From contig JBFMDX010000005.1 in the NCBI GenBank assembly GCA_040753795.1, forward strand, positions 186,001 through 250,000: a DNA stretch of 64,000 nt, in the 5' to 3' direction. How positions within the stretch are numbered: position 1 is the first letter of the stretch; every line of letters starts with the position of its first letter. This DNA comes from Thermodesulfobacteriota bacterium. GTDB taxonomy: Bacteria > Desulfobacterota > Desulfobacteria > Desulfobacterales > Desulfosudaceae. The notes under the pieces are model-generated. The model worked only from the letters and a program-made list of their open reading frames with translations, was not told the DNA's origin and did no database searches. The position numbers and the translations under genes are program-made. Positions 1 to 64,000 of this stretch are shown piece by piece.

Positions 1-1
1 T

Positions 2-202
2 ATGCCGCCGGTTCAGACACCTGCCGGAAAGGCGATGTCACCGCCGGAGGCGCAGGTAACGACTCCACCCGACCCCCCACCCCAGACGAACACTTCCGGG
101 CAGCAGCGGAAAAAAGGCAAGCATAAGCAGAATCAGCAGCCGCAGGTTCAGCCAAGCAGCGACCAGGGTCAGGTCCAGGACACGGAAGAAGAGGCACCGT
201 AA
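2..202 (+). CDS. C-terminal part of a Pro/Gln-rich protein (partial)
   Basis: The reading frame is open from the window edge to a TAA stop, so this is probably the end of a longer gene that starts upstream. The visible 66 residues are low complexity: rich in Pro, Gln and Thr, with a short basic patch (QQRKKGKHKQNQQ) and an acidic end (DTEEEAP). No domain is recognisable. Such tails are typical of disordered ends of envelope or nucleic-acid-binding proteins, but nothing here decides which. It converges with the next gene on the other strand. The ATG at position 2 may be internal. Confidence 0.5.
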   Translation: MPPVQTPAGKAMSPPEAQVTTPPDPPPQTNTSGQQRKKGKHKQNQQPQVQPSSDQGQVQDTEEEAP

Positions 203-275
203 CCGGCAAGACAGCATAAAAGACAAAACCGGGCACTATTGTATGATGGGTATCTCTAAAAAATAAAAAACGCCC

Positions 276-707
276 TTACAATGTCTGGTAGTTGATAATC
301 TCCGTATACTCCCGGGTGTCCGGGTCTATAGTGATGAGCACGAACCAGTCGATGTCATCCTGATGATCGGGATAATCGGGGTAAATCCAGATGGCAATAA
401 GCTCAAAGCGATCTTTACCCGGGTCGGAAACCCATTTGCTGAATTTGCCTTTGTCCGGTTCGCACCCTTCCGCATCGGGGTAACAGGAAACATCATACAT
501 CAGAATCTCCTCACCGCATTCCGAACAGGCGCACTTTACCTCCGGGTAATCGGACAGAAAAACCGTAAACAGATTATTGCCGCAATTGCAGATGATATGG
601 GAGAAGGTGCTGTCCAGCCGGTAAGGGCTGTATTTACCATAGATGGTGATCGATTCCCTGACCGGCCTGGTTCTGCCGGTGTAGTGACTTGGAATTTTTT
701 TCATCAA
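276..707 (-). CDS. Small Cys-rich hypothetical protein, possible zinc-binding
   Basis: A 143-residue soluble protein with no signal peptide or membrane segment. Near residues 40-65 it carries clustered cysteines (CNCGNN, then CACSECGEE) spaced like a degenerate zinc ribbon, with one further Cys before and one after this stretch. The C-terminal half is acidic and aromatic (IWIYPDYPDHQDDIDWFVL). I do not recognise the family. It stands alone on the minus strand, convergent with the gene before it and divergent from the two-component genes. The start is the first of two adjacent Met codons (MMKKIPSHY). Confidence 0.6.
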   Translation of the reverse strand: MMKKIPSHYTGRTRPVRESITIYGKYSPYRLDSTFSHIICNCGNNLFTVFLSDYPEVKCACSECGEEILMYDVSCYPDAEGCEPDKGKFSKWVSDPGKDRFELIAIWIYPDYPDHQDDIDWFVLITIDPDTREYTEIINYQTL

Positions 708-1172
708 CGTAAGCCGGTAGTATGGGGGTGTTTTTGAAAGGGCCAGGATTCAAGGGGTCAAGGCACGCGAACAATTAATCATTGTACCGCCCCGCAATCG
801 GCGTAATCAATAACAGTCAAAATCTTTACAATAAACCGCTTTGAAAGGCAATCGGATAAATCCGCTAACCGCATCCTGTGGCCTCACATTTCATCATATT
901 CGGCAAGACCGGCTCGCCGGGGGAAACAAAAAAACCGGTGCGGGCGGGACATCCGAGAAAATATTGACACACGAGGGCCTTCCTTGCTATGGGTGGACGA
1001 CAGACATTAACGCAACTTCTTATCCTGACTGACCTTTTTAACAATAAGGGAAACTGGAATTAAAGAATCGTAAAGCCTGAACTCAATTCGCTGTGGACGG
1101 ATGACGAGAAATACGGCGCCTGTTGCGGATGAGCCCGGCGCCGACTGAATAACCGCGAGAGGAGAAGTTTGC
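708..1172. other. Intergenic region upstream of the two-component genes
   Basis: About 465 bases without a convincing gene. A 63-codon open frame at 841-1032 has no ribosome binding site and no recognisable composition, so I do not call it. Near 740-760 there is a run reading attcaaggggtcaagg, which looks like degenerate intergenic repeat sequence. A possible promoter is listed separately. The last bases carry a good ribosome binding site (gagaggag) for the response regulator. Confidence 0.5.
964..993 (+). promoter_or_regulatory. Possible sigma-70 promoter for the two-component genes
   Basis: A perfect -35 hexamer TTGACA is followed after 18 bases by TATGGG, a weak -10. It lies about 180 bases before the response regulator start. 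The -35 match is good, but the -10 and spacing are not, so the call is tentative. Confidence 0.28.
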
Positions 1173-1610
1173 ATGGATAACGAAACAGGCAACATCATGC
1201 TGGTTGATGATGAAGAGGATTTCTTGGAAATGCTGAGCCTGCGGCTCAGGGAAACAGGCGAAAATGTCGTGACGGCCTTGAGCGGTCGCGCCTGTCTGGA
1301 AATGTTGGGAAAGCAGGAGATCGACGTCATTGTTCTCGATATCAAAATGCCGGGCATGGACGGCCTTGAAACCCTGCGGGAGATAAAAAACCGGTATCCC
1401 CTGACGGAAGTGATCATGCTGACCGGTCACGGTACGATCCAGACGGCCGTTGAAGGCATGAAGAGAGGGGCTTTTGATTTTCTGCTCAAACCAGCGGATT
1501 TTGAGGAGTTGACCGCCAAGTTGAACCGTGCCAGGCAGCGGCGGCAGGAGCAACTGGAGCGGATTCGCAAAGCCGAGACCTCCGCCCTGCTGAGACAGAG
1601 CAAAATATGA
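1173..1610 (+). CDS. Single-domain response regulator (receiver only)
   Basis: A 145-residue CheY-like receiver. The acidic pair is at D12-D13, the phospho-acceptor is D56 (VLDIKMPGMDG), and the conserved Thr (MLTGHG) and Lys (LLKPAD) follow in order. After the receiver there is only a charged helical tail (ARQRRQEQLERIRKAE) and no DNA-binding or enzymatic output domain. The start is chosen from the strong gagaggag ribosome site. The receiver-histidine kinase gene begins 22 bases downstream, so the two are almost certainly co-transcribed. The closest receiver type is that of NtrC-like regulators, and the protein probably acts by protein contact or as a phosphate relay partner for the next gene. 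Confidence 0.88.
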   Translation: MDNETGNIMLVDDEEDFLEMLSLRLRETGENVVTALSGRACLEMLGKQEIDVIVLDIKMPGMDGLETLREIKNRYPLTEVIMLTGHGTIQTAVEGMKRGAFDFLLKPADFEELTAKLNRARQRRQEQLERIRKAETSALLRQSKI

Positions 1611-1632
1611 TGGCTGTCGGAAACGGTCCGGA

Positions 1633-2793
1633 ATGAGCGGCGGCAAAAACACAAATGCAATCCACATCCTGCTGGTCGACGATGAAAAGGATTTCCGGGA
1701 AGTTTTGACCAAGCGACTGGGCCGCAGAGGCATAGGCGTCCGGGCGGCCGCAAATGGCGCGGAAGCCCTGCGCCTGATGGCGGAAAGTCGCGTCGACGTT
1801 ATCGTCATGGACGTCAAAATGCCCGGAATGGACGGTATTGAAACCCTGCACGGTGTCAAAGCGGATTACCCCGAGACGGAGGTGATCCTGCTGACCGGCC
1901 ACGCCAACACGAGGGACGGCGTCGACGGCATAAAAGCCGGCGCCTATGACTATCTCACCAAGCCCGTCGAACTGGAACACCTGATCCTCAAAATCACCCA
2001 GGCCCATGACAAGGTTCGCCGCGGTAACGCGGAAAAACAGGAAGCCGAATTCCGGGAACGCGTCAGGCAGCAGATGGTGGTGTCCGAGCGACTGGCGGCT
2101 CTGGGCACCATGGCCACCGGTGTGGCCCATGAAATCAACAATCCGCTGGCCATCATTCAGGAGGCGGCCGGATGGATGCGGCAGATCCTGGTCACGCCGG
2201 AGATGCGGGACATTCCCCGCAAGGGCGATTTTGAAAAAGCGCTGGACCGGATTCACAAGGGAGTGGATCGGGCCGGTCGGATCACCCGGCAACTGCTCCA
2301 GGCGGTCCGGACCCAGACCGCGGAGACGGTTGATCCGGCCAGCCTGATCGAAGTCAGCCTCAAGGCACTGGCGGAGGAGAGCATCGCGCTGGTTCAAACC
2401 GAGGCCGCCATGAAAAACATCGAGATTGTTCTCGAAAGCGTTCCGCCCCACCCCATCGCCTGGAGTGATCCCTATTCCCTGCTGCAGGTACTGCTCAATC
2501 TGCTGACCAATGCCATTCAAGCCACCGGCCGGGACGGCCGCATCACCATTCGGCTGAGTTCTTCTCTGGAAGAAGCCAGAATCATGCTTCAGGATACCGG
2601 CAGCGGCATATCCGAGGAAAATCTGACCCGGATTTTCGAACCGTTTTTCACCACCAAGGGTGTCGGGCAGGGAACCGGCATGGGACTCTATATCTCCTGG
2701 GGCATTATCTCCAAACTCGGCGGCCTGATTGACGTCGCCAGCCGGGATGGTCAGGGCGCCACCTTTACCATTACCCTGCCGGTAAAGAAATAG
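1633..2793 (+). CDS. Receiver-histidine kinase (hybrid sensor, cytoplasmic)
   Basis: 386 residues: an N-terminal receiver (residues 10-125, acceptor D60 in VMDVKMPGMDG), a short coiled linker, a HisKA dimerisation domain with the phospho-acceptor H166 (GVAHEINNPLAII), and a HATPase domain with N box (LLNLLTNAIQAT), G1 (DTGSGIS) and G2 (GQGTGMGLYI). There is no membrane segment or periplasmic sensor, so it is probably controlled through its own receiver, that is by an upstream kinase. It belongs with the lone receiver gene just before it. No DNA-binding output gene is adjacent. Family assignment is firm; the signal and target are unknown. Confidence 0.9.
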   Translation: MSGGKNTNAIHILLVDDEKDFREVLTKRLGRRGIGVRAAANGAEALRLMAESRVDVIVMDVKMPGMDGIETLHGVKADYPETEVILLTGHANTRDGVDGIKAGAYDYLTKPVELEHLILKITQAHDKVRRGNAEKQEAEFRERVRQQMVVSERLAALGTMATGVAHEINNPLAIIQEAAGWMRQILVTPEMRDIPRKGDFEKALDRIHKGVDRAGRITRQLLQAVRTQTAETVDPASLIEVSLKALAEESIALVQTEAAMKNIEIVLESVPPHPIAWSDPYSLLQVLLNLLTNAIQATGRDGRITIRLSSSLEEARIMLQDTGSGISEENLTRIFEPFFTTKGVGQGTGMGLYISWGIISKLGGLIDVASRDGQGATFTITLPVKK

Positions 2794-2904
2794 GCACCGG
2801 AACGCGAGTTGACAGGATGACGATTTGCGTGCATCATGCCGTCAGTAGCGTTGATTTTCTCGAATTATATCGATTTGAATTACATCTTCCCATGGAGACC
2901 TCCG

Positions 2905-4479
2905 GTGTCGACCCTTTGGCGGATAAGCGACCTGATCGATCTGGATTTTTTTCTGCGTCAGGCGCCGGAAGAGATGGACGGTGCCGGGAAGCCGGACACC
3001 GCTTCCGACCGGGACATTTTCCTGGGCTACGCCAAAGCCCACACGCCGCCTTTTAAACGCCGGGACCTGATCCGTTACTGGCTGGATGAAAAGCGGGCCG
3101 GCCTGCCGAAAGACCGGCCCCTGCCCGGTGAGATTTACCGGGAGACCATGGCCCTGATGCGGATCCTGGCGGCAGCCGCCGCCTTTGCCCTGGGCGCGGT
3201 CCTGGCCTGGTCGGTCCTGTCCTACAGCGGCGCCATGCCCATCAACATCTTCACCTGCCTCTGGATCCTGGTGGCGCCCCAGTTGCTGCTGCTGGGCCTG
3301 CTGGGAATATCGTCCCTGCTGTCCCGCCTGGGGGTAAAGGGCGGCTTCATGGGGTTGTACCCGGCCGCCGCCCTGCTCTTCCGGCGCCTGGCCATTCGGA
3401 TTGGGAAGGCCGGGGACAATGTTCTGACGGCGGAAACCCGCCTGCGGTTCAGCGCCCTTTTCAATCTGGCCGATCTCCGCCGGACGATCTACGGCCCGGT
3501 CTTCTTCTGGCCCTTCTTCCTCCTGGCGCAACTGACCGGTATCTGGTTCAACCTGGGAATTCTGGCCGCCGTCGGTCTCAAGCTGGCCATCACCGATCTG
3601 GCCTTCGGCTGGCAGTCGACCCTCTTCGTCGATCCGGCAACGATCCATCGCCTGCTGGGCTTCTTTTCCCTGCCCTGGTCCTGGGCCGTGGCGTCCGCTC
3701 ACCCGGCCCTGTCCCAGATCGAGGGCAGCCGGATGATTTTAAAGGAAGGCATGGTTCATCTGGCCACGCCGGACCTGGTTTCGTGGTGGCCGTTTCTGAT
3801 CTATGCGATCCTGTGTTACGGGCTGATTCCCCGCGGGTTGCTGCTGGCCTGGGGCGTCCGGGAGCAGCGCCGGGCGCTCCTGTCCGTCAGTTTTTCCACC
3901 GGCCAGTGCGACCGTCTGATCCAGCGCCTTCAAACTCCCCGCCTGCGGACCGCGGGGGAGGAAATGCCGGAAGATCCGGTCGGCGAAAAACAAAACTTCT
4001 CCGCTAACCCGTCAAGCGCAGCCGACGGGCCCCTCACCGGTCCCATGGGTCCGGCCATTGCCCTTGTCCCCGGAGAGATCGACGCTTTCTTTACCGATCC
4101 GGCGCTGAAAGAAAGACTCTCCTCCCGGCTGGGGCTGAATCTGGCCGGCCGCCTGCCCCTGACCCAGGACACGGCCGTCGACAGCCAGTCTCTGCGTGAT
4201 CTTCTTTCCCGGCAACCGCTGCCGCCCGACGATCTGCGTCTGGTGATCCTGACCGAAGCCTGGCAGCCTCCCCTGAAAGAGACCGTTTCCTGGCTGGCCG
4301 GATTGCGGCAGGCGGTCGGACCGGCAACAGGAATGATTATCGGCCTGGTGGGAAAACCCGGGTCCAACGGCCGATTTACCGGGCCGGCCCCAGTGGACCG
4401 TACGATCTGGGAACGGGCAACGGCCGGTCTGAACGATCCGTTTCTGCGGATCGAATCCCTGGGAGGCGGCCATGAATAG
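2905..4479 (+). CDS. DUF2868 family membrane protein
   Basis: 524 residues from the GTG start used here. That start has a ggaga ribosome site 6 bases upstream; a longer frame from ATG 2836 lacks one. After a soluble N-terminus (LWRISDLIDLDFFL) come hydrophobic segments (MRILAAAAAFALGAVLAW; FTCLWILVAPQLLLLGLLG; FFWPFFLLAQLTGIWF; WWPFLIYAILCYGLIP), then a soluble C-terminal domain of about 170 residues. DUF2868 proteins are typically encoded directly before a DUF3482 GTPase, as here, where the genes overlap by 8 bases. No biochemical function is established to my knowledge. The tight coupling suggests a membrane anchor or effector for the GTPase. Confidence 0.78.
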   Translation: MSTLWRISDLIDLDFFLRQAPEEMDGAGKPDTASDRDIFLGYAKAHTPPFKRRDLIRYWLDEKRAGLPKDRPLPGEIYRETMALMRILAAAAAFALGAVLAWSVLSYSGAMPINIFTCLWILVAPQLLLLGLLGISSLLSRLGVKGGFMGLYPAAALLFRRLAIRIGKAGDNVLTAETRLRFSALFNLADLRRTIYGPVFFWPFFLLAQLTGIWFNLGILAAVGLKLAITDLAFGWQSTLFVDPATIHRLLGFFSLPWSWAVASAHPALSQIEGSRMILKEGMVHLATPDLVSWWPFLIYAILCYGLIPRGLLLAWGVREQRRALLSVSFSTGQCDRLIQRLQTPRLRTAGEEMPEDPVGEKQNFSANPSSAADGPLTGPMGPAIALVPGEIDAFFTDPALKERLSSRLGLNLAGRLPLTQDTAVDSQSLRDLLSRQPLPPDDLRLVILTEAWQPPLKETVSWLAGLRQAVGPATGMIIGLVGKPGSNGRFTGPAPVDRTIWERATAGLNDPFLRIESLGGGHE

Positions 4480-5911
4480 ACCGGACATTCCCACCTTTGC
4501 CGTGCTGGGACACCCCAACGAAGGAAAATCATCGGTGGTTTCCACCCTGACCGAAGACGATAGCGTCCGCATCAGCCCGTTACCCGGCGAGACCCGCGTC
4601 TGCCGCCGCTATCCGGTGGTCATCGACGGCCGCGAACTGATCCGGTTCGTGGACACGCCCGGCTTCCAGCAACCCCGCAAAACCCTGGAATGGTTCTCCC
4701 GGCATGAGGGACCGGCCGACGCCATAACGGCCGACTTTATCGCCGGCCACCGCCATGACGCCGATTTCGCCCACGAAGTCGAACTTCTCTCCCCCCTGGC
4801 CGAGGGCGCCGGCGTCATCTTCGTGGCCGACGGTTCCCGGCCTCTGCGCCGGGTGGACGTCATGGAAATGGAAATCCTGCGCCTGGCCGGCCTGCCGCGC
4901 CTGGCCGTGATCAACACCAAGGAACGGGCCCGCGGCGAATTCATGGAGGAGTGGAAAAACGAAGCCCGGAAGCACTTCAACAGCGTGCGCGTGTTCGACG
5001 CCCACCGGGCCACCTACGCCGAGCGGATCGAACTGCTGGAAAGCCTCCGGCACATCGATCCGGAATGGCAGCCCGCCCTCAAGGAGGTCATCGACGCCTT
5101 CCGGCAGGACTGGCGGCGCCGCATCGATCACACCGTGTCCACCATCCTGGAACTGATGGTCACTTCGGCCCGGCACGCCGTCGACGCCGCCTGCGCCGAC
5201 GAATCCGAAGTACCCCGGACCCGGAACCGCCTGGAGCATCAATACCGGGCCGATATCAACCGGCTGGAAAAGGAGGCGCACCAGTCCATCCGGCAACAGT
5301 TCAAGCACCATCTGTTTGACGTGGAACTACCGCCCCACTCCATTGTCAATGAAGACCTGTTCTCTAAAAAATCGTGGCGGGTTCTGGGCTTAAGCCAGTG
5401 GCAACTGGCCGCCGCCGGAGCGGCCGGCGGCGGGATCGTGGGCGCGAAAATCGACCTGGTCCTGGGCGGACACAGCCTGGGCGCCTTTGCCGCGCTGGGC
5501 GGCTTGCTGGGCGGCGGGTCGGCGGCCCTGGGCGCGAAGCAGGCCGTCACTTCCCGGGTCAGGGGGTTGCCTCTTGGCCGCGTACGGGTAGAGGTGGGAC
5601 CCATTAAAAACGACCAGATGCTGTATATCCTGATGGACCGGGCCCTGATCTATTTTTCCCATGTCAGCGCCTGGGCCCACAGCCGGCGGGAGCCGCCCCG
5701 GCAGCCGGACGGAGAAAACGCGCCGGTTAAAGCCGGTATCACCGCCCGCTGGGACGCCTTCATCAAGAAACAGTTCGGTCACTATTTTGCCGCCGCCCGG
5801 AAAGGCGACTGGACCGCCCTTTCCGCGGCCCGGCCGACCGTGTCGGATATTTTATTCCGGACCCTCCAGGAAATTTCCAAGGGAGGGTTTGAACGATTAC
5901 AGATAACCTGA
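4472..5911 (+). CDS. GTPase with DUF3482 domain
   Basis: 479 residues. The Era/TrmE-like G domain shows the P-loop GHPNEGKSS (about residues 13-21), a Thr-containing switch I (PGETRVCRR), the G3 motif DTPGF and a G4-like NTKE. The remainder is DUF3482: a helical region and a Gly/Ala-rich hydrophobic stretch (about residues 312-358) that could insert into or lie on the membrane. It overlaps the DUF2868 gene by 8 bases and is followed 14 bases later by a lipoprotein gene, so all three look like one operon. GTP binding is well supported; the process it controls is not known. Confidence 0.85.
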   Translation: MNRPDIPTFAVLGHPNEGKSSVVSTLTEDDSVRISPLPGETRVCRRYPVVIDGRELIRFVDTPGFQQPRKTLEWFSRHEGPADAITADFIAGHRHDADFAHEVELLSPLAEGAGVIFVADGSRPLRRVDVMEMEILRLAGLPRLAVINTKERARGEFMEEWKNEARKHFNSVRVFDAHRATYAERIELLESLRHIDPEWQPALKEVIDAFRQDWRRRIDHTVSTILELMVTSARHAVDAACADESEVPRTRNRLEHQYRADINRLEKEAHQSIRQQFKHHLFDVELPPHSIVNEDLFSKKSWRVLGLSQWQLAAAGAAGGGIVGAKIDLVLGGHSLGAFAALGGLLGGGSAALGAKQAVTSRVRGLPLGRVRVEVGPIKNDQMLYILMDRALIYFSHVSAWAHSRREPPRQPDGENAPVKAGITARWDAFIKKQFGHYFAAARKGDWTALSAARPTVSDILFRTLQEISKGGFERLQIT

Positions 5912-5925
5912 AAAAGGAGATCGTC

Positions 5926-6573
5926 ATGAAAGGATTACGGTGGCTGGCGTTCTGCCTGGTCTTCCCCGGGCTTACGGGCTGCAGCACCATGTATTACGGC
6001 GCCATGGAAAAAGTCGGCATCCATAAACGCGACATCATGGTGGACCGGGTCGAAGAGGCCCGTGACACCCAGAACGAAGCCAAGGAGCAGTTTCTGACGG
6101 CCATGGAGCAATTCAAAAGCGTGGTCAACTTTAAGGGAGGCGATCTGGAAAAGGAATACAACCGTTTCAACGCCACCCTGCAAAAGACCGAAGCCGAGGC
6201 AAACGCCGTGCGCGACCGCATCCGTGCCGTCGAGGACGTTTCCGAGGCCCTGTTTGATGAATGGCAGTCCGAGATCGATCAGTACAACAGCGACAGTCTC
6301 CGCAAGGCCAGTAAACAGAAGTATGACCTGACCCGGAAAAAATACGCCAAACTCATTGAGGCCATGAAAAAGGCCGAAGCCAAGCTGGAGCCGGCCCTGG
6401 TCCCCCTGCGGGACCAGGTGCTGTTCATGAAGCACAACTTAAACGCCCGCGCCATCGCCGGTCTGAGCACCGAAGTGGTCGCCATTCAGACCAATGTCGA
6501 TCAACTGGTCCGCGACATGGAGGGCGCCATCGCCCAGGCCGATTCGTTCATCGCCTCGCTCAAGGAGGAATAA
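5926..6573 (+). CDS. DUF2959 family coiled-coil lipoprotein
   Basis: 215 residues with a type II signal peptide ending in the lipobox LTGC (lipidated Cys19). The mature protein is almost entirely charged helix with heptad character (RVEEARDTQNEAKEQFL, KKYAKLIEAMKKAEAKL), typical of DUF2959. It is probably anchored in the outer membrane facing the periplasm. It follows the GTPase gene by 14 bases with a clear aaaaaggaga ribosome site, which suggests joint expression with the DUF2868/DUF3482 pair. Function is unknown. Confidence 0.8.
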   Translation: MKGLRWLAFCLVFPGLTGCSTMYYGAMEKVGIHKRDIMVDRVEEARDTQNEAKEQFLTAMEQFKSVVNFKGGDLEKEYNRFNATLQKTEAEANAVRDRIRAVEDVSEALFDEWQSEIDQYNSDSLRKASKQKYDLTRKKYAKLIEAMKKAEAKLEPALVPLRDQVLFMKHNLNARAIAGLSTEVVAIQTNVDQLVRDMEGAIAQADSFIASLKEE

Positions 6574-6576
6574 AGT

Positions 6577-6590
6577 GCCGATATATCGGC
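6577..6590. repeat. Perfect 14-base palindrome after the DUF2959 gene
   Basis: gccgatatatcggc lies 3 bases after the stop codon. It has no T-run immediately after it, so it is a weak terminator candidate; it could be a protein binding site or chance. Confidence 0.25.
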
Positions 6591-6739
6591 AGCGGGTAAC
6601 ACCACATTTTTTCCGGAAGCCATCGTCATATTAAAATTTCAATCGGTTCAATATATTAAGTAGATTTCTAAAAGTGGCATACGGTTTGCTTTGCGAATTG
6701 AGAAGACAAACAGCTGTTTAATAAAATGGGGAGATAAAA

Positions 6740-7384
6740 ATGATGAAAAAATGGATGCTCTGTTTTATCGTTCTGGTGTTTATTACCGGCCAGGCCCTGG
6801 CGGCGGAAAAGACGACGACCGGGACGCCGGAAGCGGCATCAGCTCAAACGACGACGATTGAGGAAGTGCCGGAAGTAACCGACACAACCGGAAAATCAGC
6901 GGACAAGACCGCGCCGGCGGAACCGACGGACAAGACCGCAACCGCGGGGGGAAAAACCAGCGAGGTCAAAAAGCACGGATTCGGCCATAAGCTGCTGTTG
7001 TACATACCCAATAGAATCCTCGACGTGTTTGATTTTGTCCGTCTGCGGGTGAGAGTCGGACCGGGAATCGCCGTCGGCGTCCGCGCCACCAAGCCGCTGA
7101 CCCTGGCCGTCGGCGGATACACCTCCATTTATGCCGGGCTGCCCGGACCGCGCCGGGAACCGACCATCAACCTGCCCATCGGCATCGAGAACTACGTGGG
7201 AGCGGAATTGAGCGTCCTGGACGGCAGCAACGAGGGCCGGTTTTCGCCCAACTATTCCTCAACGGAAATCGGTGTGTCCGTTCACCCGCTGATCGTCGGC
7301 CTCGACCTGGCCGTTGATCCGCTGGAAGTTCTGGATCTGGCCCTGGGCTTTCTGTTTATCGACCTGTGCGGCGATGATTTTTAG
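6740..7384 (+). CDS. Exported hypothetical protein with a low-complexity linker
   Basis: 214 residues with a cleavable signal peptide (FIVLVFITGQALAAE). Residues 25-75 are Thr/Ala/Glu/Lys-rich and probably disordered. The C-terminal 140 residues form a beta-rich domain with repeated Gly-hydrophobic strands (RVRVGPGIAVGVRA, LTLAVGGYTSIYAGL, STEIGVSVHPLIVGLDL), suggestive of a small outer-membrane or periplasmic barrel-like protein. I do not recognise the family. The start has a gggagat ribosome site. It stands between the GTPase operon and a repeat element and may be transcribed alone. Confidence 0.6.
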   Translation: MMKKWMLCFIVLVFITGQALAAEKTTTGTPEAASAQTTTIEEVPEVTDTTGKSADKTAPAEPTDKTATAGGKTSEVKKHGFGHKLLLYIPNRILDVFDFVRLRVRVGPGIAVGVRATKPLTLAVGGYTSIYAGLPGPRREPTINLPIGIENYVGAELSVLDGSNEGRFSPNYSSTEIGVSVHPLIVGLDLAVDPLEVLDLALGFLFIDLCGDDF

Positions 7385-7393
7385 ATAGCCCCT

Positions 7394-7551
7394 AACCTTG
7401 ATGAAACCGTAAAAAGTCGAAATTTGCCATATTTCGTCGCCCCGGCCCCCGAGCCGGGGTCCAGAAAAAATGGATAGTATCAATTTTATACTGGATTCCG
7501 GGTCAAGCCCGGAATGACGAGGTAAAAACTTTTTACGACTTCATCAACCTT
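7394..7551. repeat. MITE-like element with terminal inverted repeats
   Basis: The ends are imperfect inverted repeats of 24 bases, 20 of 24 matching: the left end reads aaccttgatgaaaccgtaaa and the right end, reversed, reads aaggttgatgaagtcgtaaa. Inside are two GC-rich hairpins (ccccggcccccgagccgggg, and tccgggtcaagcccgga). There is no coding capacity. The structure fits a non-autonomous transposable or REP-type intergenic element. Part of the inside resembles the inverted repeat at 21034-21118. Confidence 0.72.
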
Positions 7552-7572
7552 ATTATCCAGAAAGAGATCTGA

Positions 7573-8400
7573 ATGAAAAAACTCATACCCCTGGCCCTGT
7601 TCCTGACGGGTCTGTGGCTCTGCCTTACGCAAACGGCGTTCGCGGCCGATACGCCGTCACCGCGGAAACCGCCTGAGGCTCAAACCGCCCCAACCACGAC
7701 CGACGACGATAACCGCGACCCGGCCGCCCTGGCCGAACTGAAGCGGGCCACGGATTTTCTGACCGGCCTGAAACGGTTCCATGTCCGCTCTGCCATTGCT
7801 TATGACGTGGTCCAGCAAGACGGCCGCCTACTGCAGTTTGAAAGGAACGGCGACATCTACATTCAGCGCCCGGACCGGTTCTTTGCCGATGTCAATTTTG
7901 ATGACGGCCGCAGGCGCCAGTACTGGTATGACGGCAAGACGATGAGCCTGGCCGAGCATTCCAAAAAAGTGCACACCCAGGTCAAGGCGCCGCCCACCAT
8001 CGACGCCACCCTTGACATGCTGGAGAAACTGTTAAAGGAACCCCAGCCCCTGGCCGATCTCTTTTACAGCGACCTCAGCCCCCTCGAACGCCTGGCCCTC
8101 AAGGCCGACGTGGTCGGCGACAGCATGGTGAACGGCCGGCCATGCACCCACCTCTCCTTCTGCGGGAAGGCGGTGGACTGGCAGCTCTGGGTGGAAAAGG
8201 GCGCGACGCCTTTCATCCGGAAACTGGTCATCACCTACCGGGAAGAACCGGGCATGCCCCAGTCGGTGGCGCTTCTGGACACCTGGGAGACGCCCGGCCG
8301 ATTTGCCGATGACCTCTTCAGGGTCAATGTGCCGGCCGGTTTCCAGTGGATCGACGTACTGGTCCCGGCGCCGCTGGAAAAGGAAGGGGGGCAGCCATGA
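7573..8400 (+). CDS. DUF2092 family exported protein
   Basis: 275 residues with a signal peptide (LCLTQTAFAAD). It is followed by a short Pro/Thr-rich linker and a domain with the DUF2092 pattern: helix LKRATDFLTGLKRFHVRS, then beta strands including LLQFERNGDIYIQRPDRFF and RRRQYWYDGKTMSL. The overall fold expectation is a LolA/LolB-like open barrel, known for binding lipid or lipopeptide; this is family-level inference. The stop overlaps the next start by 4 bases (ATGA), so it is translationally coupled to the DUF6515 protein. It is probably periplasmic. Confidence 0.75.
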   Translation: MKKLIPLALFLTGLWLCLTQTAFAADTPSPRKPPEAQTAPTTTDDDNRDPAALAELKRATDFLTGLKRFHVRSAIAYDVVQQDGRLLQFERNGDIYIQRPDRFFADVNFDDGRRRQYWYDGKTMSLAEHSKKVHTQVKAPPTIDATLDMLEKLLKEPQPLADLFYSDLSPLERLALKADVVGDSMVNGRPCTHLSFCGKAVDWQLWVEKGATPFIRKLVITYREEPGMPQSVALLDTWETPGRFADDLFRVNVPAGFQWIDVLVPAPLEKEGGQP

Positions 8401-9605
8401 ACCGCAAAATGTTTTCCGTCATCCTCATCAGTGTCTGTCTGGCGGCCTGGTCTTATGCTGTTTCCGTTGAAGCCCGGGGCGGCGGACGCGGTGGTGGTGG
8501 TTTTTCACGGGGCGGCGGCGGTTTTTCCCGGGGCGGCGGCGGATTCTCAAGAGGCGGCGGCGGAAGTTACGGTTCCATCCGCAACAGCAGCCGGCCCTCG
8601 ACGCGGGACGTTTCCCGTCCTTCGCGGGATTACGGCTCACGGCCGTCCACCCGGGACGTGTCCGGTCCGTCCGCCGGCACCCGGGACCGGTCTTCTGACA
8701 GAGCGGAGCGCGCCTCCGACCTGACCTCCGATCAGAGAGAGGCTTTGCGAAACCGCGCCGAAAACATGACGCCCGAGCAGCGGCAGGCGCTCCAGGAAAA
8801 AGCCTCCAGCCTGACCCCGGACCAGCGCGATGCGCTGCAGAGCCGCGCCGAAAACATGACACCCGAGCAGCGGCAGGCGCTCCAGGAAAAAGCCTCCAAC
8901 CTGACCCCGGAACAGAAGGAGCAGGTCAAAAGCCGCCTGGAAAGCCTGACCCCGGAGCAGAAGGAGCAGCTCCGGCAGAAATTCGAGGATTCAGGTCTAT
9001 CCGCGGAGCAGCTGCCGGCGGACCATAAGGACTGGAGCCAGGAGGACTGGCAGGACTGGCGGGACCAGAACCGGGAAGACTGGCAGGACTGGTATGAAGA
9101 CGAATACCATGACTACTGGGACGACCACTATTACCCGGTCTGGTGGTACGGTTATCCGGTGACAACGATGTCCTACTCCTTCTATCTAGATGATGACCCT
9201 CCCTGTTCCCGGACGGTGGTGGTCAACAATGCCGGCGGATACGCCAGCACCTATTACCATTGTGATTCCGTCTGGTACCGTTCCACCTACGCCAGCGGAG
9301 AGGTCCGCTACGTGGTCACTTCCCCGCCGCCCGGCGTGGAGCTGGACAACCTGACCGACGCCTACAAGGTGATGGTCAACGGAAAGGAGTACTTCGTCAG
9401 CGGTCATGCTTTTTACCAGACGGTCACCCGCGACGGTAAACCGGTCTACGTGCTGGTGGATCCCCCCCTGGGAGCGGAAGTCAAAACCATCCCCCAGTAC
9501 GCGGTTGAAATCAAGCACCAGGAGCAGAGCTACTACCGCTATGATAAAATCTTCTACCAGCGCCAAGGGGATGTTTTCGTGATCGTGGCCAACCCGGGGG
9601 TGTAA
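8397..9605 (+). CDS. DUF6515 family exported protein with Gly-rich and LTPEQ repeats
   Basis: 402 residues from the ATG that overlaps the upstream stop. A signal peptide ends near VEARGGG. Then come RGGGGFS repeats (residues 24-55), a Ser/Arg/Asp-rich stretch, and five copies of a 15-residue helical repeat (LTPEQ/MTPEQ followed by RQAL or KEQ). Next is an acidic Trp-rich segment (DWSQEDWQDWRDQNREDW) and the DUF6515 domain with tandem strands of the type YYHCDSVWYRSTYASG. It is probably periplasmic or surface-exposed. The coupling to the DUF2092 gene suggests the two work together. No enzyme motif is visible. Confidence 0.72.
   Translation: MNRKMFSVILISVCLAAWSYAVSVEARGGGRGGGGFSRGGGGFSRGGGGFSRGGGGSYGSIRNSSRPSTRDVSRPSRDYGSRPSTRDVSGPSAGTRDRSSDRAERASDLTSDQREALRNRAENMTPEQRQALQEKASSLTPDQRDALQSRAENMTPEQRQALQEKASNLTPEQKEQVKSRLESLTPEQKEQLRQKFEDSGLSAEQLPADHKDWSQEDWQDWRDQNREDWQDWYEDEYHDYWDDHYYPVWWYGYPVTTMSYSFYLDDDPPCSRTVVVNNAGGYASTYYHCDSVWYRSTYASGEVRYVVTSPPPGVELDNLTDAYKVMVNGKEYFVSGHAFYQTVTRDGKPVYVLVDPPLGAEVKTIPQYAVEIKHQEQSYYRYDKIFYQRQGDVFVIVANPGV
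8753..8911 (+). repeat. In-gene direct repeat, 90-base period
   Basis: Two 69-base copies (8753-8821 and 8843-8911) differ at 2 positions by my count. They encode two of the 30-residue double LTPEQ units. The near-identity at DNA level points to recent duplication by slippage or recombination. Confidence 0.8.
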
Positions 9606-9647
9606 CGATTCAGGTTTATTGATTTGTTTTTAAAACGGAGGAACGGG

Positions 9648-12431
<2,784 letters not shown>

Positions 12432-12452
12432 CGCCCTGCAGCGATCGCCTTT

Positions 12453-13199
12453 TTACCACCGGTCGTCTTTCGAGTCTTCCTCCGGGGGCTTTCCGATCCC
12501 CGGCGTGTGCCGGTACATGATCTCCAGAGACACCAGCCGGGCCAGAAGCGTGGCCGGGAAAAGCATGCCGAGGAGGGCTTCGAGAATTGCGAACATGCGG
12601 GCCACGGGATGAACCGGCACGACGTCTCCGTAGCCCAGAGTGGTCAGGGTGACGAAGCTGTAATAGGTCAGCGTGGAATGGAGGCCCGGATCATCCGGCC
12701 GTACGATTGTAGACGGGGGGAAGGAAAAGGCGTCATTGATCAGGAGTGAAATCAACATATATATATAGGACCAGGTGATGCCGATGAGCAGATAGGCCGC
12801 GATGGCGCCCCGGATCCGATGACGGGTCACCGGCCCTTCCCGGAAAACCCGATGCATCAGCACGCTGATCATGAGGAAAAAAAAGGCGACGATGGAAAAA
12901 TACCAGCAAATGGCAAAAAACCTGCCCGGGAAATTCTGGTTCAGGACATGAAACACCAGAACAAGACATGCGCCCACGGCGGCAACCGTCCGGAGAAAGC
13001 GGCTCTCCGTAACCGTGGCGACGCCCGAGATCAACAGCGGAATATAAAAAACAGCCAGAAAAAAACCGGTCAGGGTCGACTCGATAAAGGGCGACAAAAA
13101 GAAAACCAGGAGCAGGATGAGCAGCAGCGCTGAAAAGCCGCGCCCTTCCCACCAGAACCGGTAAAACCGGCTGATGCCGTGTTGCAGCGGTAAACCCAT
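12453..13199 (-). CDS. Two-pore-segment potassium channel family protein
   Basis: 248 residues from the ATG at 13199, which has a gagagggg ribosome site; the frame is open up to 13304 with no such site. Several hydrophobic helices (FSALLLILLLVFFLSPFI, LRTVAAVGACLVLVFHVL, YFSIVAFFFLMISVLM, AIAAYLLIGITWSYIYML) precede the pore helix and the K+ selectivity filter TLTTLGYGD, followed by the last helix (MFAILEALLGMLFPATLLARLV). The filter is canonical, so K+ selectivity is likely. There is no RCK or cyclic-nucleotide domain. It belongs to the Ion_trans_2 group and is probably in the inner membrane. Confidence 0.85.
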   Translation of the reverse strand: MGLPLQHGISRFYRFWWEGRGFSALLLILLLVFFLSPFIESTLTGFFLAVFYIPLLISGVATVTESRFLRTVAAVGACLVLVFHVLNQNFPGRFFAICWYFSIVAFFFLMISVLMHRVFREGPVTRHRIRGAIAAYLLIGITWSYIYMLISLLINDAFSFPPSTIVRPDDPGLHSTLTYYSFVTLTTLGYGDVVPVHPVARMFAILEALLGMLFPATLLARLVSLEIMYRHTPGIGKPPEEDSKDDRW

Positions 13200-13417
13200 T
13201 ATCCCCTCTCCCGCCCTCTTTAGTATTTGTAAAAAATATATAATTAAATAGTATAAAATTAACAACATAAAAACCCATATCCCGTATTTTCCGCTATCCT
13301 TCAAACCGGATTCTTCTGTTTGCCGAGCAGCGGATCAGAGATGCCCATGGCCGGAAAGATAAAAGCGGAATTCAAAAAAAGCTTGTAATAATGTAAATCG
13401 AAACCTATAGTTTCAAT

Positions 13418-14596
13418 ATGCAAGGTTACAGAAACAGACAGATCCAGGCGGAAATAGAAGAAAAACTGCTGAACTTTCCGGCCGTTGCGGTGCTGGGGCC
13501 GCGCCAGTGCGGCAAGACGACCCTTGCCCTTACAATTGTCAAGAAGCTTGGCCGGGCGTTATATCTTGATCTGGAAAAGCCTTCCGACCAGAGAAAACTT
13601 CAAGACCCCGAGTTGTTTTTTCAATTTCAGAACGACAACCTGATCTGCCTGGACGAGATTCAGCGACAACCGGAGCTCTTCCCGGTTTTGAGAAGCATCA
13701 TCGATGAACGGGGAGCAAACGGGCAACTGCTCATTCTGGGAAGCGCCTCCAGGGACCTGATCAAACAGAGTTCAGAAAGCCTTGCTGGCAGAATCGCCTA
13801 CATTGAGCTGACGCCGTTTACCCTTCCGGAGGTGGCCGAGACAGCCGATAAAGGGCCTGTTGCCATCATGAAACTCCTCGTAAGGGGCGGATTTCCCAGA
13901 AGCTTTCTCGCTAAAACCGCAAAAGAAAGTTTCGACTGGAGAGAAAATTTTATTCGAACTTTTCTTGAGCGGGATATCCCACAGCTTGGTTTTTCCATCC
14001 CCGCCCATTCACTGGGACGATTGTGGCAGATGCTGGCCCATGTTCATGGTCAGGTCCTTAACAGCTCCAAGCTTGGTGAATCCCTGGGGGTCAGTCACAC
14101 CACCGTCAGAAAATATATTGATCTGCTTTCTCAAACGTTCATGATCAGGACACTACCGCCCTTTGAAGCCAACCTCAAAAAGCGGCTGATAAAATCACCA
14201 AAGATATTTATCCGCGATTCAGGGATACTGCATGCCCTGCTGGGCATACAGAATATTGACGATCTGCTGGGGCACCCCGTTTATGGTTCGTCTTGGGAGG
14301 GCCTTGCGATAGAAAACATTCTGACCTGCGGCAGAGGCTGGCATCCTGCTTTTTTCCGCACCTCAACGGGCGTTGAAATTGACTTGATCCTGACAAAAGG
14401 GAAGAAAGCCGTGGCCTTTGAATTTAAAGCATCCGCGGCGCCGACGGTCGGCAAGGGATTCTGGATGGCGTTGAGCGATCTGAATATTAATGAGGCCTGG
14501 GTTATCGCGCCGGTAAAAGAGGCCTATCCGATCAAGAAAAATGTCATGGTCGCGCCGCTTGATTACGCGCTTAACCGGCTTCAGGGAAAAAGATAA
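13418..14596 (+). CDS. ATPase with AAA_14 and DUF4143 domains
   Basis: 392 residues. Walker A GPRQCGKTT (about residues 28-36), Walker B LICLDEIQ, and the sensor-like LILGSASRDL are all in place. The C-terminal DUF4143 part includes a winged-helix-like segment (LGESLGVSHTTVRKYIDLL) and a PD-(D/E)xK-like stretch (TGVEIDLILTKGKKAVAFEFKA), which is the usual layout of this very common family. Members are widespread in mobile gene pools and their role is not settled. The base composition is AT-richer than the flanking housekeeping genes, and a second, diverged family member follows. Confidence 0.85.
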   Translation: MQGYRNRQIQAEIEEKLLNFPAVAVLGPRQCGKTTLALTIVKKLGRALYLDLEKPSDQRKLQDPELFFQFQNDNLICLDEIQRQPELFPVLRSIIDERGANGQLLILGSASRDLIKQSSESLAGRIAYIELTPFTLPEVAETADKGPVAIMKLLVRGGFPRSFLAKTAKESFDWRENFIRTFLERDIPQLGFSIPAHSLGRLWQMLAHVHGQVLNSSKLGESLGVSHTTVRKYIDLLSQTFMIRTLPPFEANLKKRLIKSPKIFIRDSGILHALLGIQNIDDLLGHPVYGSSWEGLAIENILTCGRGWHPAFFRTSTGVEIDLILTKGKKAVAFEFKASAAPTVGKGFWMALSDLNINEAWVIAPVKEAYPIKKNVMVAPLDYALNRLQGKR

Positions 14597-14945
14597 CCGA
14601 ATTCTCATGGGGTCGGACCTGCATAACCTCTTTATATATCAGAAAATATTTTCCAAGAGAAAGCGTTTTTATCGCTTAAACCGTTATTTTCAAACTTAAA
14701 ATCGGCATTGTAAAACAAAGAGCCTCTTTCAGCACGGATGTACCGTCAGGTACAATGGATTCCAGCAGATGGTCCGCTACTACGGCTTTTTATAACAACA
14801 AGAGCCGGGGTCAGCGGATAATGGCAAACCAGGTTGATGACATCGCCCAAATTCTCCCCAGGTAAAAAATCCCGTGGCTGATCTCGAATGGCTAATTCGG
14901 CATGAAAATCGGAAAAGTCTTGACTTTTTCGGAGTCACAGGCATA
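14597..14945. other. Intergenic region between the two DUF4143 ATPase genes
   Basis: About 350 AT-rich bases if the second ATPase starts at 14946. Near 14608 a short ggggtcggacctgcataacc resembles degenerate intergenic repeat sequence common in such genomes. No hairpin with a T-run, RNA gene or open frame stood out. Confidence 0.4.
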
Positions 14946-16115
14946 ATGGTCAGCATGAAACGTTACCTGGAAACATACATTAAAAAGGATCTGCCGGAGA
15001 AGATCATCCTCCTGACAGGGCCACGGCAGGCCGGCAAGACCACGCTGTCCAGAATGCTGACCGACAGCTTTGATTATTTTAATTATGACAATGCCGAGCA
15101 CCGGGCGGACCTGCTGGAAAAATCCTGGGACCGGTCAAAGGAACTGATTATTTTTGATGAGCTGCATAAACAGAAAAACTGGAAGTCGTGGCTGAAAGGC
15201 ATCTTTGATACCGAAGGGATACCGCCGTCCCTGCTGGTTACCGGCAGCGCCCGGCTGGACACTTACAGAAAAGCCGGCGATTCTCTGGCGGGCCGGTTTT
15301 TTCAGTTCCGGCTGCATCCCCTGGACCTGAAGGAAATCAACGCCGTTCTGAAACCGGACCATCTGGAGAAGGAGCTGGATAAGTTGCTGGATGCCGGCGG
15401 TTTTCCGGAGCCGTTTTTAAAGGGCAGTCAGCCGTTTTACAAGCGCTGGCAGAAATCGCATCTGGATATAATCATCCGGCAGGATCTGATCGAGTTGGAG
15501 GATGTTCAGCAGATCACGGCCATTGAGACCCTGATTCAGCTGTTGAAGCGGCGCGTGGGCAGCCCGGTTTCCTACCGCTCTCTGGCGGAAGACTTGCGGT
15601 GCTCGGACAAGACCGTCAAGCGCTGGCTGACCATTCTTGAAAATATGTATGTCATTTTCAAGGTGCCGCCGTATCACAACAATATTGCCCGGGCGATATT
15701 AAAATCTCCGAAATTCTATTTTTACGATACCGGCCAGGTGATCGGGGACCCGGGGGTAAAGATGGAAAACCTGGTGGCCTGTGCCCTGATTAAAGAAATT
15801 CATTATCTGGAAGACTGTTTCGGCGAAGAGAGCCGGCTTTATTATTTGAAAAACAAGGAAGGCAAGGAGATCGATTTTCTGGTTACCCGTAACGAGGCTC
15901 CCTTGTTGATGCTGGAGGTCAAATGGCAGGACAACGCCTTGAGCCCCAATTTTGCCGCGTTTGAGAAATATTTTCCCGGAACCAGAAAAATCCAGCTGGT
16001 CAAAGCGCTGAAAAAGGAAAAAACGTATTTAAAAGGGCCGGAAATCCGCGCGGCCCACAAATGGCTGGCCGGCCTGGATTTGTCCGGGAGTAAAAAGGGG
16101 GACAGTCTCACTTAA
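14946..16115 (+). CDS. Second ATPase with AAA_14 and DUF4143 domains
   Basis: 389 residues from the Met chosen here (the next Met, three codons on, is equally possible; the frame is open from 14874). Walker A GPRQAGKTT, Walker B LIIFDELHK, the sensor LLVTGSARLDTY, a winged-helix-like SLAEDLRCSDKTVKRWL, and a nuclease-like C-terminus (EGKEIDFLVTRNEAPLLMLEVKW). It is clearly of the same family as the gene before it but well diverged, so it is not a recent duplicate. The last residues (KKGDSLT) and the stop codon are encoded inside an inverted-repeat element, so the natural C-terminus was probably altered by insertion. Confidence 0.82.
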   Translation: MVSMKRYLETYIKKDLPEKIILLTGPRQAGKTTLSRMLTDSFDYFNYDNAEHRADLLEKSWDRSKELIIFDELHKQKNWKSWLKGIFDTEGIPPSLLVTGSARLDTYRKAGDSLAGRFFQFRLHPLDLKEINAVLKPDHLEKELDKLLDAGGFPEPFLKGSQPFYKRWQKSHLDIIIRQDLIELEDVQQITAIETLIQLLKRRVGSPVSYRSLAEDLRCSDKTVKRWLTILENMYVIFKVPPYHNNIARAILKSPKFYFYDTGQVIGDPGVKMENLVACALIKEIHYLEDCFGEESRLYYLKNKEGKEIDFLVTRNEAPLLMLEVKWQDNALSPNFAAFEKYFPGTRKIQLVKALKKEKTYLKGPEIRAAHKWLAGLDLSGSKKGDSLT

Positions 16116-16176
16116 TTGACGATGGCAGAGGCACCCGGAAATATGTCACCAATTAAGTAAACTGTCCCCCTTTTTA
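16091..16176. repeat. Inverted-repeat element overlapping the end of the ATPase gene
   Basis: The left arm (16091-16117) and right arm (16151-16176) are inverted copies: taaaaagggggacagt, then acttaatt, against aattaagt, then actgtcccccttttta. The spacer is about 33 bases. Sequences with an aaaagggggacagt core are familiar as REP-type elements mobilised by Y1 (RAYT) transposases; no such transposase is in this window. The right arm ends in a T-run, so the hairpin could also act as a terminator for the ATPase gene. Confidence 0.75.
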
Positions 16177-16378
16177 CAATTCCATAATTATTTGAATTTC
16201 AGTAGATTTATGAACATGCATAATTTTTGCGCAGACCGCTTGTAAATAATCAGAGATGTGGCAGAATGTCAAAAAGGGGTTATAAACAAGCAGTCTACAT
16301 AAATATAATGTTATGTTTTTGAGACAAAAGTCATGGTGCATTGATTCTTCGAAATATTGGAGTGCAAGATTAACACCG

Positions 16379-17314
16379 ATGACGAAGAAGACTTCGAGTA
16401 AAAAACACCATTATCTTCCCAGACATTACTTAAAGGGATTTACTGATAAAGAGGGTGGTTTCTTCGTCTATGACAAATCTACTACCAAGATATTTCCCAC
16501 CGCTCCTGATGCCGCTTTTTTTGAAAACGATTTGAATACAGTCGAACTACCGGATGGGGGGTTCTCAGATTTCTTAGAAGGTCTCTACACGGGGATTGAG
16601 AATCAATCTTGGGGGCCGTTGGACAAAATCAGAGGGTCTAGTTTTGACGCACCCATTGAACCTTTGGACAAAATGCAACTTTTTCTTTTCTTGTCGTTTC
16701 TGTACTGGAGGCTGCCGAGCAATATCAAACTCGCAGAAGAACTATCAAGAGAGTTTTTTGATGGAGATAACGATCTTGATTATTTCAAGCTCCTAAGTAA
16801 AACCGGTGAAACTGTGCCAAAAGAGGTAGTGGAAAGAATAAGAACCTCTCCAGCTTTCAAGAAAACTGCCAGGAGCATAGTGCCATTCGCCCCATTTTTT
16901 AAAGACAAGGACTGGTGGCATAGCATTGATGACTGGCGATTCGTCTATTCGGGAGATCAGGGTAAGTGGTTTATCGTAGGAGACAATCCGATCGTTGCTC
17001 ACGGCAACAACGACCACGATCCTGTCAACTGTCTAAAAGAATTCATTTTTCCGATCTCTGGAAACATTCTTTTGGTCGCTGGCCATAAACATACTGATAA
17101 AACACTCCCTCCCGGTTTCGCAGTGCAGTACGGTATCGGAATCATAGAAAGAGCTCAGAGATTTGTTGCCTGTCAAAACAAAGCTTTTCTTGAGGCACTG
17201 ATAAAGCACCATGACTTGCATGTTCAATATGACAAGACCAACATCATTATCCCGGAACTCTTTAAGATGCTGGAAGAAAAAGAAAGGGTTCCTGTCGATT
17301 TCAAAAGGGTATGA
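16379..17314 (+). CDS. DUF4238 domain protein
   Basis: 311 residues from the Met at 16379; an upstream in-frame ATG at 16313 would add 22 residues. Neither start has a strong ribosome site, and a TATAAT-like box sits just before 16313. The N-terminus has the family hallmark KKHHYLPRHYLKGFTD followed by FFVYDK and FFENDLNTVE. A second conserved part (WFIVGDNPIVAHGN, FPISGNILLVAGH) lies in the C-terminal half. DUF4238 proteins are soluble, of unknown function, and common in accessory and defence-rich regions. The gene is AT-rich (a 60-base sample at 16681 has 26 G+C), which suggests horizontal origin. It is followed by a terminator. Confidence 0.75.
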   Translation: MTKKTSSKKHHYLPRHYLKGFTDKEGGFFVYDKSTTKIFPTAPDAAFFENDLNTVELPDGGFSDFLEGLYTGIENQSWGPLDKIRGSSFDAPIEPLDKMQLFLFLSFLYWRLPSNIKLAEELSREFFDGDNDLDYFKLLSKTGETVPKEVVERIRTSPAFKKTARSIVPFAPFFKDKDWWHSIDDWRFVYSGDQGKWFIVGDNPIVAHGNNDHDPVNCLKEFIFPISGNILLVAGHKHTDKTLPPGFAVQYGIGIIERAQRFVACQNKAFLEALIKHHDLHVQYDKTNIIIPELFKMLEEKERVPVDFKRV

Positions 17315-17361
17315 TTGGAATATTTTACAAAAGAAAGAAGAATTGCATCACAAGGTCAATC

Positions 17362-17392
17362 CAGCCGATCGCTATGATCCGGCTGATTTTTT
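17362..17392 (+). terminator. Rho-independent terminator after the DUF4238 gene
   Basis: Stem cagccgatc against gatccggctg, with one bulged base and a 5-base loop, followed by attttttc. The position, about 50 bases after the stop and before the restriction gene, fits. Confidence 0.6.
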
Positions 17393-17442
17393 CGTTGGGC
17401 GTCTGAATGTTGCCGGTAACCGTGGATAAGGATTGAATACGT

Positions 17443-20352
17443 ATGAGTAAGACATTCGACCAGGGCAAAGATGAAGTTGCCAAGTTGTGTCAGTACTTCG
17501 CCGTTAACCGGCAGTCCTTCCTTGCCCCTGGCGTCAAGGAAGCCCACGTCCGCCAATCGCTCATAGACCCTTTTTTCGAAGCCCTGGGCTGGGACATGCG
17601 CAACGCCGCCATGGCCGCGCCCCAGTATCGCGAAGTCATTACCGAAGACAGCCTGGATGTGGAAGGCCAACAGAAGGCGCCCGACTACACTTTCCGCGTC
17701 GGCACCTTGCCGAAGTTCTACGTCGAAGCCAAGAAGTGCGGCGTTAATATCAGCGCCGATCCGGCGCCGGCCTATCAACTTCGCCGCTATGGCTTCAGCG
17801 CCAAACTGGCCCTGTCCATCCTGACCGACTTCGATGAACTGGGCGTGTACGATTGCGCCTCTCGCCCGCGACCCGGCGATAAGGCCAGCCATGCCCGCAT
17901 CCAGTATTTCGGGTTCACCGAGTACCCTGACCGCTGGCAGGAGATTTGGGACGTGTTCTCGCGTGAGGCCGTCTGGTCCGGGACATTCGACCAGTATGCC
18001 GCCTCCAAGCGTAAGCGCGGCACCTCCGAGGTTGACGGCGAGTTTCTGAAGGATATCGAAGGCTGGCGCGATGTGCTGGCGCGGAATCTCGCCCTGCGCA
18101 ACAGCGATTTGTCGGCGGACGATCTCAACGCCGCCGTTCAACGGATCATTGACCGGATCATCTTCCTGCGAATGGCCGAGGATCGCGGGCTGGAGTCTTA
18201 CGGGCAACTGCTCAAACTCTGTGAGCAGCCCGACATCTACGACCGTTTTATGAGCGGATTATGCCGTAAGGCCGATAAGAAATATAATTCCGGTCTGTTT
18301 CATTTTCAGAAAGAACACGGCGTGTCTGATGCGCCGGACACGCTCACGCCGCGCCTGGCAGTGGACGACAAAACCATCAAAACCATTCTTCAAAGCCTCT
18401 ACTTTGAGCATGGTTGCCCTTACCACTTCGGCGTCCTGCCCGTGGAAATTCTGGGTACGGTGTATGAGCGCTTTTTGGGCAAGGTCATCCGCCTGACTGC
18501 CGGGCATCAGGCCAAAGTCGAGGAAAAACCCGAAGTGCGCAAGGCCGGCGGCGTCTACTACACCCCGGCCTATATCGTGAATTACATCGTCCACAACACC
18601 ATCGGCAAGCAGATTGAAGGCAAAAGCCCCGCCGATCTTTCCGGCGGCAAAACCAGACCTCCCTTTCGTGTGCTTGACATGGCCTGCGGCAGCGGCTCCT
18701 TCCTCCTGGGCGCCTATCAGTTCCTGCTCGACCATTGCCTGAACTGGTACCAGGCCAACCCTTCCAAGAAACATGGCAAAGCCGTCTATCAGAACTCCAA
18801 GGGCGAAACCTGTCTTACCATCGCCGAACGCAAACGCATCCTGACCACCCACATCTTCGGCGTCGATATCGACCAACAGGCCGTTGAAACCACCAAGCTC
18901 TCTTTGTTGTTAAAAGCCCTGGAAGGCGAAAACGATACCTCCCTCTCCAAGCAGATGCTTCTTTTCCACGAACGCGCCCTGCCGAATCTATCGGACAACA
19001 TAAAGTGCGGAAACTCCCTGATCGCCTCCGACTTCTCCATGCTTCCCGAAGACCTCGTCCGCGTCCGCGCCTTTGACTGGTCCGCGCAATTCCCTGACGC
19101 CATGAAAGCCGGGGGGGTCGATGTGGTGATTGGGAATCCACCTTGGGGAGCAAGTCTCTCTGATGAAGAGAAGAAGTATCTGTCGCAGAGCTATTCATGC
19201 TTCCAAGGAAATCATGACAGCTACCTATTCTTCATAGAAAAGGCTAATACCCTTCTTAGGAACAATGGGCACACATCTTTTATCACTCCAGACTCGTGGA
19301 TCAAAGTTCCTCAAGCCGAACAACTTCGTCGGATACTTCTCGGTAACGGAAACATCGCTTCGATCACAACATTACCTCAGAAGGTGTTCAAAGGCGTAAG
19401 CGCAAACTGTCTCATTTTTGCATTCACCAAGGGAAGAGAGACGGATAAGTGTCAAATCAATATCCTGAGACCTAAATCCGACCTGTCAAACCTAGCGCAA
19501 TGCAAGTTTGAAGAGAACTACAAAGTAAACACAGCGGAGTGGAAAACGTCTCCTGATGCACAGTTCCAGATATTTCAGAAAAGGGAAGTCTCTCAAATTA
19601 TCAACCGCATTGGCGACCGCTGTGCACAGGCGTTCCGATTTTTGGACGTCATGCAAGGAATTGTGCCATATTCGAAAGAGAACCATTCGAAGGAGACAAT
19701 CGAAAAGCGAGCATTCCATTCCCCTAAGAGATTATCTGATGAGTACGGGATATGGATTCAAGGACGGGCGATCACTAGGTATTGTCTCACGCTCAAAACC
19801 GTCGAGTATCTGCGTTATGGTGACTGGTTGCACCGTCCGCGAAAGGCCAAGTACTTTCAAGGCTCCCGGATCTTAATTCAAGAGATAACTGGTGGGCATC
19901 CGCCAAGAATTGCTGCATGCTATTGCGATGCAGTTCTTTATCATGATCCAGGCATCATTTCATGCTTGGTTGTGGAAAATCTTCATCTGAAGTTTCTGCT
20001 CGGAATTTTGAATTCCCGTTTTCTGAGTTGGTTTCATCGTTACGCCTCGCCTAAGGGAACTAGGCATGCGTTTCCCAAAGTTCTCATCGGGGATATTCGA
20101 GCTTTTCCGATACCAAGGATACAGCTTTCAAATCCCGCCGATAAAGGGCGCCACGACAAACTGGTAGCTTTGGTGGACAAGATGCTAACACTGACGCCGA
20201 AGCTACGCGAGGCCACATCAGAATCCGAAAAAGCCGCATTGCAAAATGCCGTCACGGCGACCGATGTGGAGATCGACCGTCTGGTGTATGAACTATACGG
20301 CCTGACCGAAGAGGAAATCAAAATCGTTGAAAACGACCGGAGGGTTCCATGA
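17443..20352 (+). CDS. Type IIG (Eco57I-like) restriction-modification enzyme
   Basis: 969 residues in a single polypeptide. N-terminal nuclease: PD at residues 80-81 and EAK at 95-97, a PD-(D/E)xK arrangement. A helical connector follows. The gamma-type N6-adenine methylase has motif I DMACGSGS from residue 412, HIFGVDIDQQAVE, and motif IV NPPW at 565-568. The C-terminal third is the target-recognition region with a TaqI-like specificity fold (SRFLSWFHRYASPKGTRHAFPK). Such enzymes cut and methylate with one protein, so no separate partner is needed. The start follows a weak aaggatt ribosome site. Base composition drops sharply within the gene after about 19120 and recovers near 20120, covering the specificity region. 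The 3' end overlaps the next gene by 4 bases. Confidence 0.87.
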   Translation: MSKTFDQGKDEVAKLCQYFAVNRQSFLAPGVKEAHVRQSLIDPFFEALGWDMRNAAMAAPQYREVITEDSLDVEGQQKAPDYTFRVGTLPKFYVEAKKCGVNISADPAPAYQLRRYGFSAKLALSILTDFDELGVYDCASRPRPGDKASHARIQYFGFTEYPDRWQEIWDVFSREAVWSGTFDQYAASKRKRGTSEVDGEFLKDIEGWRDVLARNLALRNSDLSADDLNAAVQRIIDRIIFLRMAEDRGLESYGQLLKLCEQPDIYDRFMSGLCRKADKKYNSGLFHFQKEHGVSDAPDTLTPRLAVDDKTIKTILQSLYFEHGCPYHFGVLPVEILGTVYERFLGKVIRLTAGHQAKVEEKPEVRKAGGVYYTPAYIVNYIVHNTIGKQIEGKSPADLSGGKTRPPFRVLDMACGSGSFLLGAYQFLLDHCLNWYQANPSKKHGKAVYQNSKGETCLTIAERKRILTTHIFGVDIDQQAVETTKLSLLLKALEGENDTSLSKQMLLFHERALPNLSDNIKCGNSLIASDFSMLPEDLVRVRAFDWSAQFPDAMKAGGVDVVIGNPPWGASLSDEEKKYLSQSYSCFQGNHDSYLFFIEKANTLLRNNGHTSFITPDSWIKVPQAEQLRRILLGNGNIASITTLPQKVFKGVSANCLIFAFTKGRETDKCQINILRPKSDLSNLAQCKFEENYKVNTAEWKTSPDAQFQIFQKREVSQIINRIGDRCAQAFRFLDVMQGIVPYSKENHSKETIEKRAFHSPKRLSDEYGIWIQGRAITRYCLTLKTVEYLRYGDWLHRPRKAKYFQGSRILIQEITGGHPPRIAACYCDAVLYHDPGIISCLVVENLHLKFLLGILNSRFLSWFHRYASPKGTRHAFPKVLIGDIRAFPIPRIQLSNPADKGRHDKLVALVDKMLTLTPKLREATSESEKAALQNAVTATDVEIDRLVYELYGLTEEEIKIVENDRRVP

Positions 20353-20969
20353 CATCCAACAAGAGCCATTGGGATAATCTGTTTAACAGGACAGAAGATA
20401 CAAAATTGGGGTGGTACGAAAAAGATACCGCCCAGACTTTCAAGCTGCTGAGCCAAATTCCAGGCCTGGAAAAAGCCACCGTCTTTCTCCCCGGCGCCGG
20501 CACTTCCATTCTCATAGACGACCTTATTCCTAATACAGGCAAGCTGATCCTCAATGACATCAGCGAGGAGGCGTTAAATCGGGTAAGACGACGATTAAAA
20601 GAGGGCAGCGGGAAAATTATATGGCTTTGCCAGGACATTGCGCAACCGATTACCGGTCTCATACCGGAAACGGATGTCTGGATTGACAGGGCTGTCTTAC
20701 ATTTTCTAACCGAAGAAAATGACATTGCAGGATATTTTAAAAACCTTACGTCTATCTTAAAGACAGGGGGCCATGCCATATTTGCCGAGTTTTCATTAAC
20801 AGGTGCGCCCAAATGCGCCGGATTGACGCTTCACAGATATTCCGTTGATGAACTCTCTCAAAGGCTGGGGGCGGCCTTTACGCTTGTGTCTCAATTTGAC
20901 TACACTTACATCAATCCTTCCGGTGATCCCAGGCCATACATTTATGCGCTGTTTAAAAGAGAAGGATAG
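20349..20969 (+). CDS. Class I SAM-dependent methyltransferase (TPMT-like)
   Basis: 206 residues. The N-terminus SHWDNLFNRTEDTKLGWYE and the SAM-binding strand-loop VFLPGAGTS, followed by LILNDISEEAL and DVWIDRAVLHFLTEE, match the thiopurine/tellurite-type small-molecule methyltransferase group (a motif-I variant with LPGAGTS in place of DxGxG). The substrate is unknown; chalcogen, thiol or metalloid compounds are usual for relatives. The start codon overlaps the type IIG stop by 4 bases (ATGA), so it is translationally coupled to the restriction enzyme, which is unexpected for a metabolite methyltransferase. There is no DNA-methylase NPPY-type motif. Confidence 0.75.
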   Translation: MTSNKSHWDNLFNRTEDTKLGWYEKDTAQTFKLLSQIPGLEKATVFLPGAGTSILIDDLIPNTGKLILNDISEEALNRVRRRLKEGSGKIIWLCQDIAQPITGLIPETDVWIDRAVLHFLTEENDIAGYFKNLTSILKTGGHAIFAEFSLTGAPKCAGLTLHRYSVDELSQRLGAAFTLVSQFDYTYINPSGDPRPYIYALFKREG

Positions 20970-21033
20970 TATTACGGTGCCATCATACTAATTTCCGTCT
21001 AAGCAGATAAACCGGTACCGTAATCCAATGTAA

Positions 21034-21118
21034 CTCGTCACCCCGGCCCTAGTTTCGCTTTGCTCCACTGGCCGGGATGACCTCGGAAATGATGCCTACC
21101 CGGGGCCGGGATGACGAG
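21034..21118. repeat. GC-rich inverted-repeat element
   Basis: The outer arms ctcgtcaccccggccc (from 21034) and gggccgggatgacgag (ending 21118) are inverted copies with one mismatch. An inner ggccgggatgac copy at 21070-21081 could pair with the left arm instead. The core resembles the inside of the element at 7394-7551. Confidence 0.62.
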
Positions 21119-21346
21119 GAAGAAAATGACCTCAGCGCCAGGGCGCTTCAACATCCGCCCCCTTGTCCTTCGAACACTGGCAGCGAACTGCCATTCCGCG
21201 TCAAGTTGACAAGTTAAGAACGTCCCCCTCCCCGTCCATGAAAGCCATAAGGACAAGGATGACTTCCGCGTCATCGTCAACTATGATCAGGGGTTATTGT
21301 GACCCGATCCCGGAGCGTCGGCGCCGGCGGTAATATAAAAATTGGA

Positions 21347-21375
21347 TTGATTTTGTACGAACAACCTTATATTAA
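21347..21375 (+). promoter_or_regulatory. Possible promoter for the aldolase-pyruvate kinase operon
   Basis: TTGATT, a 17-base spacer, then TATTAA, in the AT-rich stretch about 105 bases before the aldolase start. Spacing is ideal and the hexamers are moderate matches. Confidence 0.33.
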
Positions 21376-21480
21376 TAAGAACTTCTAACGACCCTTCAAC
21401 TTATTCAACGATCACTGAGCGGATATTTTTCGTCGATTGCGTCGTATATAACCCAAAAAGAGAAGACAACGGAGGCATTC

Positions 21481-22509
21481 ATGCCGGTAGCTGATTATGC
21501 AACTTACTGTAAAATGCTGGAAAGGGCCCGGGAAGGCCGTTTTGCCTATCCCGCCATCAACGTCACCTCCCTGACCACCGCCAACGCGGTGCTCAAAGGC
21601 CTGGCCGAAAGCAAAAGCGACGGCATCGTCCAGGTGTCCACCGGCGGCGGGGCTTTTGCTTCCGGTTCAGCCGTAAAAGACATGGCCCTTGGCGCCATGT
21701 CCATCGCCGAGCACGTGCACCGGGCCGCGGCCCGATACCCGATCTATGTCGCCCTGCACACCGACCACTGCCAGGCGGACAAGCTCGACCAGTTTGTCAT
21801 GCCGCTGGTGGAAGAGACGGAGCGGCGGCGGGCCGCGGGGCTGCCGAACCTGTTCAGCAGTCACATGTTCGACGGCAGCGCCCTGCCCCTTACCGAGAAT
21901 CTCGATATCGCCGTCAAACTGCTGGAGCGGTTCCGGAAGAATGAACTCATCCTGGAAATAGAAGCCGGCGTGGTGGGCGGAGAGGAGGACGGCGTCAAAG
22001 GCGAGGCCGGCGCCAAGCTCTATACCACCCCGGAGGACACCCTGGAAGTAGCCCGGCGGCTGAACGCCGTCCAGGGCGGCCGCTACCTGCTGGCCGCCAC
22101 CTTCGGCAATGTCCACGGGGTATACAAGCCCGGCCATGTCAAACTCAAGCCGTCCATTCTCAAGGACTGCCAGGAGGCGGTGGTCGCGAAATACGGGGAA
22201 AACGCCCGTTTTCACCTCGTCTTTCACGGCGGCTCCGGGTCGGAGATCGCCGACATCCACGAGGCCATCGACTACGGCGTCATCAAAATGAATATCGACA
22301 CCGACACCCAGTACACCTTCACCCGTCCCATTGCCGATCATATGCTGAAGAACTATAACGGCGTGCTCAAGATTGACGGCGAAGTCGGGGACAAGAAACT
22401 CTATGACCCCCGCAACTACCTGGCCCAGGGGGAAAAAGCCATGGCCGAAAGGGTGAAAGTAGCGGCCGGCGATCTGCGGTCCGTCGGAACAACGATGTTC
22501 AAGGGGTAA
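21481..22509 (+). CDS. fba: Class II fructose-bisphosphate aldolase
   Basis: 342 residues. It interconverts fructose 1,6-bisphosphate with dihydroxyacetone phosphate and glyceraldehyde 3-phosphate, using zinc. The metal and active-site motifs are present: HTDHCQ near residue 97, LEIEAGVVGGEEDGV, FGNVHGVYKPG, FHGGSGS and MNIDTDTQYTF. Length and motifs fit the FbaA (class IIA) group. An acggaggc ribosome site precedes the ATG. It is the first gene of a same-strand central-carbon block and is followed 27 bases later by pyruvate kinase. Confidence 0.93.
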   Translation: MPVADYATYCKMLERAREGRFAYPAINVTSLTTANAVLKGLAESKSDGIVQVSTGGGAFASGSAVKDMALGAMSIAEHVHRAAARYPIYVALHTDHCQADKLDQFVMPLVEETERRRAAGLPNLFSSHMFDGSALPLTENLDIAVKLLERFRKNELILEIEAGVVGGEEDGVKGEAGAKLYTTPEDTLEVARRLNAVQGGRYLLAATFGNVHGVYKPGHVKLKPSILKDCQEAVVAKYGENARFHLVFHGGSGSEIADIHEAIDYGVIKMNIDTDTQYTFTRPIADHMLKNYNGVLKIDGEVGDKKLYDPRNYLAQGEKAMAERVKVAAGDLRSVGTTMFKG

Positions 22510-22536
22510 AAGACAAACATAAGGAGACAGACGACA

Positions 22537-23967
22537 ATGACGCTTCCTGCCAATAAAACAAAAATCATCTGCACCATCGGACCGGCTTCGGAATCGCCGG
22601 AAGTCATGGAAAAAATGATCCGGGCCGGGATGAACATCGCCCGACTCAACTTTTCCCACGGCTCCTTTGACAGCCACCGGAAAGTGGTCAACAACCTGAG
22701 AGCCGCGGCCCGGGCCGTCGGCCGTCGGGTGGTCCTGATGGCCGACCTGTCCGGGCCCAAGATGCGCATCGGCAAGATCGCCGGGGAACCGGTGGAACTC
22801 CTGCCGGGCGACACCTTTATGCTGACCACCGATGACATTATCGGAGACGCGGATAAAGCCTCGGTCTCTTTTCAGACCCTGCCCCAGGCGGTCAAGGCCG
22901 GCGACACTCTCTTTTTAAACGACGGCATCATCCAGATCGATGTGACCGAGGTCAGGGGGAACGACGTCGTCTGCCGGGTGGTGGCCGGTGGTGAATTACG
23001 GTCCCGTAAGGGGCTCAACCTGCCGGGCATCCGCCTGGGCATCAGCGCCTTTACGGAACGCGACCACGAGTGCCTCAGGTTCGCCGCCGAGGAGAAGGTC
23101 GACGCCGTCTGCCAGTCCTTTGTCGAGAGCGGCGACGACATCCGGGCCGTGCGCCAGGCGGCCGACGCCCTGGACTACCACCCCTTCATCATCGCCAAGA
23201 TCGAGCGGTCCAACGCCCTGGATCACATGGACGATATCCTCGACGCCTCCGACGGCATCATGATCGCCCGGGGGGACCTGGGCGTCGAGGTCCCCATCGA
23301 AAAAATCGCCGTCATCCAGAAGGAGATCATGAAGCAGGCCAACCGCCGGGCCAGGCCGGTCATCACCGCCACCCAGATGCTGGAATCCATGACCGAAAAC
23401 AAGCGGCCGACCCGGGCCGAGGCCACGGATGTGTCCAACGCCATTCTCGACGGCACCGACTGCGTCATGCTTTCGGGCGAATCGGCCATGGGCCGGTATC
23501 CCGTGGCGGCCGTGGAGATGCTGGTCAAGATCGCCGCCGCCGTGGAACCGAAGCGGCGGCAGATAACGGTCAAAGAAATGTTTCAGGATGCCGACATCCG
23601 CAACCGTCTCAAGCCCGATCATCTCATCGCCATCGCGGTCGAATCCTGCCTGGAATATGCCCTGCCGGCGGCGGTGTTCACGCCCACCCACGGCGGCGGC
23701 ACCGCCCGGAGCCTGTCGCGCTTCAAGCTCCCGGTCTGGACCATCGCGGTCAGTTCCCAGGAGCGGACCTGCCAGAACCTCGTATTCTCTAACGGCGTCT
23801 ATCCGGTTTACGATCCGGATCATCCGGAAGACTGGAACACCTTTATCCGGGAATGGATGAAAACGCATGGAGTGACGGGTGAGATGGCGATCCTGACGGA
23901 AGGCCCGTCCTCCAAGTTCCCCAACGCCAACAACCGCATGGAAATCATCCGGATTCATAACCAGTAA
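22537..23967 (+). CDS. pyk: Pyruvate kinase
   Basis: 476 residues, full length. It transfers phosphate from phosphoenolpyruvate to ADP. The N-terminal KTKIICTIGPAS, the substrate and metal site MIARGDLGVEVP, the signature VITATQMLESM and the nucleotide-side SHGSFDSHRKVV are present, as is a C-terminal regulatory domain (FTPTHGGGTARSLSRF). A taaggagac ribosome site precedes the start. It sits between aldolase and phosphotransacetylase, consistent with a joint supply of pyruvate and acetyl-CoA to acetate production. Confidence 0.94.
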   Translation: MTLPANKTKIICTIGPASESPEVMEKMIRAGMNIARLNFSHGSFDSHRKVVNNLRAAARAVGRRVVLMADLSGPKMRIGKIAGEPVELLPGDTFMLTTDDIIGDADKASVSFQTLPQAVKAGDTLFLNDGIIQIDVTEVRGNDVVCRVVAGGELRSRKGLNLPGIRLGISAFTERDHECLRFAAEEKVDAVCQSFVESGDDIRAVRQAADALDYHPFIIAKIERSNALDHMDDILDASDGIMIARGDLGVEVPIEKIAVIQKEIMKQANRRARPVITATQMLESMTENKRPTRAEATDVSNAILDGTDCVMLSGESAMGRYPVAAVEMLVKIAAAVEPKRRQITVKEMFQDADIRNRLKPDHLIAIAVESCLEYALPAAVFTPTHGGGTARSLSRFKLPVWTIAVSSQERTCQNLVFSNGVYPVYDPDHPEDWNTFIREWMKTHGVTGEMAILTEGPSSKFPNANNRMEIIRIHNQ

Positions 23968-23979
23968 AACGGAAACATC

Positions 23980-26079
23980 ATGAGTAAAGGGATATACATC
24001 GGCAGCGCCGAACCCCGCAGCGGCAAGTGCGTCCTGGCTCTGGGCGTCATGGAAATGCTGGCCGGCCGGGGGGGAAGAGTGGGATTTTTCCGCCCAATGG
24101 TCGCGGGCGACAACCGGCAGGATCATATCACCCGTCTTATTACCGGGCGATACAATCTGACGTTTCCTTATGAGAAACTCTACGGCTGTACCTACGACCA
24201 AGCCAAAGAGCTGCTGATTCAGGACCGGCCGGACGACCTGCTCAAGCTGATTCTGGAAAAATACAAAGCCCTGGAAAGCGAATGCGACGTCATTCTGTCC
24301 GTGGGCTCCGATTTTACCGGCGCCGCCGTGACTTTTGAATTCGACTTCAACGCCCGGCTGGCCAACAACCTGGGATGCGGCATGCTGGCCGTCGTCAATG
24401 GATACGGCAGGGAATTCACGGAAATCATCGACGCCGCCCAGCTTTTCATCGACTCTCTCCAGGATCGCAAGTGCGACGTCCTGGCCCTGGCCGTCAACCG
24501 GGTTGCCCCGTCGCGGGTCGACGCGGTCGCCGGAGAACTGAAAATGCTCATGCCCTCCGGTATTCCCGCCTATGTTCTCCCGGAACTGGATATCCTTGAA
24601 AAACCAACAGTCGGTGAAATCGCCGTGGTCCTCGGCGCGGACCTGCTCATCGGTCACGCGGAAAGCCTGAACCGGGATGTCAGGAACTTCAAGGTGGCGG
24701 CCATGGAGTTGCCCCACTTTCTGGATCATATCGAGGAGGAAAGCCTTATCATCGTGCCCGGCGACCGTTCCGATATCATCATCGGCAGTCTTCTGGCCGA
24801 TCATGCCAAAACCTACCCCCGCATCTCCGGCATTATTCTGACCGGAGGGATCAGGCCCTCGGCCCAGGTCATGCGGCTGCTGCAAGGACTCGGGGACATC
24901 CCCGTGCCGGTCATCGCCATGCCGACGGATACCTACACCACGGCCCTGAAAGTCAGCTCCCTGGAAGGGATTCTTGACGCCGGCAACAGCCGGAAAATAG
25001 CCGCCGCCCTGGGCATCATCGAATCCCGGATCAATGCCGCCGAACTCATGGGACGCCTCGCCGCCGACCGTTCCGACCGAATCACGCCCCTGATGTTTGA
25101 ATATGAAATCATCCGGCGGGCCAAATCGGACAAAAAGCACATCGTCCTTCCGGAAGGATCGGAGGAACGAATCCTCCGGGCCGCGGAAATCCTGGCCATG
25201 CGCCAGGTGGTGCGGATGACCCTGCTGGGTGATCCGGAGGCCATCCGGAGCAAGGCGGCCTCCCTGGGTATTTCCCTGGCCGGCGTGAATATTGTCGATC
25301 CCCTGACCTCGGACCGGCGGACGGTCTACGCGCAAGCTTACAGCGAACTCCGCAAGCACAAGGGCGTCACCTTCGAGATGGCCTTTGATGTCATGGCCGA
25401 CGTGAGTTATTTCGGCACCATGATGGTCCATTTCAACGAGGCCGACGGCATGGTGTCCGGATCGATCAACACCACCCAGCACACCATCCGCCCGGCCTTT
25501 GAAATCATCAAGACCCGGCCGGATTGCGCCATTGTTTCCAGCGTGTTCTTCATGTGCCTGCCCGATCACGTGGTCGTATTCGGGGACTGCGCCGTCAACC
25601 CGGACCCGGACGCCGGGCAACTGGCCGATATCGCCGTCAGCTCAGCCGAGACGGCCCGGTCCTTCGGCATCGAGCCCCGGGTCGCCCTGCTCAGCTATTC
25701 CACCGGCGATTCAGGCAAGGGCGCCGAAGTCGACAAGGTCCGGGAGGCAGCGAAAATCGCCAGAAAAAATCGGCCCGATCTGAAAATCGAAGGCCCCATC
25801 CAGTATGACGCCGCGGTCGATGCCGGTGTGGCCAGGACCAAGCTGCCGGGAAGCGAGGTCGCCGGCCGCGCCACGGTCCTGATTTTCCCGGACCTGAACA
25901 CCGGCAACAACACCTACAAGGCGGTCCAGCGCTCGTCCGATGCCGTGGCCGTCGGGCCTGTTCTCCAGGGCCTTAACAAACCCGTCAATGACCTCAGCCG
26001 GGGGTGCACGGTCACCGACATCGTCAACACCGTGGCCATCACCGCCATTCAGGCCCAGACCGCGGGAGTCGGAAAATGA
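23980..26079 (+). CDS. pta: Phosphate acetyltransferase (long form)
   Basis: 699 residues: an N-terminal P-loop-like domain (GSAEPRSGKCVLALG) of the DRTGG-containing type, then the catalytic PTA_PTB domain from about residue 375 (KSDKKHIVLPEGSEER, VSGSINTTQHTIRPAFEII, SYSTGDSGKGAEVDKV, PDLNTGNNTYKAVQR). It converts acetyl-CoA and phosphate to acetyl phosphate. The long architecture is the one found in E. coli, where the N-terminal part is regulatory. It starts 13 bases after pyruvate kinase and overlaps the acetate kinase start by 4 bases. Confidence 0.94.
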   Translation: MSKGIYIGSAEPRSGKCVLALGVMEMLAGRGGRVGFFRPMVAGDNRQDHITRLITGRYNLTFPYEKLYGCTYDQAKELLIQDRPDDLLKLILEKYKALESECDVILSVGSDFTGAAVTFEFDFNARLANNLGCGMLAVVNGYGREFTEIIDAAQLFIDSLQDRKCDVLALAVNRVAPSRVDAVAGELKMLMPSGIPAYVLPELDILEKPTVGEIAVVLGADLLIGHAESLNRDVRNFKVAAMELPHFLDHIEEESLIIVPGDRSDIIIGSLLADHAKTYPRISGIILTGGIRPSAQVMRLLQGLGDIPVPVIAMPTDTYTTALKVSSLEGILDAGNSRKIAAALGIIESRINAAELMGRLAADRSDRITPLMFEYEIIRRAKSDKKHIVLPEGSEERILRAAEILAMRQVVRMTLLGDPEAIRSKAASLGISLAGVNIVDPLTSDRRTVYAQAYSELRKHKGVTFEMAFDVMADVSYFGTMMVHFNEADGMVSGSINTTQHTIRPAFEIIKTRPDCAIVSSVFFMCLPDHVVVFGDCAVNPDPDAGQLADIAVSSAETARSFGIEPRVALLSYSTGDSGKGAEVDKVREAAKIARKNRPDLKIEGPIQYDAAVDAGVARTKLPGSEVAGRATVLIFPDLNTGNNTYKAVQRSSDAVAVGPVLQGLNKPVNDLSRGCTVTDIVNTVAITAIQAQTAGVGK

Positions 26080-27296
26080 GAGTCATTGTCGTCAATTGCG
26101 GAAGCTCCTCCATCAAATACGAAACCTTCGACGTGAACGGGCTGATCCCGGTCACGGCCGGCCTCCTGGAAAACATCGGCGGGCCGGACAGCCGCCTGAA
26201 GCACCGCTACCGCACCGCCGACGGCGCCTGGCATGAACAGGTTGAAAAGCGCCCCGTCGCCGACCACCGCGAAGGGTTTGCCTGTATCCTGGACGTGTCG
26301 GGCCGGGCACGGGCGGACAGCGCTCAGATGAATATATTCGGCGTGGGCCACCGGGTGGTGCACGGCGGCGAAAAGTTCACGCGGCCCGTCATCATAGACG
26401 AGTCCTCACTGGATACCCTCAGGGCACTGGTGCCGCTGGCACCGCTCCACAATCCGGCCAACATTACCGGCATTACCGTCATGCGCGAAATGCTGCCCGA
26501 GGTGCTTCAGGTGGCGGTCTTTGACACGGCCTTTCACCAGACCATGCCGCCGGAGGCTTTTCTCTATGCCCTGCCCTATGAATACTACCAGGACCATGGC
26601 GTCCGCCGCTACGGGTTCCACGGGTCATCTCACCGCTATGTGGCCGGAGAAGCGGCCCGGCATCTTAACGCTCCGCCGGGAAAACTCAATCTGATCACCC
26701 TCCACCTGGGCAACGGCGCCAGTGCGGCCGCCATCGAACGCGGCAAGTGCGTCGACACCTCCATGGGGCTGACCCCCCTGGAGGGCCTGGTCATGGGAAC
26801 CCGTTGCGGCGATCTGGATCCGGCCATTCCTTTTTTCCTGGCCGGGAAAACCGGCCGGCCGGTGGAGGAAATGGAAGCCGTCCTCAACCGGGAAAGCGGG
26901 CTCAAGGGCCTGTGCGGCGTCAACGACATGAGGGAAATCCAGCGCCGGGCCGGCGAAGGCAATGCCCGGGCGCGGCTGGCTTTGGACATGTTCTGCTATC
27001 GCGTCAAAAAATACATCGGCGCCTATTACGCGGCCCTGGGCACCGTCGACGCCATCGTCTTTACCGGCGGGATCGGAGAAAATTCGGCGGCCGTCAGGGA
27101 GAAGTCATGCCGGGGCCTGTCAGCCCTGGGCATCATGGTCGATCCGGGCAGAAACAACCGGGTCGCCGGACCGGTCACGGAAATCCAGGACGACCGGGGC
27201 CGGGTCAAAGTGCTGGTCATCCCTACCAACGAAGAACTGGAAATCGCCCGGCAGACCATTGCCACGATCAAGGCCGGCAGGAACCCGGAGGCATGA
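26076..27296 (+). CDS. ackA: Acetate kinase
   Basis: 406 residues from the ATG that overlaps the pta stop (ATGA). Signature motifs: VNCGSSSIKYE at the N-terminus, VAVFDTAFHQTMPPEAFLY, RRYGFHGSSHRYV, LHLGNGASAAAIE and FTGGIGENSA. It makes acetate and ATP from acetyl phosphate, the energy-yielding end of the pathway encoded here. The gene ends in a 4-base overlap with the GNAT gene, so pta, ackA and the acetyltransferase are translationally coupled. Confidence 0.95.
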   Translation: MRVIVVNCGSSSIKYETFDVNGLIPVTAGLLENIGGPDSRLKHRYRTADGAWHEQVEKRPVADHREGFACILDVSGRARADSAQMNIFGVGHRVVHGGEKFTRPVIIDESSLDTLRALVPLAPLHNPANITGITVMREMLPEVLQVAVFDTAFHQTMPPEAFLYALPYEYYQDHGVRRYGFHGSSHRYVAGEAARHLNAPPGKLNLITLHLGNGASAAAIERGKCVDTSMGLTPLEGLVMGTRCGDLDPAIPFFLAGKTGRPVEEMEAVLNRESGLKGLCGVNDMREIQRRAGEGNARARLALDMFCYRVKKYIGAYYAALGTVDAIVFTGGIGENSAAVREKSCRGLSALGIMVDPGRNNRVAGPVTEIQDDRGRVKVLVIPTNEELEIARQTIATIKAGRNPEA

Positions 27297-27820
27297 TGGA
27301 GATAAAAAACTACGCGGCTGACGAGACGCTTAAAAACGGACGGCGGGTGACTATCCGGGCCATCCGTCCGACCGACCGGGATGAACTGGTGGCGGCACTG
27401 AAGGAACTCGACGACCAGTCCCTCTACCGCCGTTTTTTTTCAATGAAAAAAAACTTTTCCGAAAAAGAGCTGAAGGCGGCCACCGAGGTCGACTTTGACC
27501 GGGTGGTGGCGCTGGTGACCTGCCTGCCGGAACAGGAGGACGGAAAACTGATCGGCGGATGCCGTTATGCCGTATTCGATAATCCGGACATGGCGGAGGT
27601 GGCGTTTACCGTCCGCAAAGGGTATCACGGCCTCGGCCTGGGCGGCCTGATGTTCAAGCGCCTGGCCGGAATCGCGAAAGACAGAGGAATCAAAGCGTTA
27701 TGCGCGGAAGTCCTGTCGGAGAACACGCCCATGCTGAAGGTGTTCAAGCGCGGCGGTTTTCCGATTAAATTCAAACAGGAATCGGGCGTGACCCATGTGA
27801 CCATGTCCCTGACCGGGTAA
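27293..27820 (+). CDS. GNAT acetyltransferase, Pat-like stand-alone domain
   Basis: 175 residues from the first of two adjacent ATG codons. The sequence RAIRPTDRDELVAALKEL followed by SLYRRFFS and DFDRVVALV resembles the GNAT domain found at the C-terminus of Pat/PatZ protein lysine acetyltransferases. The acetyl-CoA loop is RKGYHGLGLGG, followed by LSENTPMLKVFKRGGF. It lacks the large acyl-CoA-synthetase-like part of full-length Pat. The 4-base overlap with acetate kinase points to a role tied to acetyl-CoA or acetyl phosphate levels, plausibly acetylating metabolic enzymes; that is inference. Confidence 0.78.
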   Translation: MMEIKNYAADETLKNGRRVTIRAIRPTDRDELVAALKELDDQSLYRRFFSMKKNFSEKELKAATEVDFDRVVALVTCLPEQEDGKLIGGCRYAVFDNPDMAEVAFTVRKGYHGLGLGGLMFKRLAGIAKDRGIKALCAEVLSENTPMLKVFKRGGFPIKFKQESGVTHVTMSLTG

Positions 27821-27887
27821 TATCTATTAATAGTAATGATGCGCGGATTACGATCGCATTCTTTCAATTTACGGGAAAATGTATTAA

Positions 27888-27912
27888 GAAACAGTGAAGT
27901 AACGGCTGTTTC
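27888..27912 (+). terminator. Possible terminator between the GNAT and gap genes
   Basis: A 7-bp stem gaaacag against ctgtttc with an 11-base loop, followed after 8 bases by a run of six T. The loop is long and the T-run is displaced, so the call is weak. Confidence 0.28.
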
Positions 27913-27945
27913 ATTATCAATTTTTTAATTGGGGGAAAGGAGTAA

Positions 27946-28948
<1,003 letters not shown>

Positions 28949-28950
<2 letters not shown>

Positions 28951-29092
28951 TTTCCAGCCGGAAATGGCCTTTTTCCGCAATCTCTGTGTCAAACTGCGGG
29001 ATTCTTTGTGCGGCGTACAAAAAGTACGCCTCCGCAGAATCCCTTGTTTTCCTTGATCTTGCGGAAAAATTCTCATTTCCGAACTGGAAACT
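28949..29092. repeat. 144-base palindromic element, copy 1
   Basis: The sequence begins agtttccag and ends ctggaaact, and most of the length can fold into one long hairpin. The tip is gcggcgtac, loop aaaaa, gtacgcctccgc. The flanking stem is gggattct against agaatccc. A second copy lies at 51201-51343 with compensating changes (ggggtttt against aaaacccc). It has no coding capacity and sits directly at a TAG stop codon. It is probably a REP/MITE-type element; the hairpin may also act on the gap-gpmA transcript. Confidence 0.85.
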
Positions 29093-29122
29093 GGTTTTTT
29101 TAAACAATAACGGAGAGTGGTC

Positions 29123-29812
29123 ATGAAAACATTAGTCCTGCTCAGGCATGGCGAAAGCGAGTGGAACCGGGAAAACCGGTTCACGGGCTGGACCGACGTG
29201 CCGCTCTCCGAACAGGGCATCATCGAGGCAAGGAGAGCGGGGCGTCTGCTGCGCGAAGGCGGTTTCACGTTTGACGTGGCCTTCACCTCGGTCCTGAAGC
29301 GTGCCATCAAGACCCTCTGGCTGGTTCTGGAGGAGATGGACCTGATGTGGATCCCGGTCATCAGCAACTGGCGCCTGAACGAACGGCACTACGGCGCCCT
29401 CCAGGGCCTGAACAAGGCCGAGACCGCCGGCAAGCACGGCCCGGAACAGGTGGCCCTCTGGCGCCGGAGCTTTGACGTGCCGCCGCCGGCGCTTGAACCG
29501 GAAGACCCCCGCCACCCCTGCCATGATTCCAAATACACCTGTTTCCACCCCGAGGATCTACCGGGCACGGAGAGCCTCAAGGAAACCATCGACCGGCTTC
29601 TGCCCTTTGCCCAGGAGAATATCACCCCGGCCATTCGAGCGGGGAAACGGGCACTGATCGTGGCCCACGGCAATACCCTCAGGGGGCTGATCAAGTACAC
29701 CGAGCGAATCCCGGACGAAGATATCGCCGATCTCAATATTCCTACCGGCGTGCCGGTGATATACGAACTCGAAGACGACATGAGGCCCATCCGCCGATAC
29801 TACTTGGAATGA
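29123..29812 (+). CDS. gpmA: 2,3-bisphosphoglycerate-dependent phosphoglycerate mutase
   Basis: 229 residues from the ATG with an upstream cggagag ribosome site. The phospho-histidine motif [10 protein letters not shown] (His9), [33 protein letters not shown] and the second catalytic HGNTLRGL are all present. It interconverts 3- and 2-phosphoglycerate. Length and motifs fit dPGM rather than the cofactor-independent type. It is separated from gap by the palindromic element and followed 12 bases later by glycogen phosphorylase. Confidence 0.94.
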
Positions 29813-29824
29813 CAGGACGAAAAC

Positions 29825-32322
29825 ATGGCAGCAAAAACAAAGAAAAAAAGCGACCCGGCCCGACCGCCCGCGGCCGAAACCATCGATCCCCGCCGGGGAA
29901 ACAGCGTCGAGGCCATCAAGCAGGCCATGATCGACCACCTGATCTATTCCCAGGGCCGGACGCCCCCCATGGCCACGCGCAACGAATGGTACCTGGCCCT
30001 GGCCCCCACATGGCCTGGGACCGCATGTTCGAACGCTGGGCCAATCTCATCAACCATTTGAGGGACCCGGACGCCAGGATCGTCAGCTACCTGTCGGCGG
30101 AGTTCCTCATGGGGCCCCATCTCGGCAACGCCCTGGTCAACCTGGGCATTTTCGAGAACACCCGGGAGGCCCTGGCCCAGCTCGGCTCCAACCTCGACTA
30201 CCTGCTGACCCAGGAGGAGGAGCCGGGGCTGGGCAACGGCGGCCTGGGCCGGCTGGCCGCCTGCTACCTGGATTCCATGGCCACCCTGAACGTGCCGGCC
30301 ATCGGCTACGGCATCCGTTACGAATTCGGCATATTCGACCAGGAGATTCATGACGGCTGGCAGGTGGAGAAGACCGACAAGTGGCTGCGCCTGGGGAATC
30401 CCTGGGAAATCCTGCGGCCGGAATACGCCTACTACGTGAATTTCGGCGGACACACCGAGCCTTACACGGATGAAAAAGGCCGCTACCGGGTACGCTGGGT
30501 ACCGCGGCGGGTGATCAAGGGTGTGGCCTATGACACTCCTGTCCCGGCGTTTAAGAATGCCTTCATCGACATCCTGAGGCTATGGCGGTCGGAAGCCGTG
30601 GAATCCTTCGATTTCCAGGCATTCAACGTCGGCGACTATTACAAGGCGGTGGACGAGAAAGTTATTTCCGAAACCATCAGCAAGGTCCTCTACCCCAATG
30701 ATGAACCGGAAATCGGCAAGACCCTGCGGCTCTCCCAGCAGTATTTCTTTGTTTCCTGCTCCCTCCAGGACATGTTCCGCATTCACCGGCTGAAAGGGAG
30801 AAAGCCGGAAACCTTTCACGAAAGCTTTTCCGTCCAGCTCAACGACACCCACCCCTCCATCGCCGTGGCCGAACTCATGCGCCTGCTGGTGGACGAATAC
30901 AACGTTCCCTGGGACAAGGCCTGGGACGTCACCCGCAAAAGCATGTCCTACACCAATCATACCCTGCTCCCGGAAGCGCTGGAAAAGTGGCCCCTGCCTT
31001 TTTTCCAGAAACTCCTGCCCCGGCACATGGAAATCATCTTTGAAATCAACCACCGCTTTCTCCAGGAAATCCGGGGCCTCCGCCCCGGCGACGACGCCCT
31101 GGCCGCCCGCCTCTCCATCATCGACGAGCGGGGCGAAAAGCAGGTGCGCATGGCCCATCTGGCCACCGTGGGCAGCCACCATGTCAACGGCGTGGCCGCC
31201 CTCCACACCGAACTCCTGGGCCGGACCGTGCTTAAGGACTTTTACGATGTTTTTCCCGACCGATTTATCAACGTAACCAACGGCGTCACCCCCCGGCGCT
31301 GGATCGTGCTGAGCAACCCCCGGTTGACCGGGCTGGTGTCGGAGGCCATCGGCGACGACTGGATCAGCCGTTTTGAAAAGGAAATAAAAAAAATCGCGCC
31401 CCTGGCCGATGACGCCGATTTCCGGGCCCGCTGGCGGGAAGTCAAAAACGCCAACAAGGCGGACCTGGCCGAACTGATCGTCAACCGGACCGGCATCACC
31501 GTCGACCCGAGATCGCTTTTCGATGTCCAGGTGAAACGCATCCATGAGTACAAGCGGCAGCATCTCAACCTGCTGCACATCATTACCCTTTTCAACCGCA
31601 TCAAAGAGAACCCGGGCCTGGATATCGTGCCCCGCACCTTTATTTTCGGCGGCAAGGCCGCTCCGGGTTACGCCCTGGCCAAACTGATCATCAAGCTGAT
31701 CAACTCGGTGGCGGACGTGGTCAATGAAGATCCCGACGTGGCCAACCGTCTCACGGTCGTCTTTTTTTCGGACTTCAACGTGACTTACGGCCAGCAGATC
31801 TATCCCGCGGCGGACCTGTCGGAACAGATTTCCACCGCCGGCAAGGAGGCCTCCGGCACCGGCAACATGAAGTTTTCCATGAACGGCGCCCTGACCATAG
31901 GCACCCTGGACGGCGCCAACGTGGAGATCCGGGAGGCGGTCGGACCGGACAACTTCTTCCTGTTCGGGTTAACGGCCGAAGAGGTCGACGAGATCAGGGC
32001 CGGCGGATACAACCCCGGCCGTTATTACCAGGAGAATGCAGCCCTGCGAAGGGTGATCGACCAGATCGGCTCCGGGTTTTTCTCGCCCGCATCCCCGGAC
32101 CTATTCCGGCCTCTGGTCGACAATCTTCTGCATAAGGACCCTTACATGCTGATGGCCGATTACCAGGCGTATATTGACGCCCAGGACCGGGTGTCGGCCG
32201 CCTGGCGGGACCGGGAAAAGTGGACCCGCATGTCCATTCTGAATACCGCCCGGATGGGAAAATTTTCATCGGACCGCTCCATCCGGGAATATTGCAACAA
32301 GATCTGGGGGATAAAACGGTAA
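29825..32322 (+). CDS. glgP: Glycogen/alpha-glucan phosphorylase, apparent frameshift
   Basis: The enzyme releases glucose 1-phosphate from alpha-1,4-glucan and uses PLP. The first about 60 codons (ending TRNEWYLALA) lie in one frame and the rest, from HMAWDRMFERW onward, in another. The switch falls in the run of five C at 30003-30007, where family members have ALAH; removing two bases would restore one frame of 831 codons. The rest is intact: SAEFLMGPHLGNAL, LGNGGLGRLAACYLDSMAT, RIHEYKRQHLN and the PLP-lysine region GTGNMKFSMNGAL. A start inside the second frame would lose conserved N-terminal helices. It could be a true mutation, a sequence error in the C-run, or ribosomal slippage. Confidence 0.85.
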
Positions 32323-32341
32323 TAATATAAGGAGAACGCAT

Positions 32342-32599
32342 ATGGCAAGAATAGCGCACATGACGATTCATTTCATGGACGGATCCAAGATCGTCTTCAA
32401 GTACCCCAAAATCACCGAAAAGGAAGCCGCCACCCTCGCCGGCAAGGTAAAAAAGGCACTGGACCAGGACAAGATCGTGGTCAAGACTTTCGATAGCCTG
32501 ATTGTCATGCCCGTTTCCAACATCAAATACATCCAGGTGACGCCGCCGCCGGATGCCCTTCCGGCCGGGGTGCTCCAGAACGCCGAAATCGTGGAGTAA
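32342..32599 (+). CDS. Small hypothetical protein after glgP
   Basis: 85 residues with an excellent aaggagaacgc ribosome site 19 bases after glgP, so it is probably part of that operon. It looks like a compact alpha/beta domain: MTIHFMDGSKIVFKYPKI, a Lys/Ala-rich helix (EKEAATLAGKVKKALDQ), then KIVVKTFDSLIVMPVSNIKYIQVTP. Beta-strand alternation and the absence of a signal peptide suggest a cytoplasmic protein. I do not recognise a family. Confidence 0.65.
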   Translation: MARIAHMTIHFMDGSKIVFKYPKITEKEAATLAGKVKKALDQDKIVVKTFDSLIVMPVSNIKYIQVTPPPDALPAGVLQNAEIVE

Positions 32600-32690
32600 A
32601 AGCGTCGCGAATCGGATGGATCCGGATCAGAGAAGTTCTGTGATCCATATTCCAACGAAAGTCGGCATTATTAGAAATAAGGAGCTGAAA

Positions 32691-33899
32691 ATGGCTACTC
32701 GTCATCAACGACAAATCAATGTCGCCAGGTCATCCTTCCGGCCGGTAATGTATGTCCTGGCCTTGCTGCTGATCGCCACCGCCTTTTCCGGCTGCAAGGC
32801 CAAAGAGAAGGCGGCGCCGCCGGTTCCGGAAGTGGCCGTAGTCGACGTCGTCCAGAAAGATGTCCCCATAAGCTATGAATGGGTCGGTACGACGGACGGC
32901 ATGGTAAACGCCACCATTCGCGCCCAGGTGGCCGGTTATCTGATCGCCCAGAATTACAAGGAAGGCGACCTTGTCAAAAAGGGACAGGTCCTGTTTACCA
33001 TCGATCCCCGGCCTTTCGAAGCGAGCCTCCAGCAGGCCAGAGCCGTGCAGGCCCAGCAGGAATCAAGCTGGCAGACGGCCCAGGCCAACCTGAAGCGGAT
33101 CCGGCCCCTGGCGGAGAAAAACGCCGTCAGCCAGCGTGACCTGGACAACGCCATCGGCATGGAGCAGTCCACTCATGCCGCCATGTTAGCCGCCAAAGCC
33201 GCCGCGGACACCGCCGCCCTTAATCTGGAATTTACGAAAATCACCTCCCCCATCGACGGCATTTCCGGCCTGGCCAAGGCCCAGATCGGCGACCTGGTCG
33301 GCCCCGGGCAGATCGAAGAGCTGACTACCGTTTCCACTCTGGATCCCATCAAGGTTTATATTCCGTTAAGCGAACAGGAATATCTCAAGTCCATGGAGAA
33401 CCGGAATTCGGACAGGCCGAGTACTGTTTTTGAGCTGATTCTTTCCGACGGCAGCACCTATCCCCACAAGGGAGAATTCGCCTTTGCCGACCGCCAGATT
33501 GACATTAAAACCGGCACCATCCGGGTGGCGGCCCTCTTCCCGAACCCCGGAAGTTTTCTGCGGCCGGGCCAGTACTCCAGAATCCGGGCCCAGGTGAATG
33601 TCCGGAAAGACGCCCTGCTGGTTCCCCAGCGGGCGGTTTCCGAACTCCAGGGCGGCTACCTGGTAGCCGTGGTGGACAAGGACAACAAGGTGGCCATCCG
33701 GCCGGTTAAGATCGGCGAGCGCGTGGGAAGCTTATGGGTGATCAGCGAAGGGCTCAATGCCGGCGAACGGGTTGTGGCCGAAGGCGTTCAGAAGGTCAAG
33801 GACGGCGTCGTGGTAAAACCGGTATCACCCGCGGCGCCGGGAGCGGCGGCGCCGGCGGCGACTGCGCCTCACGGCGGCACGGACAAGCCCAAACACTAG
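32691..33899 (+). CDS. RND efflux periplasmic adaptor (AcrA/MexA type)
   Basis: 402 residues from the ATG after aaggagctgaaa; the frame is open further upstream but lacks a ribosome site there. A lipobox FSGC places the lipid on Cys35. Then come the barrel and lipoyl halves (TIRAQVAGYLIAQNYKEGDLVKKGQ), an alpha-hairpin rich in Ala/Gln (QQARAVQAQQESSWQTAQAN), the second lipoyl half (ITSPIDGISGLAKAQIGDLV) and a C-terminal barrel. It links the inner membrane pump to the outer membrane channel. It is the first gene of a complete adaptor-pump-channel operon. The substrate is not predictable from the adaptor. Confidence 0.92.
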   Translation: MATRHQRQINVARSSFRPVMYVLALLLIATAFSGCKAKEKAAPPVPEVAVVDVVQKDVPISYEWVGTTDGMVNATIRAQVAGYLIAQNYKEGDLVKKGQVLFTIDPRPFEASLQQARAVQAQQESSWQTAQANLKRIRPLAEKNAVSQRDLDNAIGMEQSTHAAMLAAKAAADTAALNLEFTKITSPIDGISGLAKAQIGDLVGPGQIEELTTVSTLDPIKVYIPLSEQEYLKSMENRNSDRPSTVFELILSDGSTYPHKGEFAFADRQIDIKTGTIRVAALFPNPGSFLRPGQYSRIRAQVNVRKDALLVPQRAVSELQGGYLVAVVDKDNKVAIRPVKIGERVGSLWVISEGLNAGERVVAEGVQKVKDGVVVKPVSPAAPGAAAPAATAPHGGTDKPKH

Positions 33900-33932
33900 A
33901 CTGGATTATAATTGATAAAGAGGTAGTGTCTC

Positions 33933-36900
33933 ATGGCCAAATTTTTCATCAACCGACCCATTGTCGCCATCGTGATCGCCATCATTACGGTCATTCTCGG
34001 GATCGTCGCGCTCCTGGGTCTGCCCATCGCCCAATATCCGGAAATCGTGCCCCCGGAAATCTTCATCAACACCTTCTACGTCGGCGCGGACGCCCAGACC
34101 GTTGAGCAGTCGGTGGCCACGCCCATTGAGCAGGAAATGAGCGGCGTCGACAACATGAATTACATGTATTCGCTCAATGCCAACAACGGCGAGTTGAAGA
34201 TGTACGTCAACTTTGACGTCAAAACGGACCCCAATATTGATCAGGTCCTGGCCCAGATGCGGAAAAGCCAGGCGGACGCCAAGATGCCGGCGGAGGTCCG
34301 CGACTACGGGGTAACGGTCAAAAAATCCCAGTCCGCTCCCCTGATGCTTCTCGCGCTCACTTCCCCCAAGGGAACATATGACGCCACTTTCCTGGCCAAT
34401 TATGCCTATATCAACATCAATGACCAGTTGACGCGGATTGCCGGGATCGCCAGCGTCACGGTTTTCGGGGCCGGCCAGTACGCCATGCGGTTCTGGGTCA
34501 GGCCGGACCAGCTGGCCAAGCTCAACATCACCATTTCCGAAATCGTGGATGCCATCAAGAAGCAGAACACCGTCAACCCCGCCGGGCAACTTGGCGGCGA
34601 ACCGGCCCCCCCCGGCCAGGAATACACCTACGCCATCCGCGCCCAGGGACGGCTGGAAAGCCCCGAGCAGTTCGGAGAAATCGTGTTGCGGGCCAATCCC
34701 GACGGCTCCATGGTGCGGCTCAAGGACGTGGCCCGCATTGAACTGGGTTCCCAGAGTTATTCCATTGAAGGCCGGCTCAACGGCAAGCCCTCGGCTATTC
34801 TCGCTTTATATCAGCTGCCCGGTTCCAATGCCATCAAAGCCGTGGACGGAGTCAACAAGCTGATGGAAGAACTCAAGCAGTCCTTTCCCCAGGACCTGGA
34901 TTACGTGGTGGCCCTGGATACGACCAAGAGCGTGCGGGAAGGTTTGAAGGAAATCGTTCATACCCTGTTTGAAGCGCTGGTCCTGGTCATTATCGTCGTT
35001 TTTGTTTTTCTCCAGGGCTGGCGGGCGACCCTGATCCCGGCCCTGGCCGTGCCGGTCTCCCTGATCGGCACCTTTGCTCTGTTTCCCCTGATCGGGTTTT
35101 CCATCAACACCATCGCCCTCATGGGCATGGTGCTGGCCATTGGCCTGGTGGTCGACGACGCCATCGTCGTGGTGGAGGCGGTGGAACACAACATGGAACA
35201 TGGCGGCCTGTCGCCCAAGGAGGCCACCGTCAAGGCCATGGAAGAGGTGTCCGGCCCGGTGGTGGCCATCGCCCTGGTGCTCTCCTCCGTGTTCCTGCCG
35301 ACCATCTTCATCCCCGGCATCACCGGACGGCTTTATCAGCAGTTCGCGGTAACCATCGCCATTTCCGTGATGCTTTCCGCCTTCAACGCCCTGACGCTGA
35401 GCCCGGCCCTGGCCTCGCTGTTGCTGAAACCGAAGAAAACCGCCCGCGGTCCCCTGGGCGCCTTCTACCGCTGGTTCAACAATATGTTCGGCAATGCCAC
35501 CAACGGCTACGTGCGCATGTGCGCCTGGTGCATCCGCAAGACCGCCATCAGCATGATCTTTCTGGTGGTTTTTGCCGCTGGCACCGGCCTTCTGGCCGGC
35601 CGGGTGCCCGGCGGTTTTCTGCCGGAGGAAGACCAGGGGTACCTGTACGCCGGCATCCAGCTTCCCAACGCGGCCTCCCTGCAGAGAACCAACGAAGCCT
35701 GCAAGGAGATGGAAAAAATCATCATGGAAACTCCCGGCGTGGAGTACTGTACCACGGTTGCCGGTTACAGCCTGCTCAGCGGCGTCACCAATACCTACAG
35801 CGGCTTTTTCTTCGTGACCCTCAAAGAATGGGGTCACCGGACCAAACCGGAAGAGCAGTACAGCGCCATCATGGCCGGCCTGAACCAGCGGCTCCGCACC
35901 ATGCCCCAGGGCATCGCCTTCGCCTTTTCACCGCCGGCCATCCCCGGTATCGGTGCGGCCGGCGGCGTCACCTTCCTGCTCCAGGACCGGGCCGGAAAGG
36001 ATATCACCTTCCTGGCGGGGAATGTGGCCAAATTCATGGAAGAGGCTCGGAAACGACCCGAGTGCGCCTCCGTCACCACGACCTTCCTGCCCACCATCCC
36101 CCAGTTGTTCGTCAACGTCGACCGGGACAAGGTGCTCAAGCAGGGCGTTGATCTGGGGCAGGTTTACCGGACCCTCCAGGCTTTCATGGGCGGGTATTTC
36201 GTCAACTACTTCAACCGCTTCGGCCGGCAATGGCAGGTCTATGTCCAGGCCGAGGGTGAGTACCGCACCAATATTGAACAGCTCGGCCAGTTCTATGTCC
36301 GCAACAACGACGGGGACACGGTGCCCCTGTCGGCCCTGACCAGTTCCGAACCGCGACTGGGACCCGAATTCACCATGCGGCACAACCTCTACCGCTCGGC
36401 CCAGATCAACGTGTCCGCGGCGCCCGGGTACAGTTCCGCCCAGGCCATGAAGGCCCTGGAAGAGGTCTTTTCGCAGACCATGCCCACTGAAATGGGTTAC
36501 GATTACATCGGCATGTCGTACCAGGAGAAAAAGGCCCAGGAAGGGGTTCCCATATCGGTGATTTTCGCTCTCTCCCTCCTGTTTGTTTTCCTGATTCTCT
36601 CGGCCCAGTATGAATCCTGGTCACTGCCCTTCAGCGTTCTGCTGGCAACGCCCATAGCGATATTCGGGGCCTATGCCGGTATTTTCATGCGGCAAATGGA
36701 GTTTAATCTCTACGCCCAGATCGGCCTGATCATGCTCATCGGTCTGGCGGCCAAAAACGCCATCCTGATCGTGGAGTTCGCGAAAATGGAGTACGACAAG
36801 GGCAAACCGCTGGTCGAGGCGGCCCTGGAAGGGGCGCGGCTGAGACTCCGGCCGATCCTGATGACCTCCTTCGCCTTTATTCTGGGTTGCGTGCCCCTGG

Positions 36901-37079
36901 CCATTGCCAGCGGTTCCGGCGCGGTTGCCCGCAAGGTCATGGGCACCGGCGTCATCGGCGGCATGCTGGCCGCGTCATTTATCGCGATTTTTATCATCCC
37001 GGTAAGCTTCTATCTGGTGGAAAAACTGTCTCATCGCAAACATGAAGAAACCATCCAGCCGCATAAGGGAGTGGAATAA
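33933..37079 (+). CDS. RND efflux pump, inner membrane permease (HAE1 family)
   Basis: 1048 residues, the normal length of AcrB/MexB proteins. MAKFFINRPIVAIVIAII is the typical N-terminus, and the proton-relay aspartates are at 408-409 (GLVVDDAIVVVEAVEHNM). The FIPGITGRLYQQFAVTIAIS stretch and the C-terminal GLAAKNAILIVEFAK are conserved. It expels hydrophobic or amphiphilic compounds using the proton gradient. It lies 33 bases after the adaptor and directly before the channel gene. Confidence 0.95.
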   Translation: MAKFFINRPIVAIVIAIITVILGIVALLGLPIAQYPEIVPPEIFINTFYVGADAQTVEQSVATPIEQEMSGVDNMNYMYSLNANNGELKMYVNFDVKTDPNIDQVLAQMRKSQADAKMPAEVRDYGVTVKKSQSAPLMLLALTSPKGTYDATFLANYAYININDQLTRIAGIASVTVFGAGQYAMRFWVRPDQLAKLNITISEIVDAIKKQNTVNPAGQLGGEPAPPGQEYTYAIRAQGRLESPEQFGEIVLRANPDGSMVRLKDVARIELGSQSYSIEGRLNGKPSAILALYQLPGSNAIKAVDGVNKLMEELKQSFPQDLDYVVALDTTKSVREGLKEIVHTLFEALVLVIIVVFVFLQGWRATLIPALAVPVSLIGTFALFPLIGFSINTIALMGMVLAIGLVVDDAIVVVEAVEHNMEHGGLSPKEATVKAMEEVSGPVVAIALVLSSVFLPTIFIPGITGRLYQQFAVTIAISVMLSAFNALTLSPALASLLLKPKKTARGPLGAFYRWFNNMFGNATNGYVRMCAWCIRKTAISMIFLVVFAAGTGLLAGRVPGGFLPEEDQGYLYAGIQLPNAASLQRTNEACKEMEKIIMETPGVEYCTTVAGYSLLSGVTNTYSGFFFVTLKEWGHRTKPEEQYSAIMAGLNQRLRTMPQGIAFAFSPPAIPGIGAAGGVTFLLQDRAGKDITFLAGNVAKFMEEARKRPECASVTTTFLPTIPQLFVNVDRDKVLKQGVDLGQVYRTLQAFMGGYFVNYFNRFGRQWQVYVQAEGEYRTNIEQLGQFYVRNNDGDTVPLSALTSSEPRLGPEFTMRHNLYRSAQINVSAAPGYSSAQAMKALEEVFSQTMPTEMGYDYIGMSYQEKKAQEGVPISVIFALSLLFVFLILSAQYESWSLPFSVLLATPIAIFGAYAGIFMRQMEFNLYAQIGLIMLIGLAAKNAILIVEFAKMEYDKGKPLVEAALEGARLRLRPILMTSFAFILGCVPLAIASGSGAVARKVMGTGVIGGMLAASFIAIFIIPVSFYLVEKLSHRKHEETIQPHKGVE

Positions 37080-37080
37080 C

Positions 37081-38538
37081 ATGAAGAAGATATGCCGTTT
37101 ACTGATCACCGGGCTGGTACTGACCTGTCTGGGCTGCGCCATCGGTCCGGATTACAAGCGTCCCGACGTGAACACCCCGGACAAATGGCGGGTCGATTAC
37201 GCCGAAGCCCGGGATCTGACCAACACCCGCTGGTGGGAGCAGTTCAACGATCCGGTGTTGAACGAACTGATTACCGTGGCCCTGCAGGAGAACAAGGACC
37301 TGCTCATCGCCTCCGCCCGGGTCGAGCAGTATCTGGGCCTTTACGGCCGGACCCGATCCTTCCTTTTCCCCCAGATCGGCGCCAGCGGCAGCGGCTACCG
37401 GGAACGGGTGACCAAGGACGGCCGGTCGCCCCTGCCCGCGGACATGAATCCCGTGGACAACTCCTTTCAGGGCCTGATTTCCGCGGGATGGGAGTTTGAC
37501 ATCTGGGGCCGCAACCGCCGTGCCACCGAAGCGGCCCGGGCGGAACTGACCGGCGCCGAGGAAACGCGCAATGCCGTCATGCTGACGCTGGTCGCCTCCG
37601 TGGCCAACACTTACATCGACCTGCGCGACCTGGACCGGGAACTGGAAATCACCCGTCAGACCGCGGCCCTCCGCGGCGCCACTTACGACCTGTTCAAGGA
37701 ACGTTTTGCCAGCGGCGTCGTCTCGGAACTGGAGTTGAGCCAGGTCCGATCGGAGTATGAAAAAGCCCTGGCCACCATCCCCCGCATAGAAAAGAGCGTT
37801 ATCCAGACGGAAAACGCCCTGAGCATTCTCCTGGGGCGCAATCCCGCTCCCATCACCCGGGGAAAAGATATCGACGTCCTGTCCATTCCGTGCGTGCCGG
37901 CGGGCATCCCTTCGGACCTGCTGACGCGCCGGCCCGACATCCGCCAGGCCGAGGCCGACCTGGTCGCCGCCAATGCCCGCATCGGGGTGGCCCGGTCCCA
38001 GTATTTCCCCAGCATCAGCCTGACGGGTTATGACGGGACGGCCAGCGCCGAATTTGACGAACTGTTCGACAGCAGTTCGCATATCTGGAGCTACGGATTG
38101 GAGGCGACCGTTCCGATCTTCACCTTCGGCCGCATATCCGGCTCCGTCAAGGCGGCCGAAGCCATGCAGCAGCAGACGCTGTTCCGCTATCAGCAGGCGA
38201 TTCAGAACGCCTTCCGGGACATGGATGACGCCCTCATCGATCAGCAGAAATCCCAGGAAGAGCTTGCCGCCCAGACCCGCCAGGTGGACGCCCTGCAGAA
38301 CTACGCCCGACTGGCCCGGCTGCGGTTTGACGAAGGGTACACCAGCTATCTCGAGGTGCTGGACGCGGAACGGAGCCTGTTCAATGAACAGCTGAACCTT
38401 ACCCAGATCCAGGCCGGCACGCTGCGGTCCCTGGTCAATCTGTACAAGGCCATGGGCGGCGGCTGGGTGGTGGAGGCGGACGCCATGACGGAACCGAAGA
38501 AAGATGCTGAACAGCCACAGAACATTGAGCAGAAATAA
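37081..38538 (+). CDS. Outer membrane efflux lipoprotein (OprM/NodT family)
   Basis: 485 residues from the ATG one base after the permease stop. Lipobox CLGC gives lipidated Cys19. The hallmark N-terminus GPDYKRPDVNTP and RWWEQFNDPVLNELI, and the repeated TolC halves (LLTRRPDIRQAEADLVAANA, ARLRFDEGYTSYLEVLDAER) are clear. It forms the trimeric exit duct for the RND pump encoded just upstream. Confidence 0.93.
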   Translation: MKKICRLLITGLVLTCLGCAIGPDYKRPDVNTPDKWRVDYAEARDLTNTRWWEQFNDPVLNELITVALQENKDLLIASARVEQYLGLYGRTRSFLFPQIGASGSGYRERVTKDGRSPLPADMNPVDNSFQGLISAGWEFDIWGRNRRATEAARAELTGAEETRNAVMLTLVASVANTYIDLRDLDRELEITRQTAALRGATYDLFKERFASGVVSELELSQVRSEYEKALATIPRIEKSVIQTENALSILLGRNPAPITRGKDIDVLSIPCVPAGIPSDLLTRRPDIRQAEADLVAANARIGVARSQYFPSISLTGYDGTASAEFDELFDSSSHIWSYGLEATVPIFTFGRISGSVKAAEAMQQQTLFRYQQAIQNAFRDMDDALIDQQKSQEELAAQTRQVDALQNYARLARLRFDEGYTSYLEVLDAERSLFNEQLNLTQIQAGTLRSLVNLYKAMGGGWVVEADAMTEPKKDAEQPQNIEQK

Positions 38539-38540
38539 AA

Positions 38541-38666
38541 ATGCTGGAACTGGCCAGCCCGGAGGACTTTGCTATCCCCCAGTGCGTGGATACGGCCGCC
38601 CAGGCCATTGACATCATCCGCCGCCGGCACGACCAGTGGCTACGGGAGCCTGGAGCGGGAGCATAA
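38541..38666 (+). pseudogene. Possible C-terminal gene remnant after oprM-like gene
   Basis: A 41-codon frame begins 2 bases after the channel gene stop, with no ribosome site. The peptide (LASPEDFAIPQCVDT, then AAQAIDIIRRRHDQWL) has good codon composition and loosely resembles the C-terminal tail of LOG/TIGR00730-type Rossmann proteins. It may be the end of a deleted gene or simply noncoding. Confidence 0.25.
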
Positions 38667-38714
38667 GGCCGGAAAGGAATAAAGCCGGACTGCTCCCCGG
38701 CGGGACATCAACGG

Positions 38715-38903
38715 ATGAACGGAAAACAAATCACTATACTGGCAGTCGCCCTGGCGGCATCGGGCCTGATTCTCTGGCATGACCTTCCCCTGGAGTTCCC
38801 GTGGGTAATGCTCAAGGTGCTGATGCTGTTTCTGAAATTATTTGCGGTACTCGCCGTGGCTGTTTTTGCCTATGTAGCGGCCGGAAAGAAAAAACCGTCA
38901 TAA
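38715..38903 (+). CDS. Small two-helix membrane protein
   Basis: 62 residues with two hydrophobic segments (ITILAVALAASGLILW and LKLFAVLAVAVFAYVAAG) and a basic C-terminus (GKKKPS). The ribosome site is weak. It lies just upstream of the DUF3313 lipoprotein gene on the same strand. The topology suggests an inner membrane protein with cytoplasmic C-terminus. No family recognised. Confidence 0.5.
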   Translation: MNGKQITILAVALAASGLILWHDLPLEFPWVMLKVLMLFLKLFAVLAVAVFAYVAAGKKKPS

Positions 38904-38920
38904 AAAAGGAGAAATCCCGT

Positions 38921-39622
38921 ATGAAAAAGAAAACTTCAGCAGGGAAATGGCTTATGGCCGCGGCAATGATCATGCTGCTCGGCGGCTGCGCGGTGGGAAG
39001 CTATCAGGCAAGAGACGTGGATACCCGAAATGCCGTCCTGGTCAACCCGAAAATTCTCGTCAAAGGGTCGGGCGATCAGGCCCTTTACCGTTATGTCAAT
39101 CCCAAAAAGGACATAAAAAAATACAACCAGGTCATTATCGACCCGGTCATCGTTCAGAAGGACGGCGAACTGGACAAGGATGAACTGCAGGACTACCAGA
39201 CCCTCGCCAACAACGCCTACGTCTATCTGACCCAGGAGCTGGAAAAAGATTATCAGATCGTCAAGGACCCGAAACCGGGCAGCCTGCGGATTCAGATGGC
39301 CATTATCGACGCCGACAGTACCAAGCCGGTCCGCAACACCATGTCCACCCTCATACCGGTCGGCATGGCCCTGTCCGCCATCAAATACGGCGCCACCGGC
39401 AAACAGTCCGGTGTCGGTGAAATTACCGTGGAGATGAAAATCACCGATGCTGCGTCAGGGGAACTCGTCGCCGCCGCCCTTGACCGGCGGGTGGGCGGGA
39501 AGCAACTGACCAAGCTCTGGAGCGACTGGAACAACGCCGATGACGCGCTTCAGTTCTGGGCGAAGAGATTGCGCTTTGTCATGTGCGACATGCGCGGCGG
39601 TAAGGACTGCGTGGCGCCATAA
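38921..39622 (+). CDS. DUF3313 family lipoprotein
   Basis: 233 residues from the ATG after aaaaaaggag. Lipobox LLGGC gives lipidated Cys23. The DUF3313 signature region YRYVNPKKDIKKYNQVIIDP and the later LTQELEKDYQIVKDP, then GEITVEMKITDAASGELVAA, are visible. The protein is probably periplasmic, attached to the outer membrane. Function is unknown. It is the first of several adjacent lipoprotein genes on this strand. Confidence 0.75.
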   Translation: MKKKTSAGKWLMAAAMIMLLGGCAVGSYQARDVDTRNAVLVNPKILVKGSGDQALYRYVNPKKDIKKYNQVIIDPVIVQKDGELDKDELQDYQTLANNAYVYLTQELEKDYQIVKDPKPGSLRIQMAIIDADSTKPVRNTMSTLIPVGMALSAIKYGATGKQSGVGEITVEMKITDAASGELVAAALDRRVGGKQLTKLWSDWNNADDALQFWAKRLRFVMCDMRGGKDCVAP

Positions 39623-39704
39623 ATTCGGTTTTGTAACAGACGTCACCGGATTTATGACCCGGAACATTTGGAAAATTGACAAAAATAAATTATGGAGAAA
39701 ACCG

Positions 39705-40325
39705 ATGAAAAGAAACCTATTCACATGTGCGCTCGGGGCGCTTCTGGCGGGACTCATCCTGTCCGGGTGTGCCGCCTCACCTAAAATCACCAAGCTGAAC
39801 CGGGTCTGGAAATACGACATGTATACCGGCGGATACCCGGACCAGGTGATGGTGGTCGCTAAAACCAAAAGAACCGACAGCCGCGGGCCGCTGGAAGACC
39901 ACATGTCCGGCCTGCTGGCCAAGTACAACATCACGGCGATCCCCAGCTACACCGTCATCCCCAACATCAACCTGCTGGAACGTGAACGGGTCAAACAGGT
40001 GGCCATTGACAAGGGCGTCAACGCGGTCCTGGCCACAAAAGTCGTGGACATCGATGAGGAAGAGGTGATCTTCAACTCCCAGAGCTACGACCGCGTTCAT
40101 ACGCGCTATGGCATGTACATGAGGCCGACCATGCCGAGCGGCCCCCAGGTGGAGCGCATCACCAAAGTCCGCGTGGAAACAGGTCTGTTCGAGCTGAAAA
40201 CCGAAGAGTTGATCTGGGCGGCCACCTCCTCCGTCATGGACCCGGACACTGTGGATGAAGCCATAAAGGATTATTCCGCGGCGATCATCCAGCAGCTGGT
40301 CAAAGATGGTTATTTAAAGAAGTAA
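39705..40325 (+). CDS. Lipoprotein of unknown family
   Basis: 206 residues from the ATG after tggagaaa. Lipobox LSGC gives lipidated Cys22. The mature domain has alternating strands and helices (QVMVVAKTKRTDSRGPLEDHM, NLLERERVKQVAIDKGVNAVLATKV, TGLFELKTEELIWAATSSV), a pattern like the DUF4136 or GNA1162-type lipoproteins, with an ending helix (AIIQQLVKDGYLKK). I cannot name the family with confidence. It is 82 bases after the DUF3313 gene. Confidence 0.65.
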   Translation: MKRNLFTCALGALLAGLILSGCAASPKITKLNRVWKYDMYTGGYPDQVMVVAKTKRTDSRGPLEDHMSGLLAKYNITAIPSYTVIPNINLLERERVKQVAIDKGVNAVLATKVVDIDEEEVIFNSQSYDRVHTRYGMYMRPTMPSGPQVERITKVRVETGLFELKTEELIWAATSSVMDPDTVDEAIKDYSAAIIQQLVKDGYLKK

Positions 40326-40373
40326 GATAAATTTTCCAATACTTTAAAACTTCAACAAAAAAAGGAGTATGGC

Positions 40374-41003
40374 ATGAAAATGAGAACAGCAGCTGAATTG
40401 ATTCTGATCGTTGTATTGACATCAACCCTTGCCTTGACCGGCTGCGCCCTGAATCAATCGAAAGAACCGGCGGCTCCCGCGGACACGTCCGCGAAAGCTC
40501 CCGGCGCTATCGTGGGCGAAGTCCGGGCCGTCACCGCCACGGTCGACGCCATTGATTACGAGACCAGACACGTGGTTCTGAAAACGCCTGACGGGACCCT
40601 GGCCCCGCTGAAAGTCAGTGAAGAGGCATATAACTTCGATCAGGTTAAAAAAGGCGATCTGGTCGATATTTCCTTTACCAAGGCGATCGCCCTGAAACTG
40701 GAAAAGGATACCGGCGCTGAGCCCGGCGTATCCACTTCCAGCAGGATCGAAAGAGCGCCCAAAGGCCAGAAGCCCAAGGGAACCGCCTATAACGTCATCG
40801 ATATCCGGGCGAAAGTCGTCGCGGTCGATGCTAAAACGCGAGAAATCAAGCTGAGCCTGCCGGATGGAACCGTCTACCCGGTGATCGCGGACGACAGCGT
40901 TAAGCGTTTTGAAGAGATCAAAGTCGGCGATATCGTTCTGGCCAGCTATACCGAAGCCATGGCCATATCGGTCCGGCCCGCCGGTCAGCCGGAAAAGAAA
41001 TAG
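40374..41003 (+). CDS. Lipoprotein with two tandem copies of a beta domain
   Basis: 209 residues, lipobox ALTGC with lipidated Cys24. Two homologous segments follow: residues 46-110 (VDAIDYETRHVVLKTPDGT then QVKKGDLVDISFTKAIAL) and 138-201 (VVAVDAKTREIKLSLPDGT then EIKVGDIVLASYTEAMAIS). Each looks like a small five-strand barrel, as in DUF5666-type proteins. An aaaaggag ribosome site precedes the start. It is probably periplasmic; no ligand can be inferred. Confidence 0.68.
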   Translation: MKMRTAAELILIVVLTSTLALTGCALNQSKEPAAPADTSAKAPGAIVGEVRAVTATVDAIDYETRHVVLKTPDGTLAPLKVSEEAYNFDQVKKGDLVDISFTKAIALKLEKDTGAEPGVSTSSRIERAPKGQKPKGTAYNVIDIRAKVVAVDAKTREIKLSLPDGTVYPVIADDSVKRFEEIKVGDIVLASYTEAMAISVRPAGQPEKK

Positions 41004-41045
41004 CCTCACATAATACAAACCGGCCATGCCCGCGGGAGAAATGAC

Positions 41046-41408
41046 ATGGGTATAAAAAGTCTGGATTTCCATGAGGGGATCCTCACCTGGACCATAACGG
41101 GTCAGTTGAATCAACCGGATCTGGCGGCGGCCCAGAAAGCCGCCGCCGATTTTATCCGGAAGAACGGCCGCATCCGTATCCTGGTCGTGGCGGAGGATTT
41201 CGCCGGCTGGGCAAAAACCGGGGACTGGGGCGACCTTTCCTTCCAGATGGACAACGACAGGAATATCATAAAGGTGGCTGTCGTGGTTGACCGGAAATGG
41301 GAGGATCTGGTGAACGTGTTTATCGGTAAGGGACTCCGCCAGTTTCCGGTTGAATGCTTCCAGCCGTCTGAAAAAGGCAAAGCCCGGCAATGGCTGGACG
41401 AGACATAA
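41046..41408 (+). CDS. SpoIIAA-like (STAS/SEC14 type) protein
   Basis: 120 residues, soluble, no signal peptide. The strand-helix pattern LTWTITGQLNQPDLAAAQKA, IRILVVAEDFAGW, IIKVAVVVDRKWEDL and VECFQPSEKGKARQWL is that of the SpoIIAA-like family (STAS/SEC14 fold). Members are small cytoplasmic proteins that may bind lipids or act as anti-anti-sigma-like modules; no role is established for this one. It is the only evidently cytoplasmic product between the neighbouring lipoproteins. Confidence 0.7.
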   Translation: MGIKSLDFHEGILTWTITGQLNQPDLAAAQKAAADFIRKNGRIRILVVAEDFAGWAKTGDWGDLSFQMDNDRNIIKVAVVVDRKWEDLVNVFIGKGLRQFPVECFQPSEKGKARQWLDET

Positions 41409-41556
41409 TCTTTCACCCCGTGAAGCCAAAACCATAACCGCGAAAAGGGATGACCGTTTGATGACGGCATCCCTTTTCAAATCGAACCGGATATTATGTC
41501 CTTCCGCTCACCAAGATAAAACGGCTGGTGCTGTTCATTGTAAAAAGGTGCGATTT

Positions 41557-42642
41557 ATGAAACGGATCCGAATGACGGCAATGGCCGCCCTCTCATTGAG
41601 CCTCATGATGGTCTGGGGATGCTCCAGCATTGGGACCCATACGGTCGTCAACGACCGCTTTGACTATACCGGAGCCATCAGCGACTCCTGGAAACAGCAG
41701 ATGCTGATCAATATCGTCAAGCTGCGGTATGGCGACGCGCCTGTTTTTCTGGATGTCGCTTCGGTCATTAATCAGTACTCGGTGGAAAGCCAGATGGACC
41801 TGAGGCTATCCTGGGCGGACCCCATCGTTTCAGCGGTAACCAACAGCCAGTCCACGGGCGGCACCGTGCGTTATACCGATCGTCCGACCATCACCTACAC
41901 GCCGCTGAGCGGAGAAAAATTCGCCCGCAGCCTCATGAAGCCCCTGCCCCCGACGGCCATCCTGAGCCTCATCCAGGGAGGGTACCCCATCGATCTGGTG
42001 CTGCGGTTGTGCGTGCACTCGATCAATGGCGTCCAGAATCGATATGGCGGATCGGCACGGATGCGGTTGGCCGATCCTGAATTCTATCCTCTCCTGGAGC
42101 GGTTACGAAGGGTTCAGGGATCCGGCGCCATCGGATTACGGGTCCAGAAAACAAGCGAGATGGAAGGCGTCCTGATGCGTTTTACGGGCAAGGTGGAGGC
42201 CCCCGTGCAGGAGGACATCAACGCCATCCGCAATACCCTGGGGCTTGATCTTTCCGCCGATGAATTCAAGATCGTCTATGGTTCCATCGCCCAGAGCGAT
42301 AAGGAGCTGGCACTGTTGACGCGGTCGGTTCTGGAAATCCTCGTCGACCTGGCCTCATGTATAGAAGTCCCGATGTCGCATGTGGAAGAGAAGCGGGTGA
42401 ATCCGACCATGCCGGAAGAATCCGGCAGCGACGGCCCGGTTCCGGCGCTGATACGGATTCTCAGTTCTTCCGGGAAACCAGGCGAGGCCTTTATTTCCGT
42501 CCCCTATCGGAATCACTGGTTCTGGATCGATGACCGTGATTTAAGATCAAAATCGCTCTTTACCTTCCTGATGTTTATCTTTTCACTGACCGAGACCGGG
42601 GGTAAGGAGGGAGCGCCCATCATCACGGTGTCGACAGGTTAA
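41557..42642 (+). CDS. Lipoprotein of unknown function
   Basis: 361 residues from the ATG after aaaaaggtg; the frame is open upstream without a ribosome site. Lipobox MVWGC gives lipidated Cys22. The mature protein starts FDYTGAISDSWKQQMLINIVKLRYGDAPVF (key part DSWKQQMLINIVKLRYGD), followed by a long alpha/beta region ending in HWFWIDDRDLRSKSLFTFL. I recognise a recurring type of bacterial lipoprotein with the LLNIVKLRY-like motif but no function. It precedes the GH13 gene by 21 bases. Confidence 0.65.
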   Translation: MKRIRMTAMAALSLSLMMVWGCSSIGTHTVVNDRFDYTGAISDSWKQQMLINIVKLRYGDAPVFLDVASVINQYSVESQMDLRLSWADPIVSAVTNSQSTGGTVRYTDRPTITYTPLSGEKFARSLMKPLPPTAILSLIQGGYPIDLVLRLCVHSINGVQNRYGGSARMRLADPEFYPLLERLRRVQGSGAIGLRVQKTSEMEGVLMRFTGKVEAPVQEDINAIRNTLGLDLSADEFKIVYGSIAQSDKELALLTRSVLEILVDLASCIEVPMSHVEEKRVNPTMPEESGSDGPVPALIRILSSSGKPGEAFISVPYRNHWFWIDDRDLRSKSLFTFLMFIFSLTETGGKEGAPIITVSTG

Positions 42643-42663
42643 CCCTGAGATAAGGAATAAATC

Positions 42664-44145
42664 ATGAAAACCTGGCCGCGTCATCCACTGATCTATGAAA
42701 TCAATACCTGGGTCTGGCTCGGGGAACTGACCGGCAAATACGGAAAAGCCGTCACGCTGTCCACGGTTCCCACCGAAGAATGGGATGCGATTGCCTCGTA
42801 TGGATTTGACGCCGTCTGGCTCATGGGCGTCTGGAAACGGAGCCCGGCGGGCATTGCCGTGGCCAACCGCAACAGCGGCCTGCTGGAGGACTTCAGGCGG
42901 GCCCTGGCCGATTTCCAACCGGAAGACAACGTGGGTTCGCCTTACTGCATCCGCGACTACGCGGTCGACGGGCACCTGGGAGGACGAAAAGGCCTGGCCG
43001 CTGCCCGGAACGAACTGGCCGGACGGGGGCTCAGGCTCATCCTCGATTTCGTCCCCAACCACGTGGCCCCGGACCATCCCTGGGTCAAGGGCCAACCGGC
43101 GTATTTCATTTCCGGGACCCCCGGTGACGCGGAATACGATCCGGCTTCATTTCTGAAGGTCGGTAAAAGCATATTCGCCTGCGGCCGGGACCCCTTTTTC
43201 CCGGCCTGGCCGGATGTGCTCCAGCTCAACGCCTTTTCCCCCGGGTTGAGGCAGGCGGCGGCGGACACCCTGGCGGATATCGCCGGCCAGTGTGACGGGG
43301 TACGCTGCGACATGGCCATGCTCTTCATCAACCGGATATTTGAAGGCACCTGGGGCGTCCGCGCGGGGAAGCGTCCGGAAGCCGAGTTCTGGACCGAGGT
43401 GATTACGGCGGTCAGGAAGGACCGCCCGGATTTCCTGTTCATGGCCGAGGCCTACTGGGACCTGGAGTGGGAACTTCAGCAGCAGGGGTTTGACTACTGC
43501 TACGACAAGCGGCTCTATGACCGCCTGGAAAAGGACACCGCCGAGAACGTGCGGCTCCATCTGTGCGCGGAGCCTGCCTTCCAGAAAAAGATGGTCCGCT
43601 TTCTCGAGAACCATGACGAGCCCCGCGCCTCGGCGGCGTTTTCACCGCCGCAGGTGCGCGCCGCCGCCGTTGTCATGGCAACGATCCCGGGCGCCAAGCT
43701 CTTTCATGAAGGCCAGTTCGAAGGAAGAAAAGTCCGGCTGCCCGTTTTTCTCGGCCGGCGCCCGGACGAGACGCCGGACCCGGAACTGCCGACTTTCTAC
43801 CGGAAGCTGTTACTGGCCGCGTCTCTGCCGGAACTTCGCGGCGGCGACTGGCATCTGTGCGATCGCTCCGGCTGGCCGGACAATCCCGGTTACCTGGACC
43901 TGGTGGCCTGGTGCTGGGAACAGGACGGCAACCGTTCCCTGATCGTGGTCAATCTCTCGGACCGGCCGGCCCAGGGACAGGTGCGGGTGCCCTGGGACGA
44001 CATCGCCGGCAAAACCTGGCGAATGACCGATTTTTTCACCGGCGAAGTTTTTGAGCGCGGCGGAGACGAAATGCGTCACCCGGGACTGTACGTGGATCTT
44101 TCTCCCCGGGGGTTTCATTTCCTGACCGGATGGACTCCCGTATAG
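42664..44145 (+). CDS. GH13 alpha-amylase-family enzyme
   Basis: 493 residues, no signal peptide, so cytoplasmic. The catalytic triad of the family is visible: nucleophile D216 (GVRCDMAML), acid/base E262 (FMAEAYWDLEW) and transition-state stabiliser D318 (ENHDEPRAS). The first conserved region is LDFVPNHVAPDHP. The N-terminus LIYEINTWVWLGEL is typical of a subgroup of GH13 proteins in which the barrel starts immediately. It acts on alpha-glucosidic bonds; whether it hydrolyses or transfers is not clear. It complements the GH63, phosphorylase and MalQ genes of this window. Confidence 0.87.
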   Translation: MKTWPRHPLIYEINTWVWLGELTGKYGKAVTLSTVPTEEWDAIASYGFDAVWLMGVWKRSPAGIAVANRNSGLLEDFRRALADFQPEDNVGSPYCIRDYAVDGHLGGRKGLAAARNELAGRGLRLILDFVPNHVAPDHPWVKGQPAYFISGTPGDAEYDPASFLKVGKSIFACGRDPFFPAWPDVLQLNAFSPGLRQAAADTLADIAGQCDGVRCDMAMLFINRIFEGTWGVRAGKRPEAEFWTEVITAVRKDRPDFLFMAEAYWDLEWELQQQGFDYCYDKRLYDRLEKDTAENVRLHLCAEPAFQKKMVRFLENHDEPRASAAFSPPQVRAAAVVMATIPGAKLFHEGQFEGRKVRLPVFLGRRPDETPDPELPTFYRKLLLAASLPELRGGDWHLCDRSGWPDNPGYLDLVAWCWEQDGNRSLIVVNLSDRPAQGQVRVPWDDIAGKTWRMTDFFTGEVFERGGDEMRHPGLYVDLSPRGFHFLTGWTPV

Positions 44146-44172
44146 CGATATCAATCGTCTGAAGATCGGAGA

Positions 44173-45207
44173 ATGATAATGCGAAGCGTAAAACTTTCCT
44201 CCAGCCGGGATCGCTCCCGTCATTGGCCGGCCCGGCTGGGATATGCCCTGCTGCTGTCCCCGTTTCTCCTGTGGGGCATTTTTGCCCTGTGGTGGGGGAG
44301 CTGGCCCCGCGGAGCATGCCTGACCCTGCTGTCGGTTTATGCCGCCGCACATTGCGCCATTATCCTTCTGGCGCCGGTCCGGCGGGTGCTTCCGTTCTGC
44401 CTGGCGGCCTTCCTGGTTCCCCTGGCGTCCTTTCTGCTGATGCAGCCCTCCAATGACCGGAACTGGCAGCCGGACGTGGCCCGGACGCCTTACGCGGAGA
44501 TCAGCGGTGACCGGCTCGTTGTGCATGATGTCAGAAACAACGTCTATCGCTCCGAGACCGATTATACCCCGGCCTATGAAACCCGGACCTACGACCTGTC
44601 GAAACTCAAGGGCGTTGACGTGATGCTGACGGACTGGGGACTGAAATACATCGCCCACACCATGGTCAGTTTCGCTTTCGAGGGGGACGACTACCTCTGC
44701 TTTTCCATTGAAACGCGCAAGGAAACGGGGGAAAGCTATTCGGCCGTCAGGGGTTTTTTCCGCCAGTACGAACTGATTTATATCGCCGGCGATGAGCGGG
44801 ACCTGGTCCGGCTGCGCACGGACTTCCGCAAGGGCGAAAACGTGTACCTGTACCGTATGCGCTTCGCCTCCCCGGATGACGCCCGCCGGGTGCTGCTGGG
44901 ATACCTGGAACGGATCAACCGGCTTCATGAACACCCGCAATGGTACAACGCCCTGACCGAAAACTGCATGACCAGCGCCTTCCGCCTGGCCCGCCGGGAG
45001 ACGTCCGAAAAGAGGAAATGGCACTGGTCGATCATTTTAAACGGGTTCGCCGACCGCCACGCCTATGAAAACAAAAGAATCGACACGTCGCTTCCCTTTG
45101 ACGAACTCAAACGCCTGAGCCTGATCAATGAACGGGCCCTGGCCGCCGGCGACGGGCCCGATTTTTCCCGAAAGATCCGGGAAGGGCTGCCGGGCATGAG
45201 TCAGTGA
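44173..45207 (+). CDS. DUF4105 family membrane-anchored protein
   Basis: 344 residues. The start may be this ATG or the one two codons later. Two or three N-terminal membrane helices (YALLLSPFLLWGIFALWWG, YAAAHCAIILLAPV, FCLAAFLVPLASFLLM) precede a large periplasmic domain with DUF4105 features: DVMLTDWGLKYIAHTMVSFA, YLCFSIETRKETG, and the conserved Cys region WYNALTENCMTSAF. The family is thought to have a papain/NlpC-like fold on account of the His and Cys motifs, which is inference here. It follows the amylase by 27 bases. Confidence 0.75.
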   Translation: MIMRSVKLSSSRDRSRHWPARLGYALLLSPFLLWGIFALWWGSWPRGACLTLLSVYAAAHCAIILLAPVRRVLPFCLAAFLVPLASFLLMQPSNDRNWQPDVARTPYAEISGDRLVVHDVRNNVYRSETDYTPAYETRTYDLSKLKGVDVMLTDWGLKYIAHTMVSFAFEGDDYLCFSIETRKETGESYSAVRGFFRQYELIYIAGDERDLVRLRTDFRKGENVYLYRMRFASPDDARRVLLGYLERINRLHEHPQWYNALTENCMTSAFRLARRETSEKRKWHWSIILNGFADRHAYENKRIDTSLPFDELKRLSLINERALAAGDGPDFSRKIREGLPGMSQ

Positions 45208-45279
45208 CGGCCAATACGTTTTTATCAGATAACCGTTTTCTGTTTAAAATGTAACACAAAACAATGAGGAGACGAAAAA

Positions 45280-45771
45280 ATGAACCAAATGCAGAAGATC
45301 TTTGTGGCGGCTGTCCTGCTCATGCTGTTTGCCGGATATGCCTTTGCCGAGGATTTTATGATCTTCCCCGGTAAAGGCCAGAGTAATGAGCAACTGGAAA
45401 AAGACAAATACGACTGCTACCAGTGGGCCAAACAACAGTCCGGTTTCGATCCCATGGCCGCGCCCCAGGCGACAACACCACCGCCGCAAGCCGAGGCGCC
45501 GCAGACCAATGCCGTTAAGGGCGCTGCCCGAGGTGCCCTGCTCGGCGTCGCGGTCGGCGCGATTGCCGGAGACGCCGGCAAGGGCGCGGCCATCGGAGCG
45601 GCTTCCGGCGGCCTGGTCGGCGGAATGAGAAAACGGGACCAGGTGGCCAAGCAGGAACAGGCCCAGAACAATTGGGAACAGCAGCAGGCCCAGCAATACG
45701 CGGCCAATCGCGACAAGTATAACCGGGCTTATACCGCCTGCCTTGAAGGCAAGGGATATACCGTAAAATAA
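45280..45771 (+). CDS. Glycine-zipper exported protein
   Basis: 163 residues with a signal peptide (LLMLFAGYAFAED). The central part is a glycine zipper (ARGALLGVAVGAIAGDAG, then KGAAIGAASGGLVGG), the family hallmark, preceded by a Pro-rich linker. The C-terminus is Gln/Asn-rich and ends in YNRAYTACLEGKGYTVK, with Cys residues flanking the zipper. Such proteins associate with the outer membrane. A gaggagac ribosome site precedes the start. Confidence 0.8.
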   Translation: MNQMQKIFVAAVLLMLFAGYAFAEDFMIFPGKGQSNEQLEKDKYDCYQWAKQQSGFDPMAAPQATTPPPQAEAPQTNAVKGAARGALLGVAVGAIAGDAGKGAAIGAASGGLVGGMRKRDQVAKQEQAQNNWEQQQAQQYAANRDKYNRAYTACLEGKGYTVK

Positions 45772-45783
45772 AACAGGAGAAAA

Positions 45784-46200
45784 ATGATGAACAAGCGAAT
45801 GCTCATGATTGCCCTGCTTGTGGTGGCGGGGATTTTGCCGATATCGGCCAATGCCGCTGAATTTAACGGATCAAAGCCTTTTATCTGTACGATTATAGAA
45901 GCTTATGAGTGCGAACCGAATGCGGACTGCAAGCGGGTTACGGTCCAGGATATCGACTGCCCGAGATTCCTCAGGGTGGATGTGTCTAAAAAAATCATCG
46001 TCGGCACCATGACCGACCAGAGCACGCGGGATGTTGAAATCCAGTCCAGCGCCCATGTGGAGGGGAATTTCATCCTCCAGGGCGTTCAGAAAGACCGGGC
46101 CTGGAGCATGGTCGTATCGGAGTCCACCGGAATGATGACGCTGACCGTAACCGGTCAGGATGCGGGCTTCGTGTTCTTTGGAGCGAGTTATCTTCCATAA
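45784..46200 (+). CDS. Small exported hypothetical protein
   Basis: 138 residues (or 137 from the second Met) with a signal peptide (IALLVVAGILPISANAAE). The mature part has a Cys-rich beginning (CTIIEAYECEPNADCKRV, then DCPRF), suggesting disulfides, followed by beta strands (KIIVGTMTD, HVEGNFILQGVQ, GMMTLTVTG). It lies 12 bases after the Gly-zipper gene with a ggagaaaa ribosome site. No named family recognised. Confidence 0.65.
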   Translation: MMNKRMLMIALLVVAGILPISANAAEFNGSKPFICTIIEAYECEPNADCKRVTVQDIDCPRFLRVDVSKKIIVGTMTDQSTRDVEIQSSAHVEGNFILQGVQKDRAWSMVVSESTGMMTLTVTGQDAGFVFFGASYLP

Positions 46201-46275
46201 CCGGTACGGATAACGAAAAGTCGGAAACCGTTTCAATACTATCCCGGGCCATGGAAACCGGGAAGGGGAAAAAAC

Positions 46276-48045
46276 ATGAATGCAGCCGATAAAATGAAAT
46301 GGCCCACCGTCTTTTCAGGCTTGAAAGGGGGCACCCGGACGAATTTACCCAGGGAGATTTCCGCCGGCATTACCCTGGCGGCGCTGATCATCCCCCTGAA
46401 CATCGGGTATGCCCAGGTGGCCGGGCTGCCGCCGGTCTTCGGCCTATATGCGGGCATCTTTCCCCTGGCCGTGTTCGCACTTTTCACCGGCTCCCGTCAC
46501 GTGGTGGGAAGCCCGGATGCGACCATTGCCGCGATTCTGGGAGCGGCGCTGATCGGTTTTGCGCCCATCGGCGACCCGCTGCGGGTGGACTACGCCCTGG
46601 CCCTTTCCCTGCTGTGCGGGGTGCTGTTCATAGCGTTCTGGTTTTTCCGGCTGGCGTTTCTGGCGAATTTCCTGTCCCGGGCCGTATTGGCGGGATTCAT
46701 CAGCGGCCTGGCCATCGAGGTGTTCACCAACCAGGTCCGGAAGATACTGGGAGTGTCGCATACAAAAGGAGTGGAGTTGGGGGCGATCGGTCAGCAGATT
46801 CATGATGCCATGACGGCTTCCCTGAACACTACTGGCTATTTTGCGGAACTCATCCTCCTGATCAAGTCCATACCGCATGCGAATCTGTACTCGGTGGCGG
46901 TCGGCGCCGGCGCGTTCTTGATCGTGCGGCTGATGAAAAAATACGCCCCCATGGCCCCGGCGGCGCTGATCGCCCTGATGCTGACGACGGTTGTCGCGTC
47001 ACTGCTCGGCCTGGATCAGAAAGGAGTCAAGGTCCTGGGTTCCATACCATCGGGGCTGCCGTCACTGACCGTGCCGCGAGTGCCGCTTTCCGACTATGTG
47101 CAACTGTTCCCCGGCGCCATGGCGGTGGTGGCCATCACCCTGTGCAAGGGATTGCTGCTGGTCCGGGACTGCAGCCGGAAGAACCATACCAAAGCGGACG
47201 GCAACCAGGTGCTGTTTGCCTACGGCATGAGCAGCATCGCCAGCGGGTTCACCGGGTCGCTGGTTTCGGGTCCCAGTTCGTCCCGGACCGCCGCCATGGA
47301 CGCCGCGGGATCCCGGACACAGATCTCCAGCCTCGCTGCCGCGGTTACGGTCGCGCTGGTCATGATGTTCTTGACGGATGCGCTGGCCTCCCTGCCGATT
47401 GTCGCCCTGGCCGGAGTCGTCGCCAGCGCGGTATTGAGCATGATCGAAATCGACGAACTGCGGGAATTCTGGCATACGCGCCGGTCCGAGTTCTGGATCG
47501 CGTCCATCTGCCTGTTTTGCGTCCTTGGATTGGGGCCGTTACGGGCCGTCATCATTGCCTTTCTCCTGTCCACCATCGACCTGGTCCGGCGGGCGTCCCG
47601 TCCCGGGACCTGGCTCCTTTACGAAGCACCGGACGGCAGTTATTTCATTCCCGAGAAAACCGACCATATCCCTGCCGACTCCGAGATAATTATCTACAGG
47701 TTTGGCGCGTCCCTCTACTTCGCCAACGCCACCCTGTTCGAGGAAGAAGTGGAACAGCTGATCACCCGGGCATCCCTGCCCGTCAAATGGTTCGTGCTGG
47801 ACGCCCAGGCGTTGAATGATATCGACACCACCGGCGAGGATGTGCTGCATCAGATTTTCAAATGGCTGACCGATCGCGGGGTGACCGTTGCCGTCAGCCA
47901 TGCCAGCCCGTCGACCCTTGCTTTGCTTAAAAAATATCATCTGCTGGATTTGATCGGGGAAAACCGGACCTACCCTTCCAACCGCCATGCCATCGCGGCA
48001 TATCGCCGGGAGACCGGGCAGGTGGTGGCACCCCCTGCCGGATAA
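46276..48045 (+). CDS. SulP family anion transporter with STAS domain
   Basis: 589 residues: about 12-14 transmembrane helices (residues 25-430) with the SulP motifs LAALIIPLNIGYAQVAGLPPV (key part IPLNIGYAQVAGLPP) and SRHVVGSPDATIAAILG, then a cytoplasmic STAS domain (IIIYRFGASLYFANATLFEE, WFVLDAQALNDIDTTGED). It takes up or exchanges sulfate, bicarbonate or related anions. The sequence does not tell which. In a sulfatase-bearing anaerobe sulfate is attractive, but this is inference. Confidence 0.9.
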   Translation: MNAADKMKWPTVFSGLKGGTRTNLPREISAGITLAALIIPLNIGYAQVAGLPPVFGLYAGIFPLAVFALFTGSRHVVGSPDATIAAILGAALIGFAPIGDPLRVDYALALSLLCGVLFIAFWFFRLAFLANFLSRAVLAGFISGLAIEVFTNQVRKILGVSHTKGVELGAIGQQIHDAMTASLNTTGYFAELILLIKSIPHANLYSVAVGAGAFLIVRLMKKYAPMAPAALIALMLTTVVASLLGLDQKGVKVLGSIPSGLPSLTVPRVPLSDYVQLFPGAMAVVAITLCKGLLLVRDCSRKNHTKADGNQVLFAYGMSSIASGFTGSLVSGPSSSRTAAMDAAGSRTQISSLAAAVTVALVMMFLTDALASLPIVALAGVVASAVLSMIEIDELREFWHTRRSEFWIASICLFCVLGLGPLRAVIIAFLLSTIDLVRRASRPGTWLLYEAPDGSYFIPEKTDHIPADSEIIIYRFGASLYFANATLFEEEVEQLITRASLPVKWFVLDAQALNDIDTTGEDVLHQIFKWLTDRGVTVAVSHASPSTLALLKKYHLLDLIGENRTYPSNRHAIAAYRRETGQVVAPPAG

Positions 48046-48182
48046 TTCTTTTCCGGCATCGGGTTGTTTTTCGTTTGAATGAAAACAACTTATAGATATC
48101 GACCATAAAAATCATCGTATGTCACGCCAGACGACATGAAAGCGCGGTACAAAAAACTATAAGATGAGTTGGGAGCTTGAAT

Positions 48183-50123
48183 ATGCGATCGGAATCAATT
48201 GAATACAGAGTGACATGGTTCGGCGCACGACTTGCCCTGGCTGTTATCGCGGCATTGTTGATTGCCGGTTGCGCCACCCCGGTGGGCGTTTCCCGTGTAA
48301 AGGAAAGCGATGTATACCGTCAGATCGACGCCAGCGCCCTGACGACGAAAACCTTCAGCGACCATACGGCTATCGTGCTGCATCGTCACGGCATTAAAGG
48401 AAATGAGTTTTTTGATCATCCCGCGGCCGTCATCCGGAAATTGCATGAAATCGCCTGCAACGATGACCGGCGGGACCTGCTCCTGACCCTGTCGGAACTG
48501 TGTTATCTGGCAGCGCCCCGGGCGAAGGTTGAAAAAAAGATCCCGCCCGGCCCGGATTCGCCCCAAAAAAAGCGACCGGTTTATTCCAGTGACTATTATC
48601 TCGGCGCCTCGGTTTATGCCTACCTGTATCTCATGGGTGAAGGCAGCGAACCGCCGCCGGGGCCTTTTGACCGCCGTTTCCGCCTGGCCTGCGATTTATA
48701 TAACCGGAGTCTGGCCAATCAACTGAATTTCATCAGCGAGCGGATTGAACTCAGCGACAAGATCATGGCCATGCCGGTCGGGCAGATCCACGTTACCTTC
48801 AAAACGGTTGAAGTACCCTGGAACACGGAAGAACTGGCCACCATCCTGCCGGCGGATACTTTCGAGGTCCATGGCCTGAGTATCCGCAACCGGGTATCCG
48901 GGCTGGGAGCCCCGATTCTGGCCGTGCGCAAGCGGCAACCCGGAAAGCCGGTAACGTCGGCCGTGGCCGCGACCTTGTTCGCCGAAATCAAAGGAAGTAT
49001 CAGGGATATTGACAACGGCACCTGTCAGGCGGAGGTAAGCCTCTATTCACCCGAAGCCATGGGGGAAAACGAAATCACGCTGGACGGCAAAAAAATCCCC
49101 CTGGAAATCGACATGACGGCGCCCATCGCCTACGCCTTAAACGACCCGATCGTCTGGAAAATGGGCCGCAATCTTTTCCGCCTGGGCCGTTCACCGTTTA
49201 AACCCGGCCTGTACGCCTCACACCCTTATGCGCCGGGCCGTATCCCCATTGTTTTCGTCCACGGCACCATGAGCAGTCCCGTCTGGTGGGCGGAGATGTT
49301 CAACACCCTGTCGTCCGATCCCCGGATCCGCCAGCGCTTTCAAATCTGGATGTACCTGTATGACAGCGGCAAACCGGTGGTTTTTTCGGCCGCCCATCTG
49401 AGAGAATCCATCGCGAAAAAAATCAGGGAATACGATCCGGAAGGCCGGGACCCGGCCTTAAACGATATCGTCGTCGTCGGCCACAGTCAGGGAGGCCTGC
49501 TGACCCGCTGGACGGTCACCGAAAGCGGCGACACGCTGATCCGGGCGGCCACCGGAAAGTCGCTGGATGAACTGGACCTGTCCCCCGAGCAGATGGAAAC
49601 CGTCACCCGATATGCCGTCATCCACCCCATGCCGGAGGTGAGCCGGGTCATCTTTATCTCCACCCCCCACCGGGGCAGCATCCTGGCCGGCAATATCGTC
49701 CGGCGGATCGCCGCTAAGTTTATTTCCCTGCCCCGGGAAGTGATTCAGACCGGCGCGGACCTGTTTAACTTCTATGAACGATTTTCCCTGGCGGGCAAAC
49801 TCAAATGGAGCATACCCAGGACCAGCATCGACAGCATGTCGCCGGAAAATCCAGCGCTGCTGGCCATGGCGGAACTCCCCTTCCCGCCGGAGGTGAAGGC
49901 CCATTCCATCATTGCCGTAAAAGGCAAGGAAAAACCGCCGGAAGGCGATGACGGCGTGGTGGCCTATAAAAGCGCTCACCTGGAGGGGGTTGCGTCGGAA
50001 CTGGTGGTTCCCTACGGCCACAGTTGTCAGGACAAGCCGGAGGTCATTGAAGAGGTGCGGCGCATTCTTATCGAACACCTGGAGGACCTGGAACACAAGA
50101 AGACAGAAAATCCGGTTCATTAA
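48183..50123 (+). CDS. Lipoprotein alpha/beta hydrolase
   Basis: 646 residues from the ATG 7 bases after gggag. Lipobox LIAGC gives lipidated Cys30. The N-terminal about 350 residues form an unfamiliar accessory domain. The catalytic alpha/beta-hydrolase domain begins at IPIVFVHGTMSSPVWWAEMF and has the nucleophile elbow VVGHSQGGL with Ser435; a likely acid and the His (VVPYGHSCQD) follow near the C-terminus. It is probably an outer-membrane-attached esterase, lipase or acyltransferase acting in the periplasm. The substrate is unknown. Confidence 0.8.
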   Translation: MRSESIEYRVTWFGARLALAVIAALLIAGCATPVGVSRVKESDVYRQIDASALTTKTFSDHTAIVLHRHGIKGNEFFDHPAAVIRKLHEIACNDDRRDLLLTLSELCYLAAPRAKVEKKIPPGPDSPQKKRPVYSSDYYLGASVYAYLYLMGEGSEPPPGPFDRRFRLACDLYNRSLANQLNFISERIELSDKIMAMPVGQIHVTFKTVEVPWNTEELATILPADTFEVHGLSIRNRVSGLGAPILAVRKRQPGKPVTSAVAATLFAEIKGSIRDIDNGTCQAEVSLYSPEAMGENEITLDGKKIPLEIDMTAPIAYALNDPIVWKMGRNLFRLGRSPFKPGLYASHPYAPGRIPIVFVHGTMSSPVWWAEMFNTLSSDPRIRQRFQIWMYLYDSGKPVVFSAAHLRESIAKKIREYDPEGRDPALNDIVVVGHSQGGLLTRWTVTESGDTLIRAATGKSLDELDLSPEQMETVTRYAVIHPMPEVSRVIFISTPHRGSILAGNIVRRIAAKFISLPREVIQTGADLFNFYERFSLAGKLKWSIPRTSIDSMSPENPALLAMAELPFPPEVKAHSIIAVKGKEKPPEGDDGVVAYKSAHLEGVASELVVPYGHSCQDKPEVIEEVRRILIEHLEDLEHKKTENPVH

Positions 50124-50221
50124 AGGCAAAAACGATTGATGCCGGCCGATACGCGATCGACTGGAGCGCGAGGCGTTATTATTTTCTGCATCCGAACATG
50201 AATGAAAGGAGAGAAAAAAAA

Positions 50222-50683
50222 ATGAAAAAAACGATAGCCTTGATTCTGGTGGCCGCCCTGTTATCCGGATGCATGGGTACCGGTGCCATAAACGCTAAAG
50301 CGAAAGAATTAAATTTAAAAGTCACTGAAAACCGATGGGGCCGTGAAGGCACCTTCCTGGTTTTTACCGTTCTCTGGGTGTATCGAGTTTGCGCGGTTCT
50401 GGATCTGTTCATATTCAACTCCATTGAATTCTGGTCCGGAAAAAATTTCATTAATGGAAAAAACGCGCTGGTCGATTTGCCCATGGATCAAGTTCAAATG
50501 ATAGGATTAAACGACATCAACAATGCGCGGATTGAACGAATAGACGAAAATAACGCAAAACTCCATGTCGATTTTGAGAACGGCGACAAGATGACTTTCG
50601 ATGTTATCCGTGATCAGGACGTTTATACGGTGAGTTATCTGGGCAGAGAATTCTACCGGGGCGAACTGAAAAAAGAATCTTGA
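50222..50683 (+). CDS. DUF3332 family lipoprotein, copy 1
   Basis: 153 residues from the ATG after aaaggagag. Lipobox LLSGC gives lipidated Cys17. A second hydrophobic stretch (FLVFTVLWVYRVCAVLDLFIF) leads into the conserved NSIEFWSGKNFINGKNAL, then beta strands (LHVDFENGDKMTFDVI, VYTVSYLGREFYRGEL). This layout matches DUF3332. Function is unknown. It is followed by a paralogue. Confidence 0.72.
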   Translation: MKKTIALILVAALLSGCMGTGAINAKAKELNLKVTENRWGREGTFLVFTVLWVYRVCAVLDLFIFNSIEFWSGKNFINGKNALVDLPMDQVQMIGLNDINNARIERIDENNAKLHVDFENGDKMTFDVIRDQDVYTVSYLGREFYRGELKKES

Positions 50684-50734
50684 TTGACCGGAAATCTCTG
50701 AACAACCATCTCATAATACACGGAGAGTATGAAC

Positions 50735-51202
50735 ATGATAACAAGAAAAATATTCATCGGTTTATTGATTGTTATTTGCCTGACCGGATGCATGGGACAA
50801 AACGGACTGATGGGGAAAGCCGCTAAATTCAACCTGTCGGTGGTGGAAAACCGATACGGCCGTGAAGGCGTCTTTATCTGCATGATACCGGCATATCTTG
50901 TCTGTTCGGTCTGCGACCTGCTCATTTTTAACTCGATTGAGTTCTGGTCCGGCACAAACCCGTTAAACGGGAAAGAAGCGCTGGTCGACACGAAACTGAT
51001 CGAGGTGCCGAGCGATGTAGTTAAAAATATGGGCTTTAAGGAACTTGTTGCCGCCCGGATTGAGCGGCTGAATGACACCCAGGCCAAACTTTATCTTGCC
51101 TTTGAAAACGGAGACAGGGCCACGTTTGACGTCAACCGGGACGACCGGATCTATACCGTCAGTTACGGCAACGTCGAGTTCTACAAAGGTGTATTGAACT
51201 AG
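50735..51202 (+). CDS. DUF3332 family lipoprotein, copy 2
   Basis: 155 residues from the ATG 7 bases after ggagag; the ATG two codons earlier is too close to that site. Lipobox CLTGC gives lipidated Cys19. It shares with its neighbour ENRYGREGVF, DLLIFNSIEFWSG and NGKEALVDT, so it is a tandem duplicate that has diverged substantially. The TAG stop is formed at the boundary of the palindromic element, just as in gap. Confidence 0.72.
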   Translation: MITRKIFIGLLIVICLTGCMGQNGLMGKAAKFNLSVVENRYGREGVFICMIPAYLVCSVCDLLIFNSIEFWSGTNPLNGKEALVDTKLIEVPSDVVKNMGFKELVAARIERLNDTQAKLYLAFENGDRATFDVNRDDRIYTVSYGNVEFYKGVLN

Positions 51203-51343
51203 TTTCCATCCATCAATGGCCTTTTTCCGCAATCTCGGCGTCAAACTGCGGGGTTTTTTGTGCGGCGTACGAAAAGTACGCCTCCGCAAAACCCCTTGTT
51301 TTCCTTGACCTTGCGAAAAAATTCTCATTTCTGGATTGGAAAC
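51201..51343. repeat. 144-base-class palindromic element, copy 2
   Basis: It has the same structure as the copy at 28949-29092: agtttcca at the start, ttggaaac at the end, tip gcggcgtac, loop gaaaa, gtacgcctccgc. Relative to copy 1, stem positions changed in pairs (ggggtttt against aaaacccc). It directly follows, and contributes to, the TAG stop of the second DUF3332 gene. Confidence 0.85.
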
Positions 51344-51428
51344 GTTTCCGCGTGACTTTTATAGCCCTGGATGGAAACGAACCAACCCGGATATTACATC
51401 GATGCCAACAAGTCATCCTTCATCCTAT

Positions 51429-51459
51429 CCCCGAGCCCTTGTTGGCTCCATCTGCTGTG
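51429..51459. repeat. Left arm of an inverted repeat bracketing ktrA-ktrB
   Basis: Its reverse complement reads cacagcagatggagcca, then acaagggctcgggg. It matches the right arm at 53676-53703 apart from two substitutions and a 3-base gap. Confidence 0.6.
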
Positions 51460-51525
51460 GTGAAGGCCGCTCTCAATAAGACATGGGAGCGTCCTTCAGC
51501 CCAATTTCTTGATTGAGAAACAGAC

Positions 51526-52191
51526 TCACTTTATCTTTCTCAGTTCCCGGAGGCGGTCGATGTGCCCGGCCAGGATCAGGATATCGGTTTTGGCGACAGG
51601 TCGACCCGGCTCCGGGAAGCGGGGCGGTCCCTCCTGGCCGGGCTGCCAAACTGCCAGCAGAGAAACGCCGTAACGTTCCTGCAGCGTTAATGGCTCTATC
51701 ATCGAGCCGACCAGGCTGGCCGGGGGGGAACCGGCGACGACCATCCATCCCTGGCCCAGTTCAAGAAAATCGATGGACCGGGTATGATGGATCAGCATGG
51801 CGGCTTTATGGGCCGCATGCCGGTCCGGCAAAATCACCTCAGTGGCGCCAACCAGCCTGACAATGGCCGCCTGCTCCTCGTTGGCCACCTTGACCATAAT
51901 CTGGGGCGTCCGCATGTTCTGCAGATGATGCACCAGCAGCACGGTCGTTTCCAGCCGCTCGGGGAGGCACACGGCCACGATGTCGAACCCGGCGATTCCC
52001 AGTTCCTCCAGCACTGAATGGTCCGCCACGTCGGCCACCGCCGATTTGGTGACATCGGGTAGAATCCGCTGCACCTTGTCCTGGTTGCTGTCAACGGCCA
52101 GCACTTCATGCCCTAACCGGTAGAGTTCGACAGCAAAATGATAGCCGAAATCTCCCAGTCCGAGAACGGCCACACGGGCAAGTCCTTTCAT
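51526..52191 (-). CDS. ktrA: Potassium uptake regulatory subunit (RCK protein)
   Basis: 221 residues: an RCK N-domain with Rossmann motif VLGLGDFGYHFA and the ribose-binding acid in VLAVDSNQ, followed by an RCK C-domain (LTLQERYGVSLLAVW). It forms a nucleotide-binding ring that gates the membrane subunit encoded just upstream on the same strand. There is no membrane segment. The start has a gaggg-type ribosome site (from tccctcc on the plus strand). Confidence 0.88.
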   Translation of the reverse strand: MKGLARVAVLGLGDFGYHFAVELYRLGHEVLAVDSNQDKVQRILPDVTKSAVADVADHSVLEELGIAGFDIVAVCLPERLETTVLLVHHLQNMRTPQIMVKVANEEQAAIVRLVGATEVILPDRHAAHKAAMLIHHTRSIDFLELGQGWMVVAGSPPASLVGSMIEPLTLQERYGVSLLAVWQPGQEGPPRFPEPGRPVAKTDILILAGHIDRLRELRKIK

Positions 52192-52234
52192 TCGTTTCCC
52201 TCCATTTATTCAGATCCTTGGGAGTTCAAATATC

Positions 52235-53611
52235 TTAACCGATCATGATGGGCTCCTCGGCCAGCCTCACGGCCGGGGCCGGTTCATGTCGGGCAATCGC
52301 CACGGCGATGGTCAACGGTCCGAGACGCCCGATAAACATCAGCAGAATGAGAATGCTTTTGCCGCCTGCCGTCAGCGTCGGGGTGATCCCCGTTGACAGC
52401 CCCACGGTGCATAAGGCGGATACCACTTCAAACAAAATACCCACCGGCTGACCGGCATTATTTATGCGGGACAGATGGCTAAAACCGACGGTGGATAGCA
52501 GCAGAATTCCGGCAATGATGAAGACGGAGGCCAGAACCACGACTGAGAACGCTTTATCTACGGCCAGTTGAGGAATTCCCCGGTTAAAAAGGCGCGCTCT
52601 CCGACTGCCGCGAAGACGCGCGCGTGCCGACGCAAACAGCACGGCCAGGGTGGTGACTTTTATGCCGCCGGCGGTCGATCCGGGACAGCCGCCGATCAGC
52701 ATCAGCACAATCGTCACAAAAACAGTAGCCGTAGTCGCCTGCAGGTAGTCGATGGAATTAAAACCGGCGGTCCGGGGCGTGACCGAAGCGAAAAAACTGA
52801 TCAGGAACCGGCTCGTCAGGTTTGACCCGTTGAGCAGATTGTGGCTTTCCAGAGCCCAGAATCCGCAGGTGCCGGCCAGCAGCAGAAGGCCGGTTGTGGT
52901 CAGGGCTGTTTTGGTATGCAGGGAGAGCCGTCGCGCACTCCGGCCGCGGACCCGTTCCTTTAAATGGTCAAACAACTCCGTAATCACGCTGAAACCTATC
53001 CCCCCGAGAATGATCAAACCCGCGATGGGCAGGATCACGGCCGGATTGGAACGGGCGCTCATGAGGTTGTCCGGCCGCAGGGAGAAGCCGGCATTGCAGA
53101 AAGCGCTGACGGCATGGAATGAGGCGCTCCAGACGGCCTGCAACACCGGCAGGCGGGCCAGCTCGGCCGGCAGCAGGGTCAAGGCCCCGACAGCCTCGAT
53201 CGCTACGGTCCAGATGAAAATCTGCAGCAGAAGGGTCTTGAGCTTTCCGCGGGGACGCGCAAGAAAGTTGCTTTCCACGACTTCGCCTGCCGAAAGGGAC
53301 GTCCGTTGGCCGAAAAGCAGGAAAAGGGCCGTCGACAGCGTCGTTATGCCCAATCCGCCCAACTGGATCAGCAGCAGTATCGCGGTTTGTCCGAACGCCG
53401 AGAATGTGGTGCCGGTGTCGCAAACCGTAAGGCCGGTCACGCACACCGCGCTGGTTGCCGTGAACAGCGCATCAATAAAACTGACTCGCGCACCGGACGA
53501 TGAAAAGGGCAGGCTGAGCACCACCCCGCCTGCCAGAGCCGTTGCCACAAACCCGCCGACCAGCAGCCGGGTCGGATTTTTCCGAAGCTTGTTCCACTGA
53601 ATAAATGACAT
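52235..53611 (-). CDS. ktrB: Potassium uptake membrane subunit (TrkH/KtrB family)
   Basis: 458 residues with the fourfold M1-P-M2 architecture. The selectivity glycines of all four pore loops are visible: SAVCVTGLTV, SAFCNAGFSL, PRTAGFNS and SALCTVGLSTG. It takes up K+, often with Na+ coupling in the Ktr type. It is followed by ktrA after 43 bases, an operon by position. The pair is enclosed by an inverted repeat. With the separate K+ channel at 12.5 kb, the window has two potassium routes. Confidence 0.9.
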   Translation of the reverse strand: MSFIQWNKLRKNPTRLLVGGFVATALAGGVVLSLPFSSSGARVSFIDALFTATSAVCVTGLTVCDTGTTFSAFGQTAILLLIQLGGLGITTLSTALFLLFGQRTSLSAGEVVESNFLARPRGKLKTLLLQIFIWTVAIEAVGALTLLPAELARLPVLQAVWSASFHAVSAFCNAGFSLRPDNLMSARSNPAVILPIAGLIILGGIGFSVITELFDHLKERVRGRSARRLSLHTKTALTTTGLLLLAGTCGFWALESHNLLNGSNLTSRFLISFFASVTPRTAGFNSIDYLQATTATVFVTIVLMLIGGCPGSTAGGIKVTTLAVLFASARARLRGSRRARLFNRGIPQLAVDKAFSVVVLASVFIIAGILLLSTVGFSHLSRINNAGQPVGILFEVVSALCTVGLSTGITPTLTAGGKSILILLMFIGRLGPLTIAVAIARHEPAPAVRLAEEPIMIG

Positions 53612-53675
53612 TATCCCACTCTATCCAAGTTATCTATGGCTGCAAGAACGTGAATCTACTGCCAGCGCCCTGCAA

Positions 53676-53703
53676 CACTGCGGATGGAGCCAAGGGCTCG
53701 GGG
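53676..53703. repeat. Right arm of an inverted repeat bracketing ktrA-ktrB
   Basis: It reads cactgcggatggagcca, then agggctcgggg. It is the inverted partner of 51429-51459, about 2.2 kb away, lying just upstream of the ktrB start. Confidence 0.6.
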
Positions 53704-53757
53704 TCAAGGTGACTCGCCCGAGGGGTGAAAGCTGTCGACATAAAACGGGCGTAAAAT

Positions 53758-55047
53758 TCATTTTTTATCCAGCTTGATGACCAGCGGCCCATCTATTGCG
53801 TTCATCACATGGGAAGCCGGAAGGCCGCATTCAAGCAATTGTGTCATCGCCTTTAAATACTTACGGATGTGAAGAAAAAATTTCTGATATCCATTACAGA
53901 GGTATTGAAGCCCCGGCTCGCCATAATATGTTTTTGCGAAACGATGTTTCGGACAGCCCCCCTGGCAGGCGGCCAGGACATCGCATTCCCGGCACCATCT
54001 CGGCAGCGCGGATTCTTTGTCCACACCAAAGCCGGTGAGCAAGGATTTGTCCACCATTTCATTTAACGGGTCAATGGTGATATCACCCAGCCGATATCGG
54101 GGATAGACACAATGATCGCAGGCATATACATCGCCGTTATGTTCTATTACCAGAGACCGGCCGCATTGTTGGGCATGAATACACACCGGGGAAGGATTAC
54201 CGATCCAGGCATTGAGCGCCCACTCGAAATTCATCACAAAGACCTTGCCCACATCGTGCCGGACCCATTCCTCATATATGGCGATCAGAAAGTCGCCGTA
54301 TTCATCAGGAACCACCGACCATGGAGAAACCTCGGCCTGAAGTTCTTCCTTATATAGCGCCGCGGGTCCGGCGAAGCGCAAGCCCTCTTTTTTACTGATT
54401 GCATCCGGCAGGCGCTCGACGATTGGTGAAAATTGAATGAATTCGACACCCGCATCCTTAAAAAACCGGTAAACGGCAAGGGGATGCCGGGCCGTGTCAC
54501 GGGCTACGCAGGCCATCACATTATAATCCACCTGATGTTTCTGGAGCAGCCTCAGCCCCCGCATTACTTTTTCAAATGAACCCTCTCCCTCACGATCACG
54601 CCGATAGCGGTCATGAATCTCCCCGGGGCCATCCACGCTGATGCCGACCATGAAATGATGTTTTTTCAAAAAAGAGCACCACTCATCGGTCAGCAGCGTT
54701 CCGTTGGTCTGTAGCGCATTGCTGATCTTCTTGAGCTCTGTAAATGGCCGCTGAAACTCGATCACTTTCCTGAAAAAATCAATTCCCAGCAATGTCGGCT
54801 CACCGCCCTGCCAGACGAAATCAACCATCGGCGTGGGTTGGGCGGAGATATAGCGGGTGATGAATGCCGAAAGGACATCGTCCGACATCCGGAAATTTTT
54901 CGTGGAACCGAAAAGCGCCTGTTTTTCCAGATAAAAGCAATACTCGCAGTTTAAATTGCAAACCGGCCCAACCGGCTTGGCCACAACGTGGAGGCCCTGG
55001 CCTGTGCGTTGTTCCCGAATGCTCTCCTTTGCTTGTTCCGTTGGCAT
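53758..55047 (-). CDS. Anaerobic sulfatase-maturating enzyme (radical SAM)
   Basis: 429 residues. The radical-SAM cluster motif is CNLNCEYC (Cys30, Cys34, Cys37), followed by WQGGEPTLLGIDFF. The C-terminal SPASM region carries the auxiliary-cluster cysteines (CGRSLVIEHNGDVYACDHC, CRECDVLAACQGGCPKHRF). It converts the active-site Cys or Ser of sulfatases to formylglycine without oxygen. It lies directly downstream of the arylsulfatase on the same strand, its obvious client. A terminator-like hairpin between the two may keep its expression lower. Confidence 0.92.
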   Translation of the reverse strand: MPTEQAKESIREQRTGQGLHVVAKPVGPVCNLNCEYCFYLEKQALFGSTKNFRMSDDVLSAFITRYISAQPTPMVDFVWQGGEPTLLGIDFFRKVIEFQRPFTELKKISNALQTNGTLLTDEWCSFLKKHHFMVGISVDGPGEIHDRYRRDREGEGSFEKVMRGLRLLQKHQVDYNVMACVARDTARHPLAVYRFFKDAGVEFIQFSPIVERLPDAISKKEGLRFAGPAALYKEELQAEVSPWSVVPDEYGDFLIAIYEEWVRHDVGKVFVMNFEWALNAWIGNPSPVCIHAQQCGRSLVIEHNGDVYACDHCVYPRYRLGDITIDPLNEMVDKSLLTGFGVDKESALPRWCRECDVLAACQGGCPKHRFAKTYYGEPGLQYLCNGYQKFFLHIRKYLKAMTQLLECGLPASHVMNAIDGPLVIKLDKK

Positions 55048-55109
55048 AAGCGCCTTGCTTTATTCAATCCGGTGCGGCAGATGTCATTTTTTTGCTATTG
55101 GGATCGGGT

Positions 55110-55154
55110 AAAAAAGGATGCCCTGACAGAACGATCTGAAAATTCTGCCAGGGC
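55110..55154 (-). terminator. Terminator or attenuator between sulfatase and maturase
   Basis: On the minus strand gccctggcagaa pairs with ttctgtcagggc, 11 of 12 positions, across an 11-base loop, and is followed by atcctttttta. It starts 17 bases after the sulfatase stop codon. Confidence 0.65.
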
Positions 55155-55170
55155 GATCTAAAAAACGGCC

Positions 55171-57510
55171 TTACGGCTTCCTTTCAATGGTCACATAATT
55201 GATTTTTCCATTGAACCTGGATGAAGCGCCATAATCCGCAACATGGGTGCCGTCATCGATGCCGACATCCGCCAGATCATCAACCGAGAAAAGCCCTGGC
55301 TGGGTTTTTTCAATCCTCTTTTCCGCCACCTTTTTCCCGTTGGCTGAAATGGTGCCAACGCCGCCTTTGCCCATTCCGCCGCCATCGTATTGAAAGTCGT
55401 AAACCAGTTTGTAATTTCCCGGTTCCAGTGCCTTTTCAGCCATGATCTGCGTTGATTCCATCCCCAGGTAATTGTAAGTGAAAGCCGGTTTTCCATTTTT
55501 CATATAGAAAGACAGGCCGCCAAACCGCCCGCCCTGGCATACGATTACACCATTTCCGTTGGCATCTACCGCTACTTCTGAAGTGATGGTGTAAGCCGTA
55601 TTTCTCAGGTCGATGAAAATATCAACGCCCATTCCCTTCATGCCCTCGCCGTAGGTGATGGTGTTTCTGCCGCCCATAATCGTTGGCCTGCCCATCAATT
55701 CGGCATTGGTTCTTTCCAGCAGGCGATCATCAATAGGGAGTACATGGTATTTTTCAGCTTCCGCCATAAAGGAATCCTGCATGGACTTCAGTTTATCGGG
55801 ATTTTTCGCGGCCACATTATTGGCCAGACTGAAATCCTCATTGGTATTGTATAATTCCCACTTGTCTTCCTGAAGGGGATGGAGGGGTTTCTGCATCCAT
55901 GCCGGTCTGTGGATGGTCCGGGCGAACCAGCCGTTCTGGTAAACGCCTCGGTTGCCGAACATTTCAAAATATTGTATTTGATGTCGCTCAGCCGCGCCGG
56001 ATTCATTGAATGTGTATGCCAGGCTGACTCCCTCAATCGGATCCTGCTCTATGCCATTGACCATTCTGGGCGCCGGTATTCTGGTGACTTCATAAACGGT
56101 TGGAGCGATATCAATGACATGGCCGAACTGCGAACGCAATTCTCCTTTGGCTTTGATGCCTGCCGGCCAGTGAATGATCATGCCGTTTCGGGTGCCACCA
56201 AAATCGGAAGCCACCTGCTTGGTATAGGAGAAAGGCGTGTCCAGGGCAACGGCCCATCCGGCAGCGAAATGCGGGTAGGTGCTTTCAGAGCCCCATTCGT
56301 CGTAATGTTTCAGCATATCCGGAACGGTTTCGGGCACCCCGCTGAAGTAGGTCATCTCACTGAACATGCCGTTCATCTGGCCTTCGGCGCTGGCGCCATT
56401 ATCGCCGGCAATAAAAATGATGACCGTATTGTCCAGTTCACCCAGTTCTTCAATCGCTGAAATGAGTCTTCCCGCTTCATAATCGGTTTGTTCGGCAAAT
56501 CCGGCATAAACTTCCATCTGGCGGGCAAACAATTTCTTTTCATCGGCCGAAAGTTTTTCCCAGTCTTTGATGGCTTCGGGTTTAGGGGCCAGTTTGGTGT
56601 CTGGGGGAACGATTCCCCGTTTTTTCTGTCGTTCCAGAGTCAGTTCACGCATTTTATCCCAGCCCTGATCGAATTTTCCTTTGTATTTTTCAATCCATTC
56701 TTTTGGAACATGATGCGGCGCATGGGTAGCACCCGGAGCATAATACATAAAGAATGGTTTGTCGGGTGTTAACGCCTGTTGGAAACGAACCCAAGAAATA
56801 GCCTGGTTGGTCATGTCGGTGGTGAAGTGATAGTTCGGGTCTTCGGGTGTTTCTACCAGCGTAACCCCATCATAAATAAGCGGCGCCCACTGATTGGTTT
56901 CACCGCCGATAAAACCATAAAATTTCTCAAAACCTGAACGTGTCGGCCAGCGGTCCTGGGGGCCTGAAACGGAGATTTCCCAGGGCGGGGTTTCATGATA
57001 TTTCCCAAAGGCGGCGGTATTGTATCCATTCTGCCGAAGCACTTCAGCCATTGGGGTGATGGTTTGAGGCCTTACCCCGGTATTTCCCGGAAAGGTGGTC
57101 GCAGCTTCTGTAATAGCGCCCATATTGTTGCTGTGATGGTTATAACCGGTCAGCAAGGCCACCCGTGTGGGCGAAGAAAGGGCAGTTGTATGAAACCGAT
57201 TAAATCTCAAACCGTTGTCGGCAAGCTTGTCCATGGTCGGCGTTTTGACAGGGCCGCCAAACGCTTCCGACACGCCAAAGCCCATATCATCAATTAAAAT
57301 AACGACCACATTGGGCGCTCCGGCCGGGGCGGTTACTTCAAAACGCGCCGGCGGAGTGGCATTCCGGGCATCGAGCACATTGCTGCGCGGGAACCGGGGT
57401 TCCGGGATCGGCAGCGCTGTGCGATCCAAGTCCGTCTGGGCTCCGGCGGTTGCGGCGCAGGCCGCGCCCAGCGCAAGGCCGATCATGTTATGGATTTGTT
57501 TCCTTTTCAT
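55171..57510 (-). CDS. Arylsulfatase, Ser-type, exported
   Basis: 779 residues with a signal peptide (LALGAACAATAGAQ). Metal ligands D74-D75 (ILIDDMGFG) and D/N of AGDNGASAEG flank the sulfatase signature SSPTRVALLTG (from S112), so the residue converted to formylglycine is Ser112 and not Cys. The C-terminal 150 residues are a beta-rich domain (IDLRNTAYTITSEVAVDANG). It hydrolyses sulfate esters in the periplasm. Ser-type enzymes need the radical-SAM maturase, which is the next gene. The length is that of the large (about 780 residue) arylsulfatase subgroup. Confidence 0.92.
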   Translation of the reverse strand: MKRKQIHNMIGLALGAACAATAGAQTDLDRTALPIPEPRFPRSNVLDARNATPPARFEVTAPAGAPNVVVILIDDMGFGVSEAFGGPVKTPTMDKLADNGLRFNRFHTTALSSPTRVALLTGYNHHSNNMGAITEAATTFPGNTGVRPQTITPMAEVLRQNGYNTAAFGKYHETPPWEISVSGPQDRWPTRSGFEKFYGFIGGETNQWAPLIYDGVTLVETPEDPNYHFTTDMTNQAISWVRFQQALTPDKPFFMYYAPGATHAPHHVPKEWIEKYKGKFDQGWDKMRELTLERQKKRGIVPPDTKLAPKPEAIKDWEKLSADEKKLFARQMEVYAGFAEQTDYEAGRLISAIEELGELDNTVIIFIAGDNGASAEGQMNGMFSEMTYFSGVPETVPDMLKHYDEWGSESTYPHFAAGWAVALDTPFSYTKQVASDFGGTRNGMIIHWPAGIKAKGELRSQFGHVIDIAPTVYEVTRIPAPRMVNGIEQDPIEGVSLAYTFNESGAAERHQIQYFEMFGNRGVYQNGWFARTIHRPAWMQKPLHPLQEDKWELYNTNEDFSLANNVAAKNPDKLKSMQDSFMAEAEKYHVLPIDDRLLERTNAELMGRPTIMGGRNTITYGEGMKGMGVDIFIDLRNTAYTITSEVAVDANGNGVIVCQGGRFGGLSFYMKNGKPAFTYNYLGMESTQIMAEKALEPGNYKLVYDFQYDGGGMGKGGVGTISANGKKVAEKRIEKTQPGLFSVDDLADVGIDDGTHVADYGASSRFNGKINYVTIERKP

Positions 57511-57820
57511 GTTAACATCTCCTTATTCGATATCGTTAGAGAATACAATGGTCAGGCCCGGCGCCGGCCCATACCGCCACATTCAACATTATCAATAATA
57601 TCATTGAAATTCAAAGCTACATTGCCGGAAAAGATTCTCGACTCACCGCCGGCCATGGATTCCGTCTCTAAGGACGCTGAGGGAGCAAATGACAGCAATC
57701 CGGAATTCAGACCGCGGAAATCTCGCTCGGCAAATCGGCCCGGGAGATTCCTCTCAAGTCTAAAAAACATCGTGGGCCATTGAACCATACAGGCTGTACC
57801 CTTACTTCAGTCCTTATATT
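57511..57820. other. Intergenic region between arylsulfatase and cation antiporter
   Basis: 310 bases between two minus-strand genes. The sulfatase end is AT-rich and probably holds its promoter (on the minus strand ttgaat and gataat lie 15 bases apart around 57590-57615, a weak match). A gagatgtt stretch just before the sulfatase ATG serves as its ribosome site. No gene or clear terminator seen. Confidence 0.4.
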
Positions 57821-58915
57821 TCAGGCGCCTTGAGGCGGCAGCAGGTAAAGCGTCATGGCGAAAATCAGGTAGACCATTAACACCAGCACACCGTCAAACC
57901 ATGCCGATCGGCCGCTATTGGTGACAAGCGATGCGGTCAGCGTGGCGATAAGAATCATTACCACCGCACCCGGCCAGAATTGCAGATCCATCGGTGCCGG
58001 TCCGATGAAATAACTCGCGAGCACCAGAACCGGTGCGACAAAAAGCGCTATTTGCGATGCGCTGCCCAGGGCAATGCCCACGCTCAGGTCCAGGCGGTTT
58101 TTACGCGCACCCGAAAACGCGGAGGCCATTTCAGCCGCACCGCCGACCAGCGCCACGATAATGAACCCCACAAAGGCACGGGTCATCCCGAAGGCCTCTG
58201 CCGCCTTCTGCACCGATTCGACAAAAATCTCGCTCACCAGCGCCACCAGCACCGTGACGCCGGCGAGCGTCAGCAGTGACAGACCGATGGGCCATGGCGT
58301 TTCATCGGCCTCTCCGGATTCCGCGCTGGCGAACAGCTCGCGATGGGTTTTAAGGGAGAACAGCATGCTCAGGCCATAGGTCGCGATGAGCAGCAGTGCC
58401 AGCCCCAGGCTCAGATCCTTTGTAAATTCATTGACACCCGCGGCATCGGCTTTGGCGACCGCGGAAGGGATCAGGAGGGCGACCGTGGCAAGGAAGAGCA
58501 GGCCCGCCTGCAGGCGGGCGCTGGTCCGGTTGTATTCCTGCACATGGTGTTTGAGCCCGCCGAGAAAAAACGATGCCCCCAGCATGAACAGCGTGTTGGC
58601 GACAATCGCACCGGCAATGGACGCCTTCACCAGCAGGTATTCCCCGGCGCTCAGGGCGGTGACCGCGATGACCAGCTCGGTCAGATTTCCCAGTGTGGCG
58701 TTGAGCAGGCCGCCCACCGCATCGCCGGTTTTGGCGGCCACGGACTCGGTGGCATGGCTCAACAAGGCGGCCAGCGGAACGATGGCCAGGACCGATAATC
58801 CGAACAGCAGCCGGTGTGCTTCGGGATAAAATTCCCGGGCCATTAAAACCACCGGTACAAAAGCAAGCAGCCAGAGCAACGGATTATGGCGTATTTCCTT
58901 GAACAGTTCGCGCAT
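57821..58915 (-). CDS. Calcium/cation antiporter (CaCA, Cax type)
   Basis: 364 residues, about 11 transmembrane helices. The two inverted alpha-repeats with acidic ion-binding residues are present: GGLLNATLGNLTELVIAV and FIIVALVGGAAEMASAFSGA, as in H+/Ca2+ exchangers. A short acidic loop (ASAESGEADETPW) separates the halves. It probably expels Ca2+ in exchange for protons across the inner membrane. It stands as a single gene between the sulfatase and sugar genes. Confidence 0.88.
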   Translation of the reverse strand: MRELFKEIRHNPLLWLLAFVPVVLMAREFYPEAHRLLFGLSVLAIVPLAALLSHATESVAAKTGDAVGGLLNATLGNLTELVIAVTALSAGEYLLVKASIAGAIVANTLFMLGASFFLGGLKHHVQEYNRTSARLQAGLLFLATVALLIPSAVAKADAAGVNEFTKDLSLGLALLLIATYGLSMLFSLKTHRELFASAESGEADETPWPIGLSLLTLAGVTVLVALVSEIFVESVQKAAEAFGMTRAFVGFIIVALVGGAAEMASAFSGARKNRLDLSVGIALGSASQIALFVAPVLVLASYFIGPAPMDLQFWPGAVVMILIATLTASLVTNSGRSAWFDGVLVLMVYLIFAMTLYLLPPQGA

Positions 58916-59092
58916 AGCGGTAATGTCTTTCCTGTTTATTGTCTATCGATCTGATGCTTCACCGCTGTACATGACGTGCCGGTATATCGGCATAACGACT
59001 TCATATGGACATTCAGCGCAGACTCGGCCCTGCAGGGGCGCGGCGCGCCGTGCCCCTGCGGTGTCAAGGTTATACGCCCTGCCACGCCGGCA

Positions 59093-60088
59093 TCACATCC
59101 GCGCCGCGTACCGGGCCGAACCCAGCAGGGCGGCCTTGGGGTTTAAGATCACCCGGACGGGCATGGACTGCAGCAGGGGCTTCATCCGCCCCTTGGCCGT
59201 GAAGGCGTTCATGAACACCGGCTCTTTCAATCGGGCGATGATCCTGGGGGCGATGCCGCCGCCGATATAGACCCCGCCGGTGGCCATGACTTTCAGGGCC
59301 ATGTTCCCGGCTTCGGCGCCGTAGATCGATACGAACATGTCCAGGGCCTGGACGCAGATGGGGCTCTTGCCGTCCAGGGCGTTGCGGCTGATCACGGCCG
59401 GCGGGTCTTCCCGCCGCACCTGCTCGGCCAGCCAGGCCGGCTCCTCGAGTTTGCCGGTGTCTCTCAGGAACTGATAAAGGTCGTACAGGCCCCTGCCGGA
59501 CAAGACCCGTTCCACGCTGACCCGGCCATGTTTTTTCAGCAGGTAATTGAGCAGTTCCATCTCGATGTGATTGCGCGGGGCGAAATCACTGTGGCCGCCC
59601 TCGGTCCCCATGGGCCTGGATCCGGACTCGTCCCTGAAAATGACGGCCTCTCCCAGGCCGGTGCCGGCGGAGACGACCGCCCGGTTGCCCCGGGGGTCTT
59701 CGGTCCCCGGGTTGAGGACCTCGATATCGGCGTCCTCGAGTTCGCCGATCCCCCAGGCATTGGCTTCCAGGTCATTGATCAGGCCCACTTGGGGAAGACC
59801 GAGCTTGCGGGCGATCTGCCGGGCGTCGATCACCCAGGGGAGATTGACGGTTTCGCAGCGCCCGGAACAGACGGGTCCGGCCACGCCGAAGCAGGCCCTG
59901 GTGACGGCATGGGAAGAACCCGCCAGAAACCGGTCAAGGACGCTCTCCAGGCCGGTCTCTTCCCGGCTGGAGAACCGCTGCTCCGCGACAAACCGGAACC
60001 GGTCCCGGTCCATCTCCATGACCGCCAGACGGGTATTGGTCCCGCCGATGTCGCCGACCAGGATCATCTCTTTTCCCTCTCCGTTCAT
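59093..60088 (-). CDS. glk: Glucokinase
   Basis: 331 residues from the ATG with gggaggaatgccgg just upstream; the frame is open further upstream but that part lies inside malQ. ATP-binding GDIGGTNTRLAVME, the sugar-binding INDLEANAWG, and VSAGTGLGEAVIF are the marks of the Glk family, not of ROK kinases. It phosphorylates glucose, the product of MalQ and the glucosidases. Its start overlaps the malQ stop by 4 bases. Confidence 0.92.
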   Translation of the reverse strand: MNGEGKEMILVGDIGGTNTRLAVMEMDRDRFRFVAEQRFSSREETGLESVLDRFLAGSSHAVTRACFGVAGPVCSGRCETVNLPWVIDARQIARKLGLPQVGLINDLEANAWGIGELEDADIEVLNPGTEDPRGNRAVVSAGTGLGEAVIFRDESGSRPMGTEGGHSDFAPRNHIEMELLNYLLKKHGRVSVERVLSGRGLYDLYQFLRDTGKLEEPAWLAEQVRREDPPAVISRNALDGKSPICVQALDMFVSIYGAEAGNMALKVMATGGVYIGGGIAPRIIARLKEPVFMNAFTAKGRMKPLLQSMPVRVILNPKAALLGSARYAARM

Positions 60089-61590
60089 CCGGCATTCCTC
60101 CCGTAGATTTCCGTCATTTCCCGCAGCCTGTCCGCCGCAGCGGCCGTGACCTGTCCGGGCGCAAGCCGCCACTCCCAGTTGCCGCGGGCCACGGCGGGCG
60201 TGTTCATGCGGGCCCCGGCGCCGAGTCCCAGCACGTCCTGGACCGGCAGGATGACCGTGTCGGCCGCCGACATCATGGCCAGGCGGATAAAGGCCCAGTG
60301 GATTTCCTTCCCGGGCACTTTCCGGCCGGCATAGCGGAAAAACATTTTCCGGTCTCCGGCCGTGGCCTCTTCTTCGAACCACCCGCGAACCGTATTATTG
60401 TCATGGGTCCCGGTATAAGCAAAGCAATTCTTTTCATAGGCATGGGGGAGAAATGAAGGCTCCGCGTTCCTCCCGGTAAAGGCGAACTGCAGGATTTTCA
60501 TCCCGGGAAGCCGGTACCGCGCCATGATTTTCCGCACATCCGGGGTGATGAAGCCCAGGTCCTCGGCGATCAGGGGAAGGCGCGAAAACTTTTCTTTGGC
60601 CGCGCGCAGGAGATCCCCGGCCGGGGCTTTGACCCATTTCCCGTTAACGGCGGTCTTTTCCCCGGCCGGGACCTCCCAGCAGGCGACCAGCCCCCGGAAA
60701 TGGTCGATCCGAACCAGGTCAAACAGGCGGAAATGATGCCCCATCCGGTCGAGCCACCACCGGTAGCGGGTTTTTGAATGCGCCGCCCAGTCATAAACCG
60801 GGTTGTTCCACAGCTGGCCGGTCTGGCAGAAATAATCGGGCGGGACGCCGGACACTACCATCGGCCGGCCCTGCTCATCCAGCTTGAACAGGCCGGGGTT
60901 TGCCCAGGTATCGGCGCTGTCTGCGCCGACGTAAATGGGGATGTCTCCAATCAGGCGCACATCCTTTGTCCGGCAGTATGCCGCCAGCGCCTGCCACTGG
61001 CGGAAAAAAAGATACTGGCAGAATTTCTCCCTGCGGATGCGGGGGGAAATTTTCTTCCGGAGAGCCCTCATCTCCTTTGGATTTCTGTCCCTGATCGCTT
61101 CCGGCCACTGGTTCCAGGGTTTTCCCCGGAAATGATGTTTCAGGGTCACAAACAGCGCAAAATCCTCAAGCCATGGCGCCTGTTCGCCGCAAAACGCGTC
61201 AAACGCCCGGCGCCCCCTGCTTTGCCGGTTAAATTTTTTCCAGGCGTTTTCCAGCAGCCGGTTCCGGTAACGGACCGCCCCCGCGAAATCACATCGGCCC
61301 CGCGGAAACCGGGGCCGGGGCGTCATGTCCTTTGCGGCGAGAAAGCCTTCCTGCACCAGCAGTTCCGGGCTGATAAGGGAGGTGTTGCCGGCAAAAGCGG
61401 ACGGGCTGCTGTAGGGGGAATTTCCATGGAGCGGGTCGACGGGGTTGAAGGGCAGGATCTGCCAGTATCGCTGCCCGGCTTTTGCCAGGAAATCCGCGAA
61501 CCGGTATGCCTCCGGCCCCAGGTCACCGATGCCGCAGGCCGAGGGCAGCGACGTGATGTGAAGCAGCAGGCCGGATCCTCTCTGGTTCAT
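60085..61590 (-). CDS. malQ: 4-alpha-glucanotransferase (amylomaltase, GH77)
   Basis: 501 residues from the ATG preceded by ggagaggcgaaa; an upstream in-frame ATG at 61635 lacks such a site. The start MNQRGSGLLLHITSLPS is the typical family N-terminus. Catalytic residues are visible: nucleophile Asp in VRIDHFRGL, acid/base Glu in IAEDLGFITPDV, and Asp in YTGTHDNNTVRGW. It transfers glucan chains and releases glucose, which the coupled glucokinase phosphorylates. Longer glucans then suit the phosphorylase encoded at 29.8 kb. Confidence 0.93.
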   Translation of the reverse strand: MNQRGSGLLLHITSLPSACGIGDLGPEAYRFADFLAKAGQRYWQILPFNPVDPLHGNSPYSSPSAFAGNTSLISPELLVQEGFLAAKDMTPRPRFPRGRCDFAGAVRYRNRLLENAWKKFNRQSRGRRAFDAFCGEQAPWLEDFALFVTLKHHFRGKPWNQWPEAIRDRNPKEMRALRKKISPRIRREKFCQYLFFRQWQALAAYCRTKDVRLIGDIPIYVGADSADTWANPGLFKLDEQGRPMVVSGVPPDYFCQTGQLWNNPVYDWAAHSKTRYRWWLDRMGHHFRLFDLVRIDHFRGLVACWEVPAGEKTAVNGKWVKAPAGDLLRAAKEKFSRLPLIAEDLGFITPDVRKIMARYRLPGMKILQFAFTGRNAEPSFLPHAYEKNCFAYTGTHDNNTVRGWFEEEATAGDRKMFFRYAGRKVPGKEIHWAFIRLAMMSAADTVILPVQDVLGLGAGARMNTPAVARGNWEWRLAPGQVTAAAADRLREMTEIYGRNAG

Positions 61591-62042
61591 TTTCGCCTCT
61601 CCGGGAAAAAGGTTCGTTCCGCAACCGGTTTTCATTATTATACCGGTTTATCCGGAAATTTCACGAGTTGATTTGGCCGCGGCAGACAACAAGATCGATC
61701 CAGCCCACGATATTCTTCGCCGTCTGCCTGGCGTTATCGTTTCCCTGCCCCCATGAAACAAATCCTTGCAATGGAACAGCTTCAATCGCGCTTTCTTAGA
61801 ATTCTCGAGCGAACCAATAAATACGATCTGTTCGACAGATTATACAACGAGGGCCGAAAGGTGGATTATTCTCATCCGGAATTGCAGAAACGAAAATGGA
61901 AAAGACAGATACTGTCGCTTGTCATTTACATCGCAATATGTGAAATTTAAAAAATCACACGGGGGAAAATCGTTGAACCTTGCATCCGCGCAAACTAACC
62001 CTGTCTTTTAATTATGGAAATATTTGCCGGACGGAGAAAACC
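61591..62042. other. Intergenic region between malQ and the metal efflux operon
   Basis: About 450 bases between divergent genes. Two short open stretches exist on the plus strand: codons around 61660-61757 ending NKIDPAHDILRRLPGVIVS, and a 65-codon frame from 61753 (QSRFLRILERTNKYDLFDRL). Neither has a ribosome site or known relatives that I recognise; they may be remnants of a decayed gene. Promoters for both flanking operons should lie here. Confidence 0.4.
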
Positions 62043-63446
62043 ATGAATTATAGCCTGAAACTTATTTTATCCGGGGTGATACAATTTACTATTGCTGCCG
62101 TTTTTGCATCATTGATTATGGCATGCGCTGGCCGGCCCGTTCCGGTTGAAAAAACCATCCGCAGCGATTTCAGCGCGGTTGCTTCGCGCTATCGGCCGGG
62201 AGACGCCAAACCAGATCTGCCGGTTCTAAGCACCCGGTCCGGGATAGACGATTATCTGCGTTTCGCGATACTCAACAATCCTGCCGTCGAAGCGGCCTAT
62301 TACGAATGGGCCGCGAGCGTGGAGCAGATCTCTGTGGCCCGTTCCCTTCCGGACCCGCGCCTGACCTTCCAGGCGGACATCGCCGATATGATTTCCTCTC
62401 TCATGGCGGGTCTGATGCTGGATCTGCCCGGCCCCGGGAAGCTGCGCGCGGCCGGCGAGGCGGCCGCCGCCGAAAGCCGGGTGCGTTACGCCGCATTTGA
62501 AGCGGAAGTTCTCCGCATTGCCTTTGCCGTCAAAAGCGCTTATTACCGGCTTGCCTTCCTGGAAGAAAACATCCACGTCCAGCGGGATACGCTCAAGCTG
62601 CTTGATGACCTGGAACAGCTGGCCCGGCAGCAGAATGCCGCCGGACGCGCCATGCTTCAGGATGTATTGCGGGCGCAGATCGAACAGGAACAGCTCAGAA
62701 CCCGGATCGAGAATCTGGAAGATTCACGTGGCATGCTGCTGGCCGAATTCAAAGCCGCTCTCGGCCTGGGCCCCGGAGACAGCATTCCGCCCACGCCCTC
62801 GGTCTTCACCCTCTCCGGGGAGACACCTGACAGTGAAGGCATTCTGGAAACCGCCCTGCGGCAGAACCCGGCCATTCAACAGATGGCGGCGGACATAAAA
62901 AGGGCGCAAGCCATGCTTGATCTGGCGCGCAAGGCCGGCGTGCCGGATTTTTCGATCGGTTTAGAAGTTGATGTGAAGCCCGACCCGGTCATGTGGCGGC
63001 CGTCGGCTGGCATCAGCCTGCCTGTCTGGCGCGACCGGATCGCAGCGGAAATAGCGGCTGCCCAGGCAGGCAAGCGCGCCGCCGAGGCGCGCCTTGACGG
63101 TGAACAGGTGCGAATCGCGGCAGAGCTTGCCGCGATGCTTTACATGCATCGCGAGAGTGTCCGCAACGCAGATCTTTTGGAGAACCGCCTCATTCCCAAG
63201 GGGCGGCAGTCGCTTGAGGCGGCCCGCGCCGGATATGCAAGCGGCAGGTCTGCTTTTTTCGATGTGATCGAAAGCCACCGCCAACTGCTGATGTTCGATA
63301 CCGCGCTCATCGAGGCCCGCACGCAACGGGAGCTGTCGCTGGCAAACCTCTCGCTTTTAATTGCCGGCACGCCACCGCCGGGCGACCCGTTGCAGCATTC
63401 CGAGGAGAATTCTGATCACCAAAATACGAAGGAGGATTCCCGATGA
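62043..63446 (+). CDS. TolC family outer membrane channel, heavy-metal efflux type
   Basis: 467 residues from the ATG after cggagaaaac; the frame is open upstream without a site. Possible lipobox IMAC (Cys28). The TolC halves are recognisable: YLRFAILNNPAVEAAYYEWA, AGRAMLQDVLRAQIEQEQ, AARAGYASGRSAFFDVIE. The LPDPRLTF motif is usual in CusC/CzcC-like channels. Its stop overlaps the start of a CusB-like adaptor by 4 bases, which argues for a Cus-type Cu+/Ag+ system. It is the first gene of an operon that leaves the window. Confidence 0.85.
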   Translation: MNYSLKLILSGVIQFTIAAVFASLIMACAGRPVPVEKTIRSDFSAVASRYRPGDAKPDLPVLSTRSGIDDYLRFAILNNPAVEAAYYEWAASVEQISVARSLPDPRLTFQADIADMISSLMAGLMLDLPGPGKLRAAGEAAAAESRVRYAAFEAEVLRIAFAVKSAYYRLAFLEENIHVQRDTLKLLDDLEQLARQQNAAGRAMLQDVLRAQIEQEQLRTRIENLEDSRGMLLAEFKAALGLGPGDSIPPTPSVFTLSGETPDSEGILETALRQNPAIQQMAADIKRAQAMLDLARKAGVPDFSIGLEVDVKPDPVMWRPSAGISLPVWRDRIAAEIAAAQAGKRAAEARLDGEQVRIAAELAAMLYMHRESVRNADLLENRLIPKGRQSLEAARAGYASGRSAFFDVIESHRQLLMFDTALIEARTQRELSLANLSLLIAGTPPPGDPLQHSEENSDHQNTKEDSR

Positions 63447-64000
63447 AACGTTTCATCGTTATTACGGCCGCCGTCGCGCTCCTGTTGATCGCCGCTTTTG
63501 CCGGTTTCTTCCTCGGCCGCGGGACTCACCGGCCCATGGCCGTTTCCACGGAGGGAAAAAGGATTGAAGCCTCGCCCCAGGTTTACACCTGTTCCATGCA
63601 CCCACAGGTTCGCCTGAACAAACCCGGCAAATGCCCGATCTGTGAAATGCCCCTGATCCCTGCGGACAGCGCACCACCATCGGAAGGCGTCACACCCTCC
63701 CTGAGTCTGTCCAGTCACGCCCTTGCCATGGCTGCCGTGGATACGGTCCCCGTTGCCTATCATGAACTGACCCACAATCTGCGGGCCGTCGGCAAGGTTC
63801 AATACAACGAAGCCTCCCTCGCGACAGTCACTGCCCGCATAGATGGCTATGCCGAAAAATTGTTTGTCAATATCACGGGCGTGGATATCGAGGCCGGCGA
63901 TCACCTGGTGGAGATCTACAGTCCGGAACTGCTTGTCGGTCAGCAGGAGTTGCTCATCGCCATGCAGAGCGGCGACGGATCTCTGGCGGAAACCGCCAGG
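63443..64000 (+). CDS. CusB-like RND adaptor with heavy-metal-binding domain (partial)
   Basis: The frame starts at an ATG with cgaaggagg upstream, overlapping the previous stop (ATGA), and is open to the window edge (186 codons visible). An N-terminal membrane anchor (LLLIAAFAGFFLG) is followed by the heavy-metal-binding domain YTCSMHPQVRLNKPGKCPIC (residues about 46-65), which carries the paired Cys/Met/His ligands typical of CusB/SilB relatives. Then begin the adaptor strands (LRAVGKVQYNEASLATVTAR, then VEIYSPELLVGQQELL). A permease gene is expected next. Copper or silver is the likeliest substrate by family. Confidence 0.88.
   Translation, partial: MKRFIVITAAVALLLIAAFAGFFLGRGTHRPMAVSTEGKRIEASPQVYTCSMHPQVRLNKPGKCPICEMPLIPADSAPPSEGVTPSLSLSSHALAMAAVDTVPVAYHELTHNLRAVGKVQYNEASLATVTARIDGYAEKLFVNITGVDIEAGDHLVEIYSPELLVGQQELLIAMQSGDGSLAETAR

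Follow-up and report, generated by a model that had tools for sequence, protein, structure and literature searches.

The window, a stretch of 64,000 nucleotides from a contig (JBFMDX010000005.1) of a Thermodesulfobacteriota bacterium, contains a gene that appears from its domain families to encode a Type IIG restriction-modification enzyme. The gene is divided here into a conserved core, an AT-rich block and a conserved tail, and its parts are listed in Table 1 together with the sequences that flank it.

Table 1. Features at the putative Type IIG locus (positions in the window)
Feature	Position	Strand	Basis
Upstream edge of the conserved unit	17341..17442	+	DNA homology begins at 17341 (L093), 17384 (L090) and 17392-17394 (L089, L092)
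Putative Type IIG restriction-modification gene, 969 aa	17443..20352	+	ORF; Pfam HSDR_N, N6_Mtase, Eco57I, TaqI_C; PADLOC REase_MTase_IIG
Conserved core, residues 1-564: nuclease and first methyltransferase half	17443..19134	+	Alignments; D412 and C415-G418 invariant
HSDR_N-like nuclease domain, residues 32-140	17536..17862	+	Pfam; D81, E95 and K97 nearly invariant
NPPW motif, residues 565-568, the 5' junction	19135..19146	+	Edge of identity in pairs
Exchanged AT-rich block, residues 569-897: second methyltransferase half and target-recognition region	19147..20133	+	Composition, alignments, trees, model
TaqI_C-like specificity domain, residues 772-890	19756..20112	+	Pfam
Conserved tail, residues 898-969: helical hairpin in the model (898-923, 927-951)	20134..20352	+	DNA alignments, model
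Small SAM-dependent methyltransferase-like ORF, 4-nt overlap with the Type IIG stop	20349..20969	+	ORF, Pfam

Gene and domain organization

Nuclease, methyltransferase and specificity domains are found in one open frame. HSDR_N scores 30.3 bits against a Pfam cut-off of 25.1 and TaqI_C 39.8 bits against 26.5, and N6_Mtase/Eco57I methyltransferase domains lie above their cut-off inside residues 364-673. The best PADLOC model for the window protein is REase_MTase_IIG (E 3e-179), with its best stretch at residues 8-722. Across 42 aligned members, the nearly invariant D81, E95 and K97 are presumably the PD-(D/E)XK pattern, and N565-P567 are invariant, as are the core residues given in Table 1. All the sequence characters of a Type IIG enzyme are present, i.e. 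an N-terminal nuclease, a gamma-class methyltransferase with motif I ahead of NPP[YWF], and a specificity domain in the same chain. The structure of the protein is predicted with a mean pLDDT of 86.5. As judged from these domains, the N-terminal nuclease would cut DNA and the same target would be methylated at adenine, the target being set by the C-terminal half.

Might the protein belong elsewhere? The best PglX model reaches 107.4 bits against a curated cut-off of 500, which sets the protein apart from BREX PglX. The MmeI methyltransferase model PF20473 scores 42.7 bits (cut-off 27) without other MmeI models being listed, and there is a fold match to MmeI with a Z of 24.4. With respect to Rhs and polymorphic toxins, no Rhs-repeat or toxin-tip Pfam family is listed for the window protein. 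For the methyltransferase-like ORF downstream, no counterpart was found among the ORFs of the other loci compared.

Base composition of the window gene

The initial annotation had pointed to a fall in G+C content within this gene, and a recount gives exactly the values it reported, 39 of 60 bases at 18661-18720 and 23 of 60 at 19201-19260. It had placed the AT-rich part at 19120-20120, close to the limits of the block. A fit of GC3 with one change point puts the step, from 0.73 to 0.50, at codon 562, three codons ahead of NPPW; the likelihood gain of 28.0 was reached in none of 500 permutations, where the maximum was 11.2. With two change points the fit falls at codons 562 and 901 (GC3 0.73, 0.47 and 0.62), and in the window gene alone the second point adds just 2.4 log units. 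The last 80 codons, said to be GC-rich again, contain 124 G+C of 240 bases (52%), so that the claim holds in direction and is weak in this gene. At fourfold sites the G+C fraction is 232/276 (0.84) in the core, 63/139 (0.45) in the block and 23/36 (0.64) in the tail, core and block differing with a Fisher p of 8e-16. GC3 is 0.70-0.83 in the 15 other genes of the window that were measured, all of them lying outside 13418-20969; thus the core matches its surroundings and the block does not. Low GC3 is also found in the neighbours at 16313-17314 (0.44) and 20349-20969 (0.50).

A synonymous AT drop throughout the family

Is the composition of the block peculiar to this gene? Searches covered 58 relatives and 395 genomes of the phylum, the latter searched twice, with the core and the C-terminal part apart. 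A genome collection was also scanned with the whole protein, from which the best 80 of 443 relatives were taken. The resulting 168 loci hold 128 distinct family frames. Composition was compared in 113 of these, after eight without a mapped NPP, four with a short core and three with a short block had been dropped.

In all 113 members the block lies below its own core in both GC3 and fourfold GC, with fourfold means of 0.635 for the core and 0.354 for the block. The difference, block minus core, ranges from -0.02 to -0.65 at fourfold sites and from -0.003 to -0.52 in GC3, and is very small in some members. When the frames are aligned at NPP, GC3 falls from 0.53 in the preceding 15 codons to 0.39 in the 15 codons from NPP. 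Recovery at the tail is clear family-wide, the tail exceeding the block in 92 of 97 members. Amino-acid composition was considered as the source of the step and rejected: synonymous GC is lower in the block for each of the 18 amino acids with a synonymous choice. As a control, 109 long ORFs of the same loci were cut at the same proportions and gave a mean fourfold difference of 0.003. Differences below -0.2 occur in 0 of 107 control ORFs and in 72 of the 113 family members, and differences below -0.1 in 10 of 107 and 100 of 113. The drop is not unique to the family, a weaker one being present in NPP[YFW] genes outside it (mean -0.115, negative in 29 of 35). Type I HsdS genes, considered as a second case of AT-rich specificity genes, were lower than their neighbours in 10 of 14 loci (p 0.19; 30 fetched, 19 with a usable frame, 14 counted).

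How do core and block relate to the genome around them? Among 71 members with enough neighbouring genes, fourfold GC of the core follows that of the neighbours with a slope of 0.91, and that of the block with a slope of 0.44 and an intercept of 0.09; the core lies above the neighbours in 56 members and the block below in 65. Host stretches were compared for 19 genomes: 14 of these have a core above the host (p 0.005) and 16 a block below it (p 0.0007), where host GC is taken from one stretch per genome, some of them short, and values are rounded to two decimals. For this comparison two of 20 fetched stretches were dropped, one with no usable genes and one whose member had no row, and the window's own genome was added. 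A core above and a block below host GC is the pattern that GC-biased gene conversion would give. Excerpts of a study of bacterial genomes argue that this process is active in most bacteria (PMC4450053).

Low synonymous GC is a lasting trait of the module. The drop averages -0.18 in members where core and block are concordant (n=4) and -0.29 where they are discordant (n=82; p 0.12). By age of the block, it is -0.267 where the block has a relative of at least 50% identity (n=55) and -0.299 where it has none (n=45), no significant difference (p 0.33).

Could the block have been brought in once and recently, from an AT-rich donor into a GC-rich gene, so that its low GC is the signature of that donor? 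The sharp step at codon 562 is what such an import would leave, and the block cannot be aligned as DNA with those of close relatives. The shallow block slope, if read as half-adaptation, implies a source near fourfold GC 0.17, a pool from which half-adapted blocks might have come. An import of this kind is nevertheless unlikely, in that the drop extends to every member, including four with neighbour fourfold GC below 0.3 (means 0.29 in the core and 0.20 in the block). Exchange inside the family, we infer, cannot alone keep the block mean under that of the core. The initial annotation had read the AT-richness as the trace of one recombination event. Since the drop is present in all members, in AT-rich and GC-rich surroundings alike, AT-richness does not date or prove a particular event; the class of event is real.

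A second possibility is that function at the level of DNA or mRNA requires an AT-rich block, for instance through folding speed, low mRNA structure or silencing, independent of any exchange. The generality of the drop over members and amino acids and its end at the start of the tail would agree with this. Seven short NPPF proteins argue the other way, with an average of only -0.04, though one stands at -0.20; from their length and motif we take them to be HsdM, which has the same fold without a fused recognition domain (L215, a longer NPPF protein at -0.12, was excluded from the seven). We know of no such need for an AT-rich block, and consider this explanation improbable.

Close relatives and the junctions of the block

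Of 13 loci in the close DNA alignment, one duplicates another (L032 and L092) and one stops at a contig edge inside the core (L094). Nine near relatives span the junction: L089, L090, L091, L092, L093, L095, L098, L109 and L115. Over residues 1-560, amino-acid identity to the window protein in every fully covered bin is 81-95% in seven of them and 55-82% in L095 and L115. Core DNA identity is 71-89% in the close set and 83-89% in the seven nearest that span the junction. In all nine the core DNA alignment stops at codons 567-571, i.e. at NPPW, as does that with the paralogue L030, which ends at codon 567; with a more distant relative, L100, it extends past the junction to codon 601. Identity in residues 581-900 is 10-45% per bin, L089 excepted, whose frame is interrupted there. 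DNA homology resumes at codons 848-940 (19985-20260) in eight of the nine and never in L095. In residues 901-969 the identity is 72-81% in L090, L091, L092, L098 and L109, 51% in L115, 48% in L093 and 38% in L095.

The same limits are found more widely. In 72 pairs drawn from 44 members, the 5' edge lies 2-9 codons past the N of NPP in 65 and about 7 to 66 codons ahead of NPP in the other seven. The 3' edge has a median at residue 906, with quartiles of 889-910 (44 pairs). The 5' junction is tight and the 3' junction looser. In the predicted structure a strand (559-564) ends just ahead of the 5' junction and a helix starts at 898, so that the module would be bounded by structural joints, the end of that strand and the start of the C-terminal hairpin.

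Are there DNA signals at these junctions? The codon for N565 is AAT in 101 of 113 members; at six further columns of conserved Asn, 33-55 of 90-112 codons are AAT. Proteins outside the family that carry the motif also prefer AAT (27 of 38; Fisher p 0.016), and Asn preceding Pro tends to AAT in mid-GC and GC-rich genes generally; a conserved recombinase site at the 5' junction is not claimed. A comparable sequence at the 3' junction, which is present in the window, was set aside as rare: of 50 members that have the hairpin anchor, 10 carry Asn-Pro in the 16 residues ahead of it.

Independence of core and block

An all-against-all comparison was made of 114 cores, 104 blocks and 102 tails, in which the pairs counted are not independent. 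There are 69 pairs with a core identity of at least 80%. In 45 of them the blocks align over half their length at less than 40% identity, in 18 there is no block alignment or a short one, and in six the identity is at least 40%. Where the blocks of a pair align, their identity has a median of 24.7-25.4% whichever of the six core bins is taken, from 30-45% up to 85-100%; with unaligned blocks set to 20% the medians are 22.5-24.3%. The reverse is also seen. Among 72 pairs with a block identity of at least 50%, the core is less alike than the block in 23, e.g. L122/L164 (block 56%, core 34%) and L121/L167 (block 58%, core 40%).

Trees were built from 32 members. In the core tree the window gene and seven near relatives, a group picked by core identity from which L089 and L109 were omitted because part of each is missing, form a single clade with a support of 100. 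In the block tree this group of eight needs eight changes, no fewer than with shuffled labels (mean 7.2). The initial annotation had named congruent trees for all segments as the result that would speak against an exchange; instead, a single clade of these eight is rejected by the AU test on the block tree (p 5.7e-47, by a quick method and a simple model). Both trees gave long-branch warnings, the long branches in the block tree being L092 and L091.

Module exchange by recombination is strongly supported by the incongruent trees together with the sharp junction. Core and block are near-completely decoupled in the family, and the piece between NPP[YW] and the hairpin is modular. The proposed exchange of the specificity part has held up when core and block are compared separately, close cores standing beside blocks at background identity. 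Exchange is a family-wide and repeated process, and not the single substitution that had been envisaged. The exchanged unit is also larger than the recognition domain alone. It starts at the catalytic NPPW loop and takes the second half of the methyltransferase fold along. The initial annotation had supposed that the enzyme kept its catalytic parts; since the unit includes this half of the fold, not all of them were kept. Such a larger unit may be sensible, as methyltransferase residues help read positions at or next to the methylated base according to portions of a Type ISP structural study (PMC4872093).

Could the target-recognition region instead have diverged very fast under diversifying selection, with no recombination? 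Selection would be expected to favour change in specificity regions, and a background identity of about 25% persists in the block. Divergence alone is highly improbable, given that identity falls within a few codons from 81-95% in the core to near 25% in the block, that some blocks are more alike than their cores, and that the block tree rejects the core clade. That metagenome assembly fused unrelated halves at a conserved motif is hardly credible: most close relatives do come from metagenome-assembled genomes, and two contigs of one assembly (L094, L098) end inside the core, but the cores of the close set are not identical as DNA, a dozen or so bases are shared at the junction and usual assembly k-mers are longer, the open frame is uninterrupted in eight of nine near relatives (L089 being the exception), and the window gene lies on a 276-kb contig and its paralogue, with a different block, on one of 333 kb.

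Leftover tails, donors and distribution

When the DNA of each tail was compared with its own locus, extra copies were found for 14 of 70 genes, or 12 after removal of two tandem complete genes of L134. In all 12 the extra copies share the strand of the gene and lie downstream of it (+29 to +2561 nt); they are 76-96% identical and represent the 3' part of the tail. Those of L108 and L165 consist solely of pieces of 26-52 nt. Other ORFs separate the gene from the leftover tail in L149 and L151. At the protein level, extra tails are present downstream in 14 of 80 loci, L134 aside, and in L099, L149 and L151 the intervening DNA holds other ORFs or only short frames. The window gene has no leftover tail downstream. 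We read the leftover copies as the ends of former tails, stranded when a new block and tail came with downstream DNA.

Silent arrays of spare block-plus-tail cassettes were considered as a source of modules and rejected as far as searched, as only 3' tail pieces remain. With 104 blocks as queries, a second whole block was found in none of the 14 loci with extra tails, a search that a block unlike all 104 would escape. In three of these loci (L123, L139 and L163) the gene's own block appears in two pieces.

Where do the blocks come from? No donor for the window block was found: the best full-length match to the C-terminal part is 35% in the 395 genomes of the phylum, the best among the collected loci is 32%, and the best on plasmids is 29% among the matches listed. 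Viral contigs yielded none, and phage records one distant match to the whole protein. The family core occurs in 26 plasmid records; the 15 listed align over roughly two thirds of the protein at 33-38% identity. A family gene of Escherichia coli, about 33% identical to the window protein over residues 9-659, is carried by 28 of 5426 genomes as a single allele, and no swap is seen within the species.

Comparison with known systems

Type IIG (IIC) enzymes have a nuclease, a gamma-class adenine methyltransferase and a specificity region in one chain, as does the window protein. Related folds are those of CamA, BrxX/PglX, M.BseCI, MmeI and DrdV. Residues 331-954 of the model match CamA with a Z of 31.7 and an rmsd of 3.4 over 505 residues, so that the predicted nuclease part would lie outside the match. 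In literature titles and abstracts no description was found of family-wide decoupling or an AT drop for Type IIG enzymes; an earlier account is possible in Furuta and Kobayashi 2012 (NAR), which is reportedly concerned with recognition-domain movement.

Excerpts of published accounts describe how Type IIG specificity can change for both activities together, by mutation or domain exchange (PMC4081073; also PMC3874165). The NPP[YW] junction, the family-wide decoupling of core and block and the synonymous AT drop are absent from those excerpts. In Type I and III systems, as parts of two reports describe (PMC3983042, PMC3077401), recognition sequences likewise move by recombination at flanking conserved sequence, but the protein architecture is different and the unit moved is the recognition-domain sequence.

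The closest analogue, in mode of evolution only, is the displacement of Rhs tips. Sections of the Rhs study (PMC2935791) describe a GC-rich conserved core, an AT-rich variable end, decoupling of core and tip, and displaced remnants downstream, all of which are shared. Here, however, the module lies inside the protein, followed by a conserved tail, and its expected role is to define a DNA target and not toxicity; only tail fragments are recognized downstream. A one-sided homology anchor and displaced 3' remnants are also shared with effector-immunity displacement in the type VI secretion system (T6SS) of Vibrio cholerae, as far as the portions of that work compared here go (PMC5361080). There the displaced pieces are immunity genes, whereas here they are short tail pieces; the mechanism suggested in the same portions resembles homology-facilitated illegitimate recombination.

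A proposed mechanism

How might the exchange proceed? Donor DNA would pair via the conserved core on the left, by homologous recombination. Joining on the right would take place in or near the conserved tail, at variable positions and sometimes illegitimately, and old tails would be left downstream. One event would give the nuclease and the methylase the same new target, and selection may favour new targets. The favoured hypothesis for the AT drop is that the block, which would lack a homologous partner in most crosses, escapes GC-raising recombination and drifts to AT, and that core and tail are raised in GC by homologous exchange. Blocks drawn from an AT-rich reservoir of external origin may be another cause of the drop. 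Taken as a whole, it is highly probable that the gene belongs to a family of Type IIG enzymes with a replaceable module, from NPP[YW] to the hairpin, whose specificity is swapped by recombination. More speculative is the broader proposal of ‘polymorphic restriction enzymes’, a family of many phyla whose specificity module is replaced by Rhs-like displacement, rapidly enough to stand near linkage equilibrium with the core, and in which each gene records GC-biased conversion, core and tail being GC-raised and the block drifting to AT; this we regard as possible and put forward tentatively.

Significance

For restriction to work as a defence against phages, the recognized DNA sequence has to change. 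The family suggests how specificity changes: the second half of the enzyme is made exchangeable by two junctions, of which that at the catalytic loop is tight and that at the hairpin looser. The family is a natural library of target-reading modules, and its junction is a natural fusion point that could be tried in the design of enzymes with new specificities. As a change within a single open frame, present in all members compared, the synonymous AT drop also offers a compact test case for the GC-richness of recombining bacterial DNA.

A paralogue and the NPP asparagine codon

The source genome carries a second member of the restriction gene family (L030), a 1019-codon frame whose core is 60% identical to that of the window's predicted Type IIG gene. 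Its AT-rich block is unrelated to the block of the window gene, and the synonymous GC drop is present here as well. At the 5' junction of the block, the Asn of the NPP motif (family column 565) is encoded by AAT in 101 of 113 members; GC-rich cores keep this codon too (36/45). AAT at this position is somewhat commoner than in motif-bearing proteins outside the family, or before Pro generally.

Coordinates of the features discussed
Feature	Locus	Position
Two neighbouring AAA_14/DUF4143-type ATPase genes	Window	13418-16115
DUF4238 protein gene	Window	16313-17314
Asn codon of NPP	Window	19135-19137
Methyltransferase-like gene	Window	20349-20969
Second family member	L030	G000:C4:251311-254313
Tandem pair of complete family genes	L134	2168-8820
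Three tandem tail copies	L149	8893-9516
Further tail piece	L149	11606-11752
Gene's own tail, ORF and tail copy	L151	9051-10252

Neighbouring genes

The two ATPase genes lie shortly upstream of the restriction gene, and a PADLOC scan of the second matched the candidate defence models PDC-S01. The DUF4238 gene adjoins the restriction gene on its upstream side and has a GC3 of 0.44, far below that of genes elsewhere in the window, beyond 13418-20969. Downstream, a small methyltransferase-like gene has a 4-nt overlap with the restriction gene's stop codon; the similarity of its product to NodS/BioC-type models is weak, under the cut-off. A comparison of the ORFs at other family loci found no such gene next to the members compared.

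Tail copies, tandem genes and contig ends

At L149, the tandem tail copies, spaced by ~201 nt, lie at the gene's end and immediately after it, and two other ORFs precede the further tail piece. At L151 a 347-codon ORF, presumably RhuM-like, separates the gene's own tail from a tail copy that is 89% identical. The tandem genes of L134 share only ~30% identity with each other, in core and in block alike. Two contigs of one assembly (L094 and L098) both stop within the core of a family gene, a hint that a single genome or population carries two alleles whose cores are similar.
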